Shown: positions 1 through 64,000 of the stretch, one piece after another
Position numbering within the stretch: the first letter of the stretch is position 1
Layout: every line of letters starts with the position of its first letter
DNA from: Pseudomonas sp. FP198
GTDB taxonomy: Bacteria > Pseudomonadota > Gammaproteobacteria > Pseudomonadales > Pseudomonadaceae
Direction of reading: 5' to 3'
Assembly (NCBI RefSeq): GCF_030687895.1
Contig: NZ_CP117452.1
Coordinates: 4,332,501 to 4,396,500 of the forward strand
DNA: 64,000 nt
Notes under the pieces: generated by a model
What the model saw: only the letters and a program-made list of their open reading frames with translations
Told to the model about the DNA's origin: nothing
Database searches by the model: none
Position numbers and translations under genes: made by a program

Positions 1-1
1 T

Positions 2-2827
2 TTCCTGGAAGTGAACACGCGCCTGCAAGTGGAGCATGGCGTCACCGAGCAGGTATGGGGCGTGGACCTGGTGCGCTGGATGGTGCAATTGGCCGCCGGT
101 GAACTGCCGCCACTGAGCGAACTGAGCCAAGGGCTGAAAGCCGAGGGCCACGCGATCCAGGCGCGCCTGTATGCCGAGGATCCAGGCCGGGATTTCCAGC
201 CGAGCCCTGGGCTGCTGACCGCGGTGGAATTTGCGCAGGCCAACGGCAAGGAACTGCGCATTGACACCTGGGTCGAGGCCGGTTGTCAGATCCCGCCGTA
301 CTTCGATCCGATGATCGCCAAAGTCATTCGCTGGGCGCCGACCCGCGAGCAGGCACGCCTGGGCCTGCATCAAGCGCTGGACGAAAGCCTGCTCTACGGC
401 GTCGAAACCAACCGCGTCTACCTGCAACAGATCCTGCTCGACGCGCCCTTCGCCAATGGCCAGCCCTGGACCCGCTGCCTGGAGACCCTGGCCTACCGCG
501 CCAACACCGTCGAAGTGCTCAGCCCCGGCACTCAGACCAGCGTTCAGGATTACCCCGGTCGCCTCGGTTATTGGGCGGTGGGCGTGCCGCCGTCGGGGCC
601 AATGGACAGCCGTTCGTTGCGCCTGGGCAATCGCCTGCTGGGCAACGAGGAAGGTGCGGCGGCCTTGGAAATCACCATGAGCGGGCCGCTGCTGCGCTTC
701 AACTGCGCTGCGCGAGTGGCGGTCACCGGCGCAGAAATCGCCCTGACGCTGGACGGCAAAACGGTGCCGATGGACACCCCGCTGTCGATCGGTGCAGGGT
801 CCACCCTCGCCATCGGCACGATTATTGGCGCCGGGGCGCGGAGTTATCTGTGTGTGCGTGGCGGCTTGCAGGTACCGGATTACCTGGGCAGCAAAAGCAC
901 CTTCACCCTCGGCCAGTTCGGCGGCCACGGCGGGCGAGCATTGTGCACCGGCGACGTGCTGCACCTGGCTGCGTTGGATGAGCACGTCGTGATGCCGTCG
1001 ATCCAAGAGCCGCCCCTGGTGTTGCCAGCCGTGCGGCAGATCCGGGTGATCTACGGTCCCCACGGCGCGCCGGAATATTTCACCGAGCGCTACATCCAGA
1101 CGTTCTTCGACACCGCGTGGGAAGTGCATTTCAACTCCAGCCGAACCGGCGTGCGGCTGATCGGGCCGAAGCCGGAATGGGTCCGTGCCGACGGCGGCGA
1201 AGCGGGCCTGCACCCTTCCAATATCCATGACAACCCGTACGCCATCGGCGCGGTGGACTTCACCGGCGACATGCCGGTCATCCTCGGCCCCGACGGCCCC
1301 AGCCTCGGGGGCTTCGTCTGCCCGGTGACGGTGATCGAGGCGGACCTGTGGCAACTGGGACAGCTCAAGGCGGGGGACAAGGTGCGGTTTGTGCCGGTGG
1401 AGCTGAAGACTGCCCGCGCATTGGCAATGGATTTCTCCCGTGGCGAGGGAGCTTGCTCCCGCTCGAGTGCGCAGCGCTCGCCAGACAATATTCCTGGCGC
1501 TGAAAATTTGGGGCCGCTGCGCGACCCAGCGCGAGCAAGCTCGCTCGCCACAGGGTTGGGGATTACACAGACATTGATGTCGCCTGTGGTGTTGGACATC
1601 GGCCAGGACGACACCCGCCTGGTCGCGCGGCTGTCCGGCGACACCCATCTGCTGCTTGAAATCGGCGCTCCCGAACTGGACCTGGTGCTGCGTTTTCGCG
1701 CCCACGCCTTGATGCAGGCCTTGGAGCAAAAGCACCTGCAAGGGGTGATCGACCTGACGCCGGGTATTCGCTCGCTGCAAGTGCATTACCAGCCCGAGCA
1801 ATTACCCCTGGCCGATCTGCTGGCCATCATCGCCGGCGAGTGGGACGCCGTGTGCGCCGCGCAAGACTTGCAGGTGCCGTCGCGTATCGTCCATCTGCCG
1901 CTGTCCTGGGACGATCCGGCGTGCCAGCTGGCGATCGAAAAGTACATGACCACCGTGCGCAAGGACGCGCCCTGGTGCCCAAGCAACCTGGAGTTCATCC
2001 GGCGCATCAACGACCTGCCCAACCTCGACGAAGTACAACGCACGGTGTTCGATGCCAGCTATCTGGTGATGGGCCTCGGCGATGTCTACCTTGGCGCGCC
2101 GGTCGCCACGCCGCTGGACCCGCGGCACCGGCTGGTGACCACCAAATACAACCCGGCGCGCACCTGGACCGCGGAAAATTCGGTGGGCATCGGCGGCGCC
2201 TATCTGTGCGTGTACGGCATGGAAGGCCCCGGCGGCTATCAGTTCGTCGGCCGCACGTTGCAGATGTGGAATCGTTATCGGGACGTCGCCGCATTTGACG
2301 GCAAGCCCTGGCTGCTGCGCTTCTTCGACCAGATCCGCTTCTACCCGGTCAGCGCCGATGAACTGCTGCGCATCCGTCGGGATTTCCCGTTGGGCCGCTT
2401 CGACCTGGCGATCGAACACAGCCAACTCAACCTCGCTGATTACCAGCGCTTCCTGGCCAGGGAAGCGGACAGCATCGACGCGTTCCGCGAGCAGCAACAA
2501 GGCGCCTTCGGTGCCGAGCGCGAGCGCTGGATCGCCAGCGGCCAGGCGCATTTCGACAGCGAAGAACCGGCAACCGCGCCGAGCGAAGATTCAGTGCTGG
2601 ACGAGGGCGAACTGAGCGTCGACAGCCACATCGCCGGCAACCTCTGGCAGGTCCAGGTGGAGGTGGGTGCGCGGGTCGTCGCGGGTGACGTGCTGGTGAT
2701 TCTGGAGTCCATGAAAATGGAAATCCCGGTGCTTGCGCCGATCACCGGAGTGGTCCGCGAAGTGCGCGTCCAGCCCGGTTCAGCGGTGCGCGCCGGGCAA
2801 CGCGTGGTGGTGCTGGAACGTGACTGA
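2..2827 (+). CDS. uca: Urea carboxylase, 3' part (5' end outside window)
   Basis: Biotin-dependent, ATP-dependent carboxylation of urea to allophanate, the first step of the urea amidolyase route. The visible 941 residues open inside the biotin carboxylase domain (FLEVNTRLQVEHG motif). From about residue 169 comes the KipA/AHS2-type domain (SVQDYPGRLGYW, GVPPSGPMD), from about 530 the KipI/AHS1-type domain (DDTRLVARLSGDTH), and at the C-terminus a biotinyl domain with the ESMKME biotinylation site near residue 904. This domain order separates urea carboxylase from acetyl-CoA and pyruvate carboxylases. Allophanate hydrolase follows after 22 bases, which supports the call. Odd feature: a REP pair is translated in frame in the linker between the two Kip-like domains (about residues 480-517). 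Confidence 0.93.
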   Translation, partial: FLEVNTRLQVEHGVTEQVWGVDLVRWMVQLAAGELPPLSELSQGLKAEGHAIQARLYAEDPGRDFQPSPGLLTAVEFAQANGKELRIDTWVEAGCQIPPYFDPMIAKVIRWAPTREQARLGLHQALDESLLYGVETNRVYLQQILLDAPFANGQPWTRCLETLAYRANTVEVLSPGTQTSVQDYPGRLGYWAVGVPPSGPMDSRSLRLGNRLLGNEEGAAALEITMSGPLLRFNCAARVAVTGAEIALTLDGKTVPMDTPLSIGAGSTLAIGTIIGAGARSYLCVRGGLQVPDYLGSKSTFTLGQFGGHGGRALCTGDVLHLAALDEHVVMPSIQEPPLVLPAVRQIRVIYGPHGAPEYFTERYIQTFFDTAWEVHFNSSRTGVRLIGPKPEWVRADGGEAGLHPSNIHDNPYAIGAVDFTGDMPVILGPDGPSLGGFVCPVTVIEADLWQLGQLKAGDKVRFVPVELKTARALAMDFSRGEGACSRSSAQRSPDNIPGAENLGPLRDPARASSLATGLGITQTLMSPVVLDIGQDDTRLVARLSGDTHLLLEIGAPELDLVLRFRAHALMQALEQKHLQGVIDLTPGIRSLQVHYQPEQLPLADLLAIIAGEWDAVCAAQDLQVPSRIVHLPLSWDDPACQLAIEKYMTTVRKDAPWCPSNLEFIRRINDLPNLDEVQRTVFDASYLVMGLGDVYLGAPVATPLDPRHRLVTTKYNPARTWTAENSVGIGGAYLCVYGMEGPGGYQFVGRTLQMWNRYRDVAAFDGKPWLLRFFDQIRFYPVSADELLRIRRDFPLGRFDLAIEHSQLNLADYQRFLAREADSIDAFREQQQGAFGAERERWIASGQAHFDSEEPATAPSEDSVLDEGELSVDSHIAGNLWQVQVEVGARVVAGDVLVILESMKMEIPVLAPITGVVREVRVQPGSAVRAGQRVVVLERD
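1440..1551. repeat. REP pair (REPIN) inside the urea carboxylase gene
   Basis: The left arm begins GTGGCGAGGGAGCTTGCTCC and the right arm ends GAGCAAGCTCGCTCGCCAC, facing each other around an imperfectly paired middle. It is the same element type as those at 19776, 22060 and 49443. It lies wholly inside an open reading frame and is translated as an Arg/Ser/Ala-rich linker without a stop codon. Confidence 0.88.
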
Positions 2828-2849
2828 ACTCAATCAAAGGATTAACGCC

Positions 2850-4628
2850 ATGAACCTCTCTCTGCGCCTGGACAACCTGCGCGACGCCTACCGCAAAGGT
2901 GAAACGACGCCGCGTCAGCTGCTGTTGGCCCTGCGGGAAAAAGCCGCTGCGCTCAACCCGGACTATCACCTGTTCATCCACCTGCTGTCGCCCGAGGAAC
3001 TCGAACCTTACCTTTCGGCACTGGAAAACCGCGACCTGGAAAGCCTGCCGTTGTATGGCGTGCCATTCGCGATCAAGGACAACATTGACCTGGCTGGCAT
3101 TCCCACCACCGCCGCCTGCCCGGCGTTTGCCTACGTGCCGCAACGTTCGGCAAGCATCGTCGAGCAATTGCTGGCGCTGGGTGCGGTTCCTGTTGGCAAG
3201 ACCAACCTCGACCAGTTCGCCACTGGCCTCAACGGCACCCGCACGCCCTACGGGGCTTGCCGCAACAGCGTGCTGGCCGACTACCCGGCGGGCGGCTCCA
3301 GCGCCGGCTCGCCGCTGGCGGTGGCCCTGGGCGTGGCCAGCTTTGCCCTGGGCACCGACACCGCCGGCTCCGGCCGCGTGCCTGCGGCGCTGAACAATCT
3401 GGTGGGGTTGAAAGCCACCAAGGGCCTGATCTCCACCGCTGGCGTGGTGCCGGCCTGCCGTACGCTGGACTGCGTGACCACATTCACCGCGACGGCGCGC
3501 GAAGCCAGCCAGCTGTTGGCATTGACTGCGCGTCTCGACCCGCGCGACGAATACAGCCGCCCCAACCCGCAATGGAACGACGGTGCGGCGTTCGGCGCGC
3601 CACGACGTTTTCGCTTCGGCGTGCCCCGTCGGCAAGACCTGGAATTTTTCGACTGCGACGAAGGCCCACGGCTGTTCGCCGATGCCATCGAGCGCCTCGA
3701 ACGCCTGGGCGGCGAAGCGGTCGAGCTGGACTTGTCACCCTTCCTGGAAGCGGCACGCCTGCTCTATGAGGGGCCGTGGGTTGCCGAGCGCTACAGCGTG
3801 GCCGGAGAACTGATGGAACGCGAACCCGACGCGGTACTGCCGGTGATCCGCGCCGTGCTGGCGCAAGCGCCGACAGTGACCGGTGTGGAAACCTTCCGCG
3901 CCCAGTACCGTTTGCAGGCGCTCAAGGCCCAATGCGACCGCGCGATGGACGCGCTCGATTGCGTCCTCACCCCAACCATCGGTCGCCCGGTGACGCTCGC
4001 CGAACTCGCCGCCGAACCGCTCCTGCGCAATTCGCAACTGGGTTACTACACCAACTTCATGAACCTGCTGGACTACGCCGCCGTGGCCGTTCCCAGCGCA
4101 TTCATGGCCAACGGTTTGCCTTGGGGCGTGACGCTGTTCGGCCGCGCCTTCACCGATCAGTACCTGCTGAGCGTGGCCGACGCCTTGCAGCGCCAGCAAG
4201 CGCCTGATCTGCCAGTGCCTGCCAACCCGGCGCGCCATGATCGGGCACGGTTGGTCGTGTGCGGCGCGCACCTGGATGGGCTGGCGTTGAACTGGCAGCT
4301 CAAGCAACGTGGCGCCCGCCTGATCGAGGCGACCCGAAGCTCAGCGGATTATCGCCTCTACGCCTTGGCCGGCGGCCCGCCACTGCGCCCTGGCATGCTT
4401 CGGGTCGGCGAGGGAGGCGTGGCGATCGAAGTGGAAGTCTGGGAACTGCCAAGCAGCGAGTTGGGCTCGTTCCTCACCGGTATCCCGGCACCGCTGGGGC
4501 TGGGTAAGGTGCAACTGGCCGACGGACGCTGGGAAAGCGGCTTCATTTGCGAGCCGTATGGTCTGGACGGCGCGCAGGACATCAGTCATCTGGGCGGATG
4601 GCGGGCTTATCTAGGTACCCGTCAATAA
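2850..4628 (+). CDS. atzF: Allophanate hydrolase
   Basis: Hydrolyses allophanate to ammonia and carbon dioxide, completing urea breakdown with the carboxylase upstream. The 592-residue protein has an N-terminal amidase-signature domain with the Ser-Ser-Lys catalytic set: Lys near residue 75 (AIKDNIDLAG), the Gly/Ser-rich GGSSAGS near 147-153 and the second Ser in DTAGSGR near 173. A C-terminal allophanate-hydrolase domain of about 130 residues follows, as expected for the AtzF/DUR1 type. I chose the ATG at 2850 because it follows an AAAGGA ribosome site, starts the conserved protein, and leaves 22 bases after the carboxylase stop. An upstream in-frame extension only overlaps the preceding gene. 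Confidence 0.93.
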   Translation: MNLSLRLDNLRDAYRKGETTPRQLLLALREKAAALNPDYHLFIHLLSPEELEPYLSALENRDLESLPLYGVPFAIKDNIDLAGIPTTAACPAFAYVPQRSASIVEQLLALGAVPVGKTNLDQFATGLNGTRTPYGACRNSVLADYPAGGSSAGSPLAVALGVASFALGTDTAGSGRVPAALNNLVGLKATKGLISTAGVVPACRTLDCVTTFTATAREASQLLALTARLDPRDEYSRPNPQWNDGAAFGAPRRFRFGVPRRQDLEFFDCDEGPRLFADAIERLERLGGEAVELDLSPFLEAARLLYEGPWVAERYSVAGELMEREPDAVLPVIRAVLAQAPTVTGVETFRAQYRLQALKAQCDRAMDALDCVLTPTIGRPVTLAELAAEPLLRNSQLGYYTNFMNLLDYAAVAVPSAFMANGLPWGVTLFGRAFTDQYLLSVADALQRQQAPDLPVPANPARHDRARLVVCGAHLDGLALNWQLKQRGARLIEATRSSADYRLYALAGGPPLRPGMLRVGEGGVAIEVEVWELPSSELGSFLTGIPAPLGLGKVQLADGRWESGFICEPYGLDGAQDISHLGGWRAYLGTRQ

Positions 4629-4638
4629 ACAGCACCCT

Positions 4639-4697
4639 GTGGCGAGGGGATTTATCCCCGCTGGGCGGCGCGACGTTTCGCTAAATCCCCTCGCCAC
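4639..4697. repeat. REP pair, GTGGCGAGGGGATTTATCCCC family
   Basis: Two facing arms, GTGGCGAGGGGATTTATCCC on the left and AAATCCCCTCGCCAC on the right, lie in the gap after allophanate hydrolase. The same family recurs at 47939-48054. Confidence 0.85.
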
Positions 4698-4780
4698 GAT
4701 CTTGCAAAGCTGTAAATCCGAATGCCTTTTCTTACAGGGCCACTAAACTGATTCCATCGGGTCACTCCAAGGGAATCGCC

Positions 4781-5527
4781 ATGTCGCTTCGTTCGCCGTT
4801 GTATTCCCAGCGCTCGCCGGTGCTGATCCTGGCCATTTTGCTCGGCGCCGGCTTCCTGGTGACGTCGCTGCTGGGTTACTACGCCGCCAACACATCGCTG
4901 CGGGACAACGTGCTCAAGACGCTGTATTTCAATCTGCTGATCGGCCTGCTGGTGACGGTGGCCGCGCTCGTGGTGCTGCATCGGCTGATGGTCAGCTACC
5001 AGCGGCGGATCGATGCCCAAGCGATTCTTGACGGCCTCACCGAGCTGCCCAATCGGCGGGGCTTCGACCTGCTGGCGGTACAGGCCCTGCACGAAGCCCA
5101 ACGCGAGCCCAGGCCACTGAGCGCGCTGTTGCTGGAGGTGGATGACTTCAAGCGACTGGACGCCAACCACGGCCACGTCGCCTGCGATCAATTGCTGACG
5201 GGTTTCGCTCGCGACCTGACCGATACACTGCGCCATTCAGACATTGTCTGCCGCTGGAGCGCCGATGCTTTCGTCCTGCTGCTCAAGGACACCGATGGAC
5301 AGAACGCTCTGAAAATCGCCGAGAAAATTCGCCAGCGCATCGAACAACAACGCTACTTTTGCAGCGGCAAGCAATTGCGGATCACCATCAGCATCGGCCT
5401 GACCACCCTGCAGGACAAAGACTCCTTGCACAGCCTGCTGTCCCGGGCCGATCATGCGCTGCAACGCGCCCGACAGACCGGAAGCAACCGAACCTGCGTG
5501 GAAATGCCTCATTCCAGTTATGAATAA
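4781..5527 (+). CDS. Membrane protein with degenerate GGDEF domain
   Basis: A 248-residue protein with two N-terminal membrane helices (about residues 12-34 and 46-68) and a cytoplasmic GGDEF-fold domain (LTELPNRRGFD near 84-94). The signature that should read GGDEF is SADAF at residues 160-164, so both glycines and the catalytic glutamate are missing. The first metal-binding Asp is also replaced (LLEVDDF). An RxxD inhibitory-site motif, RHSD at 151-154, is kept exactly five residues before the signature. It is therefore probably not an active diguanylate cyclase and may bind c-di-GMP. The ATG follows an AAGGGA ribosome site. The next gene overlaps its end by 8 bases. Confidence 0.85.
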   Translation: MSLRSPLYSQRSPVLILAILLGAGFLVTSLLGYYAANTSLRDNVLKTLYFNLLIGLLVTVAALVVLHRLMVSYQRRIDAQAILDGLTELPNRRGFDLLAVQALHEAQREPRPLSALLLEVDDFKRLDANHGHVACDQLLTGFARDLTDTLRHSDIVCRWSADAFVLLLKDTDGQNALKIAEKIRQRIEQQRYFCSGKQLRITISIGLTTLQDKDSLHSLLSRADHALQRARQTGSNRTCVEMPHSSYE

Positions 5528-5738
5528 ACCCGATCTCTGCCCGGCGTGCGGCGCCACCAACGACTGCAGCCTGGCCAACCCGAAAACCATCGACCATGCC
5601 TGCTGGTGCTACGGCGTGAGCATCGACCCGGCGGTGCTGGAAAATTTGCCGGCCGAGCTGCGCAACCAATCCTGCCTGTGCCCGCGATGCGCCCGGGTCG
5701 ATGACCAGTTGCGCGCCAAGCATCAACCGATCGCGTAA
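5520..5738 (+). CDS. Cysteine-rich CWC family small protein
   Basis: A 72-residue protein with paired cysteines (CPAC, the CWC of HACWCYG, and CLCPRC) typical of the cysteine-rich CWC family, probably a small metal-binding protein. Its role is unknown. The ATG at 5520 lies inside the last codons of the GGDEF gene in another frame, which suggests translational coupling. A longer in-frame opening from 5454 would lie entirely inside that gene, so I did not use it. Confidence 0.85.
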   Translation: MNKPDLCPACGATNDCSLANPKTIDHACWCYGVSIDPAVLENLPAELRNQSCLCPRCARVDDQLRAKHQPIA

Positions 5739-5773
5739 GATGCCCGCCCCCAGCTTACCTGCCCGAACTGCCC

Positions 5774-6466
5774 ATGCGCGTTGACCGTTTCCTCAGTAAC
5801 CTGCCGCGTTTCAACCGCCAACAGGTCCGCCTGCTGCTGGTGGAACGGCGCGTGCGGATCGACGGCCAGACCGTCAACGATCCACAGGCACAGGTGCGTG
5901 AATTCAGCCGCGTCGAAGTCGACGGCGAAGTGTTGCAAGCAGGCCGGCCGGCGCGTTACTTCATGCTGCACAAGCCGCCCGGCTGCGTCAGTGCCACCCG
6001 CGATCCGCAGCACCGCACCGTCCTCGATCTGCTGGACGAACCGGACAAGGACGACTTGCACATCGCCGGTCGCCTGGACTTCAACACCACCGGGCTGATG
6101 CTGATCACCAACGACGGCAGCTGGTCGCGGCGCCTGACCCAGCCGCAGACCAAACTGCCGAAGGTCTACTACGTCGAGACCGAGCAAACCATTACCGCCG
6201 AGTACGCCTTCACGTTTGCCCAAGGCCTGTACTTCGCCTTCGAAGACCTCACCACCCAACCGGCGCAATTGACCCGACTGGGGCCGACATCCGCGCGCCT
6301 GAGCATCGTTGAAGGCCGTTATCATCAGGTCAAGCGCATGTTTGGTCACTTCAATAACAAGGTGCTGCGCCTGCACCGTGAAAGCATGGGTCCGCTGCAG
6401 CTGGACGCTCATCTCGCACCGGGCCAATACCGCGCCTTGAGCCCTGAAGAAGTTGGCCTGATCTGA
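5774..6466 (+). CDS. rsuA: 16S rRNA pseudouridine(516) synthase RsuA
   Basis: Converts U516 of 16S rRNA to pseudouridine. The 230-residue protein has an N-terminal S4 RNA-binding domain (MRVDRFLSNLP to about residue 60) and the RsuA-type catalytic domain with GRLDFNTTGL near residues 98-107, whose Asp is the catalytic residue. The late KRMFGHFNNKVLRLHR motif is also typical. The length matches RsuA and is shorter than RluB. The related RluE is possible but less likely because an S4 domain is present. Confidence 0.88.
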   Translation: MRVDRFLSNLPRFNRQQVRLLLVERRVRIDGQTVNDPQAQVREFSRVEVDGEVLQAGRPARYFMLHKPPGCVSATRDPQHRTVLDLLDEPDKDDLHIAGRLDFNTTGLMLITNDGSWSRRLTQPQTKLPKVYYVETEQTITAEYAFTFAQGLYFAFEDLTTQPAQLTRLGPTSARLSIVEGRYHQVKRMFGHFNNKVLRLHRESMGPLQLDAHLAPGQYRALSPEEVGLI

Positions 6467-6589
6467 GCCGGATGACCGCTGGGCAGATGTGTCGGACAAT
6501 TTTCAAAGAGCACTTGCGCAACGGCTGTCCCCCTGCTTGAATCAAACCGTCGGCCGAAATGTGACCGATGAGTCACCCCATACCTCTAA

Positions 6590-6637
6590 GAAACTTTTTG
6601 CCGGCTGGAACCCTCAGGTTCCGCCTCGCTCGCCGGC
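6590..6637 (+). promoter_or_regulatory. Structured leader / possible sigma-E (AlgU)-like promoter before phaG
   Basis: The 309-base gap between rsuA and phaG holds no convincing gene. In it, GGAACC (6607-6612) and GGTTCC (6617-6622) form a perfect hairpin with a CTCA loop, nested inside GCCGGC repeats (6600-6605 and 6632-6637). The hairpin follows GAAACTT (6590-6596), which lies 17 bases before TCAGG and loosely resembles the AlgU pattern GAACTT-N16/17-TCTGA. The structure is directly visible. The promoter reading is speculative. Confidence 0.35.
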
Positions 6638-6775
6638 AAATTGCCCGCCATAACAACACCCGTCGACCGGCTTGCGCGGATCGACATGGGCCTTATCTTC
6701 CAGGCGTATGCCTACCTGTCACATTGCCCGTGCAATCTCATTGCGCGCATACCCGCTTGCCAGGAGTCTTATGAC

Positions 6776-7660
6776 ATGAGGCCAGAAATCGCTGTGCTAG
6801 ATATACAGGGTCAGTATCGGGTTTACACGGAGTTCTATCGCGCAGACGCCGCGCAAAAGACCATCATTCTGGTCAACGGCTCGATGGCCACCACCGCGTC
6901 GTTTGCACAGACGACCAAAAACCTCTACCCGCAATTTAATGTCGTGCTGTACGACCAGCCCTACGCGGGCAAGTCCAAGGCTCACAACCGCCACGAGAAA
7001 ATGCTGACGAAGGAAATCGAAGGCCAGATCCTGCTGGAGCTGATCGACCACTTCGCCGCCGATCACGTGTTGTCGTTTTCCTGGGGCGGAGCCGCCACCC
7101 TGACCGCCTTGGCCCAGCGCCCGCGGCGCATCGAAAAAGCCGTGATCAGCTCGTTCTCACCGGTGCTCAACGCGCCGATGCGCGACTACCTGGAACGTGG
7201 CGTGGACTACCTGAGCAGCCTGGACGGCGATCGTGTCGGACACCTGGTCAACAGCACGATCGGCAAGCACCTGCCGCCGCTGTTCAAGCGCTTCAACTAT
7301 CGCCACGTCAGCAACCTGGCCGAGCATGAGTACGGGCAGATGCACTTTCACATCAACGACGTGCTCCACAGCGACCAGCAGTGCTATGTCAACGCGGCGA
7401 AAAAGATCAACGTGCCGGTGCTGTTCCTGAATGGCGAATGGGACGAATACACCGCGGCCACCGACGCCAGGCTCTTCGCCAACCATGTCCAGCACAGTAG
7501 CTTCACCACGCTGCAAGCCACCGGGCACTTCCTCGACATGGAACACAAGGCCGCCTGCCGCGACAGCCGCGAGGCGTTGCTGGGTTTCCTCAAGCCGACC
7601 CACCACGCCAGCCGACCGCGCTACAGCTATGTACAGGACTACCATGCAGTGGCCATCTGA
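6776..7660 (+). CDS. phaG: 3-hydroxyacyl-ACP thioesterase/transacylase PhaG
   Basis: PhaG links fatty acid synthesis to medium-chain polyhydroxyalkanoate by diverting (R)-3-hydroxyacyl groups from ACP towards CoA. The 294-residue alpha/beta-hydrolase-fold protein starts MRPEIAVLDIQGQYRVYTEF and contains KHLPPLFKRFNYRHVS and GHFLDME, close to Pseudomonas PhaG. The nucleophile region is FSWGG near residue 102. The start at 6776 follows AGGAG at 6762-6766. A three-codon frame, ATG ACA TGA, at 6771 overlaps the start codon. The paralogue RhlA is less likely because rhlB is not adjacent and the N-terminus is PhaG-like. Confidence 0.9.
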   Translation: MRPEIAVLDIQGQYRVYTEFYRADAAQKTIILVNGSMATTASFAQTTKNLYPQFNVVLYDQPYAGKSKAHNRHEKMLTKEIEGQILLELIDHFAADHVLSFSWGGAATLTALAQRPRRIEKAVISSFSPVLNAPMRDYLERGVDYLSSLDGDRVGHLVNSTIGKHLPPLFKRFNYRHVSNLAEHEYGQMHFHINDVLHSDQQCYVNAAKKINVPVLFLNGEWDEYTAATDARLFANHVQHSSFTTLQATGHFLDMEHKAACRDSREALLGFLKPTHHASRPRYSYVQDYHAVAI

Positions 7661-7809
7661 GAAAAGTCATCGCGGGCAAGCCTCCAGCAACGGCGCTTGC
7701 TCGCGAATGACCGCTCTGGTTTGAGGCTTGCGTAGACGGATGACCTCGCCGTCCGGAAAGAAAAACTTCAAATCCCAGGCCACATCTGGTACAAAGTCAG
7801 CCGCTCTGA

Positions 7810-7883
7810 GCGGGTGTCGTATAATGGCATTACTCCAGCTTCCCAAGCTGATAACGAGGGTTCGATTCCCTTCACCCGCTCCA
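7810..7883 (+). tRNA. tRNA-Gly(CCC)
   Basis: The 74 bases fold as a tRNA: acceptor arms GCGGGTG and CACCCGC, anticodon loop TTCCCAA giving anticodon CCC, T arm GAGGGTTCGATTCCC, and an encoded CCA end. The outer pair of the anticodon stem is C-A. There is no integrase or duplicated 3' end nearby, so it does not mark an island in this window. Confidence 0.96.
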
Positions 7884-7925
7884 ATCGAATTCTGGTCCCA
7901 CGTCGTGATGGTTTTGACGGGGGAT

Positions 7926-7958
7926 AAAAAAACCGGCTCCTGGTGGCCGGTTTTTTTT
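7926..7958 (+). terminator. Rho-independent terminator after tRNA-Gly
   Basis: The arms ACCGGC and GCCGGT enclose an 8-base loop, preceded by an A run and followed by eight T residues, 43 bases after the tRNA end. Confidence 0.9.
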
Positions 7959-8139
7959 GGTCTGGGGTTTGTGACGGGGCGCTCGCTCCGCGATTGTCTT
8001 TTTCTCTTGGGAGCAGGGTGAAAACCTTTGCCCGGTTCAAGCAATACCGGGCAAAAGCGACACACTAGAGACTATTACCAAAGCATATGTATTTTCCTGC
8101 CGTAACCAATATGTAGCGGCAGGAACGCTGCATTGGCTG

Positions 8140-11100
8140 TCAGGAAAACATATCGTTGGCAAATGTGTTGATGCCCACCAGACTGATGAGCTGCATATCA
8201 GCTGTCTGGATCTGTTCAATGGTGTCGTAACCTGCATACCAATCCTTCAGGCGCACACCTTCTTGCGGTGCCTGTCCTGGAGCGAAACTTGATCGGTGCA
8301 GATAGAGGTCATCGCCGATGCGATCAGCCAACAGCTCAGAGCTACCGATGTAGGACAAAACCAATTTGTCACCGCTGCTGATACCGTCGTCCTGAATCGT
8401 CACTAACTTTGGAGTATCGATGGTGTAGATATCATCACCCTCACCGCCGTTAGCAAAACCGCCGGTCTGCAATATCAGCCTGTCATCCCCCTGACCTCCT
8501 GACAGTGAAAAGCCCACGCCTCTACCGGTCAGCAGGTCGTTGCCTTCCCCACCGTCAGCCATGCCATGTATCACAGTGATAGTGTCATTTCCGGCCTCAC
8601 CGTAGGCTTGAGTCCCCTCGTCGCTCGCAGTCGTGACGATGGTGTCGTTACCGCCGCCGCCGTACAGGATGTCTGCCTGCGGCCCGTTCGCCGAGCTATC
8701 GACTTTGAAAGGTTCTATCCACGAAGTCAGCCCACCATAAAGGAAATCATTGCCGTCCCCGCCGTCGATGACGTCGTTGCCCAATCCACCCTCCAGATAA
8801 TTAACACCCGTGTCTCCAACCAGGACATCGTTGAAATGACTGCCCAACACATGTTCGATGTTAAGCAATACATCACCTTCGGCATCGCCACCTTGATTGA
8901 TTTGCGTCTGCAAGTTGATCGAGATGCCAGTTGTGCTTGTAATGTAAAAAGCACTGTCCAGACCTACGCGGCCATCGATTACATCTGCCCCGGCTCCACC
9001 AATGAAGATATCCTTCAGACCCGAGCCCGATAGCGTGTCGTCAAAATTGCTGCCTTGAAACATTTCAATGTTGGCGTAGGTCTGACCAGCAGCCGCCCCT
9101 ATGTTCGTGCCGTTGGTCAGGTCGATCGTCACTGCGCTGTCAGACTGTTCATAAGTGACCAGATCGATGCCAGCCGCGCCATCGTGCGCCACGGGCGAAC
9201 TACCACCGTAGAAAATGTCGTTGAAATTCGATCCTCTGATCGCCTCGATACCGGTGTAGGTATCACCCGCCGCGATCCCGGAATGCACGCCCGTCTTGAG
9301 GTTGATGTCCATGGCTACTTTGCTGTCGAGATAGCTCGCTATGTCATAGCCAGCACCGCCTATGAGCTGATCCGCTCCCGCGCCACCGTACAGTGTGTCG
9401 TTACCCGAACCGCCGGTAATGATGTTGTCGCTGTCGTTGCCATAACCGGTAAATGCACCAGTGCCGACGTAGGTCAGGCGCTCGACGTTGGCCGCCAGGA
9501 CCGTGCCGTTGGCATTGATCACCGACACGCGGACTTCATCGTTGCCGCCACCGGCCTGTTCGATGATGTAGGGGGTCAGCCCCAGATTGATGTTGTAGAT
9601 ATCGTCGCCAGCTCCCCCTTCCAGCTGTACCGTTGGGATTACGGTGTATGGGCCAGCGGAGAGCACGTCGTTGAAGGCAGAGCCTATGACGGTTTCGATA
9701 TTCGCCAAAATGATGCCTTCGGCATCTCCGCCCGTGCCTGCGGTTCCCCACCCATTACGGATATCGACGTTTACCCCGGCAGTCGAGCCCGAGTAGTCGA
9801 TCGCGTCGATCCCGGCACCACCGTCGAGTCGCATACCGCTGCCATCGCCAACGAACGTGTCGTTGAAATTCGATCCCCTGATCACCTCGATACCGGTGTA
9901 GGTATCACCTGCCGCGATTCCGGAATACACACCCGCCTTGAGGTCGATGTTCACAGCTTGCTTGCTGTCGGTATAACCCGCTATGTCATAGCCGGCACCA
10001 CCGATAAACTGATCCGCTCCCCCACCCCCGTACAGTGTGTCGTTACCCGAACCGCTGGTAATGATGTTGTCGCTGTCGTTGCCATAACCGGTAAATGCAC
10101 CAGTGCCGACGTAGGTCAGGCGTTCGACGTTCGCCGCCAGGACCGTGCCGTTGGCATTGATTACCGACACGCGGACTTCATCGTTACCGCCATCGGCCTG
10201 TTCGATGATGTAGGGGGTCAGCCCAAGATTGATGTTGTAGATATCGTCGCCAGCTCCCCCTTCCAGCTGTACCGTTGGGATTACGGTGTATGGGCCAGCG
10301 GAGAGCACGTCGTTGAAGGCAGAGCCTATGACGGTTTCGATATTCCCTAAAATGATGCCTTCGGCATCTCCGCCCGTGCCTGCGGTTCCCCACCCATTAC
10401 GGATATCGACGTTTACCCCGGCAGTCGAGCCCGAGTAGTCGACCGTATCGATCCCGGCACCGCCGTCGAGTTGTATACTGCTGCCATCGCCAACGAACGT
10501 GTCGTTGAAATTCGATCCCCTGATCACCTCGATACCGGTGTAGGTATCACCTGCCGCGATCCCGGAATGCACGCCCGTCTTGAGATTGATGGTCACAGCT
10601 TGCTTGCTGTCGGTATAACCCGCTATGTCATAGCCGGCACCACCGATGAACTGGTCCGCTCCCGCACCACCGAACAAGGTGTCGTTACCCGAACCGCCTG
10701 TAATGACGTTGTCGCTGTCGTTGCCGTAACCGGTGAATGCGCCGGTGCCAACGTAGGTCAGGCGCTCGACGTTGGCCGCCAGGACCGTGCCGTTGGCATT
10801 GATCACCGACACGCGGACTTCATCGTTGCCGCCACCGGCCTGTTCGATGATGTAGGGGGTCAGCCCCAGATTGATGTTGTAGATGTCGTCGCCAGCCCCC
10901 CCTTCCAGCCGTACCGTGGGGATTACGGTGTACGGGCCAGCGGAGAGCACGTCGTTGAAGGCAGAGCCTATGACAGTTTCGATATTCGCTAAAATGATGC
11001 CTTCGGCATCTCCGCCCGTGCCTGCGGTTCCCCACCCATTACGGATATCGACGTTTACCCCGGCAGTCGAGCCCGAGTAATCGATCACGTCGATCCCGGC

Positions 11101-11871
11101 GCCGCCGTCGAGTCGCATACCGCTGCCATCGCCAACGAACGTGTCGTTGAAATTCGATCCTCTGATCACCTCGATACCGGTGTAGGTATCACCTGCCGCG
11201 ATCCCGGAATGCACGCCCGTCTTGAGATTGATGTTCACAGCTTGCTTGCTGTCTGTATAACCCGCTATGTCATAGCCGGCACCGCCGATGAACTGGTCCG
11301 CTCCCGCGCCACCGAATAAGGTGTCGTTACCCGAACCGCCGGTAATGACGTTGTCGCTGTCGTTGCCGTAACCGGTGAATGCGCCGGTGCCGACGTAGGT
11401 CAAGCGCTCGACGTTGGCCGCCAGGACTGTGCCGTTGGCATTGATCACCGATACGCGGACTTCATCGTTGCCGCCACCGGCCTGTTCGATGATGTAGGGG
11501 GTCAGCCCCAGATTGATGTTGTAGATGTCGTCGCCGGCCCCCCCTTCCAACTGTACCGTTGGGATTACGGTGTAGGGGCCAGAGGAAAGCACGTCATTGA
11601 AGGCAGAGCCTATGACGGTTTCGATACCAATGAGCGTATCCCCCTCTGCATCGCCACCCCGTCCAACAAGTCCAGTGCCCTGACGCAAATCTATACTGAT
11701 ACCTTCAGTAGATGCCGAATAGTCGACAGTATCTAAACCTGCACCACCATCGATTTTGTCTGCGCCAGCAGTCCCCTTGATGGCATCGTTGCCACCCAGA
11801 GCGTTGATCTCATCGTCCCCTGCGGTGCCAATCAGTGCATCTGCGCCAGCTGTTCCATTAATGACTGCCAT
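8140..11871 (-). CDS. Large RTX-type calcium-binding repeat protein
   Basis: A 1243-residue acidic, glycine-rich protein full of haemolysin-type calcium-binding nonapeptides (GGAGDD, GGSGNDTL, GGAGADQFIGG), as in proteins exported by type I secretion. It opens MAVINGTAGADALIG and carries four copies of a 214-residue module, then a more varied RTX tail (about residues 930-1200) with a C-terminal segment ending TFANDMFS that could be the secretion signal. No lipase, protease, adhesin or haemolysin catalytic domain is recognisable, so its function is unknown. No type I secretion genes flank it. The start at 11871 is chosen because AGGGAAG lies just upstream. An opening 23 codons further upstream lacks such support. 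Confidence 0.88.
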   Translation of the reverse strand: MAVINGTAGADALIGTAGDDEINALGGNDAIKGTAGADKIDGGAGLDTVDYSASTEGISIDLRQGTGLVGRGGDAEGDTLIGIETVIGSAFNDVLSSGPYTVIPTVQLEGGAGDDIYNINLGLTPYIIEQAGGGNDEVRVSVINANGTVLAANVERLTYVGTGAFTGYGNDSDNVITGGSGNDTLFGGAGADQFIGGAGYDIAGYTDSKQAVNINLKTGVHSGIAAGDTYTGIEVIRGSNFNDTFVGDGSGMRLDGGAGIDVIDYSGSTAGVNVDIRNGWGTAGTGGDAEGIILANIETVIGSAFNDVLSAGPYTVIPTVRLEGGAGDDIYNINLGLTPYIIEQAGGGNDEVRVSVINANGTVLAANVERLTYVGTGAFTGYGNDSDNVITGGSGNDTLFGGAGADQFIGGAGYDIAGYTDSKQAVTINLKTGVHSGIAAGDTYTGIEVIRGSNFNDTFVGDGSSIQLDGGAGIDTVDYSGSTAGVNVDIRNGWGTAGTGGDAEGIILGNIETVIGSAFNDVLSAGPYTVIPTVQLEGGAGDDIYNINLGLTPYIIEQADGGNDEVRVSVINANGTVLAANVERLTYVGTGAFTGYGNDSDNIITSGSGNDTLYGGGGADQFIGGAGYDIAGYTDSKQAVNIDLKAGVYSGIAAGDTYTGIEVIRGSNFNDTFVGDGSGMRLDGGAGIDAIDYSGSTAGVNVDIRNGWGTAGTGGDAEGIILANIETVIGSAFNDVLSAGPYTVIPTVQLEGGAGDDIYNINLGLTPYIIEQAGGGNDEVRVSVINANGTVLAANVERLTYVGTGAFTGYGNDSDNIITGGSGNDTLYGGAGADQLIGGAGYDIASYLDSKVAMDINLKTGVHSGIAAGDTYTGIEAIRGSNFNDIFYGGSSPVAHDGAAGIDLVTYEQSDSAVTIDLTNGTNIGAAAGQTYANIEMFQGSNFDDTLSGSGLKDIFIGGAGADVIDGRVGLDSAFYITSTTGISINLQTQINQGGDAEGDVLLNIEHVLGSHFNDVLVGDTGVNYLEGGLGNDVIDGGDGNDFLYGGLTSWIEPFKVDSSANGPQADILYGGGGNDTIVTTASDEGTQAYGEAGNDTITVIHGMADGGEGNDLLTGRGVGFSLSGGQGDDRLILQTGGFANGGEGDDIYTIDTPKLVTIQDDGISSGDKLVLSYIGSSELLADRIGDDLYLHRSSFAPGQAPQEGVRLKDWYAGYDTIEQIQTADMQLISLVGINTFANDMFS
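9210..11630 (-). repeat. Tandem 642-bp repeats inside the RTX gene
   Basis: Marker sequences recur at exactly 642-bp spacing: the GGGATTACGG marker at 9635, 10277, 10919 and 11561, and the TCGTTGAAATTCGATCC marker in each unit. Units differ by scattered single bases, many silent in the protein. The fourth unit (lowest coordinates) diverges after the SNFND motif. The period is 214 codons, so the frame is preserved. Confidence 0.9.
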
Positions 11872-12198
11872 TTTTCTTCCCTGCTTTAAGGATGGTAGAG
11901 GAGGTTTTCGTAAATCAGTGTGTTCACAAAACTGAAGCATGAATCCCGGCGGTGTTTTTCGGCTGCGGCCAGTGAAGCTTGAGCGAAGATTTCGTCTGGA
12001 GGATGAGCAATTAACGTTTCATTTATTAAATTTCAGGCACGACAAAACCGCCCGATTTGAAACAACGGGATATGGTCGATTTTTTACGATCCATTGCGCA
12101 GCCGATCCATGCTGAGTTCCATCCAGCGCCCTTCCCCCTATTGGGAAGTTGATTGGCACCAAGCTTCCTTGCGTGATAGCACGATAATCAGTATCTAC
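11872..12198. other. Intergenic region upstream of the RTX gene
   Basis: 327 bases with no gene that I can support. The stretch around 12010-12040 is AT-rich compared with the surroundings (TTTCATTTATTAAATTTCAG) and probably holds the RTX promoter. The only firm site is the RTX ribosome-binding sequence at 11876-11882. Confidence 0.5.
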
Positions 12199-12675
12199 TC
12201 AAGCATCTGGCAAATGCCCCAACGGCAGCGCCCCCGGAGCCTTCACCGTGTTGATCGCAAAATTACTGCGAATGTCACTCACCCCCGGCAGCTTCAGCAG
12301 CTTGCCCGTGACAAATCGGTCATAGGCGCGCAAGTCCGGCACCACCACCTGCAGCAGGAAATCCGACTCGCCTGACACCAGGAACGCAGAGATCACTTCG
12401 GGCAGCGCGGTCACCGCCTGACGAAATGCCTCGGCTCGTTCGTCGGTGTGCCGTTCGACCTTGATGCCGACAAAAATGGTCATCCCGAGGCCCACTTCAT
12501 CGCGATCCAGGATGGCTTGATAGCCACGGATCACTCCCGCTTCCTCGAGCATTCGCACGCGGCGCAGGCATGGCGAGGGGGACAGGCCGATTTCTTCGGC
12601 CAGTTGTACGTTGCTCAGCCGGCCGTCCCGCTGCAGTGCAGCGAGAATTTTGCGGTCGAAGGCATCAAGTTTCAT
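12199..12675 (-). CDS. Lrp/AsnC family transcriptional regulator
   Basis: A 158-residue regulator with an N-terminal helix-turn-helix (DRKILAALQRDGRLSNVQLAEEIGLSPSP split over residues 5-33) and a C-terminal RAM ligand-sensing domain (residues 65-140, with SGESDFLLQVV). It is divergent from a LysE-type exporter, the usual arrangement for an amino acid-sensing regulator controlling efflux of that amino acid. I chose ATG 12675 because GGAAAG lies eight bases upstream. A GTG three codons earlier is an alternative. Confidence 0.9.
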   Translation of the reverse strand: MKLDAFDRKILAALQRDGRLSNVQLAEEIGLSPSPCLRRVRMLEEAGVIRGYQAILDRDEVGLGMTIFVGIKVERHTDERAEAFRQAVTALPEVISAFLVSGESDFLLQVVVPDLRAYDRFVTGKLLKLPGVSDIRSNFAINTVKAPGALPLGHLPDA

Positions 12676-12818
12676 GTTTGGCACTTTCCAATTGAATGGC
12701 TCGATTGCTTGGCAGGTTATGCCAATTCCAAGAGCTTTAGAAGCTGATTACGCAAGCACCTGCCCTACCCTTCGGTCATAGACTGGCATCTCCAATCCAT
12801 TGATTGCAGGGGCATGCA

Positions 12819-13448
12819 ATGACAGAACTCTGGTTGTTTTTCATGGCGTTGACGGTGGCGTATCTGTTGCCCGGGCCGGACATGATCCTGGTGCTGCAAA
12901 CCGGTGCCCGTCAGGGCAAGGCTGCGGCGCTGGCGACGGCGGTAGGCTTGGGGATTGCCCGGGCATGTCATGTCGCGCTGGCGGCAATGGGGCTCTCGGT
13001 GCTGTTCAAGACCGCGCCCTGGACCTTTGATGTAGTGCGCCTGGCTGGGGCCGCTTATCTGGCGTGGATCGGGTTTCAGTGTTTGCGAACCACGTTGGTG
13101 CCAAGCTTTGAAGGAGCTGACGCCGATGTCGGAAAGCGACAGTGGTACCAAGCGATACAACGCGGTCTGCTGACCAACCTGCTCAATCCCAAGGCGCTGC
13201 TGTTTTGCTCAGTGTTGCTACCGCAGTTCATCGACCCACAGGGCGGTCCGGTATTGGGGCAATTCGCGATGCTCGGTTTGGTGCTGGTCCTCGTCGGCCT
13301 GCTGTTCGACAGCGCCTACGCACTGGTGGGCGTCGTGCTCGGGCGCTGGCTTCAGCGATCGCCTTCGGCGCAACGTGTGCAGCAGTGGTTGTTTGGCAGC
13401 CTGCTGATTGGTTTTGCGGTACGGCTGACGTTTGTGCAGCAGTCGTAG
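12819..13448 (+). CDS. LysE/RhtB family amino acid exporter
   Basis: A 209-residue inner membrane protein of the LysE superfamily with about six hydrophobic segments and the typical early PGPDMILVLQTGARQG motif (about residues 16-31) and LLNPKALLFC in the middle. It probably exports an amino acid or a related metabolite. The substrate cannot be told from sequence. The start at 12819 follows GCAGGGG at 12806-12812. The divergent Lrp-type regulator is its likely controller. Confidence 0.9.
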   Translation: MTELWLFFMALTVAYLLPGPDMILVLQTGARQGKAAALATAVGLGIARACHVALAAMGLSVLFKTAPWTFDVVRLAGAAYLAWIGFQCLRTTLVPSFEGADADVGKRQWYQAIQRGLLTNLLNPKALLFCSVLLPQFIDPQGGPVLGQFAMLGLVLVLVGLLFDSAYALVGVVLGRWLQRSPSAQRVQQWLFGSLLIGFAVRLTFVQQS

Positions 13449-13557
13449 ACTATTGCTACCAGGACTTACGCACTAGCATGGGGTGCTAGGGGTTGAGCTA
13501 ATCTTCCCCCCCATTCAGCCTAACCCAATTGCAACACAGGCCCAGCCAGACTACACT

Positions 13558-13574
13558 CCTCCCAAAATGGGAGG
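13558..13574 (+). promoter_or_regulatory. Hairpin that buries the higB ribosome-binding site
   Basis: CCTCCC (13558-13563) and GGGAGG (13569-13574) form a perfect 6-bp stem with an AAAAT loop. The right arm contains the Shine-Dalgarno sequence of higB, whose GTG start is at 13581. The dyad could act in mRNA as a translation brake or in DNA as part of the antitoxin operator. Confidence 0.5.
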
Positions 13575-13580
13575 GAACAG

Positions 13581-13883
13581 GTGCGAATTATCGCGAGAGG
13601 AACCTTGCGGGAGTTTTGGGAAAGCAACCCCGCTTATGCGGATTCCCAGACGCCATTGGTTGAATGGTATCGACACATGGAGAAAGCGACCTATCGAACA
13701 CCTCAAGAGATTAAGGCTGAACTCAGAACAGCCAGTATTCTCAAAGGCGCCAGGGTCGTTTTTAATATCGGCGGCAACAAATACCGAGTAATTCTGGCAA
13801 TCGACTATCAGCGCCAGCTCGGCTTTGTACGGTTCGTCGGCACCCACGCCCAATATGACCAAATCAATGCGGAGACCGTATGA
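13581..13883 (+). CDS. higB: HigB family toxin (type II toxin-antitoxin)
   Basis: A 100-residue protein of the HigB family of RelE-fold mRNA interferases, which cut mRNA on the ribosome. Visible features are the MRIIARGTLREFWE start, a basic centre, the FNIGGNKYRVI core and the VRFVGTHAQYD end typical of the family. The start is GTG at 13581 behind GAGGG. The antitoxin gene overlaps its stop by four bases (ATGA), and toxin-first order is normal for higBA. Confidence 0.9.
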   Translation: MRIIARGTLREFWESNPAYADSQTPLVEWYRHMEKATYRTPQEIKAELRTASILKGARVVFNIGGNKYRVILAIDYQRQLGFVRFVGTHAQYDQINAETV

Positions 13884-14242
13884 TCAACATCAAACCCATT
13901 CGCAACCAGGACGATCTGAATGCGGCCTTTGCGCGAATCGAACAACTGTGGGGCGCGGAAGTCGGTTCGGCTGAAGGCGATGAGTTGGAAATTCTTGCCC
14001 TGCTAATCGAAAAATATGAGGAGGAGCATCACCCGATGCCGCCTTCCGATCCAATTGAGGCGATTAAATTCCGGATGGATCAACAAGGCTTGACCCCGCG
14101 TGATCTGGAACCATTTATTGGTTCGAGCGGACGCGTCTCGGAAGTGCTGAACCGCAAACGAAAATTGAGCCTGGCAATGATTAAACGCCTGCACGACGGA
14201 CTGCGCATTCCTTACGAAAGCCTGTTAGCGGATGTTGCTTAA
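13880..14242 (+). CDS. higA: HigA family antitoxin with helix-turn-helix
   Basis: A 120-residue antitoxin. The first half (about 1-60) is acidic and helical and likely wraps the toxin. The second half has an XRE-type helix-turn-helix (GLTPRDLEPFIGSSGRVSEV, about residues 73-92) that would bind the operon promoter. Overlap with higB by ATGA implies coupled translation. Confidence 0.9.
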   Translation: MINIKPIRNQDDLNAAFARIEQLWGAEVGSAEGDELEILALLIEKYEEEHHPMPPSDPIEAIKFRMDQQGLTPRDLEPFIGSSGRVSEVLNRKRKLSLAMIKRLHDGLRIPYESLLADVA

Positions 14243-14253
14243 CATAGCGACAA

Positions 14254-14382
14254 CTCAACATCACCCTGCCCGGCTACCTGCTGAACCGTATCGATGAATA
14301 TGTGCTGCATCACCTGGAGGAAAAAAGCCGGTCAGGCTTTCTGGCATCGGCGGCATTAAAGGTATTGCAGCAAGGACGTTGA
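14254..14382 (+). pseudogene. Remnant of a HicB-type antitoxin (C-terminal 42 codons)
   Basis: The frame reads LNITLPGYLLNRIDEYV, then SRSGFLASAALKVLQ, then a stop. This is the ribbon-helix-helix tail of HicB antitoxins. Upstream the frame closes at a TAG at 14245-14247 and there is no start codon or N-terminal HicB domain. No hicA toxin gene is present. The fragment begins 12 bases after higA. Confidence 0.7.
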
Positions 14383-14408
14383 GCAATACCTGCCGAAACA
14401 TAAGAACC

Positions 14409-14497
14409 TGTGGGAGCGAGCCTGCTCGCGAAAGCGGTGGAACAGTCAATTTCCAGGTTGCTGACCTGACGCCTTCGCGAGCAGGCTCGCTCCCACA
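14409..14497. repeat. REP pair, GTGGGAGCGAGCCTGCTCGCGAA family
   Basis: Facing arms TGTGGGAGCGAGCCTGCTCG and GAGCAGGCTCGCTCCCACA are separated by a loosely paired spacer. This is the commonest repeat type in the window. Confidence 0.9.
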
Positions 14498-14530
14498 GGT
14501 TTATACATAGCCCGGCCTGGGCTATGTCAC

Positions 14531-14677
14531 TTATTTGCTTTCCGACTTGGACTCTTGCATCTGTACCGAAGACTTGGTGCCGTCGGTGTTGTCCTTGGTC
14601 TCGTTATCCGAATTATCAAAGCAGCCCTGCAGTGCGAACAGGCAGCAGGCGAGGCAGAAGGTGCGGATGAGGTTCAT
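14531..14677 (-). CDS. Small predicted lipoprotein, 48 residues
   Basis: A short gene beginning MNLIRTFCLACCLFALQGCF, a lipoprotein signal peptide with a lipobox at ALQGC (Cys19). The mature part of about 30 residues is very hydrophilic, rich in Asp, Ser, Lys and Thr. A GGAG ribosome site lies before the ATG. It stands alone between a REP pair and the iron-permease-like gene. The function is unknown. Confidence 0.75.
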   Translation of the reverse strand: MNLIRTFCLACCLFALQGCFDNSDNETKDNTDGTKSSVQMQESKSESK

Positions 14678-14853
14678 GGTCTACTCCGTCGATGAAGGCT
14701 TTAAGGAGTGACCATCAGGCAGCGCAAATGGTTGCGCCAGTCTTCCTCCCGGACGATGAACGTCGTCGCAGGTTCGGATTGAAATGTAAGTAGAATTTTC
14801 GCCGCTGCGTTGCTGTCACACCAGACAGGTGCATCCACTAAGGAAACACGGCA

Positions 14854-15258
14854 ATGACGTTCGCAAAGATTGCTCAAAAACTGGCCCTTTGGGCGGGGAG
14901 TCCCAAGACCTTTCTGGGGGCCATCGTGTTGTTGGCGCTCTGGGCCGCCAGCGGACCGTTCTTCGGTTTCAACGACACCTGGCAGCTGATCATCAATACC
15001 TCGACGACGATCATCACCTTCCTCATGGTCTTCCTGATCCAGAACACGCAAAACCGCGATACCGATATCCTGCACTTGAAAGTCGATGAATTGTTGCGCG
15101 CGACCAAAGACGCGCAGAACGCAATGCTCGGTCTCGAGTCGCTGGACCTCAAGCAACTGGAAGCGTTGCGCAAGCGCTACCAGGACATGGGCAAAGACGA
15201 GGCCAAGAGCCTTGACGGCGTGGAACAGGAAAACAAGGTCGACCTGAACCAGTGCTGA
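14854..15258 (+). CDS. Low-affinity iron permease family protein
   Basis: A 134-residue inner membrane protein of the small Iron_permease family. Two hydrophobic segments (about residues 20-36 and 44-66) are followed by the family motif FLIQNTQNRDTDILHLKVDE split near residues 67-80 and a charged helical tail. Bacterial members are related to yeast Fet4 by name, but iron transport is unproven for such short proteins. Converges with the SDR gene across a strong hairpin. Confidence 0.85.
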   Translation: MTFAKIAQKLALWAGSPKTFLGAIVLLALWAASGPFFGFNDTWQLIINTSTTIITFLMVFLIQNTQNRDTDILHLKVDELLRATKDAQNAMLGLESLDLKQLEALRKRYQDMGKDEAKSLDGVEQENKVDLNQC

Positions 15259-15263
15259 AAGCA

Positions 15264-15296
15264 GATGCGCGAGCGTTGTTGCAACGCTCGCGCATC
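15264..15296. terminator. Strong bidirectional hairpin between convergent genes
   Basis: Perfect 15-bp arms, GATGCGCGAGCGTTG and CAACGCTCGCGCATC, surround a three-base loop in the 51-base gap between convergent genes. A T run is missing, so it may act by structure or as a barrier. Confidence 0.7.
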
Positions 15297-15309
15297 CGAA
15301 TGCCGCACA

Positions 15310-16218
15310 TCAGGGCAACGGATTCCCACCCGTCACGCCAAACACTTCTCCGGTGATATAACTCGATTCCTGCGAGGCCAGCAGCACGTACAGCGGTGCA
15401 CATTCCGCTGGCTGCCCCGGACGCTTCATCGGAACCTGGGAGCCGAATGTAGGAATCTTCTCCCTAGGCTGTCCGCCGCTGGGTTGCAGCACCGTCCAGA
15501 TCGGCCCTGGTGCCACGGCATTGACCCGGATTCCCTTGCTGATGACCTGTCCGGCCAACGCCTTGGTAAACGCCACGATCGCCGCTTTGGTGGTGGCGTA
15601 ATCGAGCAGCGTCGCGGACGGATCGTAGGATTGGATCGACGCGGTATTGATGATCGTCGCCCCGGCCGGCATCAGCGGTACCGCAGCCTTGCAGATCCAG
15701 AACATCGCGTAGATGTTGGTTTTCATGGTGTCGTCGAATTGCGCGGTGGTGATGTCGGCAATGTCCTTTTGCGCTTCCTGCTTACCGGCGACGTTGACCA
15801 GGATATCCAGGCCATCGAGCTCCTGCTGCGCCATCTTCACCATCTGGACGCAGAACGCTTCGTCCTTGAGATCTCCCGGAATCGCAATGGCCTTGCGGCC
15901 TTCAGCCTTGATCAGCTCGATGACTTGCTGCGCGTCGCGTTCTTCGCTGGGCAGATAGTTGATGGCTACATCGGCGCCTTCCCGGGCATAGGCAATGGCG
16001 GCCGCGCGACCGATCCCCGAATCGCCGCCCGTGATCAGTGCCTTGCGCCCCTCCAGGCGACCGAAGCCTTGATAGGTTTTTTCGCCGTGATCGGGTTGCG
16101 GCTCCATGTCCTGGTCAATGCCGGGGGGTGATTGCGGCTGGTCGGGGAATTCCGGACGAGGGTATTGGGTCAGTGGATTCTGCATCGCGTATTGGTTGGG
16201 TTCTCGGTGTGTAGACAT
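15310..16218 (-). CDS. Short-chain dehydrogenase/reductase, YghA-like
   Basis: A 302-residue oxidoreductase with the long N-terminal extension (about 45 residues) of the YghA/general-stress SDR type. It has the cofactor motif [12 protein letters not shown] near residues 60-71, NVAGKQ, the catalytic Ser in NTASIQSY and YATTK. It should use NAD(P)H, substrate unknown. The ATG at 16218 follows AAGGAG. Ten upstream in-frame codons were rejected. Neighbours on the same strand are a DUF4142 protein and a 52-residue basic protein. Confidence 0.9.
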
Positions 16219-16296
16219 CGAGGTTCTCCTTTTCGGCGGGCAAAACAAGCCGGGACGCTGGCGTCCCGGTCCTGAGGTAAAAACAGGTGCGGCAAA

Positions 16297-16800
16297 TCAG
16301 CGACTGGCCTGCAGCGCCCTGGCCATCTCAAGATGCGTCTGCAATTTGGGCAGGGTTTCGTCGGCGAACGCCTTGATCTCCGGCACGTTGGTGGTCTGGG
16401 CCTGCTGCTGAATCTGCTCGATGGCTTCCTCAGTGGCCTTGACCTGGCTGGCGGCATACGCCGCTTCGAACGACTCGCCCTCGGCCACTTGCGGCATCAA
16501 GGTCTTGGCCTTGTCCGCGACTTCTTCTCGGGGCGCGACGGGCAAGTCGAGCTTCTTGGCGATTTTCGCCAAGTGTTGGTTGGCGGTGGTGCGGTCGTTG
16601 ATCACCATGATGGTGTAGTCCTTGACCTCCCTTGATTCCGCTTTCGAATGCGCGGCACGGCTGGCTTCGATGTCAGCCATGCCTTTGGCGGATGCATCGT
16701 TGATGAATTCGGCAGGTGACTGGGCCCAGGCACTGCTGGCACCCAGGCCCATCAGCACGACAACACTGGTGGTGCGTAAAAAGGTGGCCATCCGGCTCAT
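16297..16800 (-). CDS. DUF4142 domain periplasmic protein
   Basis: A 167-residue protein with an N-terminal signal peptide ending SSAWAQ and a helical DUF4142 domain with ferritin-like His/Glu-containing helices (DRTTANQHLAKIAKK, LPKLQTHLEMA). Such proteins are often found with stress genes but have no settled function. The ATG at 16800 is placed eight bases after GAGGAGGG. A GTG two codons earlier is too close to that site. Confidence 0.88.
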   Translation of the reverse strand: MSRMATFLRTTSVVVLMGLGASSAWAQSPAEFINDASAKGMADIEASRAAHSKAESREVKDYTIMVINDRTTANQHLAKIAKKLDLPVAPREEVADKAKTLMPQVAEGESFEAAYAASQVKATEEAIEQIQQQAQTTNVPEIKAFADETLPKLQTHLEMARALQASR

Positions 16801-16873
16801 GGTCACGCCCTCCTCTGATAGAAAATTGCGACAGGGTTTACCCGCCGCTTAATCAGAACCACCGTTTGAATAT

Positions 16874-17032
16874 TCAGCGAGCCGTGCGATCCGGCTTGCG
16901 GCCGATCTCAGCCTTCAGCGGACTTTTATCGACACTCGCAGTGGTGGTTCTCCCACTTTTGCGACCTGCTTCAGACACCTTCGTTCGATCATGAGCAGTG
17001 TTTCCCGGATAAATGTTGCTTGACCCGTGCAT
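16874..17032 (-). CDS. Small basic protein of 52 residues, unknown function
   Basis: The frame starts MHGSSNIYPGNTAHDRTK and ends GRKPDRTAR. It is rich in Arg, Lys, Thr and Ser and has no hydrophobic segment. A GGAGGG ribosome site lies seven bases before the ATG, good evidence that it is translated. A 14-base inverted repeat (ATTTCATTTGAAAT, 17079-17092) lies upstream. The placement before the DUF4142 and SDR genes suggests co-expression. Confidence 0.65.
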   Translation of the reverse strand: MHGSSNIYPGNTAHDRTKVSEAGRKSGRTTTASVDKSPLKAEIGRKPDRTAR

Positions 17033-17150
17033 GGTCGAGCCCTCCGTATTGCATGAATGATGGACATGCCTGCCCCGTATTTCATTTGAAATGAGTCGGC
17101 ATTCAAGGTTTGGAAAAAGCGCTGGCGCGACGACGAACGGTGACGCGGAT

Positions 17151-18500
17151 TCAGATACCGAAGGCCCGGTGATTGTGGCGTTTGGCTGCGTACATCGCCT
17201 CGTCGGCGTGGCGGAACAAGGTGATGTCTTCCGTGCCGTGTTCGGGGAAACACGCCACGCCAATGCTCGGTTCGATGCTCAGGCAATGACCGTCCAGCCG
17301 CAGCGGCTGGGCCAGCGCGTGACGAATCTGTTCCTGCACCCGGTCGGCGTCTGCCACGCTCTGGATGCTGTGGAGCAGCACCACAAATTCATCGCCACCG
17401 ATGCGTGCGACGGTGTCGGTGTCACGTATGCACCCCTTGAGTCGGCTGGCCACCGCTTGCAGCAGCATGTCGCCAACGGCATGACCGTAGGTGTCGTTGA
17501 TCTGCTTGAAGCGATCCAGATCGATGTAGAGCAATGCCATCCGCCCCGATGCAACACGGGCCGTGGTCAACGCGGCCTTGAAGCGGTCACGCAGCAACTC
17601 GCGATTGGGTACCTGAGTGAGCTGATCGTACTGCGCCATGTGCTGCAATCGGGTATGCAATTGCTGGCGCTCGATGGCTGTCGTGACTTGCGCGCATACG
17701 TACTGCAGCAATTCTTTGTCCTGCTCGGTATAGCGCTCGCTGTCCGCGGCGCTCTTGACGATCAAGGCGCCAATCGTGCCGTTCTGCGAGTTCAGCGGCA
17801 CACCCAGCCAGCACGGCGCGTCCGGTTTCGCCACGAGGTCGTGCAGCTCCACGGGCAACGAGCTGGAGCCGGGCGTCAGCAGGATCGGCTGACCGCTGCG
17901 TATGACTTCGGCACACAAACGCCCGATGGTCGTACCCGGCAGTTCCGGCTGCCGCTCCCGGTCGTCGACGTGATAGGGAAAGTTGAGCTGGGCACATTGC
18001 TCGTCATACAGCGCCACCGAAAAATTCAGTGCTGGCAGCCACTCGCCGATAATCAAATGGATACGCTTGAACAACGCCAGCAGGTCGGCGGCAGCATGGG
18101 CGGCCTCGGAAATCGCGTACAACGCGGCCTGCCGGGACTCCGCCTGCTTGCGCTCGGTGATGTCCCGCGCCACGGCGATCCGCAATTGGTCAGGCTCCGA
18201 CCAGCGCGCCGACCAGAGGATATGGACGACCCCACCGTCCTTGCGCAGATAGCGGTTCTCGAAATTGAGCTTGGGTTCTCCGCGCATGACTTCGCGCGCC
18301 GCGTCAAGGGTCCGCTGGCGGTCGGCAGGGTGGACCATATCGATCATCGAACGGCCGATCAGCTCCTTCGGCGTGTAGCCGAAGATACGCTCGCTGGCGG
18401 CACTGACAAAGACGAAACGCCCCAGGGCGTCGACGGCGCACACGGCATCCATCAGCAGATCAAGGTAACCGGCCAGCGGCGTGGAGTTTCGAATATCCAT
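17151..18500 (-). CDS. Diguanylate cyclase with PAS and GAF domains
   Basis: A 449-residue soluble signalling protein: PAS domain with PAC motif (residues about 10-125, ending ITERKQAE), a GAF domain (about 130-280) and a GGDEF domain (about 290-449). The active site is intact (ARIGGDEF near residues 366-372), as are the metal-binding DLDRFKQIND and an RxxD inhibitory site (RDTD) five residues before GGDEF. It should make c-di-GMP from GTP in response to signals bound by PAS or GAF. No EAL domain is present. It begins with ATG at 18500. Confidence 0.93.
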   Translation of the reverse strand: MDIRNSTPLAGYLDLLMDAVCAVDALGRFVFVSAASERIFGYTPKELIGRSMIDMVHPADRQRTLDAAREVMRGEPKLNFENRYLRKDGGVVHILWSARWSEPDQLRIAVARDITERKQAESRQAALYAISEAAHAAADLLALFKRIHLIIGEWLPALNFSVALYDEQCAQLNFPYHVDDRERQPELPGTTIGRLCAEVIRSGQPILLTPGSSSLPVELHDLVAKPDAPCWLGVPLNSQNGTIGALIVKSAADSERYTEQDKELLQYVCAQVTTAIERQQLHTRLQHMAQYDQLTQVPNRELLRDRFKAALTTARVASGRMALLYIDLDRFKQINDTYGHAVGDMLLQAVASRLKGCIRDTDTVARIGGDEFVVLLHSIQSVADADRVQEQIRHALAQPLRLDGHCLSIEPSIGVACFPEHGTEDITLFRHADEAMYAAKRHNHRAFGI

Positions 18501-18732
18501 GGCACAGAAGCCATCCGGGAATGCAGCAATGAACGAACCGGGAAATCGCCAGGCCAGCGCGCGCCCTGAATACCGGTGAGGATAGCCCAGGCGTCCGGTC
18601 CGCCGCAGTAAACCGCTCGATCAGGACGCCTGAAAGGTTATCGGCCGGTCACGACGTATCTTGATCTGGCTCAAGACTGGGTCGTGATAAAGTCGCGTCC
18701 TGCCTTTGCCACGTTTTGAGATGACTTTCGCA

Positions 18733-19752
18733 ATGACCGATTTCCAGGAATACGACGCCCGGCTCGAAAATTGGGAGACGTTGCGCACCAACACCGCTTT
18801 CAGCGGCCTGCTGGTGGGCAATGGCGCGAGCCGCGCCGTGTGGGACGATTTCGGCTATGACTCGTTGTTCGAGAACGCCCGCACCGTCGAGGAAAAACCA
18901 CTGAGCCCTTCGGAACTGAGCGTCTTCGACGCCCTGCAGACTCGCAGTTTCGAGCAGGTGCTGGGCGCGTTGAAAACCACCAGCCGGGTCAACAAAGCCC
19001 TGGCCGTCAGCTCCGCCGCCCCGCGCAATCGTTATTATGCGATCAAGGAAGCCTTGATCAACACCGTGCACGCGGTGCATATCCCTTGGCGACTGGTGCA
19101 ACCCTCGACCCTGGGAAGTCTCAATCAGGAGCTGGGCCGCTACCGCACGGTGTTCACCACCAACTACGATCTGCTCAGCTATTGGGCGATCCAGCATACG
19201 CCCGAGACCCTCACCGATCTGTTCCTGGGTGCCGATCACAGCTTCGATCTGAGTCGGACCAGTACAGACAAGCCGCGCCTGTTGTATCTGCACGGCGGCC
19301 TGCATCTGGTGCGCAACCAGGACGGCACGGCACGCAAGCTCGCTTCCACCGAAGGCACGCTGTTGGGCAGTTTTGCCATCAACAACACCCTCAAGACCCT
19401 CGACGACGTGCCGCTTTTTGTCAGCGAAGGGCCGAGCCAGGACAAACTCAAGACCATCCGCAGCAGCGATTACCTGTCGTTCTGCTATGACCAGTTGCTG
19501 CACCACGACGACAATCTGTGTCTGTTCGGCCATGCCTTGGGCGAGCAGGACAGCCATATCGTCCATGCCCTGCGCCAAGCGGCGCCGAGGACCGTGGCCA
19601 TCTCGATCTACCCGCGCAGCCAGGCGTTCATCCAGCACCAGAAGCGGCATTACACCAAGTTGTTCGAGAGCCTGGACACGCAACTGCGCTTCTTCGATGC
19701 CAAGACCCATCCGCTGGGCGATCCGAAGCTGACGGTGCCGGTGGAGGTCTAG
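18733..19752 (+). CDS. DUF4917 family SIR2-like protein
   Basis: A 339-residue protein of the DUF4917 family. Its motif order matches the SIR2-like nucleotide-binding fold: GNGASRAVW near residues 28-36, TTNYDLLSYW near 142-151, LYLHGGLHLV near 183-192 and LFGHALGEQDSHI near 262-274. SIR2-like domains include NAD-cleaving enzymes, several of them in phage defence, but no partner effector is next to this gene, so a defence role is only a hypothesis. Start choice is uncertain: 18721 or a TTG at 18706 are alternatives, and no clear ribosome site decides it. Confidence 0.8.
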   Translation: MTDFQEYDARLENWETLRTNTAFSGLLVGNGASRAVWDDFGYDSLFENARTVEEKPLSPSELSVFDALQTRSFEQVLGALKTTSRVNKALAVSSAAPRNRYYAIKEALINTVHAVHIPWRLVQPSTLGSLNQELGRYRTVFTTNYDLLSYWAIQHTPETLTDLFLGADHSFDLSRTSTDKPRLLYLHGGLHLVRNQDGTARKLASTEGTLLGSFAINNTLKTLDDVPLFVSEGPSQDKLKTIRSSDYLSFCYDQLLHHDDNLCLFGHALGEQDSHIVHALRQAAPRTVAISIYPRSQAFIQHQKRHYTKLFESLDTQLRFFDAKTHPLGDPKLTVPVEV

Positions 19753-19775
19753 GTCCGACGGGGCAGCGCAGAACC

Positions 19776-19871
19776 GTGGCGAGGGAGCTTGCTCCCGCTC
19801 GACTGCGAAGCGGTCGCCATTTAAGCGATGGGACCGCTTCGCGCTCCAGCGGGAGCAAGCTCACTCGCCAC
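19776..19871. repeat. REP pair, GTGGCGAGGGAGCTTGCTCCC family
   Basis: The arms GTGGCGAGGGAGCTTGCTCC and GAGCAAGCTCACTCGCCAC face each other. The middle also pairs (GCGAAGCGGTC with GACCGCTTCGC). Confidence 0.88.
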
Positions 19872-19910
19872 AAGAGCTCACTCCATCGGGCGAGCGCGGC
19901 GTCCCTGATT

Positions 19911-20492
19911 CTATAAAGTGATGGCCGTGCCCAGCAGCGTCAGGAACCCCGCCAGCCAGTTCGGATGGGCGGGCCACGCCGGTGCCGTGGCCAGGTTGCC
20001 TTGGACATGGGCTTCGGTCACTGGAATATCGATGAACGTCCCGCCGGCCAGGCGCACCTCCGGAGCACATGCCGGATAGGCACTGCATTCGCGCCCTTCC
20101 AGGATGCCTGCCGCCGTGAGCAATTGCGCACCGTGGCACACCGCGGCAATCGGCTTGCCCGCCAGATCGAAATCGCGCACCAGTTGCAGGACGCTTTCAT
20201 TCAGGCGCAGGTATTCCGGCGCACGACCGCCCGGCACCAGCAGCGCGTCATAGTCGCTGGCCTGGACGCTGGCGAAATCCTGGTTGAGGGCAAACAGATG
20301 TCCAGGCTTCTCGCTGTAGGTCTGGTCGCCTTCGAAATCATGGATCGCGGTGCGCACCGTCTGCCCGGCGGTTTTCTCCGGGCACACCGCGTGCACTGTG
20401 TGGCCGATCATCTGCAAGGCCTGGAACGGCACCATCACTTCATAATCTTCGACGTAATCGCCGACCAGCATGAGGATTTTCTTCGCGGCCAT
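19911..20492 (-). CDS. DJ-1/PfpI family protein
   Basis: A 193-residue cytoplasmic protein of the DJ-1/PfpI superfamily with the opening [15 protein letters not shown] (conserved early Glu) and the nucleophile elbow AVCHGAQLL, with Cys near residue 118. Members are glyoxalases, deglycase-like proteins or chaperones. Which activity this one has cannot be told. The ATG at 20492 follows AAGGAG. A longer reading into the upstream REP element was rejected. Confidence 0.88.
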
Positions 20493-20601
20493 GGCATGGG
20501 CTCCTTTGGGATGCGTGGGGGGACGCATTAAAGGTAGTCCGCAGCGGCGATCACCCGAGATTAACTGACGGGTTGCACCTTCAGGGAATGGCGAATGGAC
20601 G

Positions 20602-20689
20602 TGTGGGAGCGAGCCTGCTCGCGAACCAGGCAACGCGGTGGGTCAGATGCACCGCGTTATCGTTCTTCGCGAGCAGGCTCGCTCCCACA
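20602..20689. repeat. REP pair, GTGGGAGCGAGCCTGCTCGCGAA family
   Basis: Facing arms with the same ends as at 14409, in the gap between the PfpI and methyltransferase genes. The inner segments GCGGTG and CACCGC also pair. Confidence 0.88.
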
Positions 20690-20712
20690 AGTGATCGGGG
20701 CAGGCACAACTG

Positions 20713-21930
20713 TCAGGCGAGGTAACCGTCCGCCCGCAGCAGCGTTTCCAGGCAATGCTCGGTGATGTGATAGAACGCCTTGAGTTCTTCGATCCTGGCA
20801 ATAAGTTCGGCAGGGTCCACCGGTTCGGCGCGCTTGACCGCCAAAATCATCTTGTTCTTGTTGGTGTGGTCCAGGGAGATGAACTCGAACACCTTGGTCT
20901 CGTAGCCACAGGCTTCGAGGTACAGCGCCCGCAGACTGTCAGTGACCATTTCCGCCTGTTGGCCCAGGTGCAGGCCATATTGCAGCATCGGCTTGAGCAG
21001 CGCCGGGCTCTGGATCTGCAGGCGGATCTGCTTGTGACAGCACGGTGAACACATGATGATCGAGGCCCCCGAGCGGATGCCCATGTGGATCGCGTAGTCA
21101 GTGGCGATGTCGCAGGCATGCAGTGCGATCATCACGTCCACTTCACGCGGCGCGACGCTGCGCACGTCCCCGTGCTGGAACTCCAGGCCCGGGTGTTCAA
21201 GCCGCGCGGCGGCTTCGTTGCACAGCTTGACCATGTCCTCGCGCAACTCGACGCCTGTCACCTGCCCCTCGGCCTGCAAGGTGTTACGCAGGTAATCGTG
21301 AATGGCGAACGTCAGGTAGCCCTTGCCCGAACCGAAATCCGCGACCCGCACCGGTTTGTCCAGCGCCAGCGGCGAAGACGTCAACGCGTGGCTGAAGACT
21401 TCGATGAACTTGTTGATCTGCTTCCACTTGCGCGACATCGCCGGAATCAGCTCGTGCTTGTGGTTGGTCACGCCCAGGTCGGCGAGGAACGGCCGGCTCA
21501 GATCGAGGAAGCGGTTTTTCTCACGGTTGTGCCCGGCGGACGGCACTTCCCGCAACTGCTGGGGTTTGCTCTTGAACAAAGAGCTCTTGCCCTTCTTGCT
21601 GTATTCCAGCTGCGCCTCGTCGGTGATTGCCAGCAGATGTGCGTTCTTGAACGAGGCCGGCAACAGCGCGGCGACCGTCTCAACGCCTTCGACCAGCGGG
21701 AAGTTCTTGGTGATGTCGCGTGTCTTGTAGCGGTAGACGAAGGACAGGCACGGCTGACCCTTGACCGTCAGTTGCTTGATGATCAGCCGCTGCAGATCGG
21801 CTTCGTCACCGACGTATTTGGCCAGCACCAGCTTGATGAAGGCGTTCTGCTCAAGGCTGGTCTGCAACAGCTCGATAAATTGCGCGTGGTGATCCGGCGC
21901 GGGACGGGCGGGAGTAGCAATGGCGGACAT
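20713..21930 (-). CDS. Class I SAM-dependent methyltransferase (Methyltransf_32 type)
   Basis: A 405-residue protein. After an N-terminal domain of about 170 residues it has a Rossmann methyltransferase core with the SAM loop VADFGSGKGYLTFA (near residues 201-214), GVELREDMV, and the family-typical ALHACDIATD and CSPCCHKQ motifs. The latter resemble GSTCD/METTL25-type enzymes thought to act on RNA, but the target is not known. The first ATG at 21930 has only a weak ribosome site. Upstream codons belong to a non-coding stretch. Confidence 0.85.
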   Translation of the reverse strand: MSAIATPARPAPDHHAQFIELLQTSLEQNAFIKLVLAKYVGDEADLQRLIIKQLTVKGQPCLSFVYRYKTRDITKNFPLVEGVETVAALLPASFKNAHLLAITDEAQLEYSKKGKSSLFKSKPQQLREVPSAGHNREKNRFLDLSRPFLADLGVTNHKHELIPAMSRKWKQINKFIEVFSHALTSSPLALDKPVRVADFGSGKGYLTFAIHDYLRNTLQAEGQVTGVELREDMVKLCNEAAARLEHPGLEFQHGDVRSVAPREVDVMIALHACDIATDYAIHMGIRSGASIIMCSPCCHKQIRLQIQSPALLKPMLQYGLHLGQQAEMVTDSLRALYLEACGYETKVFEFISLDHTNKNKMILAVKRAEPVDPAELIARIEELKAFYHITEHCLETLLRADGYLA

Positions 21931-22059
21931 GGAAAAGCGGCCTCGGGGCGGGCGGATCGGGAATGGCGGGTATTTTATGGGGGATGGGAGGCCAGGGCAC
22001 GGGGAATTTCCCCAACGGTGCAAAAGCGAGAATCCATCTTCATGGTCAGCCAGGTTTTT

Positions 22060-22179
22060 GTGGCGAGGTAGCTTGCTCCCGCTCGGCTGCGAAGCAGTCG
22101 CCTGATTTCAGGCCTGACTCAACCCTTCAGACCGATGGGGACCGCTTCGCGCTCCAGCGGGAGCAAGCTCCCTCGCCAC
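22060..22179. repeat. REP pair, GTGGCGAGGGAGCTTGCTCCC family
   Basis: Left arm GTGGCGAGGTAGCTTGCTCC (one change) and right arm GAGCAAGCTCCCTCGCCAC face each other. Confidence 0.87.
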
Positions 22180-22221
22180 AAAAGCGCTTTCGCCATGTAA
22201 ATGGGGTTGGCGGGAGATGCC

Positions 22222-22839
22222 TTAGCCGAGCACCACCAACCGATTCGGCAACTCATTGCGCGCATGGGTCACCGGTACGTGTTCCTTGAGCAGTTCGCCG
22301 CAGGCTTCGATGCACGTCACAAAGCCTTGTAACGTCTGGCCCTGGCGAACCTGCTGGGTAAATGCCGCGACAATCGCCTCCCAATGCTTATTGTCGAGTC
22401 GCTTGGAAATGCCCTCGTCCACCAGGATTTCCACATACCGCTCGGCCTCGCAAACGAAGATCAGCATGCCCGTGCCGTCCACCGTGTGGTGCAGGTTCTG
22501 CTCGAGAAATTGCCGGCGCGCCAGGTTCGACGCCCGCCAGTGGCGTACCGAGCGAGGGATCAGGTGCGTGGTGATGGCGGGAATGCGAAACAACAGGCAC
22601 AACCCGATGAAACTACCCCATTGCACCAACAGCAAGCTGTGCAGCGTCAGCCAGCCGGTGAGGTAATGCGCCACGCCGGGCACCACCAAGGCCAGCAGGC
22701 TGGCCCAGAGCAGCGGGATATAGGCATAGTCGTCGGCGCGAGCAGCAAGCACCGTTACCAGTTCGGCATCGGTGTCGCGCTCGACCCGGGCAATGGCCTC
22801 GGCCACCTTGCGTTGTTCGTGTTCAGTCAGTAATGCCAT
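22222..22839 (-). CDS. TPM domain membrane protein
   Basis: A 205-residue protein with a TPM-domain half at the N-terminus (EQRKVAEAIARVERDTDAELVTVLA), two membrane helices near residues 41-62 and 65-85, and the continuing TPM-type domain (MLIFVCEAERYVEILVDEGI). It is the last gene of a lemA-TPM-TPM operon and starts 27 bases after the preceding stop. The biochemical role is unknown; such operons are linked to envelope functions. Confidence 0.85.
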   Translation of the reverse strand: MALLTEHEQRKVAEAIARVERDTDAELVTVLAARADDYAYIPLLWASLLALVVPGVAHYLTGWLTLHSLLLVQWGSFIGLCLLFRIPAITTHLIPRSVRHWRASNLARRQFLEQNLHHTVDGTGMLIFVCEAERYVEILVDEGISKRLDNKHWEAIVAAFTQQVRQGQTLQGFVTCIEACGELLKEHVPVTHARNELPNRLVVLG

Positions 22840-22866
22840 GTCAAAAATGCCTGCTCATTATTATGC

Positions 22867-23613
22867 TCACCAGCCGCCCGACGAACCGCCGCCACCAAAA
22901 CTGCCACCGCCACCGCTGAAGCCTCCGCCTCCGCCGCCGCCGAAGCCACCGCCGCCGCTTCTATAACTGCTACCACCGGAACCGCCGCCAGTAGGCAAAA
23001 TACCAAGCAACTGGCAAACGCCTATCGTCAGGATGACCAGCATCACCAGGAAGATGATCAGCCCCGGATGCCGCTCGACGAAATCGCCCTCAGCTGATCC
23101 TGCCGTGTACGCAGGGGCCGGTTCATCCAGCGGACTGCCGCCCAACACCACGAGCATCGCCGCGACGCCGTCGCTGATGCCCTTGTTGAAATTTCCCGTC
23201 TTGAATGCCGGAGTGATGACCTGATTGATGATGACCGAGCTCTGGGCATCGGTCAGCCGATCTTCCAGGCCGTACCCCACTTCGATCCGCAGTTTACGGT
23301 CATCGCGGGCGACGATCAGCAGCGCGCCGTTGTTTTTATCCTTCTGCCCGATGCCCCAGTGGCGGCCTAATTGGTAACCGAAGTCTTCGATGCTTGCGCC
23401 CTGCAGGTCCGGCAGGGTGACGACAACCAGCTGCTCGCTGGTCGCCTGCTCATGGGCCTTGAGTTGCGCATCGAGTTGCGTGCGCACCGAGGGCTCCAGC
23501 ATCTGGGCGGTGTCCACCACCCGCCCGGTCAATGCCGGGAACTTCAATTCGGCCTGGGCCGTAACTGCGAACACCCAGAGCAACAGCACCAGGCCAAACT
23601 TCAACGCGCGCAT
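22867..23613 (-). CDS. TPM domain protein with glycine-rich tail (YgcG-like)
   Basis: A 248-residue protein with a signal peptide (to about residue 21, TAQAE), a periplasmic TPM domain (residues 25-150, with TGRVVDTAQML and VGYGLEDRLTDAQ), a membrane helix at about 184-206 and a Gly/Ser-rich tail of about 40 residues. It sits between lemA and a second TPM gene in the same operon. Confidence 0.88.
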   Translation of the reverse strand: MRALKFGLVLLLWVFAVTAQAELKFPALTGRVVDTAQMLEPSVRTQLDAQLKAHEQATSEQLVVVTLPDLQGASIEDFGYQLGRHWGIGQKDKNNGALLIVARDDRKLRIEVGYGLEDRLTDAQSSVIINQVITPAFKTGNFNKGISDGVAAMLVVLGGSPLDEPAPAYTAGSAEGDFVERHPGLIIFLVMLVILTIGVCQLLGILPTGGGSGGSSYRSGGGGFGGGGGGGFSGGGGSFGGGGSSGGW

Positions 23614-23657
23614 TGGAACCTCATCCGTGGGAATGCCATAGCCTGTGGGAACAACGA

Positions 23658-24266
23658 TCAGAACTTCACTTCAGGCGCTTTTTCGGCATTCGGGCTGGTC
23701 GCCTCGAAGGTTTCGCGGATCGGCAAGTCGCTGTACATCACGCTGTGCCACAGGCGGCCGGGGAACGTGCGGATTTCGGTGTTGTACTTCTGCACCGCCA
23801 GGATGAAGTCGCGACGCGCCACGGCAATGCGGTTCTCGGTGCCTTCGAGTTGCGATTGCAACGCCAGGAAGTTCTGGTTGGCCTTCAGGTCCGGGTAGCG
23901 CTCGGACACCACCATCAAGCGGCTCAACGCCCCGCTCAACTGGTCCTGGGCTTGTTGGAACTGCTTGAGTTTTTCCGGATTGTCCAAGGTATTGGCATCG
24001 ACTTGGATGGAGGTGGCCTTGGCCCGCGCTTCGATTACCGCGGTCAGGGTTTCCTGCTCATGCCGGGCGTAACCCTTGACGGTTTCCACCAGGTTGGGAA
24101 TGAGGTCGGCGCGGCGTTGGTATTGGTTCTGCACCTGGCCCCAGGCCGCCTTGGCCTGCTCGTCCAGCGTCGGGATGTTGTTGATGCCGCAACCGGCCAG
24201 CAATGTTGTGAAGAGCATCAGGGCCAGCATTTGCAGGCCGCGAAGGTGGTTCAGTCGTGGATTCAT
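23658..24266 (-). CDS. lemA: LemA family lipoprotein
   Basis: A 202-residue protein with a lipoprotein signal (TTLLAGCGINN) and the long-helical LemA domain with PNLVETVKGYARHEQETL. It heads the operon with two TPM-domain genes, the standard partner set. The start at 24266 is the first ATG after a gap. An in-frame extension of nine codons has no support. Confidence 0.88.
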   Translation of the reverse strand: MNPRLNHLRGLQMLALMLFTTLLAGCGINNIPTLDEQAKAAWGQVQNQYQRRADLIPNLVETVKGYARHEQETLTAVIEARAKATSIQVDANTLDNPEKLKQFQQAQDQLSGALSRLMVVSERYPDLKANQNFLALQSQLEGTENRIAVARRDFILAVQKYNTEIRTFPGRLWHSVMYSDLPIRETFEATSPNAEKAPEVKF

Positions 24267-24527
24267 CGGGTCAAGCGCTCCCTTGCATTGCATTAAAAAA
24301 ACACCGCCACCTATCTTACCGGCGTCTGGGGCATAATCGCCGCCGCACTGGATCGAATCGGGTTGATGGGCTAAAAGATGCCCGGTGCGAAACTAAGTTC
24401 ATCGGCACAGGCTCGAAAGTGTGCTGCATTTAACTGGATAACACCCGAACAACAATAGCCGCTCCTCACATTTAGGCTGACCGGCGTGTCCTGATCACCG
24501 CCCTTTAGGCTTGCGAGAAAACAATTC

Positions 24528-26819
24528 ATGAAGAAGCTGTGTTTGCTGGGCCTGTTTGTCACCCTGGCCAGTCAATCCGTATTAGCCGACAACCTGCCAG
24601 CCCCCATGGAGAACAAGGACGCTTTCATCAGCAACCTGATGAAGCAGATGACCCTCGAGGAAAAGATCGGCCAACTGCGCCTGATCAGCATCGGCCCGGA
24701 AATGCCCCGGGAGATGATCCGCAAGGAAATTGCCGCGGGCAACATCGGTGGTACGTTCAATTCCATCACCCGCGATGAAAACCGTCCGATGCAGGACGCG
24801 GCCATGCGCAGCCGGTTGAAGATCCCGATGTTCTTCGCCTATGACGTGATCCACGGCCACCGGACGATTTTCCCGATTCCCCTGGCCCTGGCTTCGAGCT
24901 GGGACATGGACGCCATCTACCGCTCCGGTCGTATCGCGGCCAAGGAAGCGGCGGCCGACAGCCTGGACATCACCTTTGCGCCGATGGTCGATATCTCCCG
25001 CGACCCGCGCTGGGGCCGGACCTCCGAAGGTTTCGGCGAGGACACTTATCTGGTGTCGCGCATTGCCGGGGTAATGGTCAAGGCATTCCAGGGCAGCGGC
25101 GCCAACGCCGCCGACAGCATCATGGCCAGCGTCAAGCACTTCGCCCTGTATGGCGCGGTGGAAGGCGGCCGGGACTACAACACCGTGGACATGAGCCCGG
25201 TGAAAATGTACCAGGACTACCTACCGCCCTACCGCGCTGCCATCGACGCCGGTGCAGGCGGGGTGATGGTCGCGCTGAACTCCATCAACGGCGTGCCGGC
25301 CACCGCCAACACCTGGCTGATGCACGACCTGTTGCGCAAGGAATGGGGCTTCAAGGGCCTGGCCGTCAGCGACCACGGGGCGATTTTCGAGTTGATCAAG
25401 CATGGCGTCGCCCGGGACGGTCGCGAAGCGGCAAAACTGGCGATCAAGGCCGGCATCGACATGAGCATGAACGACTCGCTCTACGGCAAAGAGCTGCCAG
25501 GGCTGCTCAAGGCTGGCGAAATCGAGCAGAGCGACCTGGATAACGCGGTGCGTGAAGTGCTGGCCGCCAAGTACGACATGGGCCTGTTCAAGGACCCGTA
25601 CCTGCGCATCGGCAAGGCCGAGGATGACCCGGCCGACGTCTATGCCGACAGCCGCATGCATCGCGCCGATGCCCGTGACGTGGCGCGCCGCAGCCTGGTC
25701 CTGCTGGAAAACCGCAACCAGACCCTGCCGCTGAAGAAGACCGCGAAGATCGCCCTGGTCGGTCCACTGGCCAAGGCGCCGATCGACATGATGGGCAGCT
25801 GGGCCGCCGCCGGGCGCCCGGCGATGTCGGTCACCGTGTACGACGGCATGGCCCGTGCGCTGGGCGGCGAGTCGAAGCTGATCTACGCCCGTGGCGCCAA
25901 TATCACCGGCGACAAGAAGGTGCTCGACTACCTCAACTTCCTCAATTTCGACGCACCGGAAGTGGTGGATGACCCGCGCCCGGCCCAGGTGCTGATCGAT
26001 GAAGCGGTGAAGGCCGCCAAGGAAGCCGACGTGGTCGTGGCCGCCGTGGGCGAGTCCCGTGGCATGTCTCACGAGTCCTCGAGCCGCACCGAGTTGAACA
26101 TCCCGGCCAGCCAGCGCGAGCTGATCAAAGCCCTGAAAGCCACCGGCAAACCCTTGGTGCTGGTGCTGATGAACGGCCGTCCGCTGTCGCTGTTGGAAGA
26201 ACAACAGCAAGCCGATGCGATCCTGGAAACCTGGTTCAGCGGCACGGAAGGCGGCAACGCCATTGCTGACGTGCTGTTCGGCGACTACAACCCGTCGGGC
26301 AAGCTGCCGATCACCTTCCCACGCTCGGTCGGGCAGATTCCTACCTACTACAACCACCTGAGCATTGGCCGGCCGTTCACGCCGGGCAAGCCGGGCAACT
26401 ACACCTCGCAATATTTCGACGACACCACCGGTCCGCTCTACCCGTTCGGCTATGGCTTGAGCTACACGACGTTCAACCTGTCGGACATGGCCTTGTCGTC
26501 TACCACACTGAACAAGACCGGCAAGCTCGATGCCAGCATCACCTTGGAAAACACCGGCGAGCGTGACGGTGAAACCGTGGTGCAGCTGTACATCCAGGAC
26601 GTGACCGGGTCGATCATCCGTCCGGTGAAAGAGCTGAAGAACTTCCGCAAGGTGATGCTCAAGGCCGGCGAGAAGAAAGTCATCCACTTCGACATCACCG
26701 AAGACGACCTGAAGTTCTTCAACGCCCAGCTCAAGTACGCCGCTGAACCGGGCAAGTTCAATGTGCAGATCGGCCTGGATTCCCAGGACGTGAAGCAGCA
26801 GAGTTTCGAGTTGCTCTGA
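24528..26819 (+). CDS. bglX: Periplasmic beta-glucosidase BglX (GH3)
   Basis: A 763-residue family 3 glycoside hydrolase that releases glucose from beta-glucosides. It has a signal peptide (MKKLCLLGLFVTLASQSVLA), the N-terminal GH3 barrel with KHF, the nucleophile Asp in AVSDHGAIFE near residue 282, the C-terminal alpha/beta domain (ALVGPLA onward) and a terminal fibronectin III-like domain. Length and order match E. coli BglX. It stands alone, with REP elements after it. Confidence 0.93.
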   Translation: MKKLCLLGLFVTLASQSVLADNLPAPMENKDAFISNLMKQMTLEEKIGQLRLISIGPEMPREMIRKEIAAGNIGGTFNSITRDENRPMQDAAMRSRLKIPMFFAYDVIHGHRTIFPIPLALASSWDMDAIYRSGRIAAKEAAADSLDITFAPMVDISRDPRWGRTSEGFGEDTYLVSRIAGVMVKAFQGSGANAADSIMASVKHFALYGAVEGGRDYNTVDMSPVKMYQDYLPPYRAAIDAGAGGVMVALNSINGVPATANTWLMHDLLRKEWGFKGLAVSDHGAIFELIKHGVARDGREAAKLAIKAGIDMSMNDSLYGKELPGLLKAGEIEQSDLDNAVREVLAAKYDMGLFKDPYLRIGKAEDDPADVYADSRMHRADARDVARRSLVLLENRNQTLPLKKTAKIALVGPLAKAPIDMMGSWAAAGRPAMSVTVYDGMARALGGESKLIYARGANITGDKKVLDYLNFLNFDAPEVVDDPRPAQVLIDEAVKAAKEADVVVAAVGESRGMSHESSSRTELNIPASQRELIKALKATGKPLVLVLMNGRPLSLLEEQQQADAILETWFSGTEGGNAIADVLFGDYNPSGKLPITFPRSVGQIPTYYNHLSIGRPFTPGKPGNYTSQYFDDTTGPLYPFGYGLSYTTFNLSDMALSSTTLNKTGKLDASITLENTGERDGETVVQLYIQDVTGSIIRPVKELKNFRKVMLKAGEKKVIHFDITEDDLKFFNAQLKYAAEPGKFNVQIGLDSQDVKQQSFELL

Positions 26820-26828
26820 CAATCCCCC

Positions 26829-26917
26829 TGTGGGAGCGAGCCTGCTCGCGAAGGCGATCTTTCAGTCACTGCATCATTGACTGTCGGACCGCTTTCGCGA
26901 GCAGGCTCGCTCCCACA
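26829..26917. repeat. REP pair, first of two near-identical tandem copies
   Basis: Facing arms of the GTGGGAGCGAGCCTGCTCGCGAA family around a spacer identical to that of the next copy. The copy is 89 bases long. Confidence 0.92.
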
Positions 26918-26961
26918 AGGGGTCCGTGGCAAACGCAATTTTTGTGACCACTGAAATCCAC

Positions 26962-27050
26962 TGTGGGAGCGAGCTTGCTCGCGAAGGCGATCTTTCAGTC
27001 ACTGCATCATTGACTGTCGGACCGCTTTCGCGAGCAGGCTCGCTCCCACA
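26962..27050. repeat. REP pair, second of two near-identical tandem copies
   Basis: 89 bases long, 133 bases downstream of the first copy in the same orientation. The whole spacer, from CGAAGGCGATC to GACCGC, is identical. The only difference I see is GCTTGC for GCCTGC in the left arm. Confidence 0.92.
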
Positions 27051-27071
27051 ATGGTATCTGTGGTGTCTGGA

Positions 27072-28229
27072 CTAACCTCGTCGATCCAGCAGATTCACCA
27101 CCAGCCGATCCACCCATCCCCACAACCGTTGCTTGACGCGCTTCCACAGCGGCCGGCGCTGCCAGGCGTCGAGGCTCACTTGCAGGCTTTGCTCGAAATC
27201 GCGCTCAAAACTGGCCGCCACGGCCTGGCTCAGTCCTGAGTCCAGCGCTTCCAGATTGGCCTCCAGGTTGAAGCGCAGGTTCCAGTGATCGAAATTGCAC
27301 GAGCCAATGCTGACCCAATCGTCCACCAGCACCATTTTCAAATGCAGGAAACATGGCTGGTATTCATAGATCTTCACACCGGCCTTGAGCAGGCGCGGGT
27401 AATAACGATGGCCGGCGTAGCGCACGGAGGGGTGATCGGTGCGCGGGCCGGTCAGCAGCAGACGCACATCGACGCCCCGGGCGGCGGCCTTGCGCAAGGA
27501 ACGACGCACGTTCCAGGTCGGCAGGAAATACGGCGTGGCCATCCAGATACGTTTCTGACCGCTGTTTAACGCCCGGGACAGTGATTGCAGGATGTCGCGG
27601 TGCTGGCGGGCGTCGGCATAGGCCACCCGGCCCATGCCCTCGCCCACCGGCGGAACACGGGGCAAGCGCGGCAAGCCGAAATTGGAAGCCGGTTTCCAGG
27701 CCCGACGATGGCGGTTGGCGAGCCACTGGCGGTCGAACAGCAGTTGCCAGTCGAGCACCAACGGGCCGACGATTTCCACCATCACCTCGTGCCAGTCGCT
27801 TTGGTCTTCCAAAGGGTTCCAGAATTCGTCGGTGACCCCGGTGCCGCCGACCACCGCCAGGCGCTGATCGACCAGCAGCAGCTTGCGATGGTCGCGGTAA
27901 AGATTGCGCACCCAGCGACGCCAGCTCAGGCGATTGTAGAACCGCAGCTCCACACCTGCCTCGACCAGGCGATTGCGCAGCCCCAGGGTAAACGCCAGGC
28001 TGCCGTAGTCGTCGAACAGGCAGCGCACGCGAACACCCCGCTCGGCGGCCTGGACGAGCGCCTGGACCATCGCCTCGGCGCAAGCGCCTGCCTCTACCAG
28101 ATACAGCTCCAGTTCCACCTGCTCCTGAGCGCGGGCGATTTCCACCAGCATGCGCGGAAAGAACTGCGGACCGTCGATCAACAATTCGAAGCGATTGCCT
28201 TCGCGCCAAGGGAATACCGGACCGCTCAT
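27072..28229 (-). CDS. clsB: Cardiolipin synthase B-type phospholipase D family protein
   Basis: A 385-residue protein with two HKD catalytic motifs, HRKLLLVD near residue 113 and HLKMVLVD near 293, as in ClsB. The arrangement and length fit ClsB, which lacks the membrane helices of ClsA and makes cardiolipin or phosphatidylglycerol. It follows the YceI-family gene with one base between stop and start, so the two are likely translated together. Confidence 0.85.
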   Translation of the reverse strand: MSGPVFPWREGNRFELLIDGPQFFPRMLVEIARAQEQVELELYLVEAGACAEAMVQALVQAAERGVRVRCLFDDYGSLAFTLGLRNRLVEAGVELRFYNRLSWRRWVRNLYRDHRKLLLVDQRLAVVGGTGVTDEFWNPLEDQSDWHEVMVEIVGPLVLDWQLLFDRQWLANRHRRAWKPASNFGLPRLPRVPPVGEGMGRVAYADARQHRDILQSLSRALNSGQKRIWMATPYFLPTWNVRRSLRKAAARGVDVRLLLTGPRTDHPSVRYAGHRYYPRLLKAGVKIYEYQPCFLHLKMVLVDDWVSIGSCNFDHWNLRFNLEANLEALDSGLSQAVAASFERDFEQSLQVSLDAWQRRPLWKRVKQRLWGWVDRLVVNLLDRRG

Positions 28230-28230
28230 G

Positions 28231-28821
28231 TCAGCGCGCCGTGAAGATCAGCACCGCATTCACCGGCACCGACAGGCTGATGGTCGACAACCCGGCCAAT
28301 GCGCGCAGCTTTTCCAGGCCCGGCGCCAGGTCGAAATCCGCCGCGTTGAGCACCACCGGCTCCAGGGTCACGACCTGGAAACGTCGCTCATCCAGGCGCG
28401 TCGCCAGCAGTTGGACGTTGTATTCGTGCTGCTTGCCATGCAGGTCCACCGTTACCGGCAGGCGCAGCTCCAACTGTGCGCCGTTGGCCAGGTCCTGGAT
28501 CGGCATCAGGTCAAGCTGCGCGGTGATGGTGGCTTCGGCAAACTGCTTGATCTCGAACAGCTCGGCGCGCATGCGTTCGTCCCGCAGCGGGACGCCGCTG
28601 TTGATGGACTCCAGCTCGACCTCCAGCCGCGCCAGGCCCTTGGGCTGGACCTGGCCATGAAGCACGAGAAAGCGCTGGACCTCGGACACATTGCCGTTTT
28701 TGCTGCTGATAAACGAAAGCCGCGACGATTCGCCGTCCAGGTACCAGTCGGCCTGGGCCGGCAACGCGGCGCAGGCCAGCAGCAACGTGATGACAGCGAG
28801 GGGGAGAAACCGCTTGAACAT
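28231..28821 (-). CDS. YceI-like periplasmic protein
   Basis: A 196-residue protein with a signal peptide (ALPAQA, cleavage near residue 25) and a YceI-type lipocalin-like barrel (WYLDGESSRLSFISSKNG, LEVELESINSG, RMRAELFEI). The family binds isoprenoid-type lipids; the ligand here is unknown. The ATG at 28821 precedes the signal peptide; further upstream codons lie in non-coding sequence. Confidence 0.85.
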   Translation of the reverse strand: MFKRFLPLAVITLLLACAALPAQADWYLDGESSRLSFISSKNGNVSEVQRFLVLHGQVQPKGLARLEVELESINSGVPLRDERMRAELFEIKQFAEATITAQLDLMPIQDLANGAQLELRLPVTVDLHGKQHEYNVQLLATRLDERRFQVVTLEPVVLNAADFDLAPGLEKLRALAGLSTISLSVPVNAVLIFTAR

Positions 28822-28902
28822 ACAGACTCGGAGGGCAGAGAAACCTGTGGCGAACCTTAACCGGGACGAGGGCGATTGCAAACTGTCGGTTTCGACAACT
28901 GC

Positions 28903-28934
28903 CTTGGCTCGCCACAAACTTGGCTCGCCACAAA
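28903..28934. repeat. Short tandem duplication
   Basis: CTTGGCTCGCCACAAA occurs twice in a row just upstream of the YceI-like gene. It resembles part of a REP arm. Confidence 0.7.
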
Positions 28935-28954
28935 GGCAATCCTTGAATCAGCAT

Positions 28955-29266
28955 TCAGGGTTCCAACCGACACCCCTGCCGCTCGCCGATCCAGCGCGCA
29001 CTGTGGCTACGCCCTAACCCGCTGACGGTGACGCGTCTGGCTTCAACGGCCTCGAAAAAATTGCTGACGGGAACCGACTGCTTCACGTAGCCCCGGCAAT
29101 AGTCGGCCGACTGCTGCATCACATAGCGGCACGAGCAATACTCTTTGGCGGTGTAGGCGCTGATGATGTCGGGGAAAGCCTGCAGGGCCACCCGTTCCAG
29201 CCAGACCCAACCGAACAGGGCAATGAGCAGCACCGACGCCAGGCTGAGCAACACGTTGCGTCTCAT
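28955..29266 (-). CDS. Small membrane-anchored protein of unknown function
   Basis: A 103-residue protein with one N-terminal membrane helix (residues 5-25), then a short exposed domain with several cysteines (EYCSCRYVMQQSADYCRGY). Its ATG overlaps the stop of the serine hydrolase gene by four bases, so the two form an operon. I do not recognise the family. Confidence 0.75.
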   Translation of the reverse strand: MRRNVLLSLASVLLIALFGWVWLERVALQAFPDIISAYTAKEYCSCRYVMQQSADYCRGYVKQSVPVSNFFEAVEARRVTVSGLGRSHSARWIGERQGCRLEP

Positions 29267-30357
29267 GGTCGCACCGCTCCGGCGAAGGCCGCCATGGCGC
29301 GCTTGAGCAATTCGTTGTGGCGGTAGCTGCCGTCGCGGTCATCGCCGTAGCGCACGATCACCAGCCTGGCGCTGGGAATGATATACAGCGCCTGGCCCCA
29401 GTGGCCGAGCGCGGCGAACGTATCCGGCGGTGCGTCAGGCCATGGGCGGAGGGTGGAGTCGGCACCGCGGTTGAGCCACCAATGCCCGCCAGGCACGGCT
29501 TCGTCCTGGCCCGCCTGGAACCCGGCGAACGGCTCGCGATTGAATGCTATCCAGTCTTTGGGCACCAATTGGCGGTCGCCCCAGTAGCCATCGCGCTGCA
29601 TCAACAAACCGACACGCGCCAGGTCCTGCGCCGTGAGGTAGGCATAGGACGACCCGATAAACGTGCCGCTGGCGTCGGTTTCCCAGGTCGCATGGCGGAT
29701 GCCCAGCGGTTCGAACAGGGCCGTCCAGGGGTAATCGGCATAACGCGCCGGGCCGACAATGGTTTTCAGCGCCGCCGCCAGCAGATTGCTGTCGCCGCTG
29801 GAATAACGGAACGCTTGCCCGGGCGGGCCGAAGCTTGCGTGCGCGGCAGTGAACGCCGCCATGTCGTGGCGCCCCCGCGTGTAGAGCATCGCCACGACCG
29901 AGGAATTGAGGGGCGCGTATTCGTAGTCTTCCTGCCAGTCCAGGCCGGAAGCCCAATGAAACAGATCGGCCAGGGTCATGTCCGGGTGTCGCTGCAGCGG
30001 CGGGTAGTACTTGGCAGCGGGATCGTCCAGGGCAAACAGCCTTTCGCCGTAGGCCACGCCGAAAATTGTCGCCAGCAGGCTTTTACTGATGGACCAGGTC
30101 AGGTGCGGAGTCCGGGCGGTCGTGGGTCCGGCGTAGCGTTCATAGACCAGTCGGCCGTCCTGGATGACCAGGAGCGCGTCGGTGCGGATGCCCTCGCGAG
30201 TGCTGTCATCCCTTTGGGGAAAGGCGTATTGCTCCAGCGCTTCGAGGGCCGGCCCAGTGGGCGTCGGGCCGGTTGGCCATTGTTCTGACGGCCAGTCTTC
30301 AGCGCGGGCTGTGAGGGTCAACAGCAACAGCGGAAGCAACAGCCAGCGTCTGGGCAT
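29263..30357 (-). CDS. Beta-lactamase-related serine hydrolase
   Basis: A 364-residue protein with a signal peptide (LLPLLLLTLTARAED) and a class C beta-lactamase/penicillin-binding fold. The SxxK motif is SISKSLLA near residue 115. The second motif region is YSSGDS rather than a clear Tyr-x-Asn, and LGHWGQ takes the place of the KTG motif. These changes resemble esterases or 6-aminohexanoate-dimer hydrolase-like enzymes more than true beta-lactamases. The start at 30357 opens the signal peptide. Confidence 0.85.
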   Translation of the reverse strand: MPRRWLLLPLLLLTLTARAEDWPSEQWPTGPTPTGPALEALEQYAFPQRDDSTREGIRTDALLVIQDGRLVYERYAGPTTARTPHLTWSISKSLLATIFGVAYGERLFALDDPAAKYYPPLQRHPDMTLADLFHWASGLDWQEDYEYAPLNSSVVAMLYTRGRHDMAAFTAAHASFGPPGQAFRYSSGDSNLLAAALKTIVGPARYADYPWTALFEPLGIRHATWETDASGTFIGSSYAYLTAQDLARVGLLMQRDGYWGDRQLVPKDWIAFNREPFAGFQAGQDEAVPGGHWWLNRGADSTLRPWPDAPPDTFAALGHWGQALYIIPSARLVIVRYGDDRDGSYRHNELLKRAMAAFAGAVRP

Positions 30358-30439
30358 GCGTGGGGCTCGCAGGGTTGAACCTGCAGAGCCTAGCCGGGCT
30401 TGATGACAGTTTGAGTTGATGGGGTCTGGGAGGACGCCA

Positions 30440-30512
30440 TCGCGAGCAAGCTCGCTCCCACATGGGGTCTCACGCGCGGCACAGATCCATGTGGGAGCGA
30501 GCTTGCTCGCGA
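30440..30512. repeat. REP pair in the opposite (tail-to-tail) arrangement
   Basis: TCGCGAGCAAGCTCGCTCCC lies on the left and GGGAGCGAGCTTGCTCGCGA on the right, so the GTGGGAG ends point inward. Other REP pairs in the window have these ends outermost. Confidence 0.82.
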
Positions 30513-30521
30513 AGAGGCCCG

Positions 30522-31406
30522 TCAAGCCAATAAAGATTCCAACGCCTTGGCCAACCGCTTGGCCCGCGCGGCCGCCGCGATATCCATGACCCCTTTGTCG
30601 CGCCCCCACATTTCTCGCCACGACGCCGGCCCAGCAGCCAGGGCCTCATTCAATTCGACATCAAGCCCCTTGAACTGCGCGAACAGTCCACCCAGCAGCA
30701 CATGCCCGGCCGCACTGGACGGATTTTGCCGACTCACCTCCGCGCACCCCGCCAGCAGAGCCAACAGGCGCAGTTGCAAGGCCTGCGGCCAATCGCACTC
30801 CTGGCCCACACCATAGAGCCAGGCAGCCATTGCACTGAGCACATAAAGGTCTTCCAGGGTACGGAACGGTTTGACGTAGGCATCCCAGCCGTCACCTGGC
30901 AGCACTTCGCACAACGCGCCATCGAGCAATACCCGAGCATGGCCGATGTCCGGCATCAAGGGGATGGCGGGGAGTTTTTCCAGGTTCACACCAGGTTCTC
31001 CGCCATAGACCACCGCCAGCTTCAGCCGCGGTGCTTCGCCGACAGCTTCGCTTCGGGCCGCGATCAGCAGCCATTCGGCGGCATCGCCCGCGGTGACGAA
31101 ATCCTTGCGTCCATTCACCCGCAAGTCGCTGAGACGGGTCTGCATATCCGCCGGGCCCAGGCTGCGCTGCTCGGTGGCGCACAAGGCGCCGAGGCTCTGC
31201 GGCGCGCTTGGCCAGAGCGCCCGCAGCGCCGCCTGGTAGCCCACCAGGAATGCCAGCCCCGGCGTGGCCATCAACCTTGCGCCGGCCACGGCCAGCTCGA
31301 ATGGCGTGACTGGCCCCAGCCGTTGCAACAAGCTCGCGTGACCTTCCGCCAGATCCATGAAGGCAGGCAACCGCTCGCCGCGTTCGATCAGGGTTTGCCA
31401 AGGCAT
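30522..31406 (-). CDS. Acyl-CoA dehydrogenase-like protein
   Basis: A 294-residue protein resembling acyl-CoA dehydrogenases in its middle and C-terminal parts (CATEQRSLGPADM, AEWLLIAARSE, then a helical end). It is about 90 residues shorter than normal family members and I could not place the catalytic glutamate, so activity is uncertain. It reads divergently from olsB. Confidence 0.65.
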   Translation of the reverse strand: MPWQTLIERGERLPAFMDLAEGHASLLQRLGPVTPFELAVAGARLMATPGLAFLVGYQAALRALWPSAPQSLGALCATEQRSLGPADMQTRLSDLRVNGRKDFVTAGDAAEWLLIAARSEAVGEAPRLKLAVVYGGEPGVNLEKLPAIPLMPDIGHARVLLDGALCEVLPGDGWDAYVKPFRTLEDLYVLSAMAAWLYGVGQECDWPQALQLRLLALLAGCAEVSRQNPSSAAGHVLLGGLFAQFKGLDVELNEALAAGPASWREMWGRDKGVMDIAAAARAKRLAKALESLLA

Positions 31407-31558
31407 GGGGGTTCCTCGTGGGCTGTCATATAAGCATCACCAAAGCTTCATGGCGATGACACCGGGGCTACATAGCCTGACTTTGCACAACATGGCTGCA
31501 TAAAGAAAGTCGATTGGCTCACCCCAAGACGGGTGTAAAGCCCGCACGGAGATTCGCT

Positions 31559-32314
31559 ATGACTCAGATCGCCCGCATCAGCGACACCGGCAATGAACGC
31601 CGCCTGCAAGCCGAACGCCTGATTGGCGCCAAGGCCTTGCAAGAAGCACAGGCCCTGCGCTTCAACGTCTTCAGCGGCGAATTCAACGCCAAGCTCAAGG
31701 GCGCGGAACTGGGTCTGGACATGGATGACTATGATGTTCACTGCGCCCACATCGGCGTACGCGACCTGAACACCGGCCGCCTCGTGGCGACCACCCGCCT
31801 GCTCGACCACCAGGCCGCCAGCAGCCTGGGCCGGTTCTACAGCGAAGAAGAATTCAGCCTGCACGGGCTGGTCCATCTCCAGGGTCCGATCCTGGAAATC
31901 GGCCGCACCTGCGTCGACCCGGCCTACCGCAACGGCGGCACCATCGCGGTGCTCTGGGGCGAACTGGCCGAAGTCCTCAATGAAGGCGGCTACAGCTACC
32001 TGATGGGTTGCGCGAGCATTCCGATGCAAGACGGCGGCATCCAGGCCCAGGCGATCATGCAACGCCTGCGCGAACGCTACCTGTGCACCGAACACCTGCA
32101 AGCCGTGCCGAAAAAACCCTTGCCGGCACTCGACGTTCCGTCCAACGTCATCGCCGAGATGCCACCGCTGCTCAAGGCGTACATGCGCCTGGGCGCGAAG
32201 ATTTGCGGCGAGCCGTGCTGGGACGAGGATTTCCAGGTCGCCGACGTGTTCATTCTGCTCAAGCGCGACGAACTCTGCCCGCGTTATGCCCGCCACTTCA
32301 AGGCAGCGGTGTGA
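31559..32314 (+). CDS. olsB: Ornithine-acyl-ACP N-acyltransferase OlsB
   Basis: A 251-residue GNAT-fold acyltransferase that puts a 3-hydroxyacyl chain on the alpha-amino group of ornithine, the first step to ornithine lipids. Visible family motifs are [36 protein letters not shown] and LMGCASIPM. The ATG at 31559 follows GGAG. Its TGA overlaps the ATG of olsA (TGATG), so the two enzymes are made together. Confidence 0.9.
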
Positions 32315-33108
32315 TGAGCCGGCTGCGGGTGTACGCGCGAATCGCGCGCGTGTTGCTGGTCGTCGCGCTGGGCCTGGCCATGGCCAGTGTGTTCGGGCTG
32401 CTGGAACGCCTGGGGCTGGCCCATTCGATGGTGCGCCGCCAGCGCTGGTCGCGGTTTTTCATGGCGCGACTGAGCAATGCCCTGCCCTTTCGTGTCACCG
32501 TTCATGGACACCTGCCAAAGCAGCCGATGCTGTGGGTCAGCAACCATGTGTCCTGGACTGACATCCCGCTGCTGGGCATGCTCACGCCGCTGTCGTTCCT
32601 GTCCAAGGCCGAAGTGCGCACCTGGCCGGTGGCTGGATGGCTGGCGGCCAAGGCCGGCAGCCTGTTCATCCGGCGCGGCTCGGGCGACAGCCAGTTGATT
32701 CGCAAACAGATGAGCCGTCATCTGGAGCAAGCGCATCCGCTGCTCATGTTCCCCGAGGGCACGACCACCGACGGACGTTCGCTGCGCACGTTCCATGGGC
32801 GCCTGCTGTCGGCGGCCATTGATGCCGACGTGGCCTTGCAACCGGTGGCGATCCGTTACCTGCGTAACGGCGAACCCGACTTGCTGGCACCGTTCATTGG
32901 CGATGATGACCTGCTGTCGCACCTGATGCGCCTGTTTGCCAATGACCTGGGCGACGTGCAAATCCACTTGCTCGAGCCCATCGCCTGCCACGGCCAGGAA
33001 CGCGCAGCCCTAGCGTTCCAGGCGCAGCAGGCGGTGCACAAGGCGCTGTTCGGAACAATTCCAGAGAAACAGCAAGCGCCGGTACGGCCTGCGGCGATTG
33101 CGGCTTGA
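32314..33108 (+). CDS. olsA: Lyso-ornithine lipid acyltransferase OlsA
   Basis: A 264-residue membrane-associated 1-acylglycerol-3-phosphate acyltransferase family protein. It has an N-terminal membrane helix (about 11-31), the HX4D catalytic motif NHVSWTD near residue 76 and the FPEGTTTDG motif near 146. Directly after olsB it should add the second acyl chain of ornithine lipid. It could also act on phospholipids. Confidence 0.9.
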   Translation: MSRLRVYARIARVLLVVALGLAMASVFGLLERLGLAHSMVRRQRWSRFFMARLSNALPFRVTVHGHLPKQPMLWVSNHVSWTDIPLLGMLTPLSFLSKAEVRTWPVAGWLAAKAGSLFIRRGSGDSQLIRKQMSRHLEQAHPLLMFPEGTTTDGRSLRTFHGRLLSAAIDADVALQPVAIRYLRNGEPDLLAPFIGDDDLLSHLMRLFANDLGDVQIHLLEPIACHGQERAALAFQAQQAVHKALFGTIPEKQQAPVRPAAIAA

Positions 33109-33131
33109 TCCGAAGCCTGTGAACTTCCCCT

Positions 33132-33157
33132 GAGGGAGCGAGCAGGCTCGCTCCCAC
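33132..33157. repeat. Single REP palindrome
   Basis: One palindromic arm (GAGGGAGCGAGCAGGCTCGC, then TCCCAC) lies between the convergent olsA and acpH genes. No partner arm is close. Confidence 0.7.
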
Positions 33158-33159
33158 GA

Positions 33160-33744
33160 TCAATTTTGCGGTGTGATCTGGTTCTGCGCAAAATCCTGCA
33201 ACTGCGGATAGAACAACCGAAAATCCTCGCTCAACGGCTCATACAGCCTGACCAACTCCCCCATCGCCCCGGCCAGTTCCTCGGGCCGCGACAGGCGCCG
33301 GGAAATACCGCGCAGCACCTGCCCGAGCACCTCGAATTCCTGATAGGAACCCAACCAGTCATCCGCCGCCATGAACGGCGCGATCTGCGCCAGGCGCCCG
33401 GGCAGTTGCGCTTCGGCGGCGAGCACCTGGTAGACCCGGGAAGTGAAATCCAGCAGCGGCCCTTCGCCGTACTGCGCCCAGTCGCGGGCCAGGCAATGGT
33501 CGAAAAACACATCCAGCACGATCCCGGCATAACGCCGGCGGACCGTGGAGAAGCGCGACAAGGCGATATCCACCAACGGATGGCGATCGGTGTACATGTC
33601 GATGCGTCGATGCAGGGCGATCGCCGCCTCGATCTGCGGAGTGAATTGCCCCTGCAGCGGCCCTTTGACGAAATCGCCGTAGAGGCTGCCGAGCAGTTGT
33701 TCCCGGCCAGGGCCGCCGAGGTGCAGGTGTGCGAGATAGTTCAT
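33160..33744 (-). CDS. acpH: Acyl carrier protein phosphodiesterase
   Basis: A 194-residue enzyme that removes 4'-phosphopantetheine from acyl carrier protein. The opening MNYLAHLHLGG and the blocks GSLYGDFVKG, ALHRRIDMYTDRHP and GIVLDVFFDHCLARDW, with conserved His and Asp metal ligands, match the AcpH family, an HD-related metal-dependent hydrolase. Its start region faces the ArsR gene across palindromes. Confidence 0.9.
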   Translation of the reverse strand: MNYLAHLHLGGPGREQLLGSLYGDFVKGPLQGQFTPQIEAAIALHRRIDMYTDRHPLVDIALSRFSTVRRRYAGIVLDVFFDHCLARDWAQYGEGPLLDFTSRVYQVLAAEAQLPGRLAQIAPFMAADDWLGSYQEFEVLGQVLRGISRRLSRPEELAGAMGELVRLYEPLSEDFRLFYPQLQDFAQNQITPQN

Positions 33745-33770
33745 GGCGGGCAGCTTACCATCGCCACGCC

Positions 33771-33872
33771 TATATCGTTATAACCCGATATAGCGATTTG
33801 TTCGTCCCTCAGATCAAATACATATTGGTATATCGCGAAGCAACGATTTAAGGTTCGCCTCATCGCGATATA
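33771..33872 (+). promoter_or_regulatory. Two inverted repeats, likely operator for the ArsR-type regulator
   Basis: TATATCG (33771-33777) and CGATATA (33786-33792) form one inverted repeat. TATATCGCG (33829-33837) and CGCGATATA (33864-33872) form a second, perfect 9-bp one. All four share the core TATATCG and sit in the 152-base divergent gap, the last ending 24 bases before the ArsR gene. AT-rich dyads of this sort are typical ArsR operators. Confidence 0.65.
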
Positions 33873-33896
33873 GCGTTATTCATAAGAGCTGCCCCA

Positions 33897-34199
33897 ATGA
33901 CCCTCGACCTCGACGAAATAATAAAAGCCCTGGCGCACCCAGTACGGCGAGACATCCTCAACTGGCTCAAGGACCCCAAGGTCCAGTTCCCCGAACAGTT
34001 GCACAACCATGAATTCGGTATTTGCGCCGGCCAGATCGATCAGCGCTGCGGCCTTTCGCAGTCCACGGTTTCGGCGCATCTGGCGGTGTTGCAGCGGGCG
34101 GGGTTGATCACCAGCCAGAAGGTCGGTCAATGGCACTTCTTCAAACGCAACGAGGACGTGATCCAGCAATTCCTCAAGCAAATGAGCCAAGAGCTCTGA
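33897..34199 (+). CDS. ArsR family transcriptional repressor
   Basis: A 100-residue winged helix-turn-helix protein (IIKALAHPVRRDILNWL, QSTVSAHLAVLQRAGLI). The only cysteines, in GICAGQIDQRCGLSQ, do not match the CxC metal site of ArsR or SmtB, so it may sense an organic or oxidising signal instead. It leads a set with an MFS transporter 17 bases downstream and xenB, suggesting that it represses that set. Confidence 0.85.
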   Translation: MTLDLDEIIKALAHPVRRDILNWLKDPKVQFPEQLHNHEFGICAGQIDQRCGLSQSTVSAHLAVLQRAGLITSQKVGQWHFFKRNEDVIQQFLKQMSQEL

Positions 34200-34216
34200 C
34201 CTGACAAGGATTCGAA

Positions 34217-35383
34217 ATGCCCCTTTCACTCTTGATCCTGGCGCTCAGCGCCTTCGCCATCGGCACGACGGAATTCGTCATCATGGGCCTGTTGCCCGAT
34301 GTGGCGGCGGACCTCGGCGTATCGATTCCCGGCGCCGGCTGGCTGGTGACCGGCTATGCGCTGGGCGTGGCCATCGGTGCGCCGTTCATGGCAATGGCCA
34401 CCGCGCGGCTGCCGCGCAAGGCTGCGCTGGTGGCGCTGATGGGGATTTTCATAGTCGGCAACCTGCTCTGCGCCGTTGCCAGCGACTACAACGTGCTGAT
34501 GTTCGCCCGGGTCGTCACCGCCCTGTGTCACGGTGCGTTCTTCGGCATCGGCTCGGTGGTGGCGGCCGGCCTGGTGGCGCCGAACAAGCGCGCTTCGGCC
34601 GTGGCCCTGATGTTCACTGGCCTGACCCTGGCCAATGTGCTCGGCGTACCGCTGGGCACCGCACTGGGCCAACAGGCCGGCTGGCGCTCGACCTTCTGGG
34701 CCGTGACGGTCATCGGTGTGATCGCCCTGATCGGTCTGATCCGCTTCCTGCCGGCCAAGCGCGACGAGGAAAAACTCGACATGCGCGCCGAGCTGGTGGC
34801 GCTCAAGGGCGCAGGCCTGTGGCTGTCGCTGAGCATGACCGCGTTGTTCTCCGCCTCGGTGTTCACGTTGTTTACCTACGTCGCCCCCTTGCTCGGCGAA
34901 GTCACCGGCGTTTCGCCCCGTGGCGTGACCTGGACCCTGGTCCTGATCGGCCTCGGCCTGACGCTTGGCAACATCATCGGCGGCAAGCTGGCGGACAAGA
35001 GCCTGGCGAACACGCTGATGGGCGTCTTCCTGACCATGGCGCTGGTATCCACGGTACTGAGCTGGACCAGCGTGGCGCTGATCCCGACTGAAATCACCCT
35101 GTTCCTCTGGGCCACCGCCTGCTTTGCCGCCGTGCCGGCCCTGCAAGTCAACGTGGTGACCTTCGGCAAAGCCGCGCCAAACCTGGTGTCCACCCTGAAC
35201 ATCGGTGCCTTCAACATTGGCAATGCCTTGGGTGCCTGGGTCGGCGGCAGTGTCATCGACCATGGCCTGGGCCTGACAGCCGTGCCCCTGGCCGCCGGCG
35301 CGCTGGCCGTGCTGGCGCTGCTGGTAACCCTGATCACTTTTCGCCAGGGCGGCAATGCCGACCTGGCCCCTGCCACTCACTGA
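34217..35383 (+). CDS. MFS drug/sugar efflux-type transporter
   Basis: A 388-residue inner membrane protein with about 12 hydrophobic segments of the AraJ/YdhP-type major facilitator branch, recognised by the start LSAFAIGTTEFVIMGLLPDV and GAPFMAMATARLPRK. It likely exports small toxic or organic compounds. Located between the ArsR gene and xenB on the same strand, with 17 and 32 bases of spacing. Confidence 0.88.
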   Translation: MPLSLLILALSAFAIGTTEFVIMGLLPDVAADLGVSIPGAGWLVTGYALGVAIGAPFMAMATARLPRKAALVALMGIFIVGNLLCAVASDYNVLMFARVVTALCHGAFFGIGSVVAAGLVAPNKRASAVALMFTGLTLANVLGVPLGTALGQQAGWRSTFWAVTVIGVIALIGLIRFLPAKRDEEKLDMRAELVALKGAGLWLSLSMTALFSASVFTLFTYVAPLLGEVTGVSPRGVTWTLVLIGLGLTLGNIIGGKLADKSLANTLMGVFLTMALVSTVLSWTSVALIPTEITLFLWATACFAAVPALQVNVVTFGKAAPNLVSTLNIGAFNIGNALGAWVGGSVIDHGLGLTAVPLAAGALAVLALLVTLITFRQGGNADLAPATH

Positions 35384-35415
35384 CTTTTAACCCTTCACTT
35401 GCGAGGTTGCATTTC

Positions 35416-36465
35416 ATGGCGACAATTTTCGACCCCATCAAACTCGGCGACATCGAGCTGAAAAACCGCATCATCATGGCCCCGCTCACCCGCTGCCGCG
35501 CTGACGCAGGCCGAGTACCCAATGCGCTGATGGCCGAGTATTACGTGCAGCGCGCCTCCGCCGGGCTGATCCTCAGCGAAGCCACTTCGGTAACGCCGAT
35601 GGGCGTGGGCTACCCCGATACCCCAGGCATCTGGTCCAACGACCAGGTACGCGGCTGGGCCAACGTGACCAAAGCCATCCACGGCGCTGGCGGCAAGATT
35701 TTCCTGCAGCTCTGGCACGTCGGTCGGATTTCCCACCCGTCCTACCTGGACGGTGAGCTTCCGGTCGCTCCGAGCGCCATCCAGCCCAAGGGGCATGTGA
35801 GCCTGGTACGTCCGCTGGCCGACTACCCGACCCCGCGCGCATTGGAAACCGCGGAAATCGCCGACATCGTCGATGCCTACCGCGTGGGTGCCGAAAACGC
35901 CAAGGCCGCCGGGTTTGATGGCGTGGAAATTCACGGCGCCAACGGCTACCTGCTCGACCAGTTCCTGCAAAGCAGCACCAACCAGCGCACCGACAACTAC
36001 GGCGGTTCCCTGGAGAACCGTGCTCGCCTGTTGCTGGAAGTGACTGACGCGGCGATCGAAGTCTGGGGCGCCGGCCGCGTGGGCGTGCACCTGGCACCGC
36101 GCGCCGATTCCCATGACATGGGCGACGAAAACCGCCTGGAAACTTTCAGCTATGTGGCCCGCGAACTGGGCAAGCGTGGCATCGCCTTCATCTGCTCGCG
36201 CGAGAAAGAAGGCGCGGACAGCATCGGCCCACAACTGAAGCAAGCGTTCGGCGGCCCGTACATTGCCAACGAGCGCTTCACCAAAGAGAGCGCCAATGCC
36301 TGGCTGGCGGAAGGCAAGGCTGACGCCGTGGCGTTCGGCGTGCCGTTCATTGCCAACCCGGACCTGCCGGCACGCTTGAAAGCCGATGCACCGCTGAACG
36401 AACCTCACCCGGAAACCTTCTATGGCAAGGGACCGGTGGGTTATATCGATTATCCCGTGCTGTAA
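35416..36465 (+). CDS. xenB: Xenobiotic reductase B-type alkene reductase (Old Yellow Enzyme)
   Basis: A 349-residue FMN-dependent, NAD(P)H-using flavoenzyme of the Old Yellow Enzyme family. It shows APLTRCRAD, QLWHVGRISHP, the substrate-binding EIHGANGYLLDQFLQ near residues 171-185, and the FMN-binding Arg region. The length equals that of P. fluorescens XenB, which reduces nitro-esters, nitroaromatics and activated alkenes. The start at 35416 follows GAGG. A terminator lies 19 bases after the stop. Confidence 0.88.
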   Translation: MATIFDPIKLGDIELKNRIIMAPLTRCRADAGRVPNALMAEYYVQRASAGLILSEATSVTPMGVGYPDTPGIWSNDQVRGWANVTKAIHGAGGKIFLQLWHVGRISHPSYLDGELPVAPSAIQPKGHVSLVRPLADYPTPRALETAEIADIVDAYRVGAENAKAAGFDGVEIHGANGYLLDQFLQSSTNQRTDNYGGSLENRARLLLEVTDAAIEVWGAGRVGVHLAPRADSHDMGDENRLETFSYVARELGKRGIAFICSREKEGADSIGPQLKQAFGGPYIANERFTKESANAWLAEGKADAVAFGVPFIANPDLPARLKADAPLNEPHPETFYGKGPVGYIDYPVL

Positions 36466-36484
36466 ACCCCGCGCCGTTTAAAGC

Positions 36485-36517
36485 AAAAGCCCCGACTCGA
36501 AAGAGCCGGGGCTTTTT
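36485..36517 (+). terminator. Rho-independent terminator after xenB
   Basis: AAAAGCCCCGACTC and GAGCCGGGGCTTTTTT pair around a GAAA loop with one mismatch, followed by a T run. Confidence 0.92.
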
Positions 36518-36710
36518 TGTTGGCAAGCGGCGGATGTTAACAATCTGTCATCCAATCCCAACAAATTTCCTACAAATTAGGCGCTTTTGGACCTGTCATC
36601 GCGGCAACCATGCGTATATAAAAACAACCTGGTTTTATACGACACCGCCCGGGAGACGACGGCAACGTCCTACGCCATTGACATAACCGGTCGCAATTGC
36701 ACACTTTGTT

Positions 36711-37343
36711 TCATTTGCGCAGGTTAGGGCTCAGGCGCAGCATGTCCAACCCGATATCCACCCAGCGCTCGGCCTCACCGGCCAGGGCGAAGCTGTCCGG
36801 CGCCAGCAGCCACTGATAGAGGATCCCGTCGATATAGGCATGGATAGCCACCGCAGCCCTCTCGGGATCCAGGTCATCTGGCATCTGCCCACGCTTCATT
36901 GCATTGCGCAGGGACAGCGCGATGCGCACGTTACAGTCAAGGCTGACCTCGCGCCGCTGCTGGCGCAAGTCGCACATTTCATCGGTGAATTCGCACTTAT
37001 GGAACAGAATCTCATTAATGCGGCGGGTTTTCGGGTCCAGGGCCACTTGCTGGAACAACCTCACCAGCAGCTTGCGCACACACCCCAGCGGGTCGAGTTC
37101 CTCCTCGCTTTCGCTGGCGCGGGCCAGCTCATCGAGCGGCTCATGCAAGGTATCGAGCATGGCCTGGAGCAAATCCGCCTTGTTGCTGAAATGCCAGTAG
37201 ATCGCACCACGCGTCACACCGGCCAGCGTCGCGATGTCGGCCAGCGTCGTTCGCGCCACGCCGCGCTCGAAGAAGGCCTTTTCGGCCGCTTCAAGGATCT
37301 GGCTGCGAGTCTCCAGGGCTTCTTCTTTGGTACGACGTACCAT
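36711..37343 (-). CDS. emhR: TetR family repressor of RND efflux (EmhR/TtgR type)
   Basis: A 210-residue TetR-type repressor, the length of TtgR, with the N-terminal DNA-binding motif ([22 protein letters not shown] split near residues 32-53) and a helical ligand pocket. [17 protein letters not shown] is the typical start. It is divergent from the RND operon, with a TtgR-like operator in between, and should release DNA on binding drugs or plant phenolics. The emh name is taken from P. fluorescens; ttg or mex names would suit equally. Confidence 0.88.
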
Positions 37344-37489
37344 GGCAGTAAACACCTCAATCAGGATGCGTAAGCAATGCGTAAGGATCGGTTGGATAAC
37401 CTATGAGGCAGTGCCTGTCGGAACGCGTCCCCGGACTGCATCGGCCTTTGTCAGGCTTTTGTAAATACGGATGGTACGCAATTTGGCTG

Positions 37490-37517
37490 TTTACAAACAA
37501 CCATGTACGTAAGTATA
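37490..37517 (+). promoter_or_regulatory. TtgR-type operator between emhR and emhA
   Basis: The sequence TTTACAAACAACCATG, three bases on followed by GTAAGTATA, closely matches the known P. putida TtgR operator. The half-sites TTTAC and GTAA form an imperfect dyad. It lies in the 265-base divergent region and should control both directions. Confidence 0.75.
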
Positions 37518-37608
37518 TTTCTTAGCAACCTATTAATTGAATAATGCTCATTTTTTAACCTTCCACTTTTCGAGTGCGCCTGTTGCGCGCCTGGACCCGA
37601 GGATTTCC

Positions 37609-38763
37609 ATGCAATTCAAGCCAGCTGTTACCGCTCTGGTCACTGCCATCGCCCTGGCATCGCTGCTCAGCGGATGCAACAAGGAAGAGGCTGCCCCTGC
37701 CCCTCCCCCTCCTCAGGTCGGCGTCGTAACCCTCAAGACTCAGCCTTTTACCCTGACCTCCGAATTGCCGGGCCGCACCAGTGCGTTCCGCGTCGCCGAA
37801 GTGCGTCCGCAGGTCAACGGCATCATCCTCAAGCGCCTGTTCAAGGAAGGCGCCGACGTCAAGGCCGGCCAGCAGCTGTACCAGATCGACCCGGCCGTCT
37901 ATGAAGCGAACCTCAAGAGCGCCGAGGCCAACCTGCGATCCACCAAGTCGATCGCCGATCGCTACAAGCAATTGGTCGACGAGCAGGCGGTCAGCCGCCA
38001 GGAGTACGACACCGCCGTGGCCAACCGCCTGGAGTCGGAAGCGAACCTGCAGACGGCCCAGATCAACGTGCGCTACACCAAGGTCTACGCGCCGATCTCC
38101 GGTCGCATCGGGCGCTCCTCGGTCACCGAGGGTGCGCTGGTGAGCAATGGCCAGACCGACGCCCTGGCGACCATCCAGCAACTCGATCCGATCTACGTCG
38201 ACGTGACGCAGAGTTCCGTCGAGCTGCTGAACCTGCGCCGTGAGCTGGAAAGTGGTCGTTTGCAGAAGGCTGGCGATAACGCCGCCATGGTCAAGCTGAC
38301 GCTGGAAGACGGCAGCCAGTATCCCCATGAAGGCAAGCTGGAGTTCTCCGAAGTCTCGGTCGATCAGACCACCGGCTCCGTGACCTTGCGCGCCGTGTTC
38401 CCCAACCCTGAGCACACGCTGCTGCCGGGCATGTTTGTCCACGCACAGCTGCAGGCCGGCGTGAACAGCGCCGCAATCCTGGCGCCGCAGCAAGGCGTGA
38501 CCCGCGACCTCAAGGGTACGCCGACTGCGATGGTGGTGGGCGCGGACAACAAGGTCGAACTGCGTCAGCTCAAGGCCAGCCGTACCGTCGGCAGCCAGTG
38601 GCTGATCGAAGACGGCCTCAAGGCCGGTGATCGCCTGATCACCGAAGGCTTGCAGTACGTACGGCCAGGGGTGGAAGTCAAAGCCACCGAAGCCACCAAC
38701 GTTGACGCAAAGAACCCGGCCCCCGCTCAGGCAGCTGACAAAGCCGCCGGCAAAGGGGAGTAA
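37609..38763 (+). CDS. emhA: RND efflux periplasmic adaptor
   Basis: A 384-residue membrane fusion protein joining the inner membrane pump to the outer membrane channel. A lipoprotein signal ends at LLSGC (Cys23), followed by a Pro-rich linker and the barrel-sandwich and alpha-hairpin parts (EVRPQVNGIILKRLF, KVYAPISGRIGRSSVTEGALV). The start at 37609 follows GAGGAT. It is the first of three genes, with 3 bases before the pump gene. Confidence 0.92.
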   Translation: MQFKPAVTALVTAIALASLLSGCNKEEAAPAPPPPQVGVVTLKTQPFTLTSELPGRTSAFRVAEVRPQVNGIILKRLFKEGADVKAGQQLYQIDPAVYEANLKSAEANLRSTKSIADRYKQLVDEQAVSRQEYDTAVANRLESEANLQTAQINVRYTKVYAPISGRIGRSSVTEGALVSNGQTDALATIQQLDPIYVDVTQSSVELLNLRRELESGRLQKAGDNAAMVKLTLEDGSQYPHEGKLEFSEVSVDQTTGSVTLRAVFPNPEHTLLPGMFVHAQLQAGVNSAAILAPQQGVTRDLKGTPTAMVVGADNKVELRQLKASRTVGSQWLIEDGLKAGDRLITEGLQYVRPGVEVKATEATNVDAKNPAPAQAADKAAGKGE

Positions 38764-38766
38764 ACC

Positions 38767-41700
38767 ATGTCGAAATTCTTTATCGACCGTCCGATCTTCG
38801 CCTGGGTGATTGCCCTGGTGATCATGCTGGTCGGGGCCCTATCGATCCTCAAGTTGCCGATCAACCAGTACCCGAGCATCGCGCCGCCGGCCATTGCGAT
38901 CCAGGTGACCTACCCGGGTGCATCCGCACAAACCGTGCAGGACACCGTGGTGCAGGTCATCGAGCAACAGCTCAACGGCATCGACAACCTGCGTTATGTG
39001 TCGTCGGAAAGTAACTCCGACGGCAGCATGACCATCACCGCAACCTTCGAGCAAGGCACCAACTCCGATACCGCGCAGGTCCAGGTGCAGAACAAGCTGA
39101 ACCTGGCCACTCCGCTGTTGCCGCAGGAAGTGCAGCAACAGGGCATCCGCGTGACCAAGTCGGTGAGAAACTTCCTGATGGTGATCGGCGTGGTCTCGCG
39201 CGATGGCAGCATGACTCGTGAGGACCTGTCCAACTACATCGTGTCGAACATGCAGGACCCGATCTCGCGCACCAAGGGTGTCGGTGACTTCCAGGTCTTC
39301 GGTGCCCAGTACGCCATGCGGATCTGGCTCGACCCGGCCAAGTTGAACAAATTCAACCTGACCCCGGTCGACGTGAGCAACGCGGTTTCCGCGCAGAACG
39401 TCCAGGTCGCGTCCGGCCAGCTCGGCGGCCTACCCGCCCTGCCCGGCCAGCAGTTGAACGCCACCATCATCGGCAAGACCCGCCTGCAGACCGCCGAGCA
39501 GTTCAAGGCGATCCTGCTCAAGGTCAACCCGGACGGCTCGCAAGTGCGCGTCGGCGATGTCGCCGATGTGGCCCTCGGCGGCGAAAACTACAGCATCAAC
39601 GCTCAGTTCAACGGCGCGCCGGCTTCCGGCCTGGCAGTGCGCCTGGCGACTGGCGCCAACGCCCTCGACACGGCCAAGGCCCTGCGCCAGACCGTCGATG
39701 ACCTCAAGCCATTCTTCCCGCAAGGCCTGGAGGTGGTGTTCCCCTACGACACCACGCCAGTGGTGAGCGAATCGATCAAGGGCGTGATTGAAACCCTGAT
39801 CGAAGCGGTCGCGCTGGTGTTCCTGGTGATGTTCCTGTTCCTGCAGAACTTCCGCGCCACCATCATCACCACGATGACGGTGCCGGTGGTACTGCTGGGT
39901 ACTTTCGGTATCCTCGCCGCGTTCGGTTTCAGCATCAACACCCTGACCATGTTCGGTATGGTGTTGGCCATCGGCTTGCTGGTGGACGATGCCATCGTCG
40001 TGGTGGAAAACGTCGAACGGGTGATGAGCGAAGAAGGCCTGTCGCCCAAGGAAGCGACCAAGAAATCCATGGGCCAGATCCAGGGCGCCCTGGTGGGCAT
40101 CGCCCTGGTGCTGTCGGCGGTACTCCTGCCGATGGCGTTCTTCGGCGGCTCCACCGGCGTGATCTACAAACAGTTCTCGATCACCATCGTCTCGGCCATG
40201 GCCCTGTCGGTGCTGGTTGCCCTGATCTTCACCCCGGCCCTGTGCGCCACCATGCTCAAGCCAATCCCCAAGGGCGAGCACGGCACGCCGAAACGCGGCT
40301 TCTTCGGCTGGTTCAACCGCAACTTCGACCGTGGCGTCCGCAGCTACGAGCGTGGCGTGGGCAACATGCTCAAGCACAAGGCCCCGTACCTGCTGGCCTA
40401 CGTGATCATCCTGGTCGGCATGGTCTGGCTGTTCACCCGCATCCCGACCGCGTTCCTGCCGGAAGAAGACCAGGGCGTGCTGTTTGCCCAAGTGCAGACA
40501 CCGGCCGGCTCCAGTGCCGAGCGCACCCAGGTGGTCGTGGACAAGATGCGTGAGTTCCTGCTGCGTCCGAGCAAGGACGGCGGTGAAGGGGATGGTGTGG
40601 CCTCGGTGTTTACGGTGACCGGCTTCAACTTCGCCGGTCGTGGCCAGAGCTCCGGCATGGCGTTCATCATGCTCAAGCCGTGGGAAGAGCGAAACGCCGA
40701 CAACACCGTATTCAAGATCGCCGGCCGCGCCCAGCAGCACTTCTTCACGTTCCGCGACGCGATGGTGTTTGCCTTCGCTCCGCCAGCGGTGATGGAACTG
40801 GGTAACGCCACCGGTTTCGACGTGTTCCTGCAGGACCGCGCCGGCATCGGTCACGAAAAGCTGATGGAGGCTCGCAACCAGTTCCTGGGCATGGCTTCGC
40901 AGAGCAAGGTCCTGACCCAGGTGCGTCCGAACGGTCTCAACGACGAGCCCCAGTACCAGTTGGACATCGATGACGAGAAGGCCAGTGCCCTGGGCATCAC
41001 CCTTTCGGACATCAACAACACGCTGTCGATTGCCCTCGGCAGTAACTATGTCAATGACTTCATCGACCGTGGTCGGGTGAAACGCGTCTACATCCAAGGC
41101 CGACCGGACGCGCGCATGAGCCCGGAGGACCTGAACAAATGGTACGTGCGCAACAGCGCCGGGACCATGGTGCCGTTCAGCGCCTTCGCCAAGGGCGAGT
41201 GGACCTACGGTTCGCCGAAACTGGCCCGTTACAACGGCGTGGAAGCGATGGAAGTCCTCGGTGCTCCGGCGCCAGGTTATTCCACGGGTGAAGCGATGGC
41301 CGAAGTCGAGGCCATTGCGCAGAAGCTGCCGGCGGGTGTCGGCATCTCCTGGACCGGCCTGTCGTACGAGGAACGCCTGTCGGGTTCCCAGGCGCCGGCA
41401 CTGTACGCGCTCTCGCTGCTGATGGTATTCCTCTGCCTGGCGGCGCTGTATGAAAGCTGGTCGATTCCGATCGCGGTCATGCTCGTGGTGCCGCTGGGGA
41501 TTATCGGTGCCCTGCTGGCCACCAGCCTGCGCGGCCTGTCCAACGACGTGTACTTCCAGGTGGGCCTGTTGACGACCATCGGCCTGGCGGCGAAAAACGC
41601 CATCCTGATCGTCGAGTTCGCCAAGGAGCTCCATGAACAGGGCCGGACCCTGGTGGAGGCCGCGATCGAAGCCTGCAGGATGCGTCTGCGGCCGATCATC

Positions 41701-41931
41701 ATGACCTCCCTGGCGTTCATCCTCGGCGTCGTGCCACTGGCCATTTCCACCGGCGCCGGCTCGGGCAGCCAGCACGCCATCGGTACCGGCGTGATTGGCG
41801 GTATGCTCACCGCGACCATCCTGGCAATCTTCTGGGTGCCATTGTTCTTCGTGACGGTGTCGTCAATCGGTCGGCGTAAAAATATCGACCAGGACAACAC
41901 TCCTGAAACTTCTAAAGAGGCTGGCCAATGA
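38767..41931 (+). CDS. emhB: RND efflux inner membrane pump
   Basis: A 1054-residue proton-driven HAE1 family transporter that exports hydrophobic drugs, solvents and phenolics. It starts [16 protein letters not shown], has 12 membrane helices and two large periplasmic loops, and keeps the proton relay: Asp407-Asp408 ([14 protein letters not shown]) and Lys near 940 ([16 protein letters not shown]). Length and motifs match EmhB, TtgB and MexB. The stop overlaps the start of the channel gene by ATGA. Confidence 0.95.
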
Positions 41932-43385
41932 GCAAGTCGCTACTTTCCCTGACCATCGCCGCCGTCGTGCTCAGCGGATGCTCGCTGATACCCGACTATC
42001 AGCGGCCCGAAGCACCGGTCGCGGCGCAGTACCCGCAAGGGCCGGCCTACGAGCCGGCCAAAGCACCCGGCCAGGCCGCCGCCGAACAGGGCTGGAAACA
42101 GTTCTTCCACGACCCGGCGCTGCAACAGCTGATCCAGGTCGCCCTGGAAAACAACCGCGACCTGCGCGTCGCGGCGCTGAACATCGACGCCTACGCCGCG
42201 CAGTACCGCATCCAGCGCGCCGACCTGTTCCCGGCGGTCTCGGCCACCGGTTCAGGCAGCCGCCAACGGGTGCCGGCACGCGCCTCGCAAACCGGTGAAG
42301 CGGCAATCAGCAGCTCCTACTCGGCGACGCTGGGGATCAGCGCCTACGAACTGGACCTGTTCGGTCGCGTCCGCAGCCTGAGCGAGCAAGCGTTGCAAAG
42401 CTACTTCGCCACCGAAGAAGCCCGCCGCAGCACCCAGATCAGCCTGGTGGCCAACGTCGCCAACGCTTACCTGACCTGGCAGGCCGACAAGGAACTGCTC
42501 AAGTTGACCCAGGATACCCTCGGCACCTATGAGCAAAGCCTGAAGCTGACCTCGCGCAGCGCCGAAGTCGGGGTGGCCTCGGCCCTGGACTTGAGCCAAG
42601 CCCGTACGGCGGTGGAAAACGCCCGCGTGCAACTGGCCCGCTACACCCGCCAGGTGGCCCAGGACGAAAACAGCCTGACCCTGCTGCTGGGCACCGGCCT
42701 GCCGGCCAACCTGCAGACACAACCGCTGAGCGCTGACCTGCTCAGCGAAGTGCCACCGGGCTTGCCGTCGGACCTGCTGCAACGGCGCCCGGACATCCTC
42801 CAGGCCGAACGCAACCTGCTCGCCGCCAACGCCAATATCGGCGCCGCGCGGGCCGCGTTCTTCCCAAGCATCAGCCTGACGGCCAATGCCGGCACCCTCA
42901 GCCCGGACCTGTCCGGCCTGTTCAAGGGCGGCTCGGGCACCTGGACCTTCGCTCCGCAGATCAACCTGCCGATCTTCAACGCCGGCAGCCTGCGGGCAAG
43001 CCTGGACTACGCCAAGATCCAGAAAGACATCAACGTCGCGCAGTATGAGCAGTCGATCCAGACCGCGTTCCAGGAAGTCTCCGACGGCCTGGCCGCCCGC
43101 CAGACCTACAACGAACAGTTGCAGGCACAGACCGACTTCGTCGCCGCCAACCAGGACTACTACCGCCTGGCCGAGCGTCGCTACCGCATCGGCGTCGACA
43201 GCAACCTGACCTTCCTCGACGCCCAGCGCCAGTTGTTCAGCGCACAGCAATCGCTGATCACCGATCGCCTTGCGCAACTGACCAGCGAGGTCAATTTGTA
43301 CAAGGCCCTGGGCGGCGGCTGGAATGCCGAGACGGGCAAGCGCGAACCGATCGCGGAGAAAGCGCCAGAGACGAAGTTGTTTTGA
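41928..43385 (+). CDS. emhC: Outer membrane efflux channel lipoprotein (OprM family)
   Basis: A 485-residue outer membrane factor that forms the exit duct of the pump. A lipobox at LSGC puts the acylated Cys at residue 18. Two repeated TolC-like halves are visible, the first with [21 protein letters not shown], the second with [30 protein letters not shown]. The sequence ends 24 bases before a terminator that closes the operon. Confidence 0.94.
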
Positions 43386-43408
43386 TGGATGCTTGAACGC
43401 TGAACACG

Positions 43409-43433
43409 AAGCCCACCGAAAGGTGGGCTTTTT
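43409..43433 (+). terminator. Terminator of the RND operon
   Basis: AAGCCCACC and GGTGGGCTT flank a GAAA tetraloop and are followed by TTTTTG. Confidence 0.93.
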
Positions 43434-43470
43434 GTTTGCGCCTGATTCCCAGCCCCAACACAAATTCAAC

Positions 43471-43559
43471 TGTGGGAGCGAGCCTGCTCGCGAAGAGGTT
43501 ATTACATCCAGCATCTTCGTCACTGAAACTCCGCCTTCGCGAGCAGGCTCGCTCCCACA
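43471..43559. repeat. REP pair, GTGGGAGCGAGCCTGCTCGCGAA family
   Basis: Facing arms in the 431-base gap between emhC and the porin gene. That gap otherwise holds the emh terminator and a PcaR-like site. Confidence 0.9.
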
Positions 43560-43590
43560 GGAATCTCGTCCGCTCGTTCGTTGTTTTGCC

Positions 43591-43605
43591 GTTCGATAAT
43601 CGCCC
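43591..43605 (+). promoter_or_regulatory. PcaR-like binding site before the OprD porin
   Basis: GTTCGATAATCGCCC matches the PcaR consensus GTTCGATAATCGCAC at 14 of 15 positions and points towards the porin gene, whose ATG is 212 bases away. Confidence 0.65.
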
Positions 43606-43816
43606 AAAACCGTCAAACGCCAATTGAACCGATCCCGGGCGGCCCTTCACCATCGCTCGCACAAAACCAATAACAACAGGTTCGAAGCCATGCTCCCACG
43701 CCCTGCACCGTCCGGCTGATCCTCAGCCACTTCAACGTCCAGCCCCACCGTACCGCCTGCACCCCAAAGTTGCGGCAACGACTCGCTTCGTCCACAGAAA
43801 AACAAGAGACACGCCC

Positions 43817-45070
43817 ATGAAACCCACACAGCAAGTTTTCCCCAGCCTCATTGCCGTCGCGCTGTCCGGCGTAGCACTGCCGGTGTTGTCAGCGGAATCG
43901 GGGTTCGTCGAGGACGCCAAGGCCACGCTGAACCTGCGTAACTTCTACTTCAACCGCAACTTCACCAACCCGGACAACGCCCAAGGCAAGGCCGAGGAAT
44001 GGACTCAAAGCTTCATCCTCGACGCCAAGTCCGGTTTCACCCAAGGCACAGTCGGTTTCGGCGTGGACGTGCTCGGCCTGTACTCGGTCAAGCTCGACGG
44101 CGGTCGCGGCACCGCCGGTACCCAGTTGCTGCCGGTGCACGATGACGGTCGCCCGGCCGATGACTTCGGCCGTTTGGGCGTGGCCCTCAAGGCCAAGGTC
44201 TCGAAGACTGAATTGAAAGTCGGCGAGTGGATGCCGGTGCTGCCGATCCTGCGTTCCGACGATGGCCGCTCCCTGCCGCAAACCTTCCAGGGCGGCCAGG
44301 TCACCTCCACCGAGATCAACGGCCTGAGCCTCTATGGCGGTCAGTTCCGTGGCAACAGCCCGCGTAACGACGCGAGCATGGAAGACATGTCGATGAACGG
44401 CCGCAGCGCCTTCACTTCCGACCGTTTCAATTTCGGCGGCGGCGAATATGCCTTCAACGAAAAACGCACCCAGGTCGGCGTCTGGTACGCGGAACTGTCC
44501 GACATCTACCAGCAGCAATATTTCAACCTGACCCACAGCCAACCCATGGGCGACTGGACCCTCGGCGCCAACCTTGGCTACTTCATCGGCAAGGAAGACG
44601 GCAGCGCCCTGGCCGGCGATCTCGACAACAAGACCGCGTTCGCCATGCTCTCGGCCAAATACGGTGGCAACACCTTCTATGTCGGCCTGCAGAAAGTCGG
44701 CGGCGATGACGCCTGGATGCGCGTCAACGGCACCAGCGGCGGCACTCTGGCGAACGACAGCTACAACTCCAGCTACGATAACGCCAAGGAAAAATCCTGG
44801 CAGTTGCGCCACGACTTCAACTTCGCCGCCGTCGGCGTGCCGGGCCTGACCCTGATGAACCGCTACATCAGTGGTGACAACGTGCACACCGCCACGGTCG
44901 ACGATGGCAAGGAATGGGGCCGCGAGACTGAGCTGGCTTATACCGTGCAGAGCGGTGCGCTGAAGAGTCTCAACGTGAAATGGCGCAACTCGACGATGCG
45001 CCGGGACTTCAATACCAATGAGTTCGATGAGAACCGGTTGATCGTCAGCTATCCGATCAGCTTGTTGTGA
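43817..45070 (+). CDS. OprD family outer membrane porin
   Basis: A 417-residue porin with a signal peptide ending near LPVLSAES, the OprD start GFVEDAKATLNLRNFYFNRNF and the ending IVSYPISLL of an 18-strand barrel. OprD family channels are substrate-specific for basic amino acids or carboxylates. It converges with the pca genes and has a PcaR-like site upstream, so an aromatic acid such as 4-hydroxybenzoate or protocatechuate is the likeliest cargo. The match is to the OpdK/BenF-type branch by context only. Confidence 0.88.
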   Translation: MKPTQQVFPSLIAVALSGVALPVLSAESGFVEDAKATLNLRNFYFNRNFTNPDNAQGKAEEWTQSFILDAKSGFTQGTVGFGVDVLGLYSVKLDGGRGTAGTQLLPVHDDGRPADDFGRLGVALKAKVSKTELKVGEWMPVLPILRSDDGRSLPQTFQGGQVTSTEINGLSLYGGQFRGNSPRNDASMEDMSMNGRSAFTSDRFNFGGGEYAFNEKRTQVGVWYAELSDIYQQQYFNLTHSQPMGDWTLGANLGYFIGKEDGSALAGDLDNKTAFAMLSAKYGGNTFYVGLQKVGGDDAWMRVNGTSGGTLANDSYNSSYDNAKEKSWQLRHDFNFAAVGVPGLTLMNRYISGDNVHTATVDDGKEWGRETELAYTVQSGALKSLNVKWRNSTMRRDFNTNEFDENRLIVSYPISLL

Positions 45071-45114
45071 AGCCGAAGCGGAGGGTCAGTTGGGATGGAT
45101 GTCGGCTGATCCAC

Positions 45115-45142
45115 CGCTTTCGCGAGCAGGCTCGCTCCCACA
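45115..45142. repeat. Single REP arm
   Basis: CGCTTTCGCGAGCAGGCTCG followed by CTCCCACA is the right arm of a REP pair without a left partner, just after the porin gene. Confidence 0.75.
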
Positions 45143-45187
45143 CCGGATCTTCGGTGGTCATCGAATTTGCATACGACATAAATTCAT

Positions 45188-45277
45188 TGTGGGAGCGAGC
45201 CTGCTCGCGAAGGCATCATCACATCCAACATCGATGCGAGCTGACCTACCGCCTTCGCGAGTGGGCTCGCTCCCACA
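45188..45277. repeat. REP pair between porin and pcaC
   Basis: Facing arms of the GTGGGAGCGAGCCTGCTCGCGAA family. The right arm carries a GAGTGGGC variant. It lies between convergent genes. Confidence 0.88.
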
Positions 45278-45286
45278 GCGATGAAG

Positions 45287-45679
45287 TCAGGTTCGTGATT
45301 CGGTGCCCAGTTCATCCCAGACGGATTCGGCCAGGTGGAAGGTGGCATTGGCCGCCGGGATGCCGCAGTAGATGGCGCTCTGCATGATCACTTCCTTGAT
45401 CTCGCTGCGGCTCACGCCATTATTGGCGGCGGCGCGCAGGTGCAGCTTGAGTTCTTCGTTGCGGTTCATGCCGATCAGCATGGCGATGGTGATCAGGCTG
45501 CGGGTATGGCGCGGCAGGCCCGGGCGGGTCCAGATGTCGCCCCAGGCGTGGCGGGTGATCATCTCCTGGAATTCGCTGTTGAATTCGGTCAGTGCATTGA
45601 GGCTGCGGTCGACGTGGGCATCGCCCAGCACCGCGCGGCGTACTTGCATGCCTTCGTCGTAACGTTGTTTCTCGTCCAC
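45287..45679 (-). CDS. pcaC: 4-carboxymuconolactone decarboxylase
   Basis: Decarboxylates 4-carboxymuconolactone to beta-ketoadipate enol-lactone. The 130-residue protein (DEKQRYDEGMQVRRAVLGDAHV, HAWGDIWTRPGLPRHTRSL, MQSAIYCGIPAANATFH) is complete, with the conserved His and Cys of the alkylhydroperoxidase-like fold. The GTG start at 45679 follows GAGGAG, and an earlier ATG would lie inside pcaD. It starts 10 bases after the pcaD stop. Confidence 0.93.
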   Translation of the reverse strand: MDEKQRYDEGMQVRRAVLGDAHVDRSLNALTEFNSEFQEMITRHAWGDIWTRPGLPRHTRSLITIAMLIGMNRNEELKLHLRAAANNGVSRSEIKEVIMQSAIYCGIPAANATFHLAESVWDELGTESRT

Positions 45680-45689
45680 AAAAAACTCC

Positions 45690-46505
45690 TCAGGCGCGGC
45701 CAGTATCAAGCAGGAAATCCAATACCCGCGCGCTGAACGCGGCGCCGGCCTGGACGTTGGACAAGTGCGCGGCATGAAACTCGGCGTATTCGGCGCCCTC
45801 GACCCGCTCTTGGATAAACCGTCCGCCCGCTGGCGGCGTCACGGCATCTTCGGTGCCAGCGATCACCAGCAATGGCACACGGATCAGCGATAGCTGCTCA
45901 CGGAAATCGGCATCGCGCACTGCGGCGCAGTTGGCCGCATAGCCTTGGGGCGAGGTCGCCGCCAGCATGTCGGTAATTTTTTCCGCCGTCGCCGGATGGG
46001 CCTTGGCGAAATCCGGCGTGAACCAGCGGGCAATCGACGCATCACGCAACGCTATCATCGCCGCCTTGCCATCACGCAGCACGGTTTCGATGCGCGGGTT
46101 CCACATCGAAGGGTCGCCAATCTTCGCGGCGGTGTTGCACACCACCAGTTTGTGCAGGCGCTCGCCGGCGTTGATTCCCAGCCACTGGCCGATCAGGCCA
46201 CCCATGGACAGGCCGCAGAAATGCACCTTGTCGATGTCCAGCGCATCAAGCATCGCCAGCACGTCGCGGCCCAGCTGTTCGATGCTGTAGGGGCCCTCGG
46301 TGACCAGCGACCGGCCGTGACCACGGGTGTCGAAACGCAAGACCCGAAAGTGTTCGCTGAACGCCGCGACCTGCTCGTCCCACATATGCAAATCGGTGCC
46401 CAGGGAGTTGGAGAGCACCAGCACCGGGGCGTCTTGCGGCCCGTCCAATCGCCGCTCATCAAAACAATAGTTCAGATCGCCCTCGGCGAGTTTGACCAAT
46501 CCCAC
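45690..46505 (-). CDS. pcaD: 3-oxoadipate enol-lactonase
   Basis: Hydrolyses beta-ketoadipate enol-lactone to beta-ketoadipate. A 271-residue alpha/beta hydrolase with nucleophile GLSMGG near residue 98, acid Asp in GTEDAVTPP and the His in EFHAAHLSNVQ. The start is GTG at 46505 behind AAGGAG. It lies between pcaB and pcaC, the usual order. Confidence 0.93.
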   Translation of the reverse strand: MGLVKLAEGDLNYCFDERRLDGPQDAPVLVLSNSLGTDLHMWDEQVAAFSEHFRVLRFDTRGHGRSLVTEGPYSIEQLGRDVLAMLDALDIDKVHFCGLSMGGLIGQWLGINAGERLHKLVVCNTAAKIGDPSMWNPRIETVLRDGKAAMIALRDASIARWFTPDFAKAHPATAEKITDMLAATSPQGYAANCAAVRDADFREQLSLIRVPLLVIAGTEDAVTPPAGGRFIQERVEGAEYAEFHAAHLSNVQAGAAFSARVLDFLLDTGRA

Positions 46506-46517
46506 AACAATCTCCTT

Positions 46518-47882
46518 TCAGGCATTCAAGGCAAGGTGTTCGGCCACCGCTCGGGCAACCCAGGCCTGGGCTTGTCCGAGGTAGTGGGCCGGGTCGAGCA
46601 GATGATCAAGCTCGGTCGCGGATAACTGCGCGGTGACCTGGGCTTCTTCCCCCAGCACCTCGCGCAAATGCCGTTGTTCGGCCACCGCGCGCTTGCAGCA
46701 TTGCTCCAGCAGATGATGCGCGGTGTCGCGACCAACCCGCTGGGCCAGGACGATGCTGACGGCTTCGGCCAGCACCAGCCCTTGGGTCAGTTCCAGGTTG
46801 CGGGCCATGCGCGTCGCATCCACTTCCAGCCCTTCGGCCAGCAGTCGCGCCTGTTGCAGCGCACCGGACACCAGGCAGCAGATGTCCGGCAGGGTTTCCC
46901 ATTCGGCATGCCACAGGCCGAGGCTGCGCTCATGTTCCTGAGGCATGGCGCTGAACAGCGTCGACAACAGACCGGGGACGCGCGTCGCAGCGCCGATCAA
47001 CACCGCCGCGCCCACCGGGTTGCGCTTGTGGGGCATGGTCGACGAACCGCCTTTGCCCGGTGCCGACGGTTCGAACGCCTCGCCTGCCTCGGTCTGCATC
47101 AACAGGCTGACGTCGCGCCCCAGTTTGCCCAGGCTGCCGGCGATCAAGCCCAGCACCGCGCCGAACTCCACCAAGCGATCGCGCTGGGTGTGCCAAGGCT
47201 GCTCCGGCAGGTTCAGTTGCAGCTCGGCGGCCAAGGCTTCGGCCACCGGCAGCGCCTGTTCCCCCAGGGCGGCGAGAGTCCCGGAGGCGCCGCCAAATTG
47301 CAGCACCAACAGGCGTGGCTTGAGCTCCCGCAGGCGCTGGCGACTGCGCGTGACGGCCCCCAGCCAGCCGGCGATTTTCATCCCCAGGGTGACCGGCGTG
47401 GCGTGTTGCAGCCAGGTGCGCCCGGCCAGCGGCGTGGCGGCGTAACGTTCGGCTTGTCGAGCCAGGGTGACGGCCAGTTGCGCCAGTTCACCTTCGATCA
47501 GTCCGAGCGCCTGGCGCAGTTGCAGCACCAAGCCACTGTCCATCACGTCCTGGCTGGTTGCGCCCAAGTGCACGTAGCGCTCGGCCTCGGCGCTCTCGGC
47601 AGCGATGCGCTTGCCCAACGCCTTGACCAGCGGGATCGCCGAATTGCCGGCGCTGGCAATCGCTTCGCTCAACGCCGAAAAGTCGTACAGCTGAGCGCGA
47701 CAGGCATTCCCGATCGGCGCCACCGCCTCCTGGGGGATCAGCCCAACCCGCGCCTCGGCCCGGGCCAGCGCCGCCTCAAAGTCGAGCATCGCCTGCACAC
47801 GCCCCGCATCGCAGAACACTTCGCGCATGTCGCGGGCGGTGAAGTAGGCATCGAACAGCTGATTGCCCGGTCGTTCGCTCAT
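46518..47882 (-). CDS. pcaB: 3-carboxy-cis,cis-muconate cycloisomerase
   Basis: Cyclises beta-carboxymuconate to 4-carboxymuconolactone. The 454-residue protein belongs to the fumarase/aspartase superfamily, with the signature GGSSTMPHKRNPVG near residues 274-286 and the tract HLGATSQDVMDSGL. The ATG at 47882 has AAGGAC upstream. A 189-base gap with a REP pair separates it from pcaT. Confidence 0.94.
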   Translation of the reverse strand: MSERPGNQLFDAYFTARDMREVFCDAGRVQAMLDFEAALARAEARVGLIPQEAVAPIGNACRAQLYDFSALSEAIASAGNSAIPLVKALGKRIAAESAEAERYVHLGATSQDVMDSGLVLQLRQALGLIEGELAQLAVTLARQAERYAATPLAGRTWLQHATPVTLGMKIAGWLGAVTRSRQRLRELKPRLLVLQFGGASGTLAALGEQALPVAEALAAELQLNLPEQPWHTQRDRLVEFGAVLGLIAGSLGKLGRDVSLLMQTEAGEAFEPSAPGKGGSSTMPHKRNPVGAAVLIGAATRVPGLLSTLFSAMPQEHERSLGLWHAEWETLPDICCLVSGALQQARLLAEGLEVDATRMARNLELTQGLVLAEAVSIVLAQRVGRDTAHHLLEQCCKRAVAEQRHLREVLGEEAQVTAQLSATELDHLLDPAHYLGQAQAWVARAVAEHLALNA

Positions 47883-47938
47883 AAACAGTCCTTCGAAAAA
47901 TGGGAAGCCTCTATGGCCAGATATTCCTGTGGCGAGGG

Positions 47939-48054
47939 GATTTATCCCCGCTGGGCTGCACAGCAGCCCCAAACAGTCGACTCGATCTGCCTGACACACC
48001 GAGTTGCGGATCAGGGGCGCTTCGCACCCCAACGGGGATGAATCCCCTCGCCAC
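47939..48054. repeat. REP pair inside the pca gene row
   Basis: GTGGCGAGGGGATTTATCCC and its facing arm (GGGGATGAATCCCCTCGCCAC, given here in parts: GGGGATGAATCCCC then TCGCCAC) belong to the family seen at 4639, here between pcaT and pcaB. Confidence 0.85.
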
Positions 48055-48071
48055 AATGAATCAACCAAGCC

Positions 48072-49367
48072 TTAAAGATCGTGGTGCAAATACGCCGGTT
48101 GTTTTGGCAGCCGCAGGCTGAACAGGAACGCAACGACCATCATCACCGTGACATACCAATAAAAGGCGTTTTCCATACCTTGGGCTTTCAGGCTCAAGGC
48201 AACGTACTCGGCCGAACCGCCAAAAATCGCGTTCGCCACCGCGTAGGCCAACCCTACTCCCAGCGCCCGCACTTCTGGTGGAAACATTTCGGCTTTCACC
48301 AGGCCACTGATGGAGGTGTAGAAGCTGACGATCGCCAAGGCGAAGGTGATCAGGACAAACGCCAGGAACGGGTTGCTGGTGCTTTTTAGCGTCAGCAGAA
48401 TCGGCACGGTGCACAACGCCCCCAGCCCGCCGAACCAGAGCATGGAGTTACGCCGGCCAATCTTGTCCGCGAGCATGCCGAACAGCGGTTGCATGCACAT
48501 GTAGAGAAACAGCGCGCCGGTCATGATGTAACTGGCGGTCTTGGCATGCAGGCCGGCGGTGTTCACCAGGTACTTCTGCATGTAAGTGGTGAAGGTGTAG
48601 AAAATCAGCGAACCGCCGGCGGTGTAGCCCAGCACGGTGATGAACGCGGCCTTGTGGTCGCGAAACAGCGCAGCGATGCTGCCGGCGTCCTTGTTTTCGC
48701 GCATTTCCTTGCTGGAGGTTTCCTTCAGGGACCGGCGCAGGAACAGGGAAATCAACGCGGCGGCGGCGCCCACCACGAACGGGATTCGCCAACCGTAAGC
48801 GCGCAGTTCGTCTTCGCTGAGAAACTGCTGCAGGATCACCACCAGCGACACCGCCAAAAGCTGTCCGCCGATCAGCGTCACGTACTGGAACGAGGCAAAA
48901 AAGCCGCGTTGCCCCTTGAGGGCGACTTCGCTCATGTAGGTCGCGGTCGTGCCGTACTCGCCGCCCACCGACAGGCCTTGCAGCAGGCGAGCGAACAGCA
49001 GCAGCACCGGCGCCCAGACGCCGATGTCCTTGTAGGTGGGCAGGCAGGCGATGAGCAACGAGCCGAAGCACATCATCATCACCGAGATCATCATTGAATT
49101 CTTGCGCCCGTGACGGTCCGCTACCCGGCCGAAAATCCAGCCGCCAATGGGCCGCATCAGGAACCCGGCGGCGAATACCCCCGCCGTGTTGACCAGTTGC
49201 ACCGTCGGATTGTCCGATGGGAAAAACGCCGGGGCGAAATAAATCGCGCAGAACGCATAGACGTAGAAGTCGAACCATTCGACCAGGTTGCCGGATGAGG
49301 CACCGACGATGGCGAAGATGCGCTTGCTGCGTTCTTCGCCGGTGTAGTGGCTGATTGGGGTGGTCAT
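48072..49367 (-). CDS. pcaT: Dicarboxylate/beta-ketoadipate MFS transporter PcaT
   Basis: A 431-residue inner membrane symporter of the metabolite:H+ branch of the MFS with 12 segments. [18 protein letters not shown] is the loop 2-3 signature and [17 protein letters not shown] is typical of KgtP-like carriers. In P. putida PcaT brings in beta-ketoadipate or dicarboxylates. Position between pcaG and pcaB supports the name. Confidence 0.88.
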
Positions 49368-49442
49368 GGGTTAATCACTCGTTGGGGACTGACGAAGTCT
49401 AGACATACTTCGTAACACTCCCGTTCCACAGTCTTGCCTCCC

Positions 49443-49571
49443 GTGGCGAGGGAGCTTGCTCCCGCTCGGCTGCGTAGCAGTCGCAAAACCAGGCTGCGCG
49501 CTGCTTTGATACACCGCGTCGCCTGCCATGGGCTTGCTGCGCAAGCCAGCGGGAGCAAGCTCCCTCGCCAC
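49443..49571. repeat. REP pair between pcaG and pcaT
   Basis: GTGGCGAGGGAGCTTGCTCC and GAGCAAGCTCCCTCGCCAC face each other around a 90-base GC-rich middle that also pairs in part. Confidence 0.88.
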
Positions 49572-49583
49572 GGGGGTTTTCAA

Positions 49584-50150
49584 TCAGTAATCGAAGAACA
49601 CTGTCTCGGCATCCGTGCCCTGGAGAATCACGTTCCACTGGTAAACACCCGATGCATCGGGCCTGGCCACGATGGTGTCGCGACGCTCCTCGGGTACGCA
49701 GGCCAGCAGTGGATCAGCTTCGTTGGCGGGTTCGTCGGCGAAATAGATGCGCGTCAACAGGTGCTTGACCAACCCGCGAGCGAATACCAGCACGACAAGA
49801 TGCGGCGCCTGGGTCGTACCGCCCAACCCCGGCACGGTGCCCGGCTTGATGGTGGTGAAGCGGAACCGCCCTTCGGCATCCACCGGCACCCGGCCGAAAC
49901 CGTCGAAATGCGGGTCCAGCGGTTTGTCCTGATCGTCTTCCGGGTGAGCGTATTTACCGGCGGCGTTGGCTTGCCAGACTTCCAGCATGGCGTCGTTGAC
50001 GAACTGGCCGTTGCCGTCGATCACTTGCCCGGTGATCGCCACCCGCTGGCCGAGCGTCTGGGCGTCGGTCAGGTCTTCGCGATTCAGCCACGTCAGGCCG
50101 ATGTGGTAGTAAGGCCCGACGGTATGGGACGTAGTGGCGTTGAGCGTCAT
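49584..50150 (-). CDS. pcaG: Protocatechuate 3,4-dioxygenase alpha subunit
   Basis: The 188-residue alpha subunit pairs with PcaH in the intradiol ring-cleaving dioxygenase. TVGPYYHIGL and MLEVWQANAAGKYAHPEDD are typical, and the iron ligands expected in the beta subunit are absent, as normal for alpha. It begins one base after the pcaH stop. Confidence 0.94.
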   Translation of the reverse strand: MTLNATTSHTVGPYYHIGLTWLNREDLTDAQTLGQRVAITGQVIDGNGQFVNDAMLEVWQANAAGKYAHPEDDQDKPLDPHFDGFGRVPVDAEGRFRFTTIKPGTVPGLGGTTQAPHLVVLVFARGLVKHLLTRIYFADEPANEADPLLACVPEERRDTIVARPDASGVYQWNVILQGTDAETVFFDY

Positions 50151-50151
50151 C

Positions 50152-50856
50152 TTATTTCTCCATCGGCGTGGCTTCGCGGCCGCGCAAGACGATGTCCCAG
50201 CGATAACCGAGGGCGTAGTGAGGAATGGTTTTTTCCAGGTCGAAGCTGGCGATCAAGCGTTCCTTGGCACGGGTGTCCGGCACGCAGTTGTAGATCGGGT
50301 CGTATTCCAGCAACGGATCACCGGGGAAATACATCTGCGTGACCAGGCGCGTCAGGATGCTCGGCCCGAACAATGAAAAATGGATATGCGCCGGGCGCCA
50401 GGCGTTGTGGTGGTTGCCCCACGGATAGGCGCCGGGCTTGATGGTCTGGAACTGATACCCGCCATCGGCATCGGTCACGGTGCGACCGGTGCCGGTGAAG
50501 TTCGGGTCCAGCGGCGCATCGTGGTTGTCACGGTCGTGGTTGTAGCGACCGGCGGCGTTGGCCTGCCAGATCTCGATCAGGATGCCCGGCACCGGCTCGC
50601 CGTGCTCATCGAGCACGCGCCCGTGAATGATGATCCGTTCACCCAGCGGCTCACCGGCATGCTGGGCGGTCAGGTCATGGTCCTTCTCCTGAAGACGATC
50701 AGCACCTACGGTCGGCCCGGTGATTTCCGACAATGAATGGGGCAGGTACACCAACGGCTTTGACGGCGAGCGCAGGTTGGTGGACTGGTACGGCGGGTGC
50801 AGATACTCCGGCTGAGTGCCCGCTTGAGGGCGACGGTAACCAGGCTTGTCAGTCAT
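50152..50856 (-). CDS. pcaH: Protocatechuate 3,4-dioxygenase beta subunit
   Basis: The 234-residue iron-binding subunit that cleaves protocatechuate to 3-carboxymuconate. The ferric ligands are visible as Tyr in GRYNHDRDN (about residue 104), Tyr in KPGAYPWGN (about 143) and the two His of RPAHIHFS (about 155-157). It starts 37 bases after pcaF, on the same strand. Confidence 0.95.
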   Translation of the reverse strand: MTDKPGYRRPQAGTQPEYLHPPYQSTNLRSPSKPLVYLPHSLSEITGPTVGADRLQEKDHDLTAQHAGEPLGERIIIHGRVLDEHGEPVPGILIEIWQANAAGRYNHDRDNHDAPLDPNFTGTGRTVTDADGGYQFQTIKPGAYPWGNHHNAWRPAHIHFSLFGPSILTRLVTQMYFPGDPLLEYDPIYNCVPDTRAKERLIASFDLEKTIPHYALGYRWDIVLRGREATPMEK

Positions 50857-50893
50857 GCAGCATTCCTCGGTTTCTTATTGGTAGGACGACCCG

Positions 50894-52096
50894 TCAGACG
50901 CGTTCGATAGCCAGTGCCAGGCCTTGGCCGACGCCAACGCACATGGTCGCCAGGCCTTTCTTGCCGCCGGTCTTTTCCAGATGATGCAGCGCTGTCATTA
51001 CCAGCCGCGCCCCGCTCATGCCCAGTGGATGGCCCAAGGCAATGGCGCCACCGTTCGGATTGACCTGCGGTGCATCGTCCGCCAGCCCAAGCTCGCGCAG
51101 CACCGCCAGGCCCTGGCTGGCAAAGGCTTCGTTAAGCTCGATCACGTCAAAATCGGCGACCGCCAGGCCCAGGCGCTCAGTCAGTTTGCGCACCGCCGGC
51201 ACCGGGCCGATGCCCATCACCCGTGGCGCGACGCCGGCGCTGGCCATGCCCAGCACTCTGGCCCTGGGAGTCAGGCCGTGTTTCTTCACCGCTTCGGCGG
51301 ACGCGAGGATCAGCGCCGCCGCCCCGTCATTCACGCCCGAGGCGTTGCCGGCGGTCACGGTCTTGTCGGGGCCGTTGACCGGTTTGAGTCGGCCCAAGGT
51401 TTCCAACGTGGTGTCGGCGCGTGGATGCTCGTCCTGCTCGACCACGGTTTCGCCCTTTTTGTGGGCGATGCGAACCGGCACGATTTCTTCGGCAAAAAAT
51501 CCCGCCGCCTGGGCCGCCGCCGCACGCTGCTGGCTGCGCACGGCAAAGGCGTCTTGATCTGCGCGGGACACCGCGTAGTCATCCGCCACGTTATCAGCGG
51601 TCTGCGGCATTGCATCAACGCCGTACTGGGCTTTCATCAGCGGGTTGATGAAGCGCCAACCAATGGTCGTGTCCTCCAGCTTCATGTTGCGCGAGAACGC
51701 CGCATCGGCCTTGCCCATCACGAACGGCGCGCGGGACATCGATTCGACGCCGCCAGCGATGGCCAGCTCCATTTCGCCGCTGGCAATGGCGCGGAACGCC
51801 GTGCCGATGGCGTCCATGCCCGAGGCGCAGAGGCGGTTGACGGTCACGCCGGGGATGCTCTCCGGCAGACCGGCCAGCAACAAGGCCATGCGCGCGACGT
51901 TGCGGTTGTCTTCACCGGCCTGGTTGGCGCAGCCGAGGAACACTTCGTCCACCGCGCGCCAGTCCACCGATGGGTTGCGTTCCATCAGCGCCTTGATCGG
52001 CACGGCCGCCAGGTCATCGGCACGCACCGCGGAGAGGCTGCCGCCGAACCGGCCGATGGGGGTTCGAATCGCGTCACAGATAAAAACGTCGCGCAT
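50894..52096 (-). CDS. pcaF: Beta-ketoadipyl-CoA thiolase
   Basis: Splits beta-ketoadipyl-CoA into succinyl-CoA and acetyl-CoA. The 400-residue thiolase has the active Cys in [12 protein letters not shown] near residue 90, NEAFASQ, and [11 protein letters not shown] with the catalytic His. The second Cys is in TMCVGVGQG at the end. Its ATG directly abuts the TGA of pcaJ, so the two are translated together. The succession I-J-F-H-G makes a single likely operon. Confidence 0.94.
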
Positions 52097-52876
52097 TCAG
52101 GCTTCTCCTGGAGTCTGGCCGTGGGCCGCAGCGGTACGGGCCTCAAGGGCGCGCAATGCGCGCAACTCGACCTCGGTCGGTTCGGCGGTGGTCTGCACGT
52201 GGTCGGCGAAACGGATCGCCCAGCCAGTGGCGGCAATCACTTGCTCGCGGGTCACCCCGGGGTGCAGCGAAGTGACCACGAACTCATGGCTGCCGGCTTC
52301 CGGTTCCATGATGCACAGGTCAGTGATGATCCCTACGGGGCCGGCGCCCGGCAGGCCCAGGCGCTTGCGCGAATCACCGCCTTCGCCGTGACCGACCGAG
52401 GTGATGAAATCCAGCTTGTCGACAAACGAACGCGCCGATTGCTTGAGGATGATCAACACACTTTTCGCCGAGCCGGCGATTTCCGGCGCGCCACCGGCAC
52501 CCGGCAAGCGGACTTTCGGCTGATGATAATCGCCGACCACGGTGGTGTTGATGTTGCCGAACCGGTCCACCTGGGCCGCGCCGAGGAAGCCGACGTCGAT
52601 ACGCCCGCCCTGCAGCCAGTAGCGAAAAATCTCACCGGTGGGTACGACGGTGTCCGCGGTTTCCGCCAGTTCGCCGTCGCCGATGGACAGCGGCAATACG
52701 CTGGGCTTGGCGCCGATCGGACCGGACTCGTAGATCAGGACGACATCAGGCGACGAAGTCAGCCGCGCCAGGTTGGCCGCTTTCGACGGCAGGCCGATGC
52801 CAACGAAACACACGGCGTTGTTCTTCAGCCGACGGGCCGCGGCGACGGTCATCATTTCATTGGTGGAATAAGTCAT
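52097..52876 (-). CDS. pcaJ: 3-oxoadipate CoA-transferase subunit B
   Basis: The 259-residue catalytic subunit of beta-ketoadipate:succinyl-CoA transferase. The expected active Glu is in IYESGPIGAKP near residue 51. It starts within the stop codon of pcaI (ATGA overlap). Confidence 0.93.
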   Translation of the reverse strand: MTYSTNEMMTVAAARRLKNNAVCFVGIGLPSKAANLARLTSSPDVVLIYESGPIGAKPSVLPLSIGDGELAETADTVVPTGEIFRYWLQGGRIDVGFLGAAQVDRFGNINTTVVGDYHQPKVRLPGAGGAPEIAGSAKSVLIILKQSARSFVDKLDFITSVGHGEGGDSRKRLGLPGAGPVGIITDLCIMEPEAGSHEFVVTSLHPGVTREQVIAATGWAIRFADHVQTTAEPTEVELRALRALEARTAAAHGQTPGEA

Positions 52877-53733
52877 GGTTTCACCTGCGAAGCGGCCGCC
52901 AGCCGGGCCTGGAATTCACTGAAGTCCCTGGTGCCATGGATGTACTCGTCAATCCATGCGGTAAATGTCTCACGGTCCCGGGCGATAGGATCCCACGCCT
53001 GGTAGAAACGATTGTCACGCTCGGTGTAGCCGTGAGCGTAGGACGGATGCGCGCCACCCGGTACGTGACACACCGCGCTCAAGGCCCAGGTTGGCAGCAC
53101 GCAAGCATTCATCGGGGCATTCAGGTCGTCGACGATTTCTTCCACGGTGACGATGCAACGCTTGGCCGCCAGGGCCGCTTCTTTCTGCACACCGAGGATG
53201 CCCCACAGCAACACGTTGCCCTTGCGGTCGGCCTTCTGTGCGTGGATCACGGTAACGTCCGGCCGCACCGACGGCACGGCGGCAAGCACTTCCCCGGTGA
53301 AGGGACAGGTGACGCTCTTGATCAGCGGATTGACCTTCGGCAGGTCGGAGCCGGCGTAGGCCCGAAGTACCGCGAACGGCAGGCCGGAGGCGCCGGCAAC
53401 GTAGGCATTGGCCAGGTCGGCGTGGCTGTGCTCCTCGATCTCCAGCGGATGCGGCCATTGTTTTTCGACCGCATCGCGCAGCCGGTGCAAGGAACCCACG
53501 CCAGGATTGCCGCCCCAGGAAAAAATCAGTTTGCGAGCACAACCGGCGCCGATCAACTGGTCGTAGATCAGGTCAGGCGTCATGCGCACCAGGGTCAGGT
53601 CCTTCTTGCCCTGACGAATGATTTCATGACCCGCCGCCGTCGGGATCAGGTGCGTGAAGCCTTCGAGCGCGACGGTGTCGCCGTCGTTGACGAACTGCTT
53701 CACCGCGTCGTGCAGCGAAAGGATTTCAGCCAT
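52873..53733 (-). CDS. pcaI: 3-oxoadipate CoA-transferase subunit A
   Basis: The 286-residue A subunit with the CoA-transferase family I fold (DGDTVALEGFTHLIPTAAGHE; FSWGGNPGVGSLHRLRDAVEK). It transfers CoA from succinyl-CoA to beta-ketoadipate with PcaJ. The ATG at 53733 follows GGGAG. The upstream 33-codon in-frame extension was rejected because it runs through the promoter region. Confidence 0.93.
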   Translation of the reverse strand: MAEILSLHDAVKQFVNDGDTVALEGFTHLIPTAAGHEIIRQGKKDLTLVRMTPDLIYDQLIGAGCARKLIFSWGGNPGVGSLHRLRDAVEKQWPHPLEIEEHSHADLANAYVAGASGLPFAVLRAYAGSDLPKVNPLIKSVTCPFTGEVLAAVPSVRPDVTVIHAQKADRKGNVLLWGILGVQKEAALAAKRCIVTVEEIVDDLNAPMNACVLPTWALSAVCHVPGGAHPSYAHGYTERDNRFYQAWDPIARDRETFTAWIDEYIHGTRDFSEFQARLAAASQVKP

Positions 53734-53831
53734 GGGGCAGGCTCCCGTTATCCAGTAGACCGACATGAAAAAAAGGCGCGAGGTCCAGCGCCTGGGTGAC
53801 TGAAGATTAAGCCGGGGAAAAATGCCAAACA

Positions 53832-53865
53832 ATCCGATAATCGACAGAGTGTTCGTTTATCGAAC
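53832..53865 (-). promoter_or_regulatory. PcaR-like sites upstream of pcaI
   Basis: On the minus strand, GTTCGATAAACGAAC (53865-53851) is a palindromic PcaR-type site. A second weaker box, TGTCGATTATCGGAT (53846-53832), lies next to it. They begin 98 bases before the pcaI start. Confidence 0.7.
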
Positions 53866-53910
53866 AGATTGTTGCGTAGCTATCGATTTACTCAAGTTCA
53901 TAAAGCCCCC

Positions 53911-54000
53911 TGTGGGAGCGAGCTTGCTCGCGATGGCGTCGTGTCAACTTGCATAGATGTTGAATGAGCCACCGCTATCGCGAGCAAGCTCGCTCCCACA
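53911..54000. repeat. REP pair between pcaK and pcaI
   Basis: Facing TGTGGGAGCGAGCTTGCTCG and GAGCAAGCTCGCTCCCACA arms with a 50-base middle. Confidence 0.9.
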
Positions 54001-54026
54001 GGGATTTGAGCAAAAATGCCGCTGGC

Positions 54027-55373
54027 TCAGGTCGCATCCGCATGGCTGACCATGCCTTTGATAACGACCGCCGCGGTCGCCAATGCCGCTGGAATCACCA
54101 GCGCGGTCAGGACCTGTTCGAAGTTCCAGCCCAACCCCAACAACGTCGCGCCCATCCACGCGCCAAGAATCGCGCCGAACCGGCCGATACCCAGCATCCA
54201 CGACACCCCGGTGGCCCGGCCCTGGGTTGGGTAGAAGCGCGCCGCCAGGGACGGCATTGCCGATTGCGCGCCGTTGACGCACATGCCGGCCACCAGCACC
54301 AGGGTGGCGAGCAAGGTAATGTTGCCCAGGCTCTGCCCCACTGCGTAGGCAAATACCCCGGCCATCAGGTAGAAAATGCCGATGACCTTGTGCGGATTGA
54401 AGCGGTCCATCGCCCAACCCACCCCGACTGCGCTCAACACGCCGCCGAACTGAAACAACGCGCCGATGAACGCCGCCTGCTCCATGCTCGCGCCGCTGTC
54501 GCGCATCAGGGTCGGCAGCCAACTGGTCAGCAGATAGACGATCACCAGCCCCATGAAATACGTCAGCCACAACAACAAGGTGCCGGCGCTGTAGGTACCG
54601 GAAAAGATCACCGCCAGCACATTGCGCGCTTTTACGGTCTTTTGTTCAGGCACGCTGAAGCTGGCCGCCTGGGCGATGGTCGGCGGGTCGATCGGCGCCA
54701 GGGTCTTGCGTACCTTGTCGGTGCCACGGTTACGCACCACCAGGTAACGCGCCGACTCCGGCAGCCAGAACACCAGCACCACCGCCAGGATCAACGGCAG
54801 CACGCCGCCGATCAGCAGCAAGCTGTGCCAGCCGAACGCCGGTATCAGCTTGGCGGAGATGAAACCGCCGCCGGCCATGCCCAGGTTGAAGCCGCAGAAC
54901 ATGCTGGTGACCAGCAGCGACTTCTTGCGTTCCGGGGTGTATTCCGAGAGCAAGGTCGTGGCATTCGGCATCCCGGCCCCCAATCCCAGGCCGGTCAGGA
55001 AACGCAGCACCAGCAGTTGGTCGACGTTGGTACAGAAGGCCGAGGCCAGGCTGAAAGCGCCGAACAACACGACCGCCCCCACCAATACGATTTTTCGTCC
55101 GAAACGGTCAGCCAAAGGGCCGGAACCCAGTGCGCCGAATACCATGCCGATCAGTGCGGCGCTCATCACCGGGCCAAGGCTGGCCCGATTGATGCCCCAA
55201 TCCTGGGAAAGCGCCGGGGCGATGAATCCCATGGCCGCGGTGTCGAGGCCATCGAGGAAAACGATCAGGAAACAAAGAATGACCACTCGCCATTGGTAAC
55301 GAGAAATGGGCTGGGCATTGATGAAGGACTGCACATCGAGGCAGGTGCCTACGGAGGTCTGGGGCTGGTTCAT
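54027..55373 (-). CDS. pcaK: 4-hydroxybenzoate/protocatechuate transporter PcaK
   Basis: A 448-residue inner membrane aromatic acid:H+ symporter of the MFS. It carries FLDGLDTAAMGFIAPAL in helix 1, whose Asp residues are needed in PcaK, and GPLADRFGRKIV in the loop after helix 2. The length equals P. putida PcaK, which imports 4-hydroxybenzoate and protocatechuate. The start ATG at 55373 was chosen over an ORF extension of 21 codons into the promoter region that holds a PcaR-like site. Confidence 0.92.
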   Translation of the reverse strand: MNQPQTSVGTCLDVQSFINAQPISRYQWRVVILCFLIVFLDGLDTAAMGFIAPALSQDWGINRASLGPVMSAALIGMVFGALGSGPLADRFGRKIVLVGAVVLFGAFSLASAFCTNVDQLLVLRFLTGLGLGAGMPNATTLLSEYTPERKKSLLVTSMFCGFNLGMAGGGFISAKLIPAFGWHSLLLIGGVLPLILAVVLVFWLPESARYLVVRNRGTDKVRKTLAPIDPPTIAQAASFSVPEQKTVKARNVLAVIFSGTYSAGTLLLWLTYFMGLVIVYLLTSWLPTLMRDSGASMEQAAFIGALFQFGGVLSAVGVGWAMDRFNPHKVIGIFYLMAGVFAYAVGQSLGNITLLATLVLVAGMCVNGAQSAMPSLAARFYPTQGRATGVSWMLGIGRFGAILGAWMGATLLGLGWNFEQVLTALVIPAALATAAVVIKGMVSHADAT

Positions 55374-55464
55374 TTTATTTTTATTCCACGCAAGAAACGC
55401 CAGATGACGCTGCGCGACATTAATGAGCCCGGGCAAATACCGTCAATTCACCGAAGCGGAGTGT

Positions 55465-55479
55465 GTGCGTTTATCGAAC
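55465..55479 (-). promoter_or_regulatory. PcaR-like site before pcaK
   Basis: On the minus strand GTTCGATAAACGCAC (55479-55465) matches the PcaR consensus at 14 of 15 positions. It lies four bases beyond the end of pcaR and 92 bases before the pcaK start. Confidence 0.75.
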
Positions 55480-55482
55480 AGC

Positions 55483-56325
55483 TTAAGTGAACAGCTGCGC
55501 GCTCAGGTCCCGGCTGGCCCCGAGCAGGCCAGGCAAAAAGCGCTGTTCCAGCTCATTGCGGCTGACCCGTCCGGCATGGGTGCTGACGTTCAAGGCTGCC
55601 ACCACCTGGCCCGAAGCATCGTATACCGGCACGGCAATCGAGCGCAGGCCCTGTTCCAGTTCCTGATCGACGATGCACCAACCCTGCTGCCGGACCTGTT
55701 GCAGGCATTCGAGCAACGCCTCGGGCGTGTGCAGGGTGCGACTGGTCTTGGCCTGCAGGTCGGCATGCTCGAGATAATCGCGCAGCGACGCGTCATCCAG
55801 TGCCGCCAGCAGGATCCGGCCCATCGACGTGCAATAGGCAGGCAGGCGGCCACCGACGGACAGGTCCACCGAAATCAGCCTTTGAGTCGTGGCCGACCGG
55901 GCGATGTAAAGGATGTCATCGCCTTCGAGCGTCGCCATGTTGCAGGCCTCGTGCAGCTGTTCGCTCATGCGGTCCAGGTACGGTTGGGCAGAAACCGCCA
56001 GCGGTGTCGATGACAGATAGGCATGGCCCAGGGTCAGCACCTTGGGCAACAGCGAATAAGTCCGTCCATCGGTGGTGGCGTAGCCGAGCTTGATCAACGT
56101 GTGCAGGCAACGCCTCACCGCCGCGCGGGGAATTTCGGTGCGGTGGCTGATCTGGGCGATGGTCAGGTGCCGCTTGCGCTCCTGGAATGCCTGGACCACC
56201 GCCAGTCCACGGGCCAGCGAGGTCATGAAGTCCGGGTCACCGGTCAGGGCCTGGATCCGCTTGGCCGGCGAAGCGACGATCGGCGGCGCTACTGAAGTGA
56301 AGGCGTTGCGCAATTGGTCGTTCAT
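55483..56325 (-). CDS. pcaR: IclR family activator of the beta-ketoadipate regulon, PcaR
   Basis: A 280-residue IclR-type regulator with an N-terminal winged helix (HLTIAQISHRTEIPRAAVRR near residues 57-76) and the IclR effector domain. It binds beta-ketoadipate and activates pca genes. Its place at the upstream end of the pca row, with PcaR consensus sites before it, supports the name over other IclR members. Paired sites suggest self-control. Confidence 0.93.
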   Translation of the reverse strand: MNDQLRNAFTSVAPPIVASPAKRIQALTGDPDFMTSLARGLAVVQAFQERKRHLTIAQISHRTEIPRAAVRRCLHTLIKLGYATTDGRTYSLLPKVLTLGHAYLSSTPLAVSAQPYLDRMSEQLHEACNMATLEGDDILYIARSATTQRLISVDLSVGGRLPAYCTSMGRILLAALDDASLRDYLEHADLQAKTSRTLHTPEALLECLQQVRQQGWCIVDQELEQGLRSIAVPVYDASGQVVAALNVSTHAGRVSRNELEQRFLPGLLGASRDLSAQLFT

Positions 56326-56399
56326 CTCTGGTTCTCCCGGAATGACGGCTATTACAAGCGGCTGCCCGTCGGACAGACAAGTGTCGACCCATCAACACC

Positions 56400-56433
56400 G
56401 TGCGATTATCGAACCGGCGGTCGATAATCGCAA
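56400..56433 (-). promoter_or_regulatory. Twin PcaR sites upstream of pcaR
   Basis: On the minus strand GTTCGATAATCGCAC (56414-56400) equals the 15-base PcaR consensus exactly. Four bases away, TTGCGATTATCGACC (56433-56419) is an inverted second copy with three changes. They end 75 bases before the pcaR start. Confidence 0.8.
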
Positions 56434-56883
56434 TCAGCAGGCGCCTGCCAGTCTTGATGTTTTTGCGATTTTCCAGCAAGCCTCCTAGAGGGCGAACTTT
56501 GACAACGACAAAGAATAATGAACTTGTCATATGAAAATGACGTCAGGATATCGACACTTGTGATACGCGCCGCACAACTAGCAACACTTATGCAATATTG
56601 ATTCACAGCGGTAACCCGGTACTTTAACTTTGCTAGTGTTATTGCGGCGGACCGCTATAATGCGCGGCAGTGGCGGATCGGCCAATGGATCGACTCCGTC
56701 CACGGGCACAGCAGTTGATTGTGTCGGCAGCCGGTGCTGCGAAGCACCCTGGCCGCGTCTCCCGTATCGGCAATATGCAAAACCCTGATGCTACGTCAGC
56801 TATCAGCTCTGGTGCCGTGGCCGTCTGCATCGCGTACATGCAGTGCGTATCACCAGATCAATTTCAATTCATTAGGTAATCAT
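56434..56883. other. Intergenic region between pcaR and a small conserved gene
   Basis: 450 bases without a gene I can support. A TATAAT box at 56656-56661 preceded by a GC-rich dyad (GCGGCGGACCGC) looks like a promoter. The next 222 bases would be a long leader. It contains a short frame starting MQNPDATSAISSG at about 56775 that I cannot assign. Confidence 0.4.
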
Positions 56884-57084
56884 GTGACGAAAGACGAACT
56901 GCGCGCGGAACTTGAGCGCCAGGAACAACGTTACAAGGAAGTTTACGGCGGAGAAATCACCACCTACGCCGCGCAACCTGAACCGGAACGCAAGCCCTGG
57001 CGCAAACGCGCCACTGTTCAGGACCAGGCGTTCAGCCAGGAACTGCAAAAGATGGAAAAAGAACTCAAGGCCGAGGAAGAATGA
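56884..57084 (+). CDS. Small conserved charged protein, 66 residues
   Basis: A 66-residue hydrophilic protein starting [21 protein letters not shown] and ending in an acidic/lysine-rich helix ([13 protein letters not shown]). No membrane segment is present. Proteins of this appearance are widely conserved in Pseudomonas, without known role. The start is GTG at 56884, behind TTAGGT, six bases away. An ATG at 56882 in another frame stops immediately. Confidence 0.75.
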
Positions 57085-57443
57085 TTTTCCGGGCTTGAGT
57101 CCGTAGCGTGTCCGGTCACACCCCGGTCGGGCACCGGTAGCGAGGGCCCGCCAAAAGCGGGCTGTCATTCTCTCCGCCATCGGTCGGCGGACATTCACCG
57201 CTGATTTCTTTTTTCAGATATTTCAAGCGCCCGCCCCAGCCCCCTCGCGCCATGCGCAGAACCTTGCCTGCCGGCCTTTTCATCCTGAAATCAAAGGGTT
57301 GCGCAGCCCATTCAAAACCCAGGCCGGCGCGGCTTGCTGCCGGTTATTTCGTTGAAGAATGTTACCGATGAGCAGGCGATGCATCGATTAGCGAGGTTTT
57401 CTGGCATAATCGCGCCCCCTTATGACCGGGTCAGAAAACCTTC
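57085..57443. other. Intergenic region before pitA
   Basis: 359 bases without a supported gene. GGGCCCGCCAAAAGCGGGCT near 57145 is a small hairpin that could end the preceding transcript, and GGCATAATCG near 57401 looks like the -10 of a promoter for pitA. No Pho box was recognised. Confidence 0.45.
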
Positions 57444-58919
57444 ATGATCGATTTATTCAGCGGACTGGATGCTTGGGTGCTCGTGAGCCTCTTGCTCGCC
57501 CTGGCTTTTGTCCTCGCCTTCGAGTTCATCAACGGCTTTCATGACACCGCTAACGCGGTTGCCACTGTTATCTACACCAAAGCCATGCCGCCTCACCTGG
57601 CGGTGTTCTTTTCCGGTGTGTTCAATTTCCTCGGCGTACTGCTGGGTGGCGTGGGGGTGGCGTATGCCATCGTTCACCTGTTGCCCGTGGAGCTGCTGAT
57701 CAATGTGAACACCGGACACGGCTTGGCCATGGTGTTCTCGCTGCTCGCGGCGGCCATCACCTGGAACCTCGGCACGTGGTACTTCGGTATCCCGGCGTCC
57801 AGTTCCCATACGCTGATCGGCTCGATCCTCGGCGTGGGCCTGGCCAATGCGCTGATCAACGATATTCCGTTGGCCGACGGGGTGAACTGGCAGAAAGCGA
57901 TCGATATCGGCGCCTCCCTGGTGTTCTCGCCGATGGCCGGCTTCCTGATCGCGGCCCTGGTGTTGCTCAGCCTGAAATGGTGGCGCCCGCTGTCGAAGAT
58001 GCACAAGACGCCGGAACAGCGCCGCAAGATCGACGACAAGAAACACCCGCCGTTCTGGAATCGCCTGGTACTGGTGATTTCCGCCATGGCCGTCAGCTTC
58101 GTCCACGGTTCCAACGATGGCCAGAAAGGCATCGGCCTGATTATGCTGGTGCTGATCGGTATCGTACCCGCACAGTTCGTACTCGACCTGAACAGCACTA
58201 CCTACCAGATCGAGCGCACCCGCGACGCGACGTTGCACCTTAGCCAGTTCTACAAGCGCAACAACGAGTCGCTGGGTGAATTCCTGGCCTTGGGCAAGAG
58301 TGTCGAAGGCGACCTGCCGGAGAAATTCCGCTGCAACCCGCAGCAGACCGAACCGACCATCAATGCGCTGCTCGACACCCTCAAAGGCGTGGCGGATTAC
58401 CACTCGCTGCCGTCGGAAAGCCGCATCGAAGTGCGCCGCTACCTGCTTTGCCTGGACGACACGGCGAAAAAGGTCGGCAAGTTGCCTGGCTTGGCAGCCC
58501 GTGAAAAAGACGACCTGAACAAGCTGCGCAAGGACCTGACCGCGACCACCGAATACGCCCCGTTCTGGGTAATCCTCGCGGTTGCCCTGGCACTCGGCCT
58601 AGGCACCATGGTCGGCTGGAAGCGCGTGGTACTGACCATCGGCGAGAAGATCGGCAAGCAAGGCATGACCTACGCCCAAGGCATGTCGGCGCAGATCACC
58701 ACGGCCTGCATGATCGGCGCGGCGAATATCTTCAGCCTGCCGGTTTCCACCACCCACGTGCTGTCTTCCGGCGTGGCGGGCACGATGGTGGCCAACAAGA
58801 GCGGCCTGCAGGGCGGCACGGTTCAGACCATCCTGCTGGCCTGGGTGCTGACCCTGCCAGCCACGGTGGGCCTGTCGGCGGCACTGTTCTGGCTGGCGTC
58901 GAAGGCCATCGGCAGCTGA
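57444..58919 (+). CDS. pitA: Low-affinity inorganic phosphate transporter PitA
   Basis: A 491-residue inner membrane transporter that moves metal-phosphate with protons. The two PiT family signatures are present: GFHDTANAVATVIYTKAMPP near residues 31-50 and SFVHGSNDGQKGIGLIM near 216-232. About ten membrane helices surround a long cytoplasmic loop (about 250-365). The ATG at 57444 begins a typical MIDLFSGLD. Confidence 0.93.
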   Translation: MIDLFSGLDAWVLVSLLLALAFVLAFEFINGFHDTANAVATVIYTKAMPPHLAVFFSGVFNFLGVLLGGVGVAYAIVHLLPVELLINVNTGHGLAMVFSLLAAAITWNLGTWYFGIPASSSHTLIGSILGVGLANALINDIPLADGVNWQKAIDIGASLVFSPMAGFLIAALVLLSLKWWRPLSKMHKTPEQRRKIDDKKHPPFWNRLVLVISAMAVSFVHGSNDGQKGIGLIMLVLIGIVPAQFVLDLNSTTYQIERTRDATLHLSQFYKRNNESLGEFLALGKSVEGDLPEKFRCNPQQTEPTINALLDTLKGVADYHSLPSESRIEVRRYLLCLDDTAKKVGKLPGLAAREKDDLNKLRKDLTATTEYAPFWVILAVALALGLGTMVGWKRVVLTIGEKIGKQGMTYAQGMSAQITTACMIGAANIFSLPVSTTHVLSSGVAGTMVANKSGLQGGTVQTILLAWVLTLPATVGLSAALFWLASKAIGS

Positions 58920-58935
58920 GTTTCAGCGGCTCGTG

Positions 58936-58971
58936 AAAAAGGTGCGTTCCTTGCGGTTCGCACCTTTTTTT
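58936..58971 (+). terminator. Terminator after pitA
   Basis: AAAAAGGTGCG and CGCACCTTTTTTT form the stem, with a T run. Confidence 0.92.
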
Positions 58972-58992
58972 ATGCCCTGACATTGAACAACT

Positions 58993-59080
58993 TGTGGGAG
59001 CGAGCCTGCTCGCGAAAGTGGAGTATCAGCCACTGGGTGGATGACTGATACTCCGCCTTCGCGAGCAAGCTCGCTTGTGG
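58993..59080. repeat. REP pair with a damaged right arm
   Basis: TGTGGGAGCGAGCCTGCTCG is followed by a right arm GAGCAAGCTCGCTTGTGG, in which the CCCACA end is lost. Confidence 0.82.
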
Positions 59081-59167
59081 TTTTGTATTGGTCTGGAAAT
59101 TCGCCCCAAAAAAAAGGGCGACCGAAGTCGCCCAAATGCCTTGCGTGCTCGTTGTCGCCGGAAAGAC

Positions 59168-59284
59168 CTACGGCTTTTTGCGCTTGTGTGCGTCTTTCCA
59201 GATGAATAATCCAAACCCTGCGAAAAACACGAACATGAGGCCGACCGTCAACACACCGGCAAACACCACATTATCGATAAACAT
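59168..59284 (-). CDS. ccoM: Probable cbb3 oxidase small subunit CcoM, 38 residues
   Basis: A tiny single-helix membrane protein: MFIDNVVFAG, a hydrophobic stretch (residues 6-28) and FIWKDAHKRKKP. This closely resembles, from memory, CcoM, the 37-residue subunit found in the Pseudomonas stutzeri cbb3 cytochrome oxidase and thought to aid its assembly or stability. A perfect AGGAGG lies seven bases before the ATG. An Anr/FNR-type box 67 bases upstream fits oxygen-controlled expression. It is far from any ccoNOQP genes, as is CcoM in other species. The similarity needs to be checked by alignment. Confidence 0.7.
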   Translation of the reverse strand: MFIDNVVFAGVLTVGLMFVFFAGFGLFIWKDAHKRKKP

Positions 59285-59350
59285 GACTGGCCTCCTGGTC
59301 TTGCCCCTGTTGCGATGGGATCAAGTTAACCAATCAGGCCTGGGGAAAAA

Positions 59351-59364
59351 TTGACCGGGGTCAA
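59351..59364 (-). promoter_or_regulatory. Anr/FNR-type box upstream of ccoM
   Basis: TTGACCGGGGTCAA is a dyad with the FNR layout TTGAT-N4-ATCAA with one change per half. Its centre lies about 73 bases upstream of the ccoM start. A T/A-rich TTAACT follows about 24 bases downstream on the minus strand as a possible -10. Confidence 0.65.
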
Positions 59365-59400
59365 TAACGCTCGCGACGGAGCGCAAAGGAAGGGCGATAA

Positions 59401-59420
59401 CTGATCCATATCAATGGATC
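59401..59420. promoter_or_regulatory. Second dyad: Anr-like half site or terminator hairpin
   Basis: CTGATCCATATCAA resembles an FNR box at 9 of the 10 fixed positions. The same bases belong to a perfect hairpin, GATCCAT and ATGGATC around ATCA (59403-59420). It sits just past the stop of the 53-residue gene, so it could equally be a weak terminator. Confidence 0.4.
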
Positions 59421-59428
59421 GAGGGGGT

Positions 59429-59590
59429 TCAGCGCTTTTTCGGTTTGTTTTTCGGTTTTTTCTTCGGCTTGCCCAAGGGCATGGCCTGCTCGAAGGCCTG
59501 GCGCACTTCATTGAGGCGTTTTTCGTTGAGGTCGTGAACGCGCTTTGCGCGCTCCGCACCGAGATCAATCAGTTTGTCTTCTTGGCTCAT
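59429..59590 (-). CDS. Lysine-rich small protein of 53 residues
   Basis: Reads MSQEDKLIDLGAERAKRVHD, then LNEKRLNEVRQAFEQAMPLG, then a basic tail KPKKKPKNKPKKR. An amphipathic helix followed by a Lys-Pro tail suggests nucleic acid or ribosome contact. Function is unknown. The start has no strong ribosome site; evidence is the coherent frame and its Pseudomonas-like conservation as I recall it. Confidence 0.65.
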   Translation of the reverse strand: MSQEDKLIDLGAERAKRVHDLNEKRLNEVRQAFEQAMPLGKPKKKPKNKPKKR

Positions 59591-59678
59591 GCTGTGTCGA
59601 CATCGTACGGTGAGTGGCGGATGCGCTCATGATGCGGGTTACCGGTTGCGTTGACCAGCCAGCGACGTCGACGAGACC

Positions 59679-60020
59679 TCAGATCTGGATATCCACCCAC
59701 AGGCCCTGGCGCTCTTCGCCTTCGACGAGCGGAACGACCGGCACGGTGTTGTCGGCGTTCAGTTCCGTGCCCGGGACAGCCAGATGCTCTTCGGGATCCT
59801 CGTCGGCTTCGCGGCGGCGCCGGTTGCGCTCCTGCTGGCGACGCTGCTCCTCGCGCAGCAACAGAGCGGCCTCCTCCGGGTCACCCTTTTGCAGGTCGAT
59901 GGTGCTTTCGCTGGAGCTTTGTTGTACCGGGACCACGGGAGGAATGTCCGGTCGCGGGCGGATCGGATCCTGCTGAGCGGTGATGGGTACGGCGCTCAAG
60001 GGGAGCATGGGTGGCAACAT
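59679..60020 (-). CDS. Conserved hypothetical protein, low complexity, 113 residues
   Basis: A Pro-, Gln-, Glu- and Arg-rich protein (DPEEAALLLREEQRRQQERNRRRREADEDPEE, abbreviated here in part: REEQRRQQERNRRRREADED), likely disordered with a charged helix in the middle. The ATG at 60020 follows AGGAGA. It is divergent from rapA. No known domain is visible. Confidence 0.75.
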   Translation of the reverse strand: MLPPMLPLSAVPITAQQDPIRPRPDIPPVVPVQQSSSESTIDLQKGDPEEAALLLREEQRRQQERNRRRREADEDPEEHLAVPGTELNADNTVPVVPLVEGEERQGLWVDIQI

Positions 60021-60268
60021 AAAGGTCTCCTGTCTTCAGGTTGTCGGCGGCGGCGAGGACAGCTTGAACCGCTGGTCTGAAACTTGTGAGCTGGTTGGCA
60101 TTACGCGGGGCGAGGACACAAGCTTGTTTGATCGCGGAACACGCTTAAGTTCCGTTGGGCAGGTTGATGGGCAAGCCGTCACGAGCGCTGGTTACGTGCG
60201 TAAATCCTTTGGTCTGACGCGTCATTCCGTTAAGATAGCCGGCTTTTTCACGGCGGGAGTCAGGCAGC

Positions 60269-63115
60269 ATGGCGCAGCAGTATCAACCGGGGCAACGCTG
60301 GATCAGTGACAGCGAAGCCGAGCTGGGTTTGGGCACCGTTCTGGCACAGGACGGCCGCTTGTTGACCGTGCTCTACCCGGCCACTGGCGACACTCGCCAG
60401 TACGCGCTACGGAATGCGCCCCTCACCCGCGTGCGGTTTTCCCCAGGCGACGTGATCACTCACTTCGAAGGCTGGAAAATGACCGTGCGCGAAGTCGATG
60501 ACGTCGACGGGCTGCTGGTCTACCACGGCCTCAACGGGCAGAACGAAGTCGTCACGCTGCCGGAAACCCAACTGTCGAACTTCATCCAGTTCCGCCTCGC
60601 CAGCGATCGCCTGTTCGCCGGGCAGATCGATCCGCTGGCCTGGTTCTCCCTGCGCTACCACACGCTGGAACACACCAGCCGCCAACTGCAGTCGCCGCTC
60701 TGGGGCCTGGGTGGCGTGCGTGCCCAACCGATCGCTCACCAGTTGCATATTGCCCGCGAAGTCGCCGACCGCATTGCGCCACGGGTATTGCTGGCGGACG
60801 AAGTGGGCCTGGGCAAGACCATCGAAGCCGGCTTGATCATCCATCGGCAGCTGCTTTCCGGCCGCGCCAGTCGCATCCTGATCCTGGTCCCGGAAAACCT
60901 GCAGCACCAGTGGCTGGTGGAGATGCGCCGGCGCTTCAACCTGCAGGTCGCACTGTTCGACGAAGAACGCTTTATCGAAAGTGATGCCAGCAACCCGTTC
61001 GAGGACACTCAACTGGCGCTGGTCGCGCTGGAGTGGCTGGTAGAGGACGAAAAGGCCCAGGACGCGCTGTTCGCCGCCGGCTGGGACCTGATGGTGGTCG
61101 ACGAAGCGCACCACCTGGTGTGGCACGAAGACCAGGTCAGCCCGCAATACGCACTGGTCGAACAGTTGGCCGAGACCATCCCTGGCGTGCTGCTGCTGAC
61201 CGCCACCCCGGAACAACTGGGCCAGGACAGCCACTTCGCTCGCCTGCGCCTGCTGGACCCGAACCGCTTCCACGATCTGCAGGCCTTCCGTGCCGAAAGC
61301 GAGAACTATCGCCCGGTGGCCGAAGCCGTTCAGGAGCTGCTGGACAAGGGACGCTTGTCGCCCGAGGCCCACCAGACCATCCATGGTTTCCTGGGCAATG
61401 AAGGCGAAGCGCTGCTGACCGCCGTCAACGATGGCGATATCGAAGCCAGCGCCCGCCTGGTTCGCGAACTGCTGGACCGCCATGGCACCGGCCGCGTGCT
61501 GTTCCGTAACACCCGCGCTGCCGTCCAGGGTTTCCCCGAGCGCAAGCTGCACGCCTATCCGCTGCCGTGCCCTGACGAATACCTGGAACTGCCGCTGGGC
61601 GAACATGCCGAGCTGTATCCGGAAGTCAGCTTCCAGGCTCAGCCGGACGCCAGCGAAGAAGAACGCTGGTGGAAATTCGACCCGCGCGTCGAGTGGCTGA
61701 TCGATCAGTTGAAGATGCTCAAGCGCACCAAGGTCCTGGTGATCTGCGCCCACGCCGAAACCGCGATGGACCTGGAAGACGCCCTGCGCGTGCGCTCCGG
61801 CATCCCGGCCACGGTGTTCCATGAAGGCATGAACATCCTTGAGCGCGACCGCGCGGCGGCCTACTTCGCCGACGAAGAGTTCGGTGCCCAGGTGCTGATC
61901 TGCTCGGAAATCGGCAGTGAGGGTCGTAACTTCCAGTTCGCCCATCACCTGGTGCTGTTCGACCTGCCGGCGCACCCGGACCTTTTGGAACAGCGGATCG
62001 GCCGCCTGGACCGGATCGGCCAGAAACACACCATCGAGCTGCATGTGCCGTACCTGGAAACCAGCCCGCAGGCGCGGCTGTTCCAGTGGTATCACGAAGC
62101 GCTGAATGCTTTCCTCAACACCTGCCCGACCGGCAACGCCTTGCAACATCAGTTCGGCCCACGCCTGCTGCCGTTGCTGGAAGAAGCCGACGACGGCGAG
62201 TGGCAGGCATTGATCGACGAGGCGCGCGCCGAACGCGAACGCCTGGAGGCCGAGCTGCACACCGGTCGCGACCGTCTGCTGGAGCTCAACTCCGGCGGTG
62301 CGGGCGAAGGCGACGCGTTGGTGGAGGCCATCCTTGAACAGGACGACCAGTTCGCCCTGCCGATCTATATGGAAACCCTGTTCGACGCCTTCGGTATCGA
62401 CAGCGAGGACCATTCCGATAACGCACTGATCCTCAAGCCGAGCGAAAAAATGCTCGACGCCAGTTTCCCCCTGGGCGACGACGAAGGCGTGACCATCACC
62501 TATGACCGCAACCAGGCGCTGTCTCGTGAAGACATGCAATTCATCACCTGGGAGCACCCGATGGTGCAAGGCGGCATGGACCTGGTGCTGTCCGGCTCCA
62601 TGGGCAACACCGCCGTGGCGCTGATCAAGAACAAGGCGCTCAAGCCTGGCACCGTGTTGCTGGAACTGCTCTATGTCAGCGAAGTGGTCGCCCCGCGCTC
62701 GCTGCAGTTGGGCCGCTACCTGCCACCGGCCGCCCTGCGCTGCCTGCTGGATGCCAACGGCAATGACCTGGCGGGCCGGGTATCGTTCGAAACCCTCAAC
62801 GACCAGCTCGAAAGCGTGCCCCGCGCCAGCGCCAACAAGTTCATCCAGGCCCAGCGCGACCAGCTATCGCCACGGATCAACGCCGGCGAAGAGAAGATCG
62901 CCCCGCGTCACGCCGAACGCGTGGCCGAGGCGCAACGCCGTCTGGCGGCCGATACCGAAGAGGAACTGGCCCGCTTGACCGCTTTGCAAGCGGTGAACCC
63001 TACCGTGCGCGACAGCGAACTGGAGGCTTTGCGCCAGCAGCGTGAGCAAGGGTTGGCGATGCTGGAGAAGGCTGCGTTGCGGCTGGAGGCGATTCGGGTG
63101 TTGGTGGCGGGGTGA
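60269..63115 (+). CDS. rapA: RNA polymerase-associated helicase-like protein RapA
   Basis: A 948-residue SWI2/SNF2 ATPase that binds RNA polymerase and recycles it during transcription. The N-terminal Tudor-like domains (about 1-110) are followed by the ATPase with Walker [13 protein letters not shown] near 175-186, DEAHH near 279, and the helicase C-terminal motifs [21 protein letters not shown] near 546-566 and [13 protein letters not shown]. The length is that of RapA/HepA. The ATG at 60269 follows GGGAG. Confidence 0.95.
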
Positions 63116-63161
63116 TTCCCCGGGGCTTTCTGCGTACATATCCTTTTTTTCGGTTATGACC

Positions 63162-63246
63162 ACTTAGGGTTTCGCCCTTACGGCGAGTTACTTTCGACTG
63201 GGCCGGCTTCCGGGCTTTTTGAAAGTGACCCGCTGTAAAAGCGGAA
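63162..63246. repeat. Probable dispersed Pseudomonas intergenic repeat
   Basis: The tract begins TTAGGGTTTCGCCCTTACGG and has further GAGTTACTTTCGA and GAAAGTGACCCG dyads (TTACTTTC and GAAAGTGA). It resembles an interspersed repeat commonly seen in Pseudomonas genomes. I cannot confirm its copy number from one window. Confidence 0.45.
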
Positions 63247-63300
63247 CCATAACTAGCCGTTACCGCAGAAACGGATATACACCCAAAACCCAGTAGCCCA

Positions 63301-63324
63301 GAACCCCAGAACCCCAGAACCCCA
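63301..63324. repeat. Octamer tandem repeat
   Basis: GAACCCCA occurs three times in a row, with further partial copies on both sides, between rapA and the cache gene. Confidence 0.85.
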
Positions 63325-63328
63325 GAAA

Positions 63329-64000
63329 TCAAGGACTGTAATACCCCACAGCCACCAACAAATGCCCAGCCTTCTTCAAATAGGCATGCTTGTTCTCGAC
63401 CCTCCCCGTGACCGGATTCTTCCAGCGATACTCATATTCCCCCGCATCCTGCTTGCCCATCATGGCCAGGATCGGCTCACCCACCGGTTTGCCAGCCGGA
63501 TCCTTGACCTTGGCAAAATCGGTATTGATCAAACGCAGAGTGGTGCCATGACCGACATAACGGCGGGTATCGAGATCAACGACAAAGACGTACAGGTCAT
63601 CCTGAAGGTAACCACCCTTGAGGGAATTGATCGCCGTCAGCGTCGCTTTCTCACTCTTCAGCAAGTCCGCCGAAGCCTTGTCCAGTAGCGCCCTGGCCTG
63701 ATCGGCAGAGGCCCTTGGCAAGTAATAGCCAACCGCGAGGATCCGCTCGCCGACCCGCTGGAAATACACACGCTTGCGCTCGACCTTGCCGTCCGCCCAG
63801 TTCTGCCAGCGATACTCGGCCTGCTGGATGCCGCTGGCTTCCGGGGTCTTCAACGCATCCTTGAACGCCTTGCGCAGATCCGGCCCCAACACCTCGGACA
63901 CGTCTCGCCCGATCAGCGCCGACGATGGACCGCCGCTGGCGAGCATTACCCCTTGGGTGTCGACCACAAACACGTAGCGGTCCTTGTCGACGAATTCGCC
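63329..64000 (-). CDS. Cache domain sensor protein, 3' part (5' end outside window)
   Basis: The visible 223 residues contain two similar blocks, each with a beta-sheet FVVDTQG- or FVVDLDTR-type start, a long helical link and a closing motif (YRWQNWADGKVERKRVYF and YRWKNPVTGRVENKHAYL). They end RILAVGYYLP and LLVAVGYYSP and resemble single-cache domains that bind small ligands outside the cytoplasm. No HAMP, methyl-accepting or GGDEF domain follows, so this is probably a secreted binding protein with two cache modules. The frame continues past position 64000. Confidence 0.8.
   Translation of the reverse strand, partial: GEFVDKDRYVFVVDTQGVMLASGGPSSALIGRDVSEVLGPDLRKAFKDALKTPEASGIQQAEYRWQNWADGKVERKRVYFQRVGERILAVGYYLPRASADQARALLDKASADLLKSEKATLTAINSLKGGYLQDDLYVFVVDLDTRRYVGHGTTLRLINTDFAKVKDPAGKPVGEPILAMMGKQDAGEYEYRWKNPVTGRVENKHAYLKKAGHLLVAVGYYSP

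Follow-up and report, generated by a model that had tools for sequence, protein, structure and literature searches.

Palindromic REP elements read in frame in one linker of urea carboxylase across Pseudomonas

The linker between the KipA-like and KipI-like domains of urea carboxylase (UC) is widely occupied by repeats in Pseudomonas, where a REP-type palindrome was found in 173 of 215 readable linkers. The REP pair in the UC gene of Pseudomonas sp. FP198, which lies in the window analysed here (64,000 nucleotides of contig NZ_CP117452.1), is one case of this genus-wide pattern and not an oddity of one strain. A preliminary description of this DNA had proposed an insertion of a REP pair into a flexible linker in a single strain; the pair and the flexible linker stand, whereas the single-strain insertion is too narrow, given several repeat families and the occupancy of 173/215 genomes of the genus. 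Judged from sequence comparison, it is quite probable that the linker is a tolerant site where REPINs land and are then remodelled in place, in a manner close to neutral for the enzyme.

The window starts inside the UC gene and holds its 3' part in an open frame. The full protein (P0001) has 1226 aa, its homologues carry the name urea carboxylase, and both 3VA7 and 5I8I align to it across residues 2-1223. The ESMKME motif in the biotin carrier domain is presumably the biotin site. Domain coordinates in the window were converted from P0001 with an offset of 285 residues, and the features are as follows.

2..2827, + strand: UC coding sequence, 3' 941 codons (open frame; the window starts inside the gene)
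578..1396, + strand: KipA-side domain, Pfam CT_A_B (PF02626, P0001 residues 478-750, E 2.8e-94)
1437..1554, + strand: REP pair (REPIN), in frame, with inverted-repeat arms 1437-1476 and 1515-1554 (inverted-repeat search)
1440..1460, + strand: 5' REP arm GTGGCGAGGGAGCTTGCTCCC, 0 mismatches to the 21-base pattern
1461..1530, + strand: loop between the REPs, translated (open frame and inverted-repeat position)
1531..1551, - strand: 3' REP arm, opposite orientation, 2 mismatches to the 21-base pattern
1628..2287, + strand: KipI-side domain, Pfam CT_C_D (PF02682, P0001 residues 828-1047, E 1.6e-41)
2636..2815, + strand: biotin carrier domain with ESMKME (PF00364, P0001 residues 1164-1223)

The frame 2-2827 is open across the REP pair and the flanking domains continue on both sides, as for an intragenic REP read in frame. 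By conversion, the REP peptide corresponds to about residues 765-802 of P0001 (window residues 480-517), between the end of CT_A_B at 750 and the start of CT_C_D at 828. The earlier claim of a facing REP pair at 1440-1551, in frame in UC and between the KipA-like and KipI-like domains, is confirmed, 1440-1551 being the REP pair proper of the inverted repeat 1437-1554. Pfam domains on P0001 likewise bear out that the flanking domains and the biotin domain are intact beyond the insert, and the evidence as a whole supports the view that a flexible linker accepted the pair in frame with both domains preserved.

The inverted repeat has 40-nt arms, 83% complementary, with 38 nt between them, and the RNA fold of the element reaches -73.7 kcal/mol (z -6.5). 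The arm pattern GTGGCGAGGGAGCTTGCTCCC (21 bases, one degenerate base, up to 3 mismatches allowed) matches the window 8 times, where shuffled sequence averages 0.01, and in two relatives with the same element type (L157 and L158) 72 nt of the loop align. The exact 21-mer arm occurs 520 times in the host genome (265+255, UC copy included; reversed control 0), so that the element consists of a short palindromic unit at high host copy number, present as two REPs in inverted orientation around a spacer. Its arm starts with GTGGCGAG and so lacks the 5' tetranucleotide GTAG of GTAG-tagged REPs; the arms of relatives carry GTAGGAG or GTGGGAG. Passages on P. fluorescens SBW25 propose the REPIN, two inverted REPs with a spacer, as the replicating unit, and the UC element is alike in this paired arrangement (PMC3116915). 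The same source, as far as its passages on gene overlap go, places SBW25 REPs mostly outside genes (only 14 of the top 1,067 16-mers by abundance have an overlap with a gene), whereas the UC copy is coding (PMC3116915). Rather than being extragenic as expected of a REPIN, it is part of the UC reading frame, with a Pfam domain on either side.

The occupancy figure comes from an even draw of 398 Pseudomonas genomes, 218 of them with UC; 216 were fetched, two genomes without the second half of UC being left out, and 215 linkers were read, one more lying at a contig edge. The REP-positive linkers comprise 138 identified by both criteria, 17 by repeat match only and 18 by inverted-repeat score only. 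The score cut was 11, and shuffled linkers gave 9 at the 95% point and a maximum of 12.5, which exceeds the cut, so a few of the 18 score-only linkers may be due to chance. The other 42 linkers are negative, with 5 ambiguous ones counted among them, and 6 of these 42 (L346-L351) belong to a divergent UC type with a second-half identity of 47-51%. The frame is kept in 213/215 linkers; L315 has lost it and L316 has a run of N. In an earlier locus set, linkers were obtained from 104 of 110 loci (6 were dropped with an incomplete linker; the contig of L077 ends at query residue 478). Of these, 44/104 match repeats in 668 kb of comparison DNA, taken outside UC from loci of which 30 were picked for REP matches in the window's genome, while random UC segments matched in 14/1040 cases and shuffled linkers in 0/104.

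Among the named loci listed, linkers with a palindrome or repeat match come from Pseudomonas, from Stutzerimonas (L053, L084 and L108) and from one MAG (L075), which is named only Gammaproteobacteria and has 79% identity. The 10 Enterobacterales loci among them have short linkers and no REP arms. The insert is absent from shorter homologues of Enterobacterales, Halopseudomonas, Acinetobacter and others, and also from P0026, P0027 and P0040. Both comparisons suggested in the preliminary description came out in its favour: REP arms are missing from the short linkers of distant UCs, those of Enterobacterales included, and in close relatives the element is shared, replaced by another REP type or lost (P0026, P0027).

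What sets this stretch of the protein apart? Between the anchors used, the KipA-KipI linker ranges from 18 to 316 residues (sd 31.8; REP-positive in 173/215), whereas the stretches between BC and KipA, within KipA and between KipI and BCCP vary with an sd of 0.0, 1.7 and 0.4 residues and contain REP-like sequences in 0/212, 2/215 (by inverted-repeat score alone) and 0/215 cases, respectively. An AlphaFold model assigns the insert (residues 303-342 of 761 modelled) a pLDDT under 50. The model is weak (mean pLDDT 68.8, 32 rows, with some conserved parts low too), and the case for disorder therefore leans more on the freedom in length. The KipA-KipI stretch is a linker that tolerates changes of length and is probably disordered.

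Coarse typing of the 173 occupied linkers gives 144 with GTAG-type REP variants, 11 with a palindrome coding for PSPQPSP, 9 of the GTAGCCCGGATGC type, 8 of the window's GTGGCGAG type and 1 with the HALRGNA palindrome, which we take to be a Pseudomonas repeat. Two families follow each other in tandem in L014, L267 and L300. On a FastTree tree of UC without the linker, presence requires at least 16 changes, superfamily 43 and type 97 (absence being one of the states), compared with shuffled means of 39, 67 and 149. Allele exchange between species may inflate such parsimony counts. As to its source, the repeat in the linker appears to be supplied by the host genome. The GTAGCCCGGATGC type is present in 4 of 22 genomes tested, with 28-79 copies in G008, G014 and G028 and 1 copy in G013, and within these 22 the GTAGCCCGGATGC-type linkers are those of G008, G014 and G028, all hosts of that repeat type. 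Abundance alone does not fill the site, since the linker of G009 is REP-free although this genome has 1371 copies of one REP type.

Once in the linker, the elements differ between species in a way that points to changes of whole parts. In 30 linkers with parsed 22-nt arms, the two arms match at 91.3% of cells over 13 variable columns, against 66.5% (0/10000) in a permutation that ignores relatedness, and 14 of the 30 arm pairs are identical at all 22 positions. The sisters L004 and L006 (98.4% aa identity, 4-fold divergence 0.111) share their flanks at the junction and differ at 5 arm positions, all of them compensated, and in the loop as well. At the sequence level, sister species differ by en-bloc or paired-arm replacement.

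The loops vary in orientation. Both arms and the loop could be parsed in 91 of the 173 REP-positive linkers, and two loop families of 31 members each occur in orientations 10:21 and 20:11, with no conflict. The loops of L164/L170 and of L182/L204 are 43/43 identical but reverse-complemented, and in L224/L225 the arm type is equal and the loop inverted (29/31). Both loop orientations are thus found at one site, as in an invertible element, between species only. Orientation changes at least 8 times per loop family on the tree, and phylogenetic signal is absent. Different arm types flank the 31-nt loop, which is found in both orientations; a search of 9 genomes allowing up to 3 mismatches located it at UC in all 5 genomes that contain it, and elsewhere gave one match only, at 3 mismatches, which is control level. 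Found in UC alone apart from this match, the 31-nt loop was probably not fetched anew from elsewhere. Related loops of the 43-nt kind exist outside UC (35 of 60 'other' loops with a flank match).

Copy number and presence change as well. Tandem arrays of 108-nt units reach 8.1 and 7.1 copies, and since each unit spans a whole number of codons the frame is kept. Short linkers in P0026, P0027, P0040, P0045 and P0061 represent losses; those of P0026 and P0027 retain the apparent end of the 3' arm peptide, and in L294 only the outer ends of the window's type remain. A virtual flip of the loop leaves 85/91 frames open. This was considered as proof of selection for flipping, or of repeated flipping, and rejected: a codon-shuffle null gives nearly the same value (82.4, sd 2.0).

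A REPIN just upstream of the UC start may act as a local partner. It ends 104-129 bp before the inferred start in 19/20 upstream regions. In G410 and G362 the loop has a single further copy in the whole genome at up to 3 mismatches; it is situated about 0.14 kb ahead of the UC start and roughly 2.5 kb away from the linker. Linker arms resemble their own upstream REPIN at a distance of 0.042, against 0.110 when permuted (smallest of 5000: 0.0625), for n=24, that is, the 24 of 38 parsed linkers that have a parsed upstream REPIN, with L009 and L079 near duplicates and GTGGCGAG-type genomes left out. For 6 downstream REPINs, mostly of other loci, the distances from the linker are 0.159, 0.25, 0.295, 0.182, 0.023 and 0.386. 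Loops were not closer to their own upstream REPIN than permutation allows (8/24; permuted mean 4.6, maximum 10). GTAG-type linkers therefore likely exchange with this upstream REPIN, at a distance of about 2.4 kb, if the arm distances are a guide. For the window's own type the partner idea fails: all four GTGGCGAG-type genomes examined, including that of the window, carry a GTAG-type REPIN upstream, which the linker arms do not resemble.

How much does the enzyme notice? Over 24 non-overlapping pairs the loop changes near-equally at the three codon positions (0.134 / 0.141 / 0.170), which suggests a peptide with weak sequence demands. Divergence in these pairs is 0.149 for the loop and 0.069 for the arms, compared with 0.257 at 4-fold sites of the gene; both the loop and the arm figure are partly built in, as only pairs whose arm coordinates agree and whose loops differ by no more than 35% were kept and the arm pattern fixes about ten positions. 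With the loop below the 4-fold sites, a wholly free peptide is not expected. Nor is a harmless insertion rare, since 22 arm-to-arm copies of the window's REPIN family, taken in both reading directions, give 12, 12 and 15 open frames in the three phases, and the length of 6 is a multiple of three. Judged by the near-equal change at the codon positions, the insert peptide would be close to neutral for UC. The hairpin may play a role in the mRNA, but none is needed.

In the reading that we prefer, REP families that populate the host would join the linker in frame, likely by REPIN transposition through RAYT/TnpA-REP, and would be read through as an Arg/Ser/Ala-rich peptide; the peptide follows from the sequence, its expression being presumed. 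Four further changes after entry are seen as differences between species: both arms are replaced at once by another REP type, the intervening loop is inverted, 108-nt (36-codon) units multiply in tandem, and the hairpin is deleted. Such remodelling probably proceeds through template switching or gene conversion where the palindromic arms lie; in GTAG-type cases the REPIN close before the UC start would be the favoured partner. Selection would remove frame-breaking versions, and the protein would tolerate the rest. It is conceivable, if unlikely, that the linker is moreover a live invertible REPIN locus, where loop flips and copy number changes occur within populations, fed by the upstream REPIN, and give several UC isoforms per strain: a contingency locus made from a selfish palindrome.

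The occupied linkers could also arise by independent transposition only, each allele being a fresh REPIN insertion into an emptied linker with its orientation set by chance and no remodelling in place. Several unrelated repeat families at the site, insertion points that vary by clade, short linkers with scars and the relatives of the 43-nt loop outside UC (35/60 'other' loops with a flank match) would all be expected, yet the 31-nt loop, with both orientations and different arms, is UC-only in the five carriers among 9 genomes (up to 3 mismatches, bar the one control-level match), and the junction flanks are equal in the sisters L004/L006. As a full account, fresh insertion is unlikely. A single ancestral Pseudomonas insertion, inherited and decaying, fits the phylogenetic signal in presence and absence (16 changes, shuffled mean 39) but is highly improbable, as the unrelated families and the perfect arms refute it in large part: the tree asks for 43 superfamily and 97 type changes, with absence as a state, and 14/30 arm pairs perfect at 22 positions are not what decay leaves behind.

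Alternatively, the element may be kept for a function, with an mRNA hairpin that slows ribosomes between the domains or stabilises the message, or with upstream and internal REPINs that control the operon. This would agree with the strong RNA fold, with the presence in 173/215 genomes and with the maintained pairing of arms that diverge by 0.069 against 0.257 at 4-fold sites (24 pairs), but part of this arm conservation comes from how arms were recognised, and gene conversion can give it too. Moreover, 42/215 linkers are without the element or ambiguous (6 of them of the divergent UC type), closely related proteins have lost it, and family, length and orientation are free; we regard such a function as quite unlikely. 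A sequencing or assembly artefact is next to impossible: contigs do break or gap at the site (L077 ends at query residue 478, and L316 has its N run in the linker), but the element is present in single-contig genomes, the window's own included, and in 173/215 genomes overall. Landing followed by remodelling in place, with little consequence for the enzyme, remains our preferred reading.

How does this locus compare with known systems? Hairpins in plant chloroplast DNA undergo short inversions of the loop between inverted repeats, mostly in non-coding DNA. The UC linker is alike in loop inversion, but its flipped loop is translated in both directions. Rickettsia palindromic elements (RPE) are read in frame within ORFs and have sequences that differ from the REPs of the UC linker. 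They also differ in belonging to another bacterial order and in occupying many genes, where the UC case has many families in one linker. Palindromic repeats in many ORFs are mentioned for RPE in a passage of PMC3733652. That paper's passages on GTAG/CGTC REPs describe monomers, dimers and groups inside ORFs ('REP-decorated' proteins), report different REPs at about one site in recB of two Xanthomonas species and propose flexible linkers as places tolerant of REPs (PMC3733652). In-frame intragenic REPs are thus already known, and the UC case has in common with these passages REPs within ORFs, a tolerant linker and differing REPs at one site (PMC3733652). Features of the UC case on which the same passages are silent are a single linker occupied genus-wide, the inversion of the loop, the exchange of paired arms and the proposed upstream partner (PMC3733652). 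Its main text gives 0 matches for 'urea', and its Additional file 3, the list of intragenic REPs, may mention urea carboxylase. In the literature searched, whose scope ends short of Additional file 3, we found no published description of a recurrent, invertible REP case in one linker, nor of genus-wide multi-family occupancy, a loop inversion read both ways, paired-arm exchange or an upstream partner.

The UC linker offers an example of a selfish repeat population that colonises a protein, with several unrelated palindrome families in one linker of a gene that stays open, in most species of the genus having the gene. It may serve as a natural record of REPIN movement, arm exchange, inversion and amplification at one site with known flanks, over hundreds of species, and the poorly understood spread of REPs becomes testable there. 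For annotators, it explains the R/S/A-rich variable stretch of Pseudomonas urea carboxylases.

Elsewhere in the window's genome, 50 places of its REPIN family were sampled, namely UC and 49 others. Besides UC, 17/50 fall in some open frame (30 codons on each side), and these long frames were considered as further intragenic REPs and rejected: 16/17 have no Pfam family in the longest spanning frame, and in the remaining one (window 47926-47973) the REP precedes the domains, in an upstream extension of a lyase frame. REPs are rarely coding in this genome sample, in agreement with SBW25.

Within the linker between the KipA and KipI domains of urea carboxylase, REPINs (two inverted REPs with a spacer) can multiply into tandem arrays that stay in frame, as at two of the loci compared:

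L306, 599-1478: 8.1 REPIN units of 108 nt, in frame, in a linker of 319 residues
L304, 705-1469: 7.1 REPIN units of 108 nt, in frame, in a linker of 284 residues

At a further locus (L300) the linker holds two repeat families, and an SPVV-like peptide is repeated on both sides of the second, as if its insertion had duplicated the target.

The linker site also seems to break assemblies, because the urea carboxylase match in a Pseudomonas agronomica contig (L077) stops at the REP boundary, at query residue 478 and near the contig end, and a run of N lies inside the linker of L316. The frame is lost within the linker in one of the 215 readable linkers (L315). In Stutzerimonas stutzeri RM2 (L053), straight-through translation of the urea carboxylase match meets 5 stops, and the frame is therefore broken somewhere within it.

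Repeats also occur outside the linker, both around the gene and farther along the window, where three more REPINs were assigned to the family of the urea carboxylase copy by arm pattern match:

L352 (window's genome, upstream of the window), 1042 onward: GTAG-type REPIN ending 119 bp before the urea carboxylase start; a REPIN occupies this place in 19 of the 20 genomes examined
Window 4640-4699: further facing palindrome that resembles GTGGCGAGGGGATTTATCCCC, recognised by eye, just past the stop codon of the downstream allophanate hydrolase-like gene
Window 19776-19871: REPIN, same family
Window 22060-22179: REPIN, same family
Window 49443-49571: REPIN, same family
Window 47926-47973: REP-like arm in a minus-strand Lyase_1/ADSL_C frame

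This last arm falls in an upstream extension of the frame, ahead of the domains, and probably precedes the true start of the gene.
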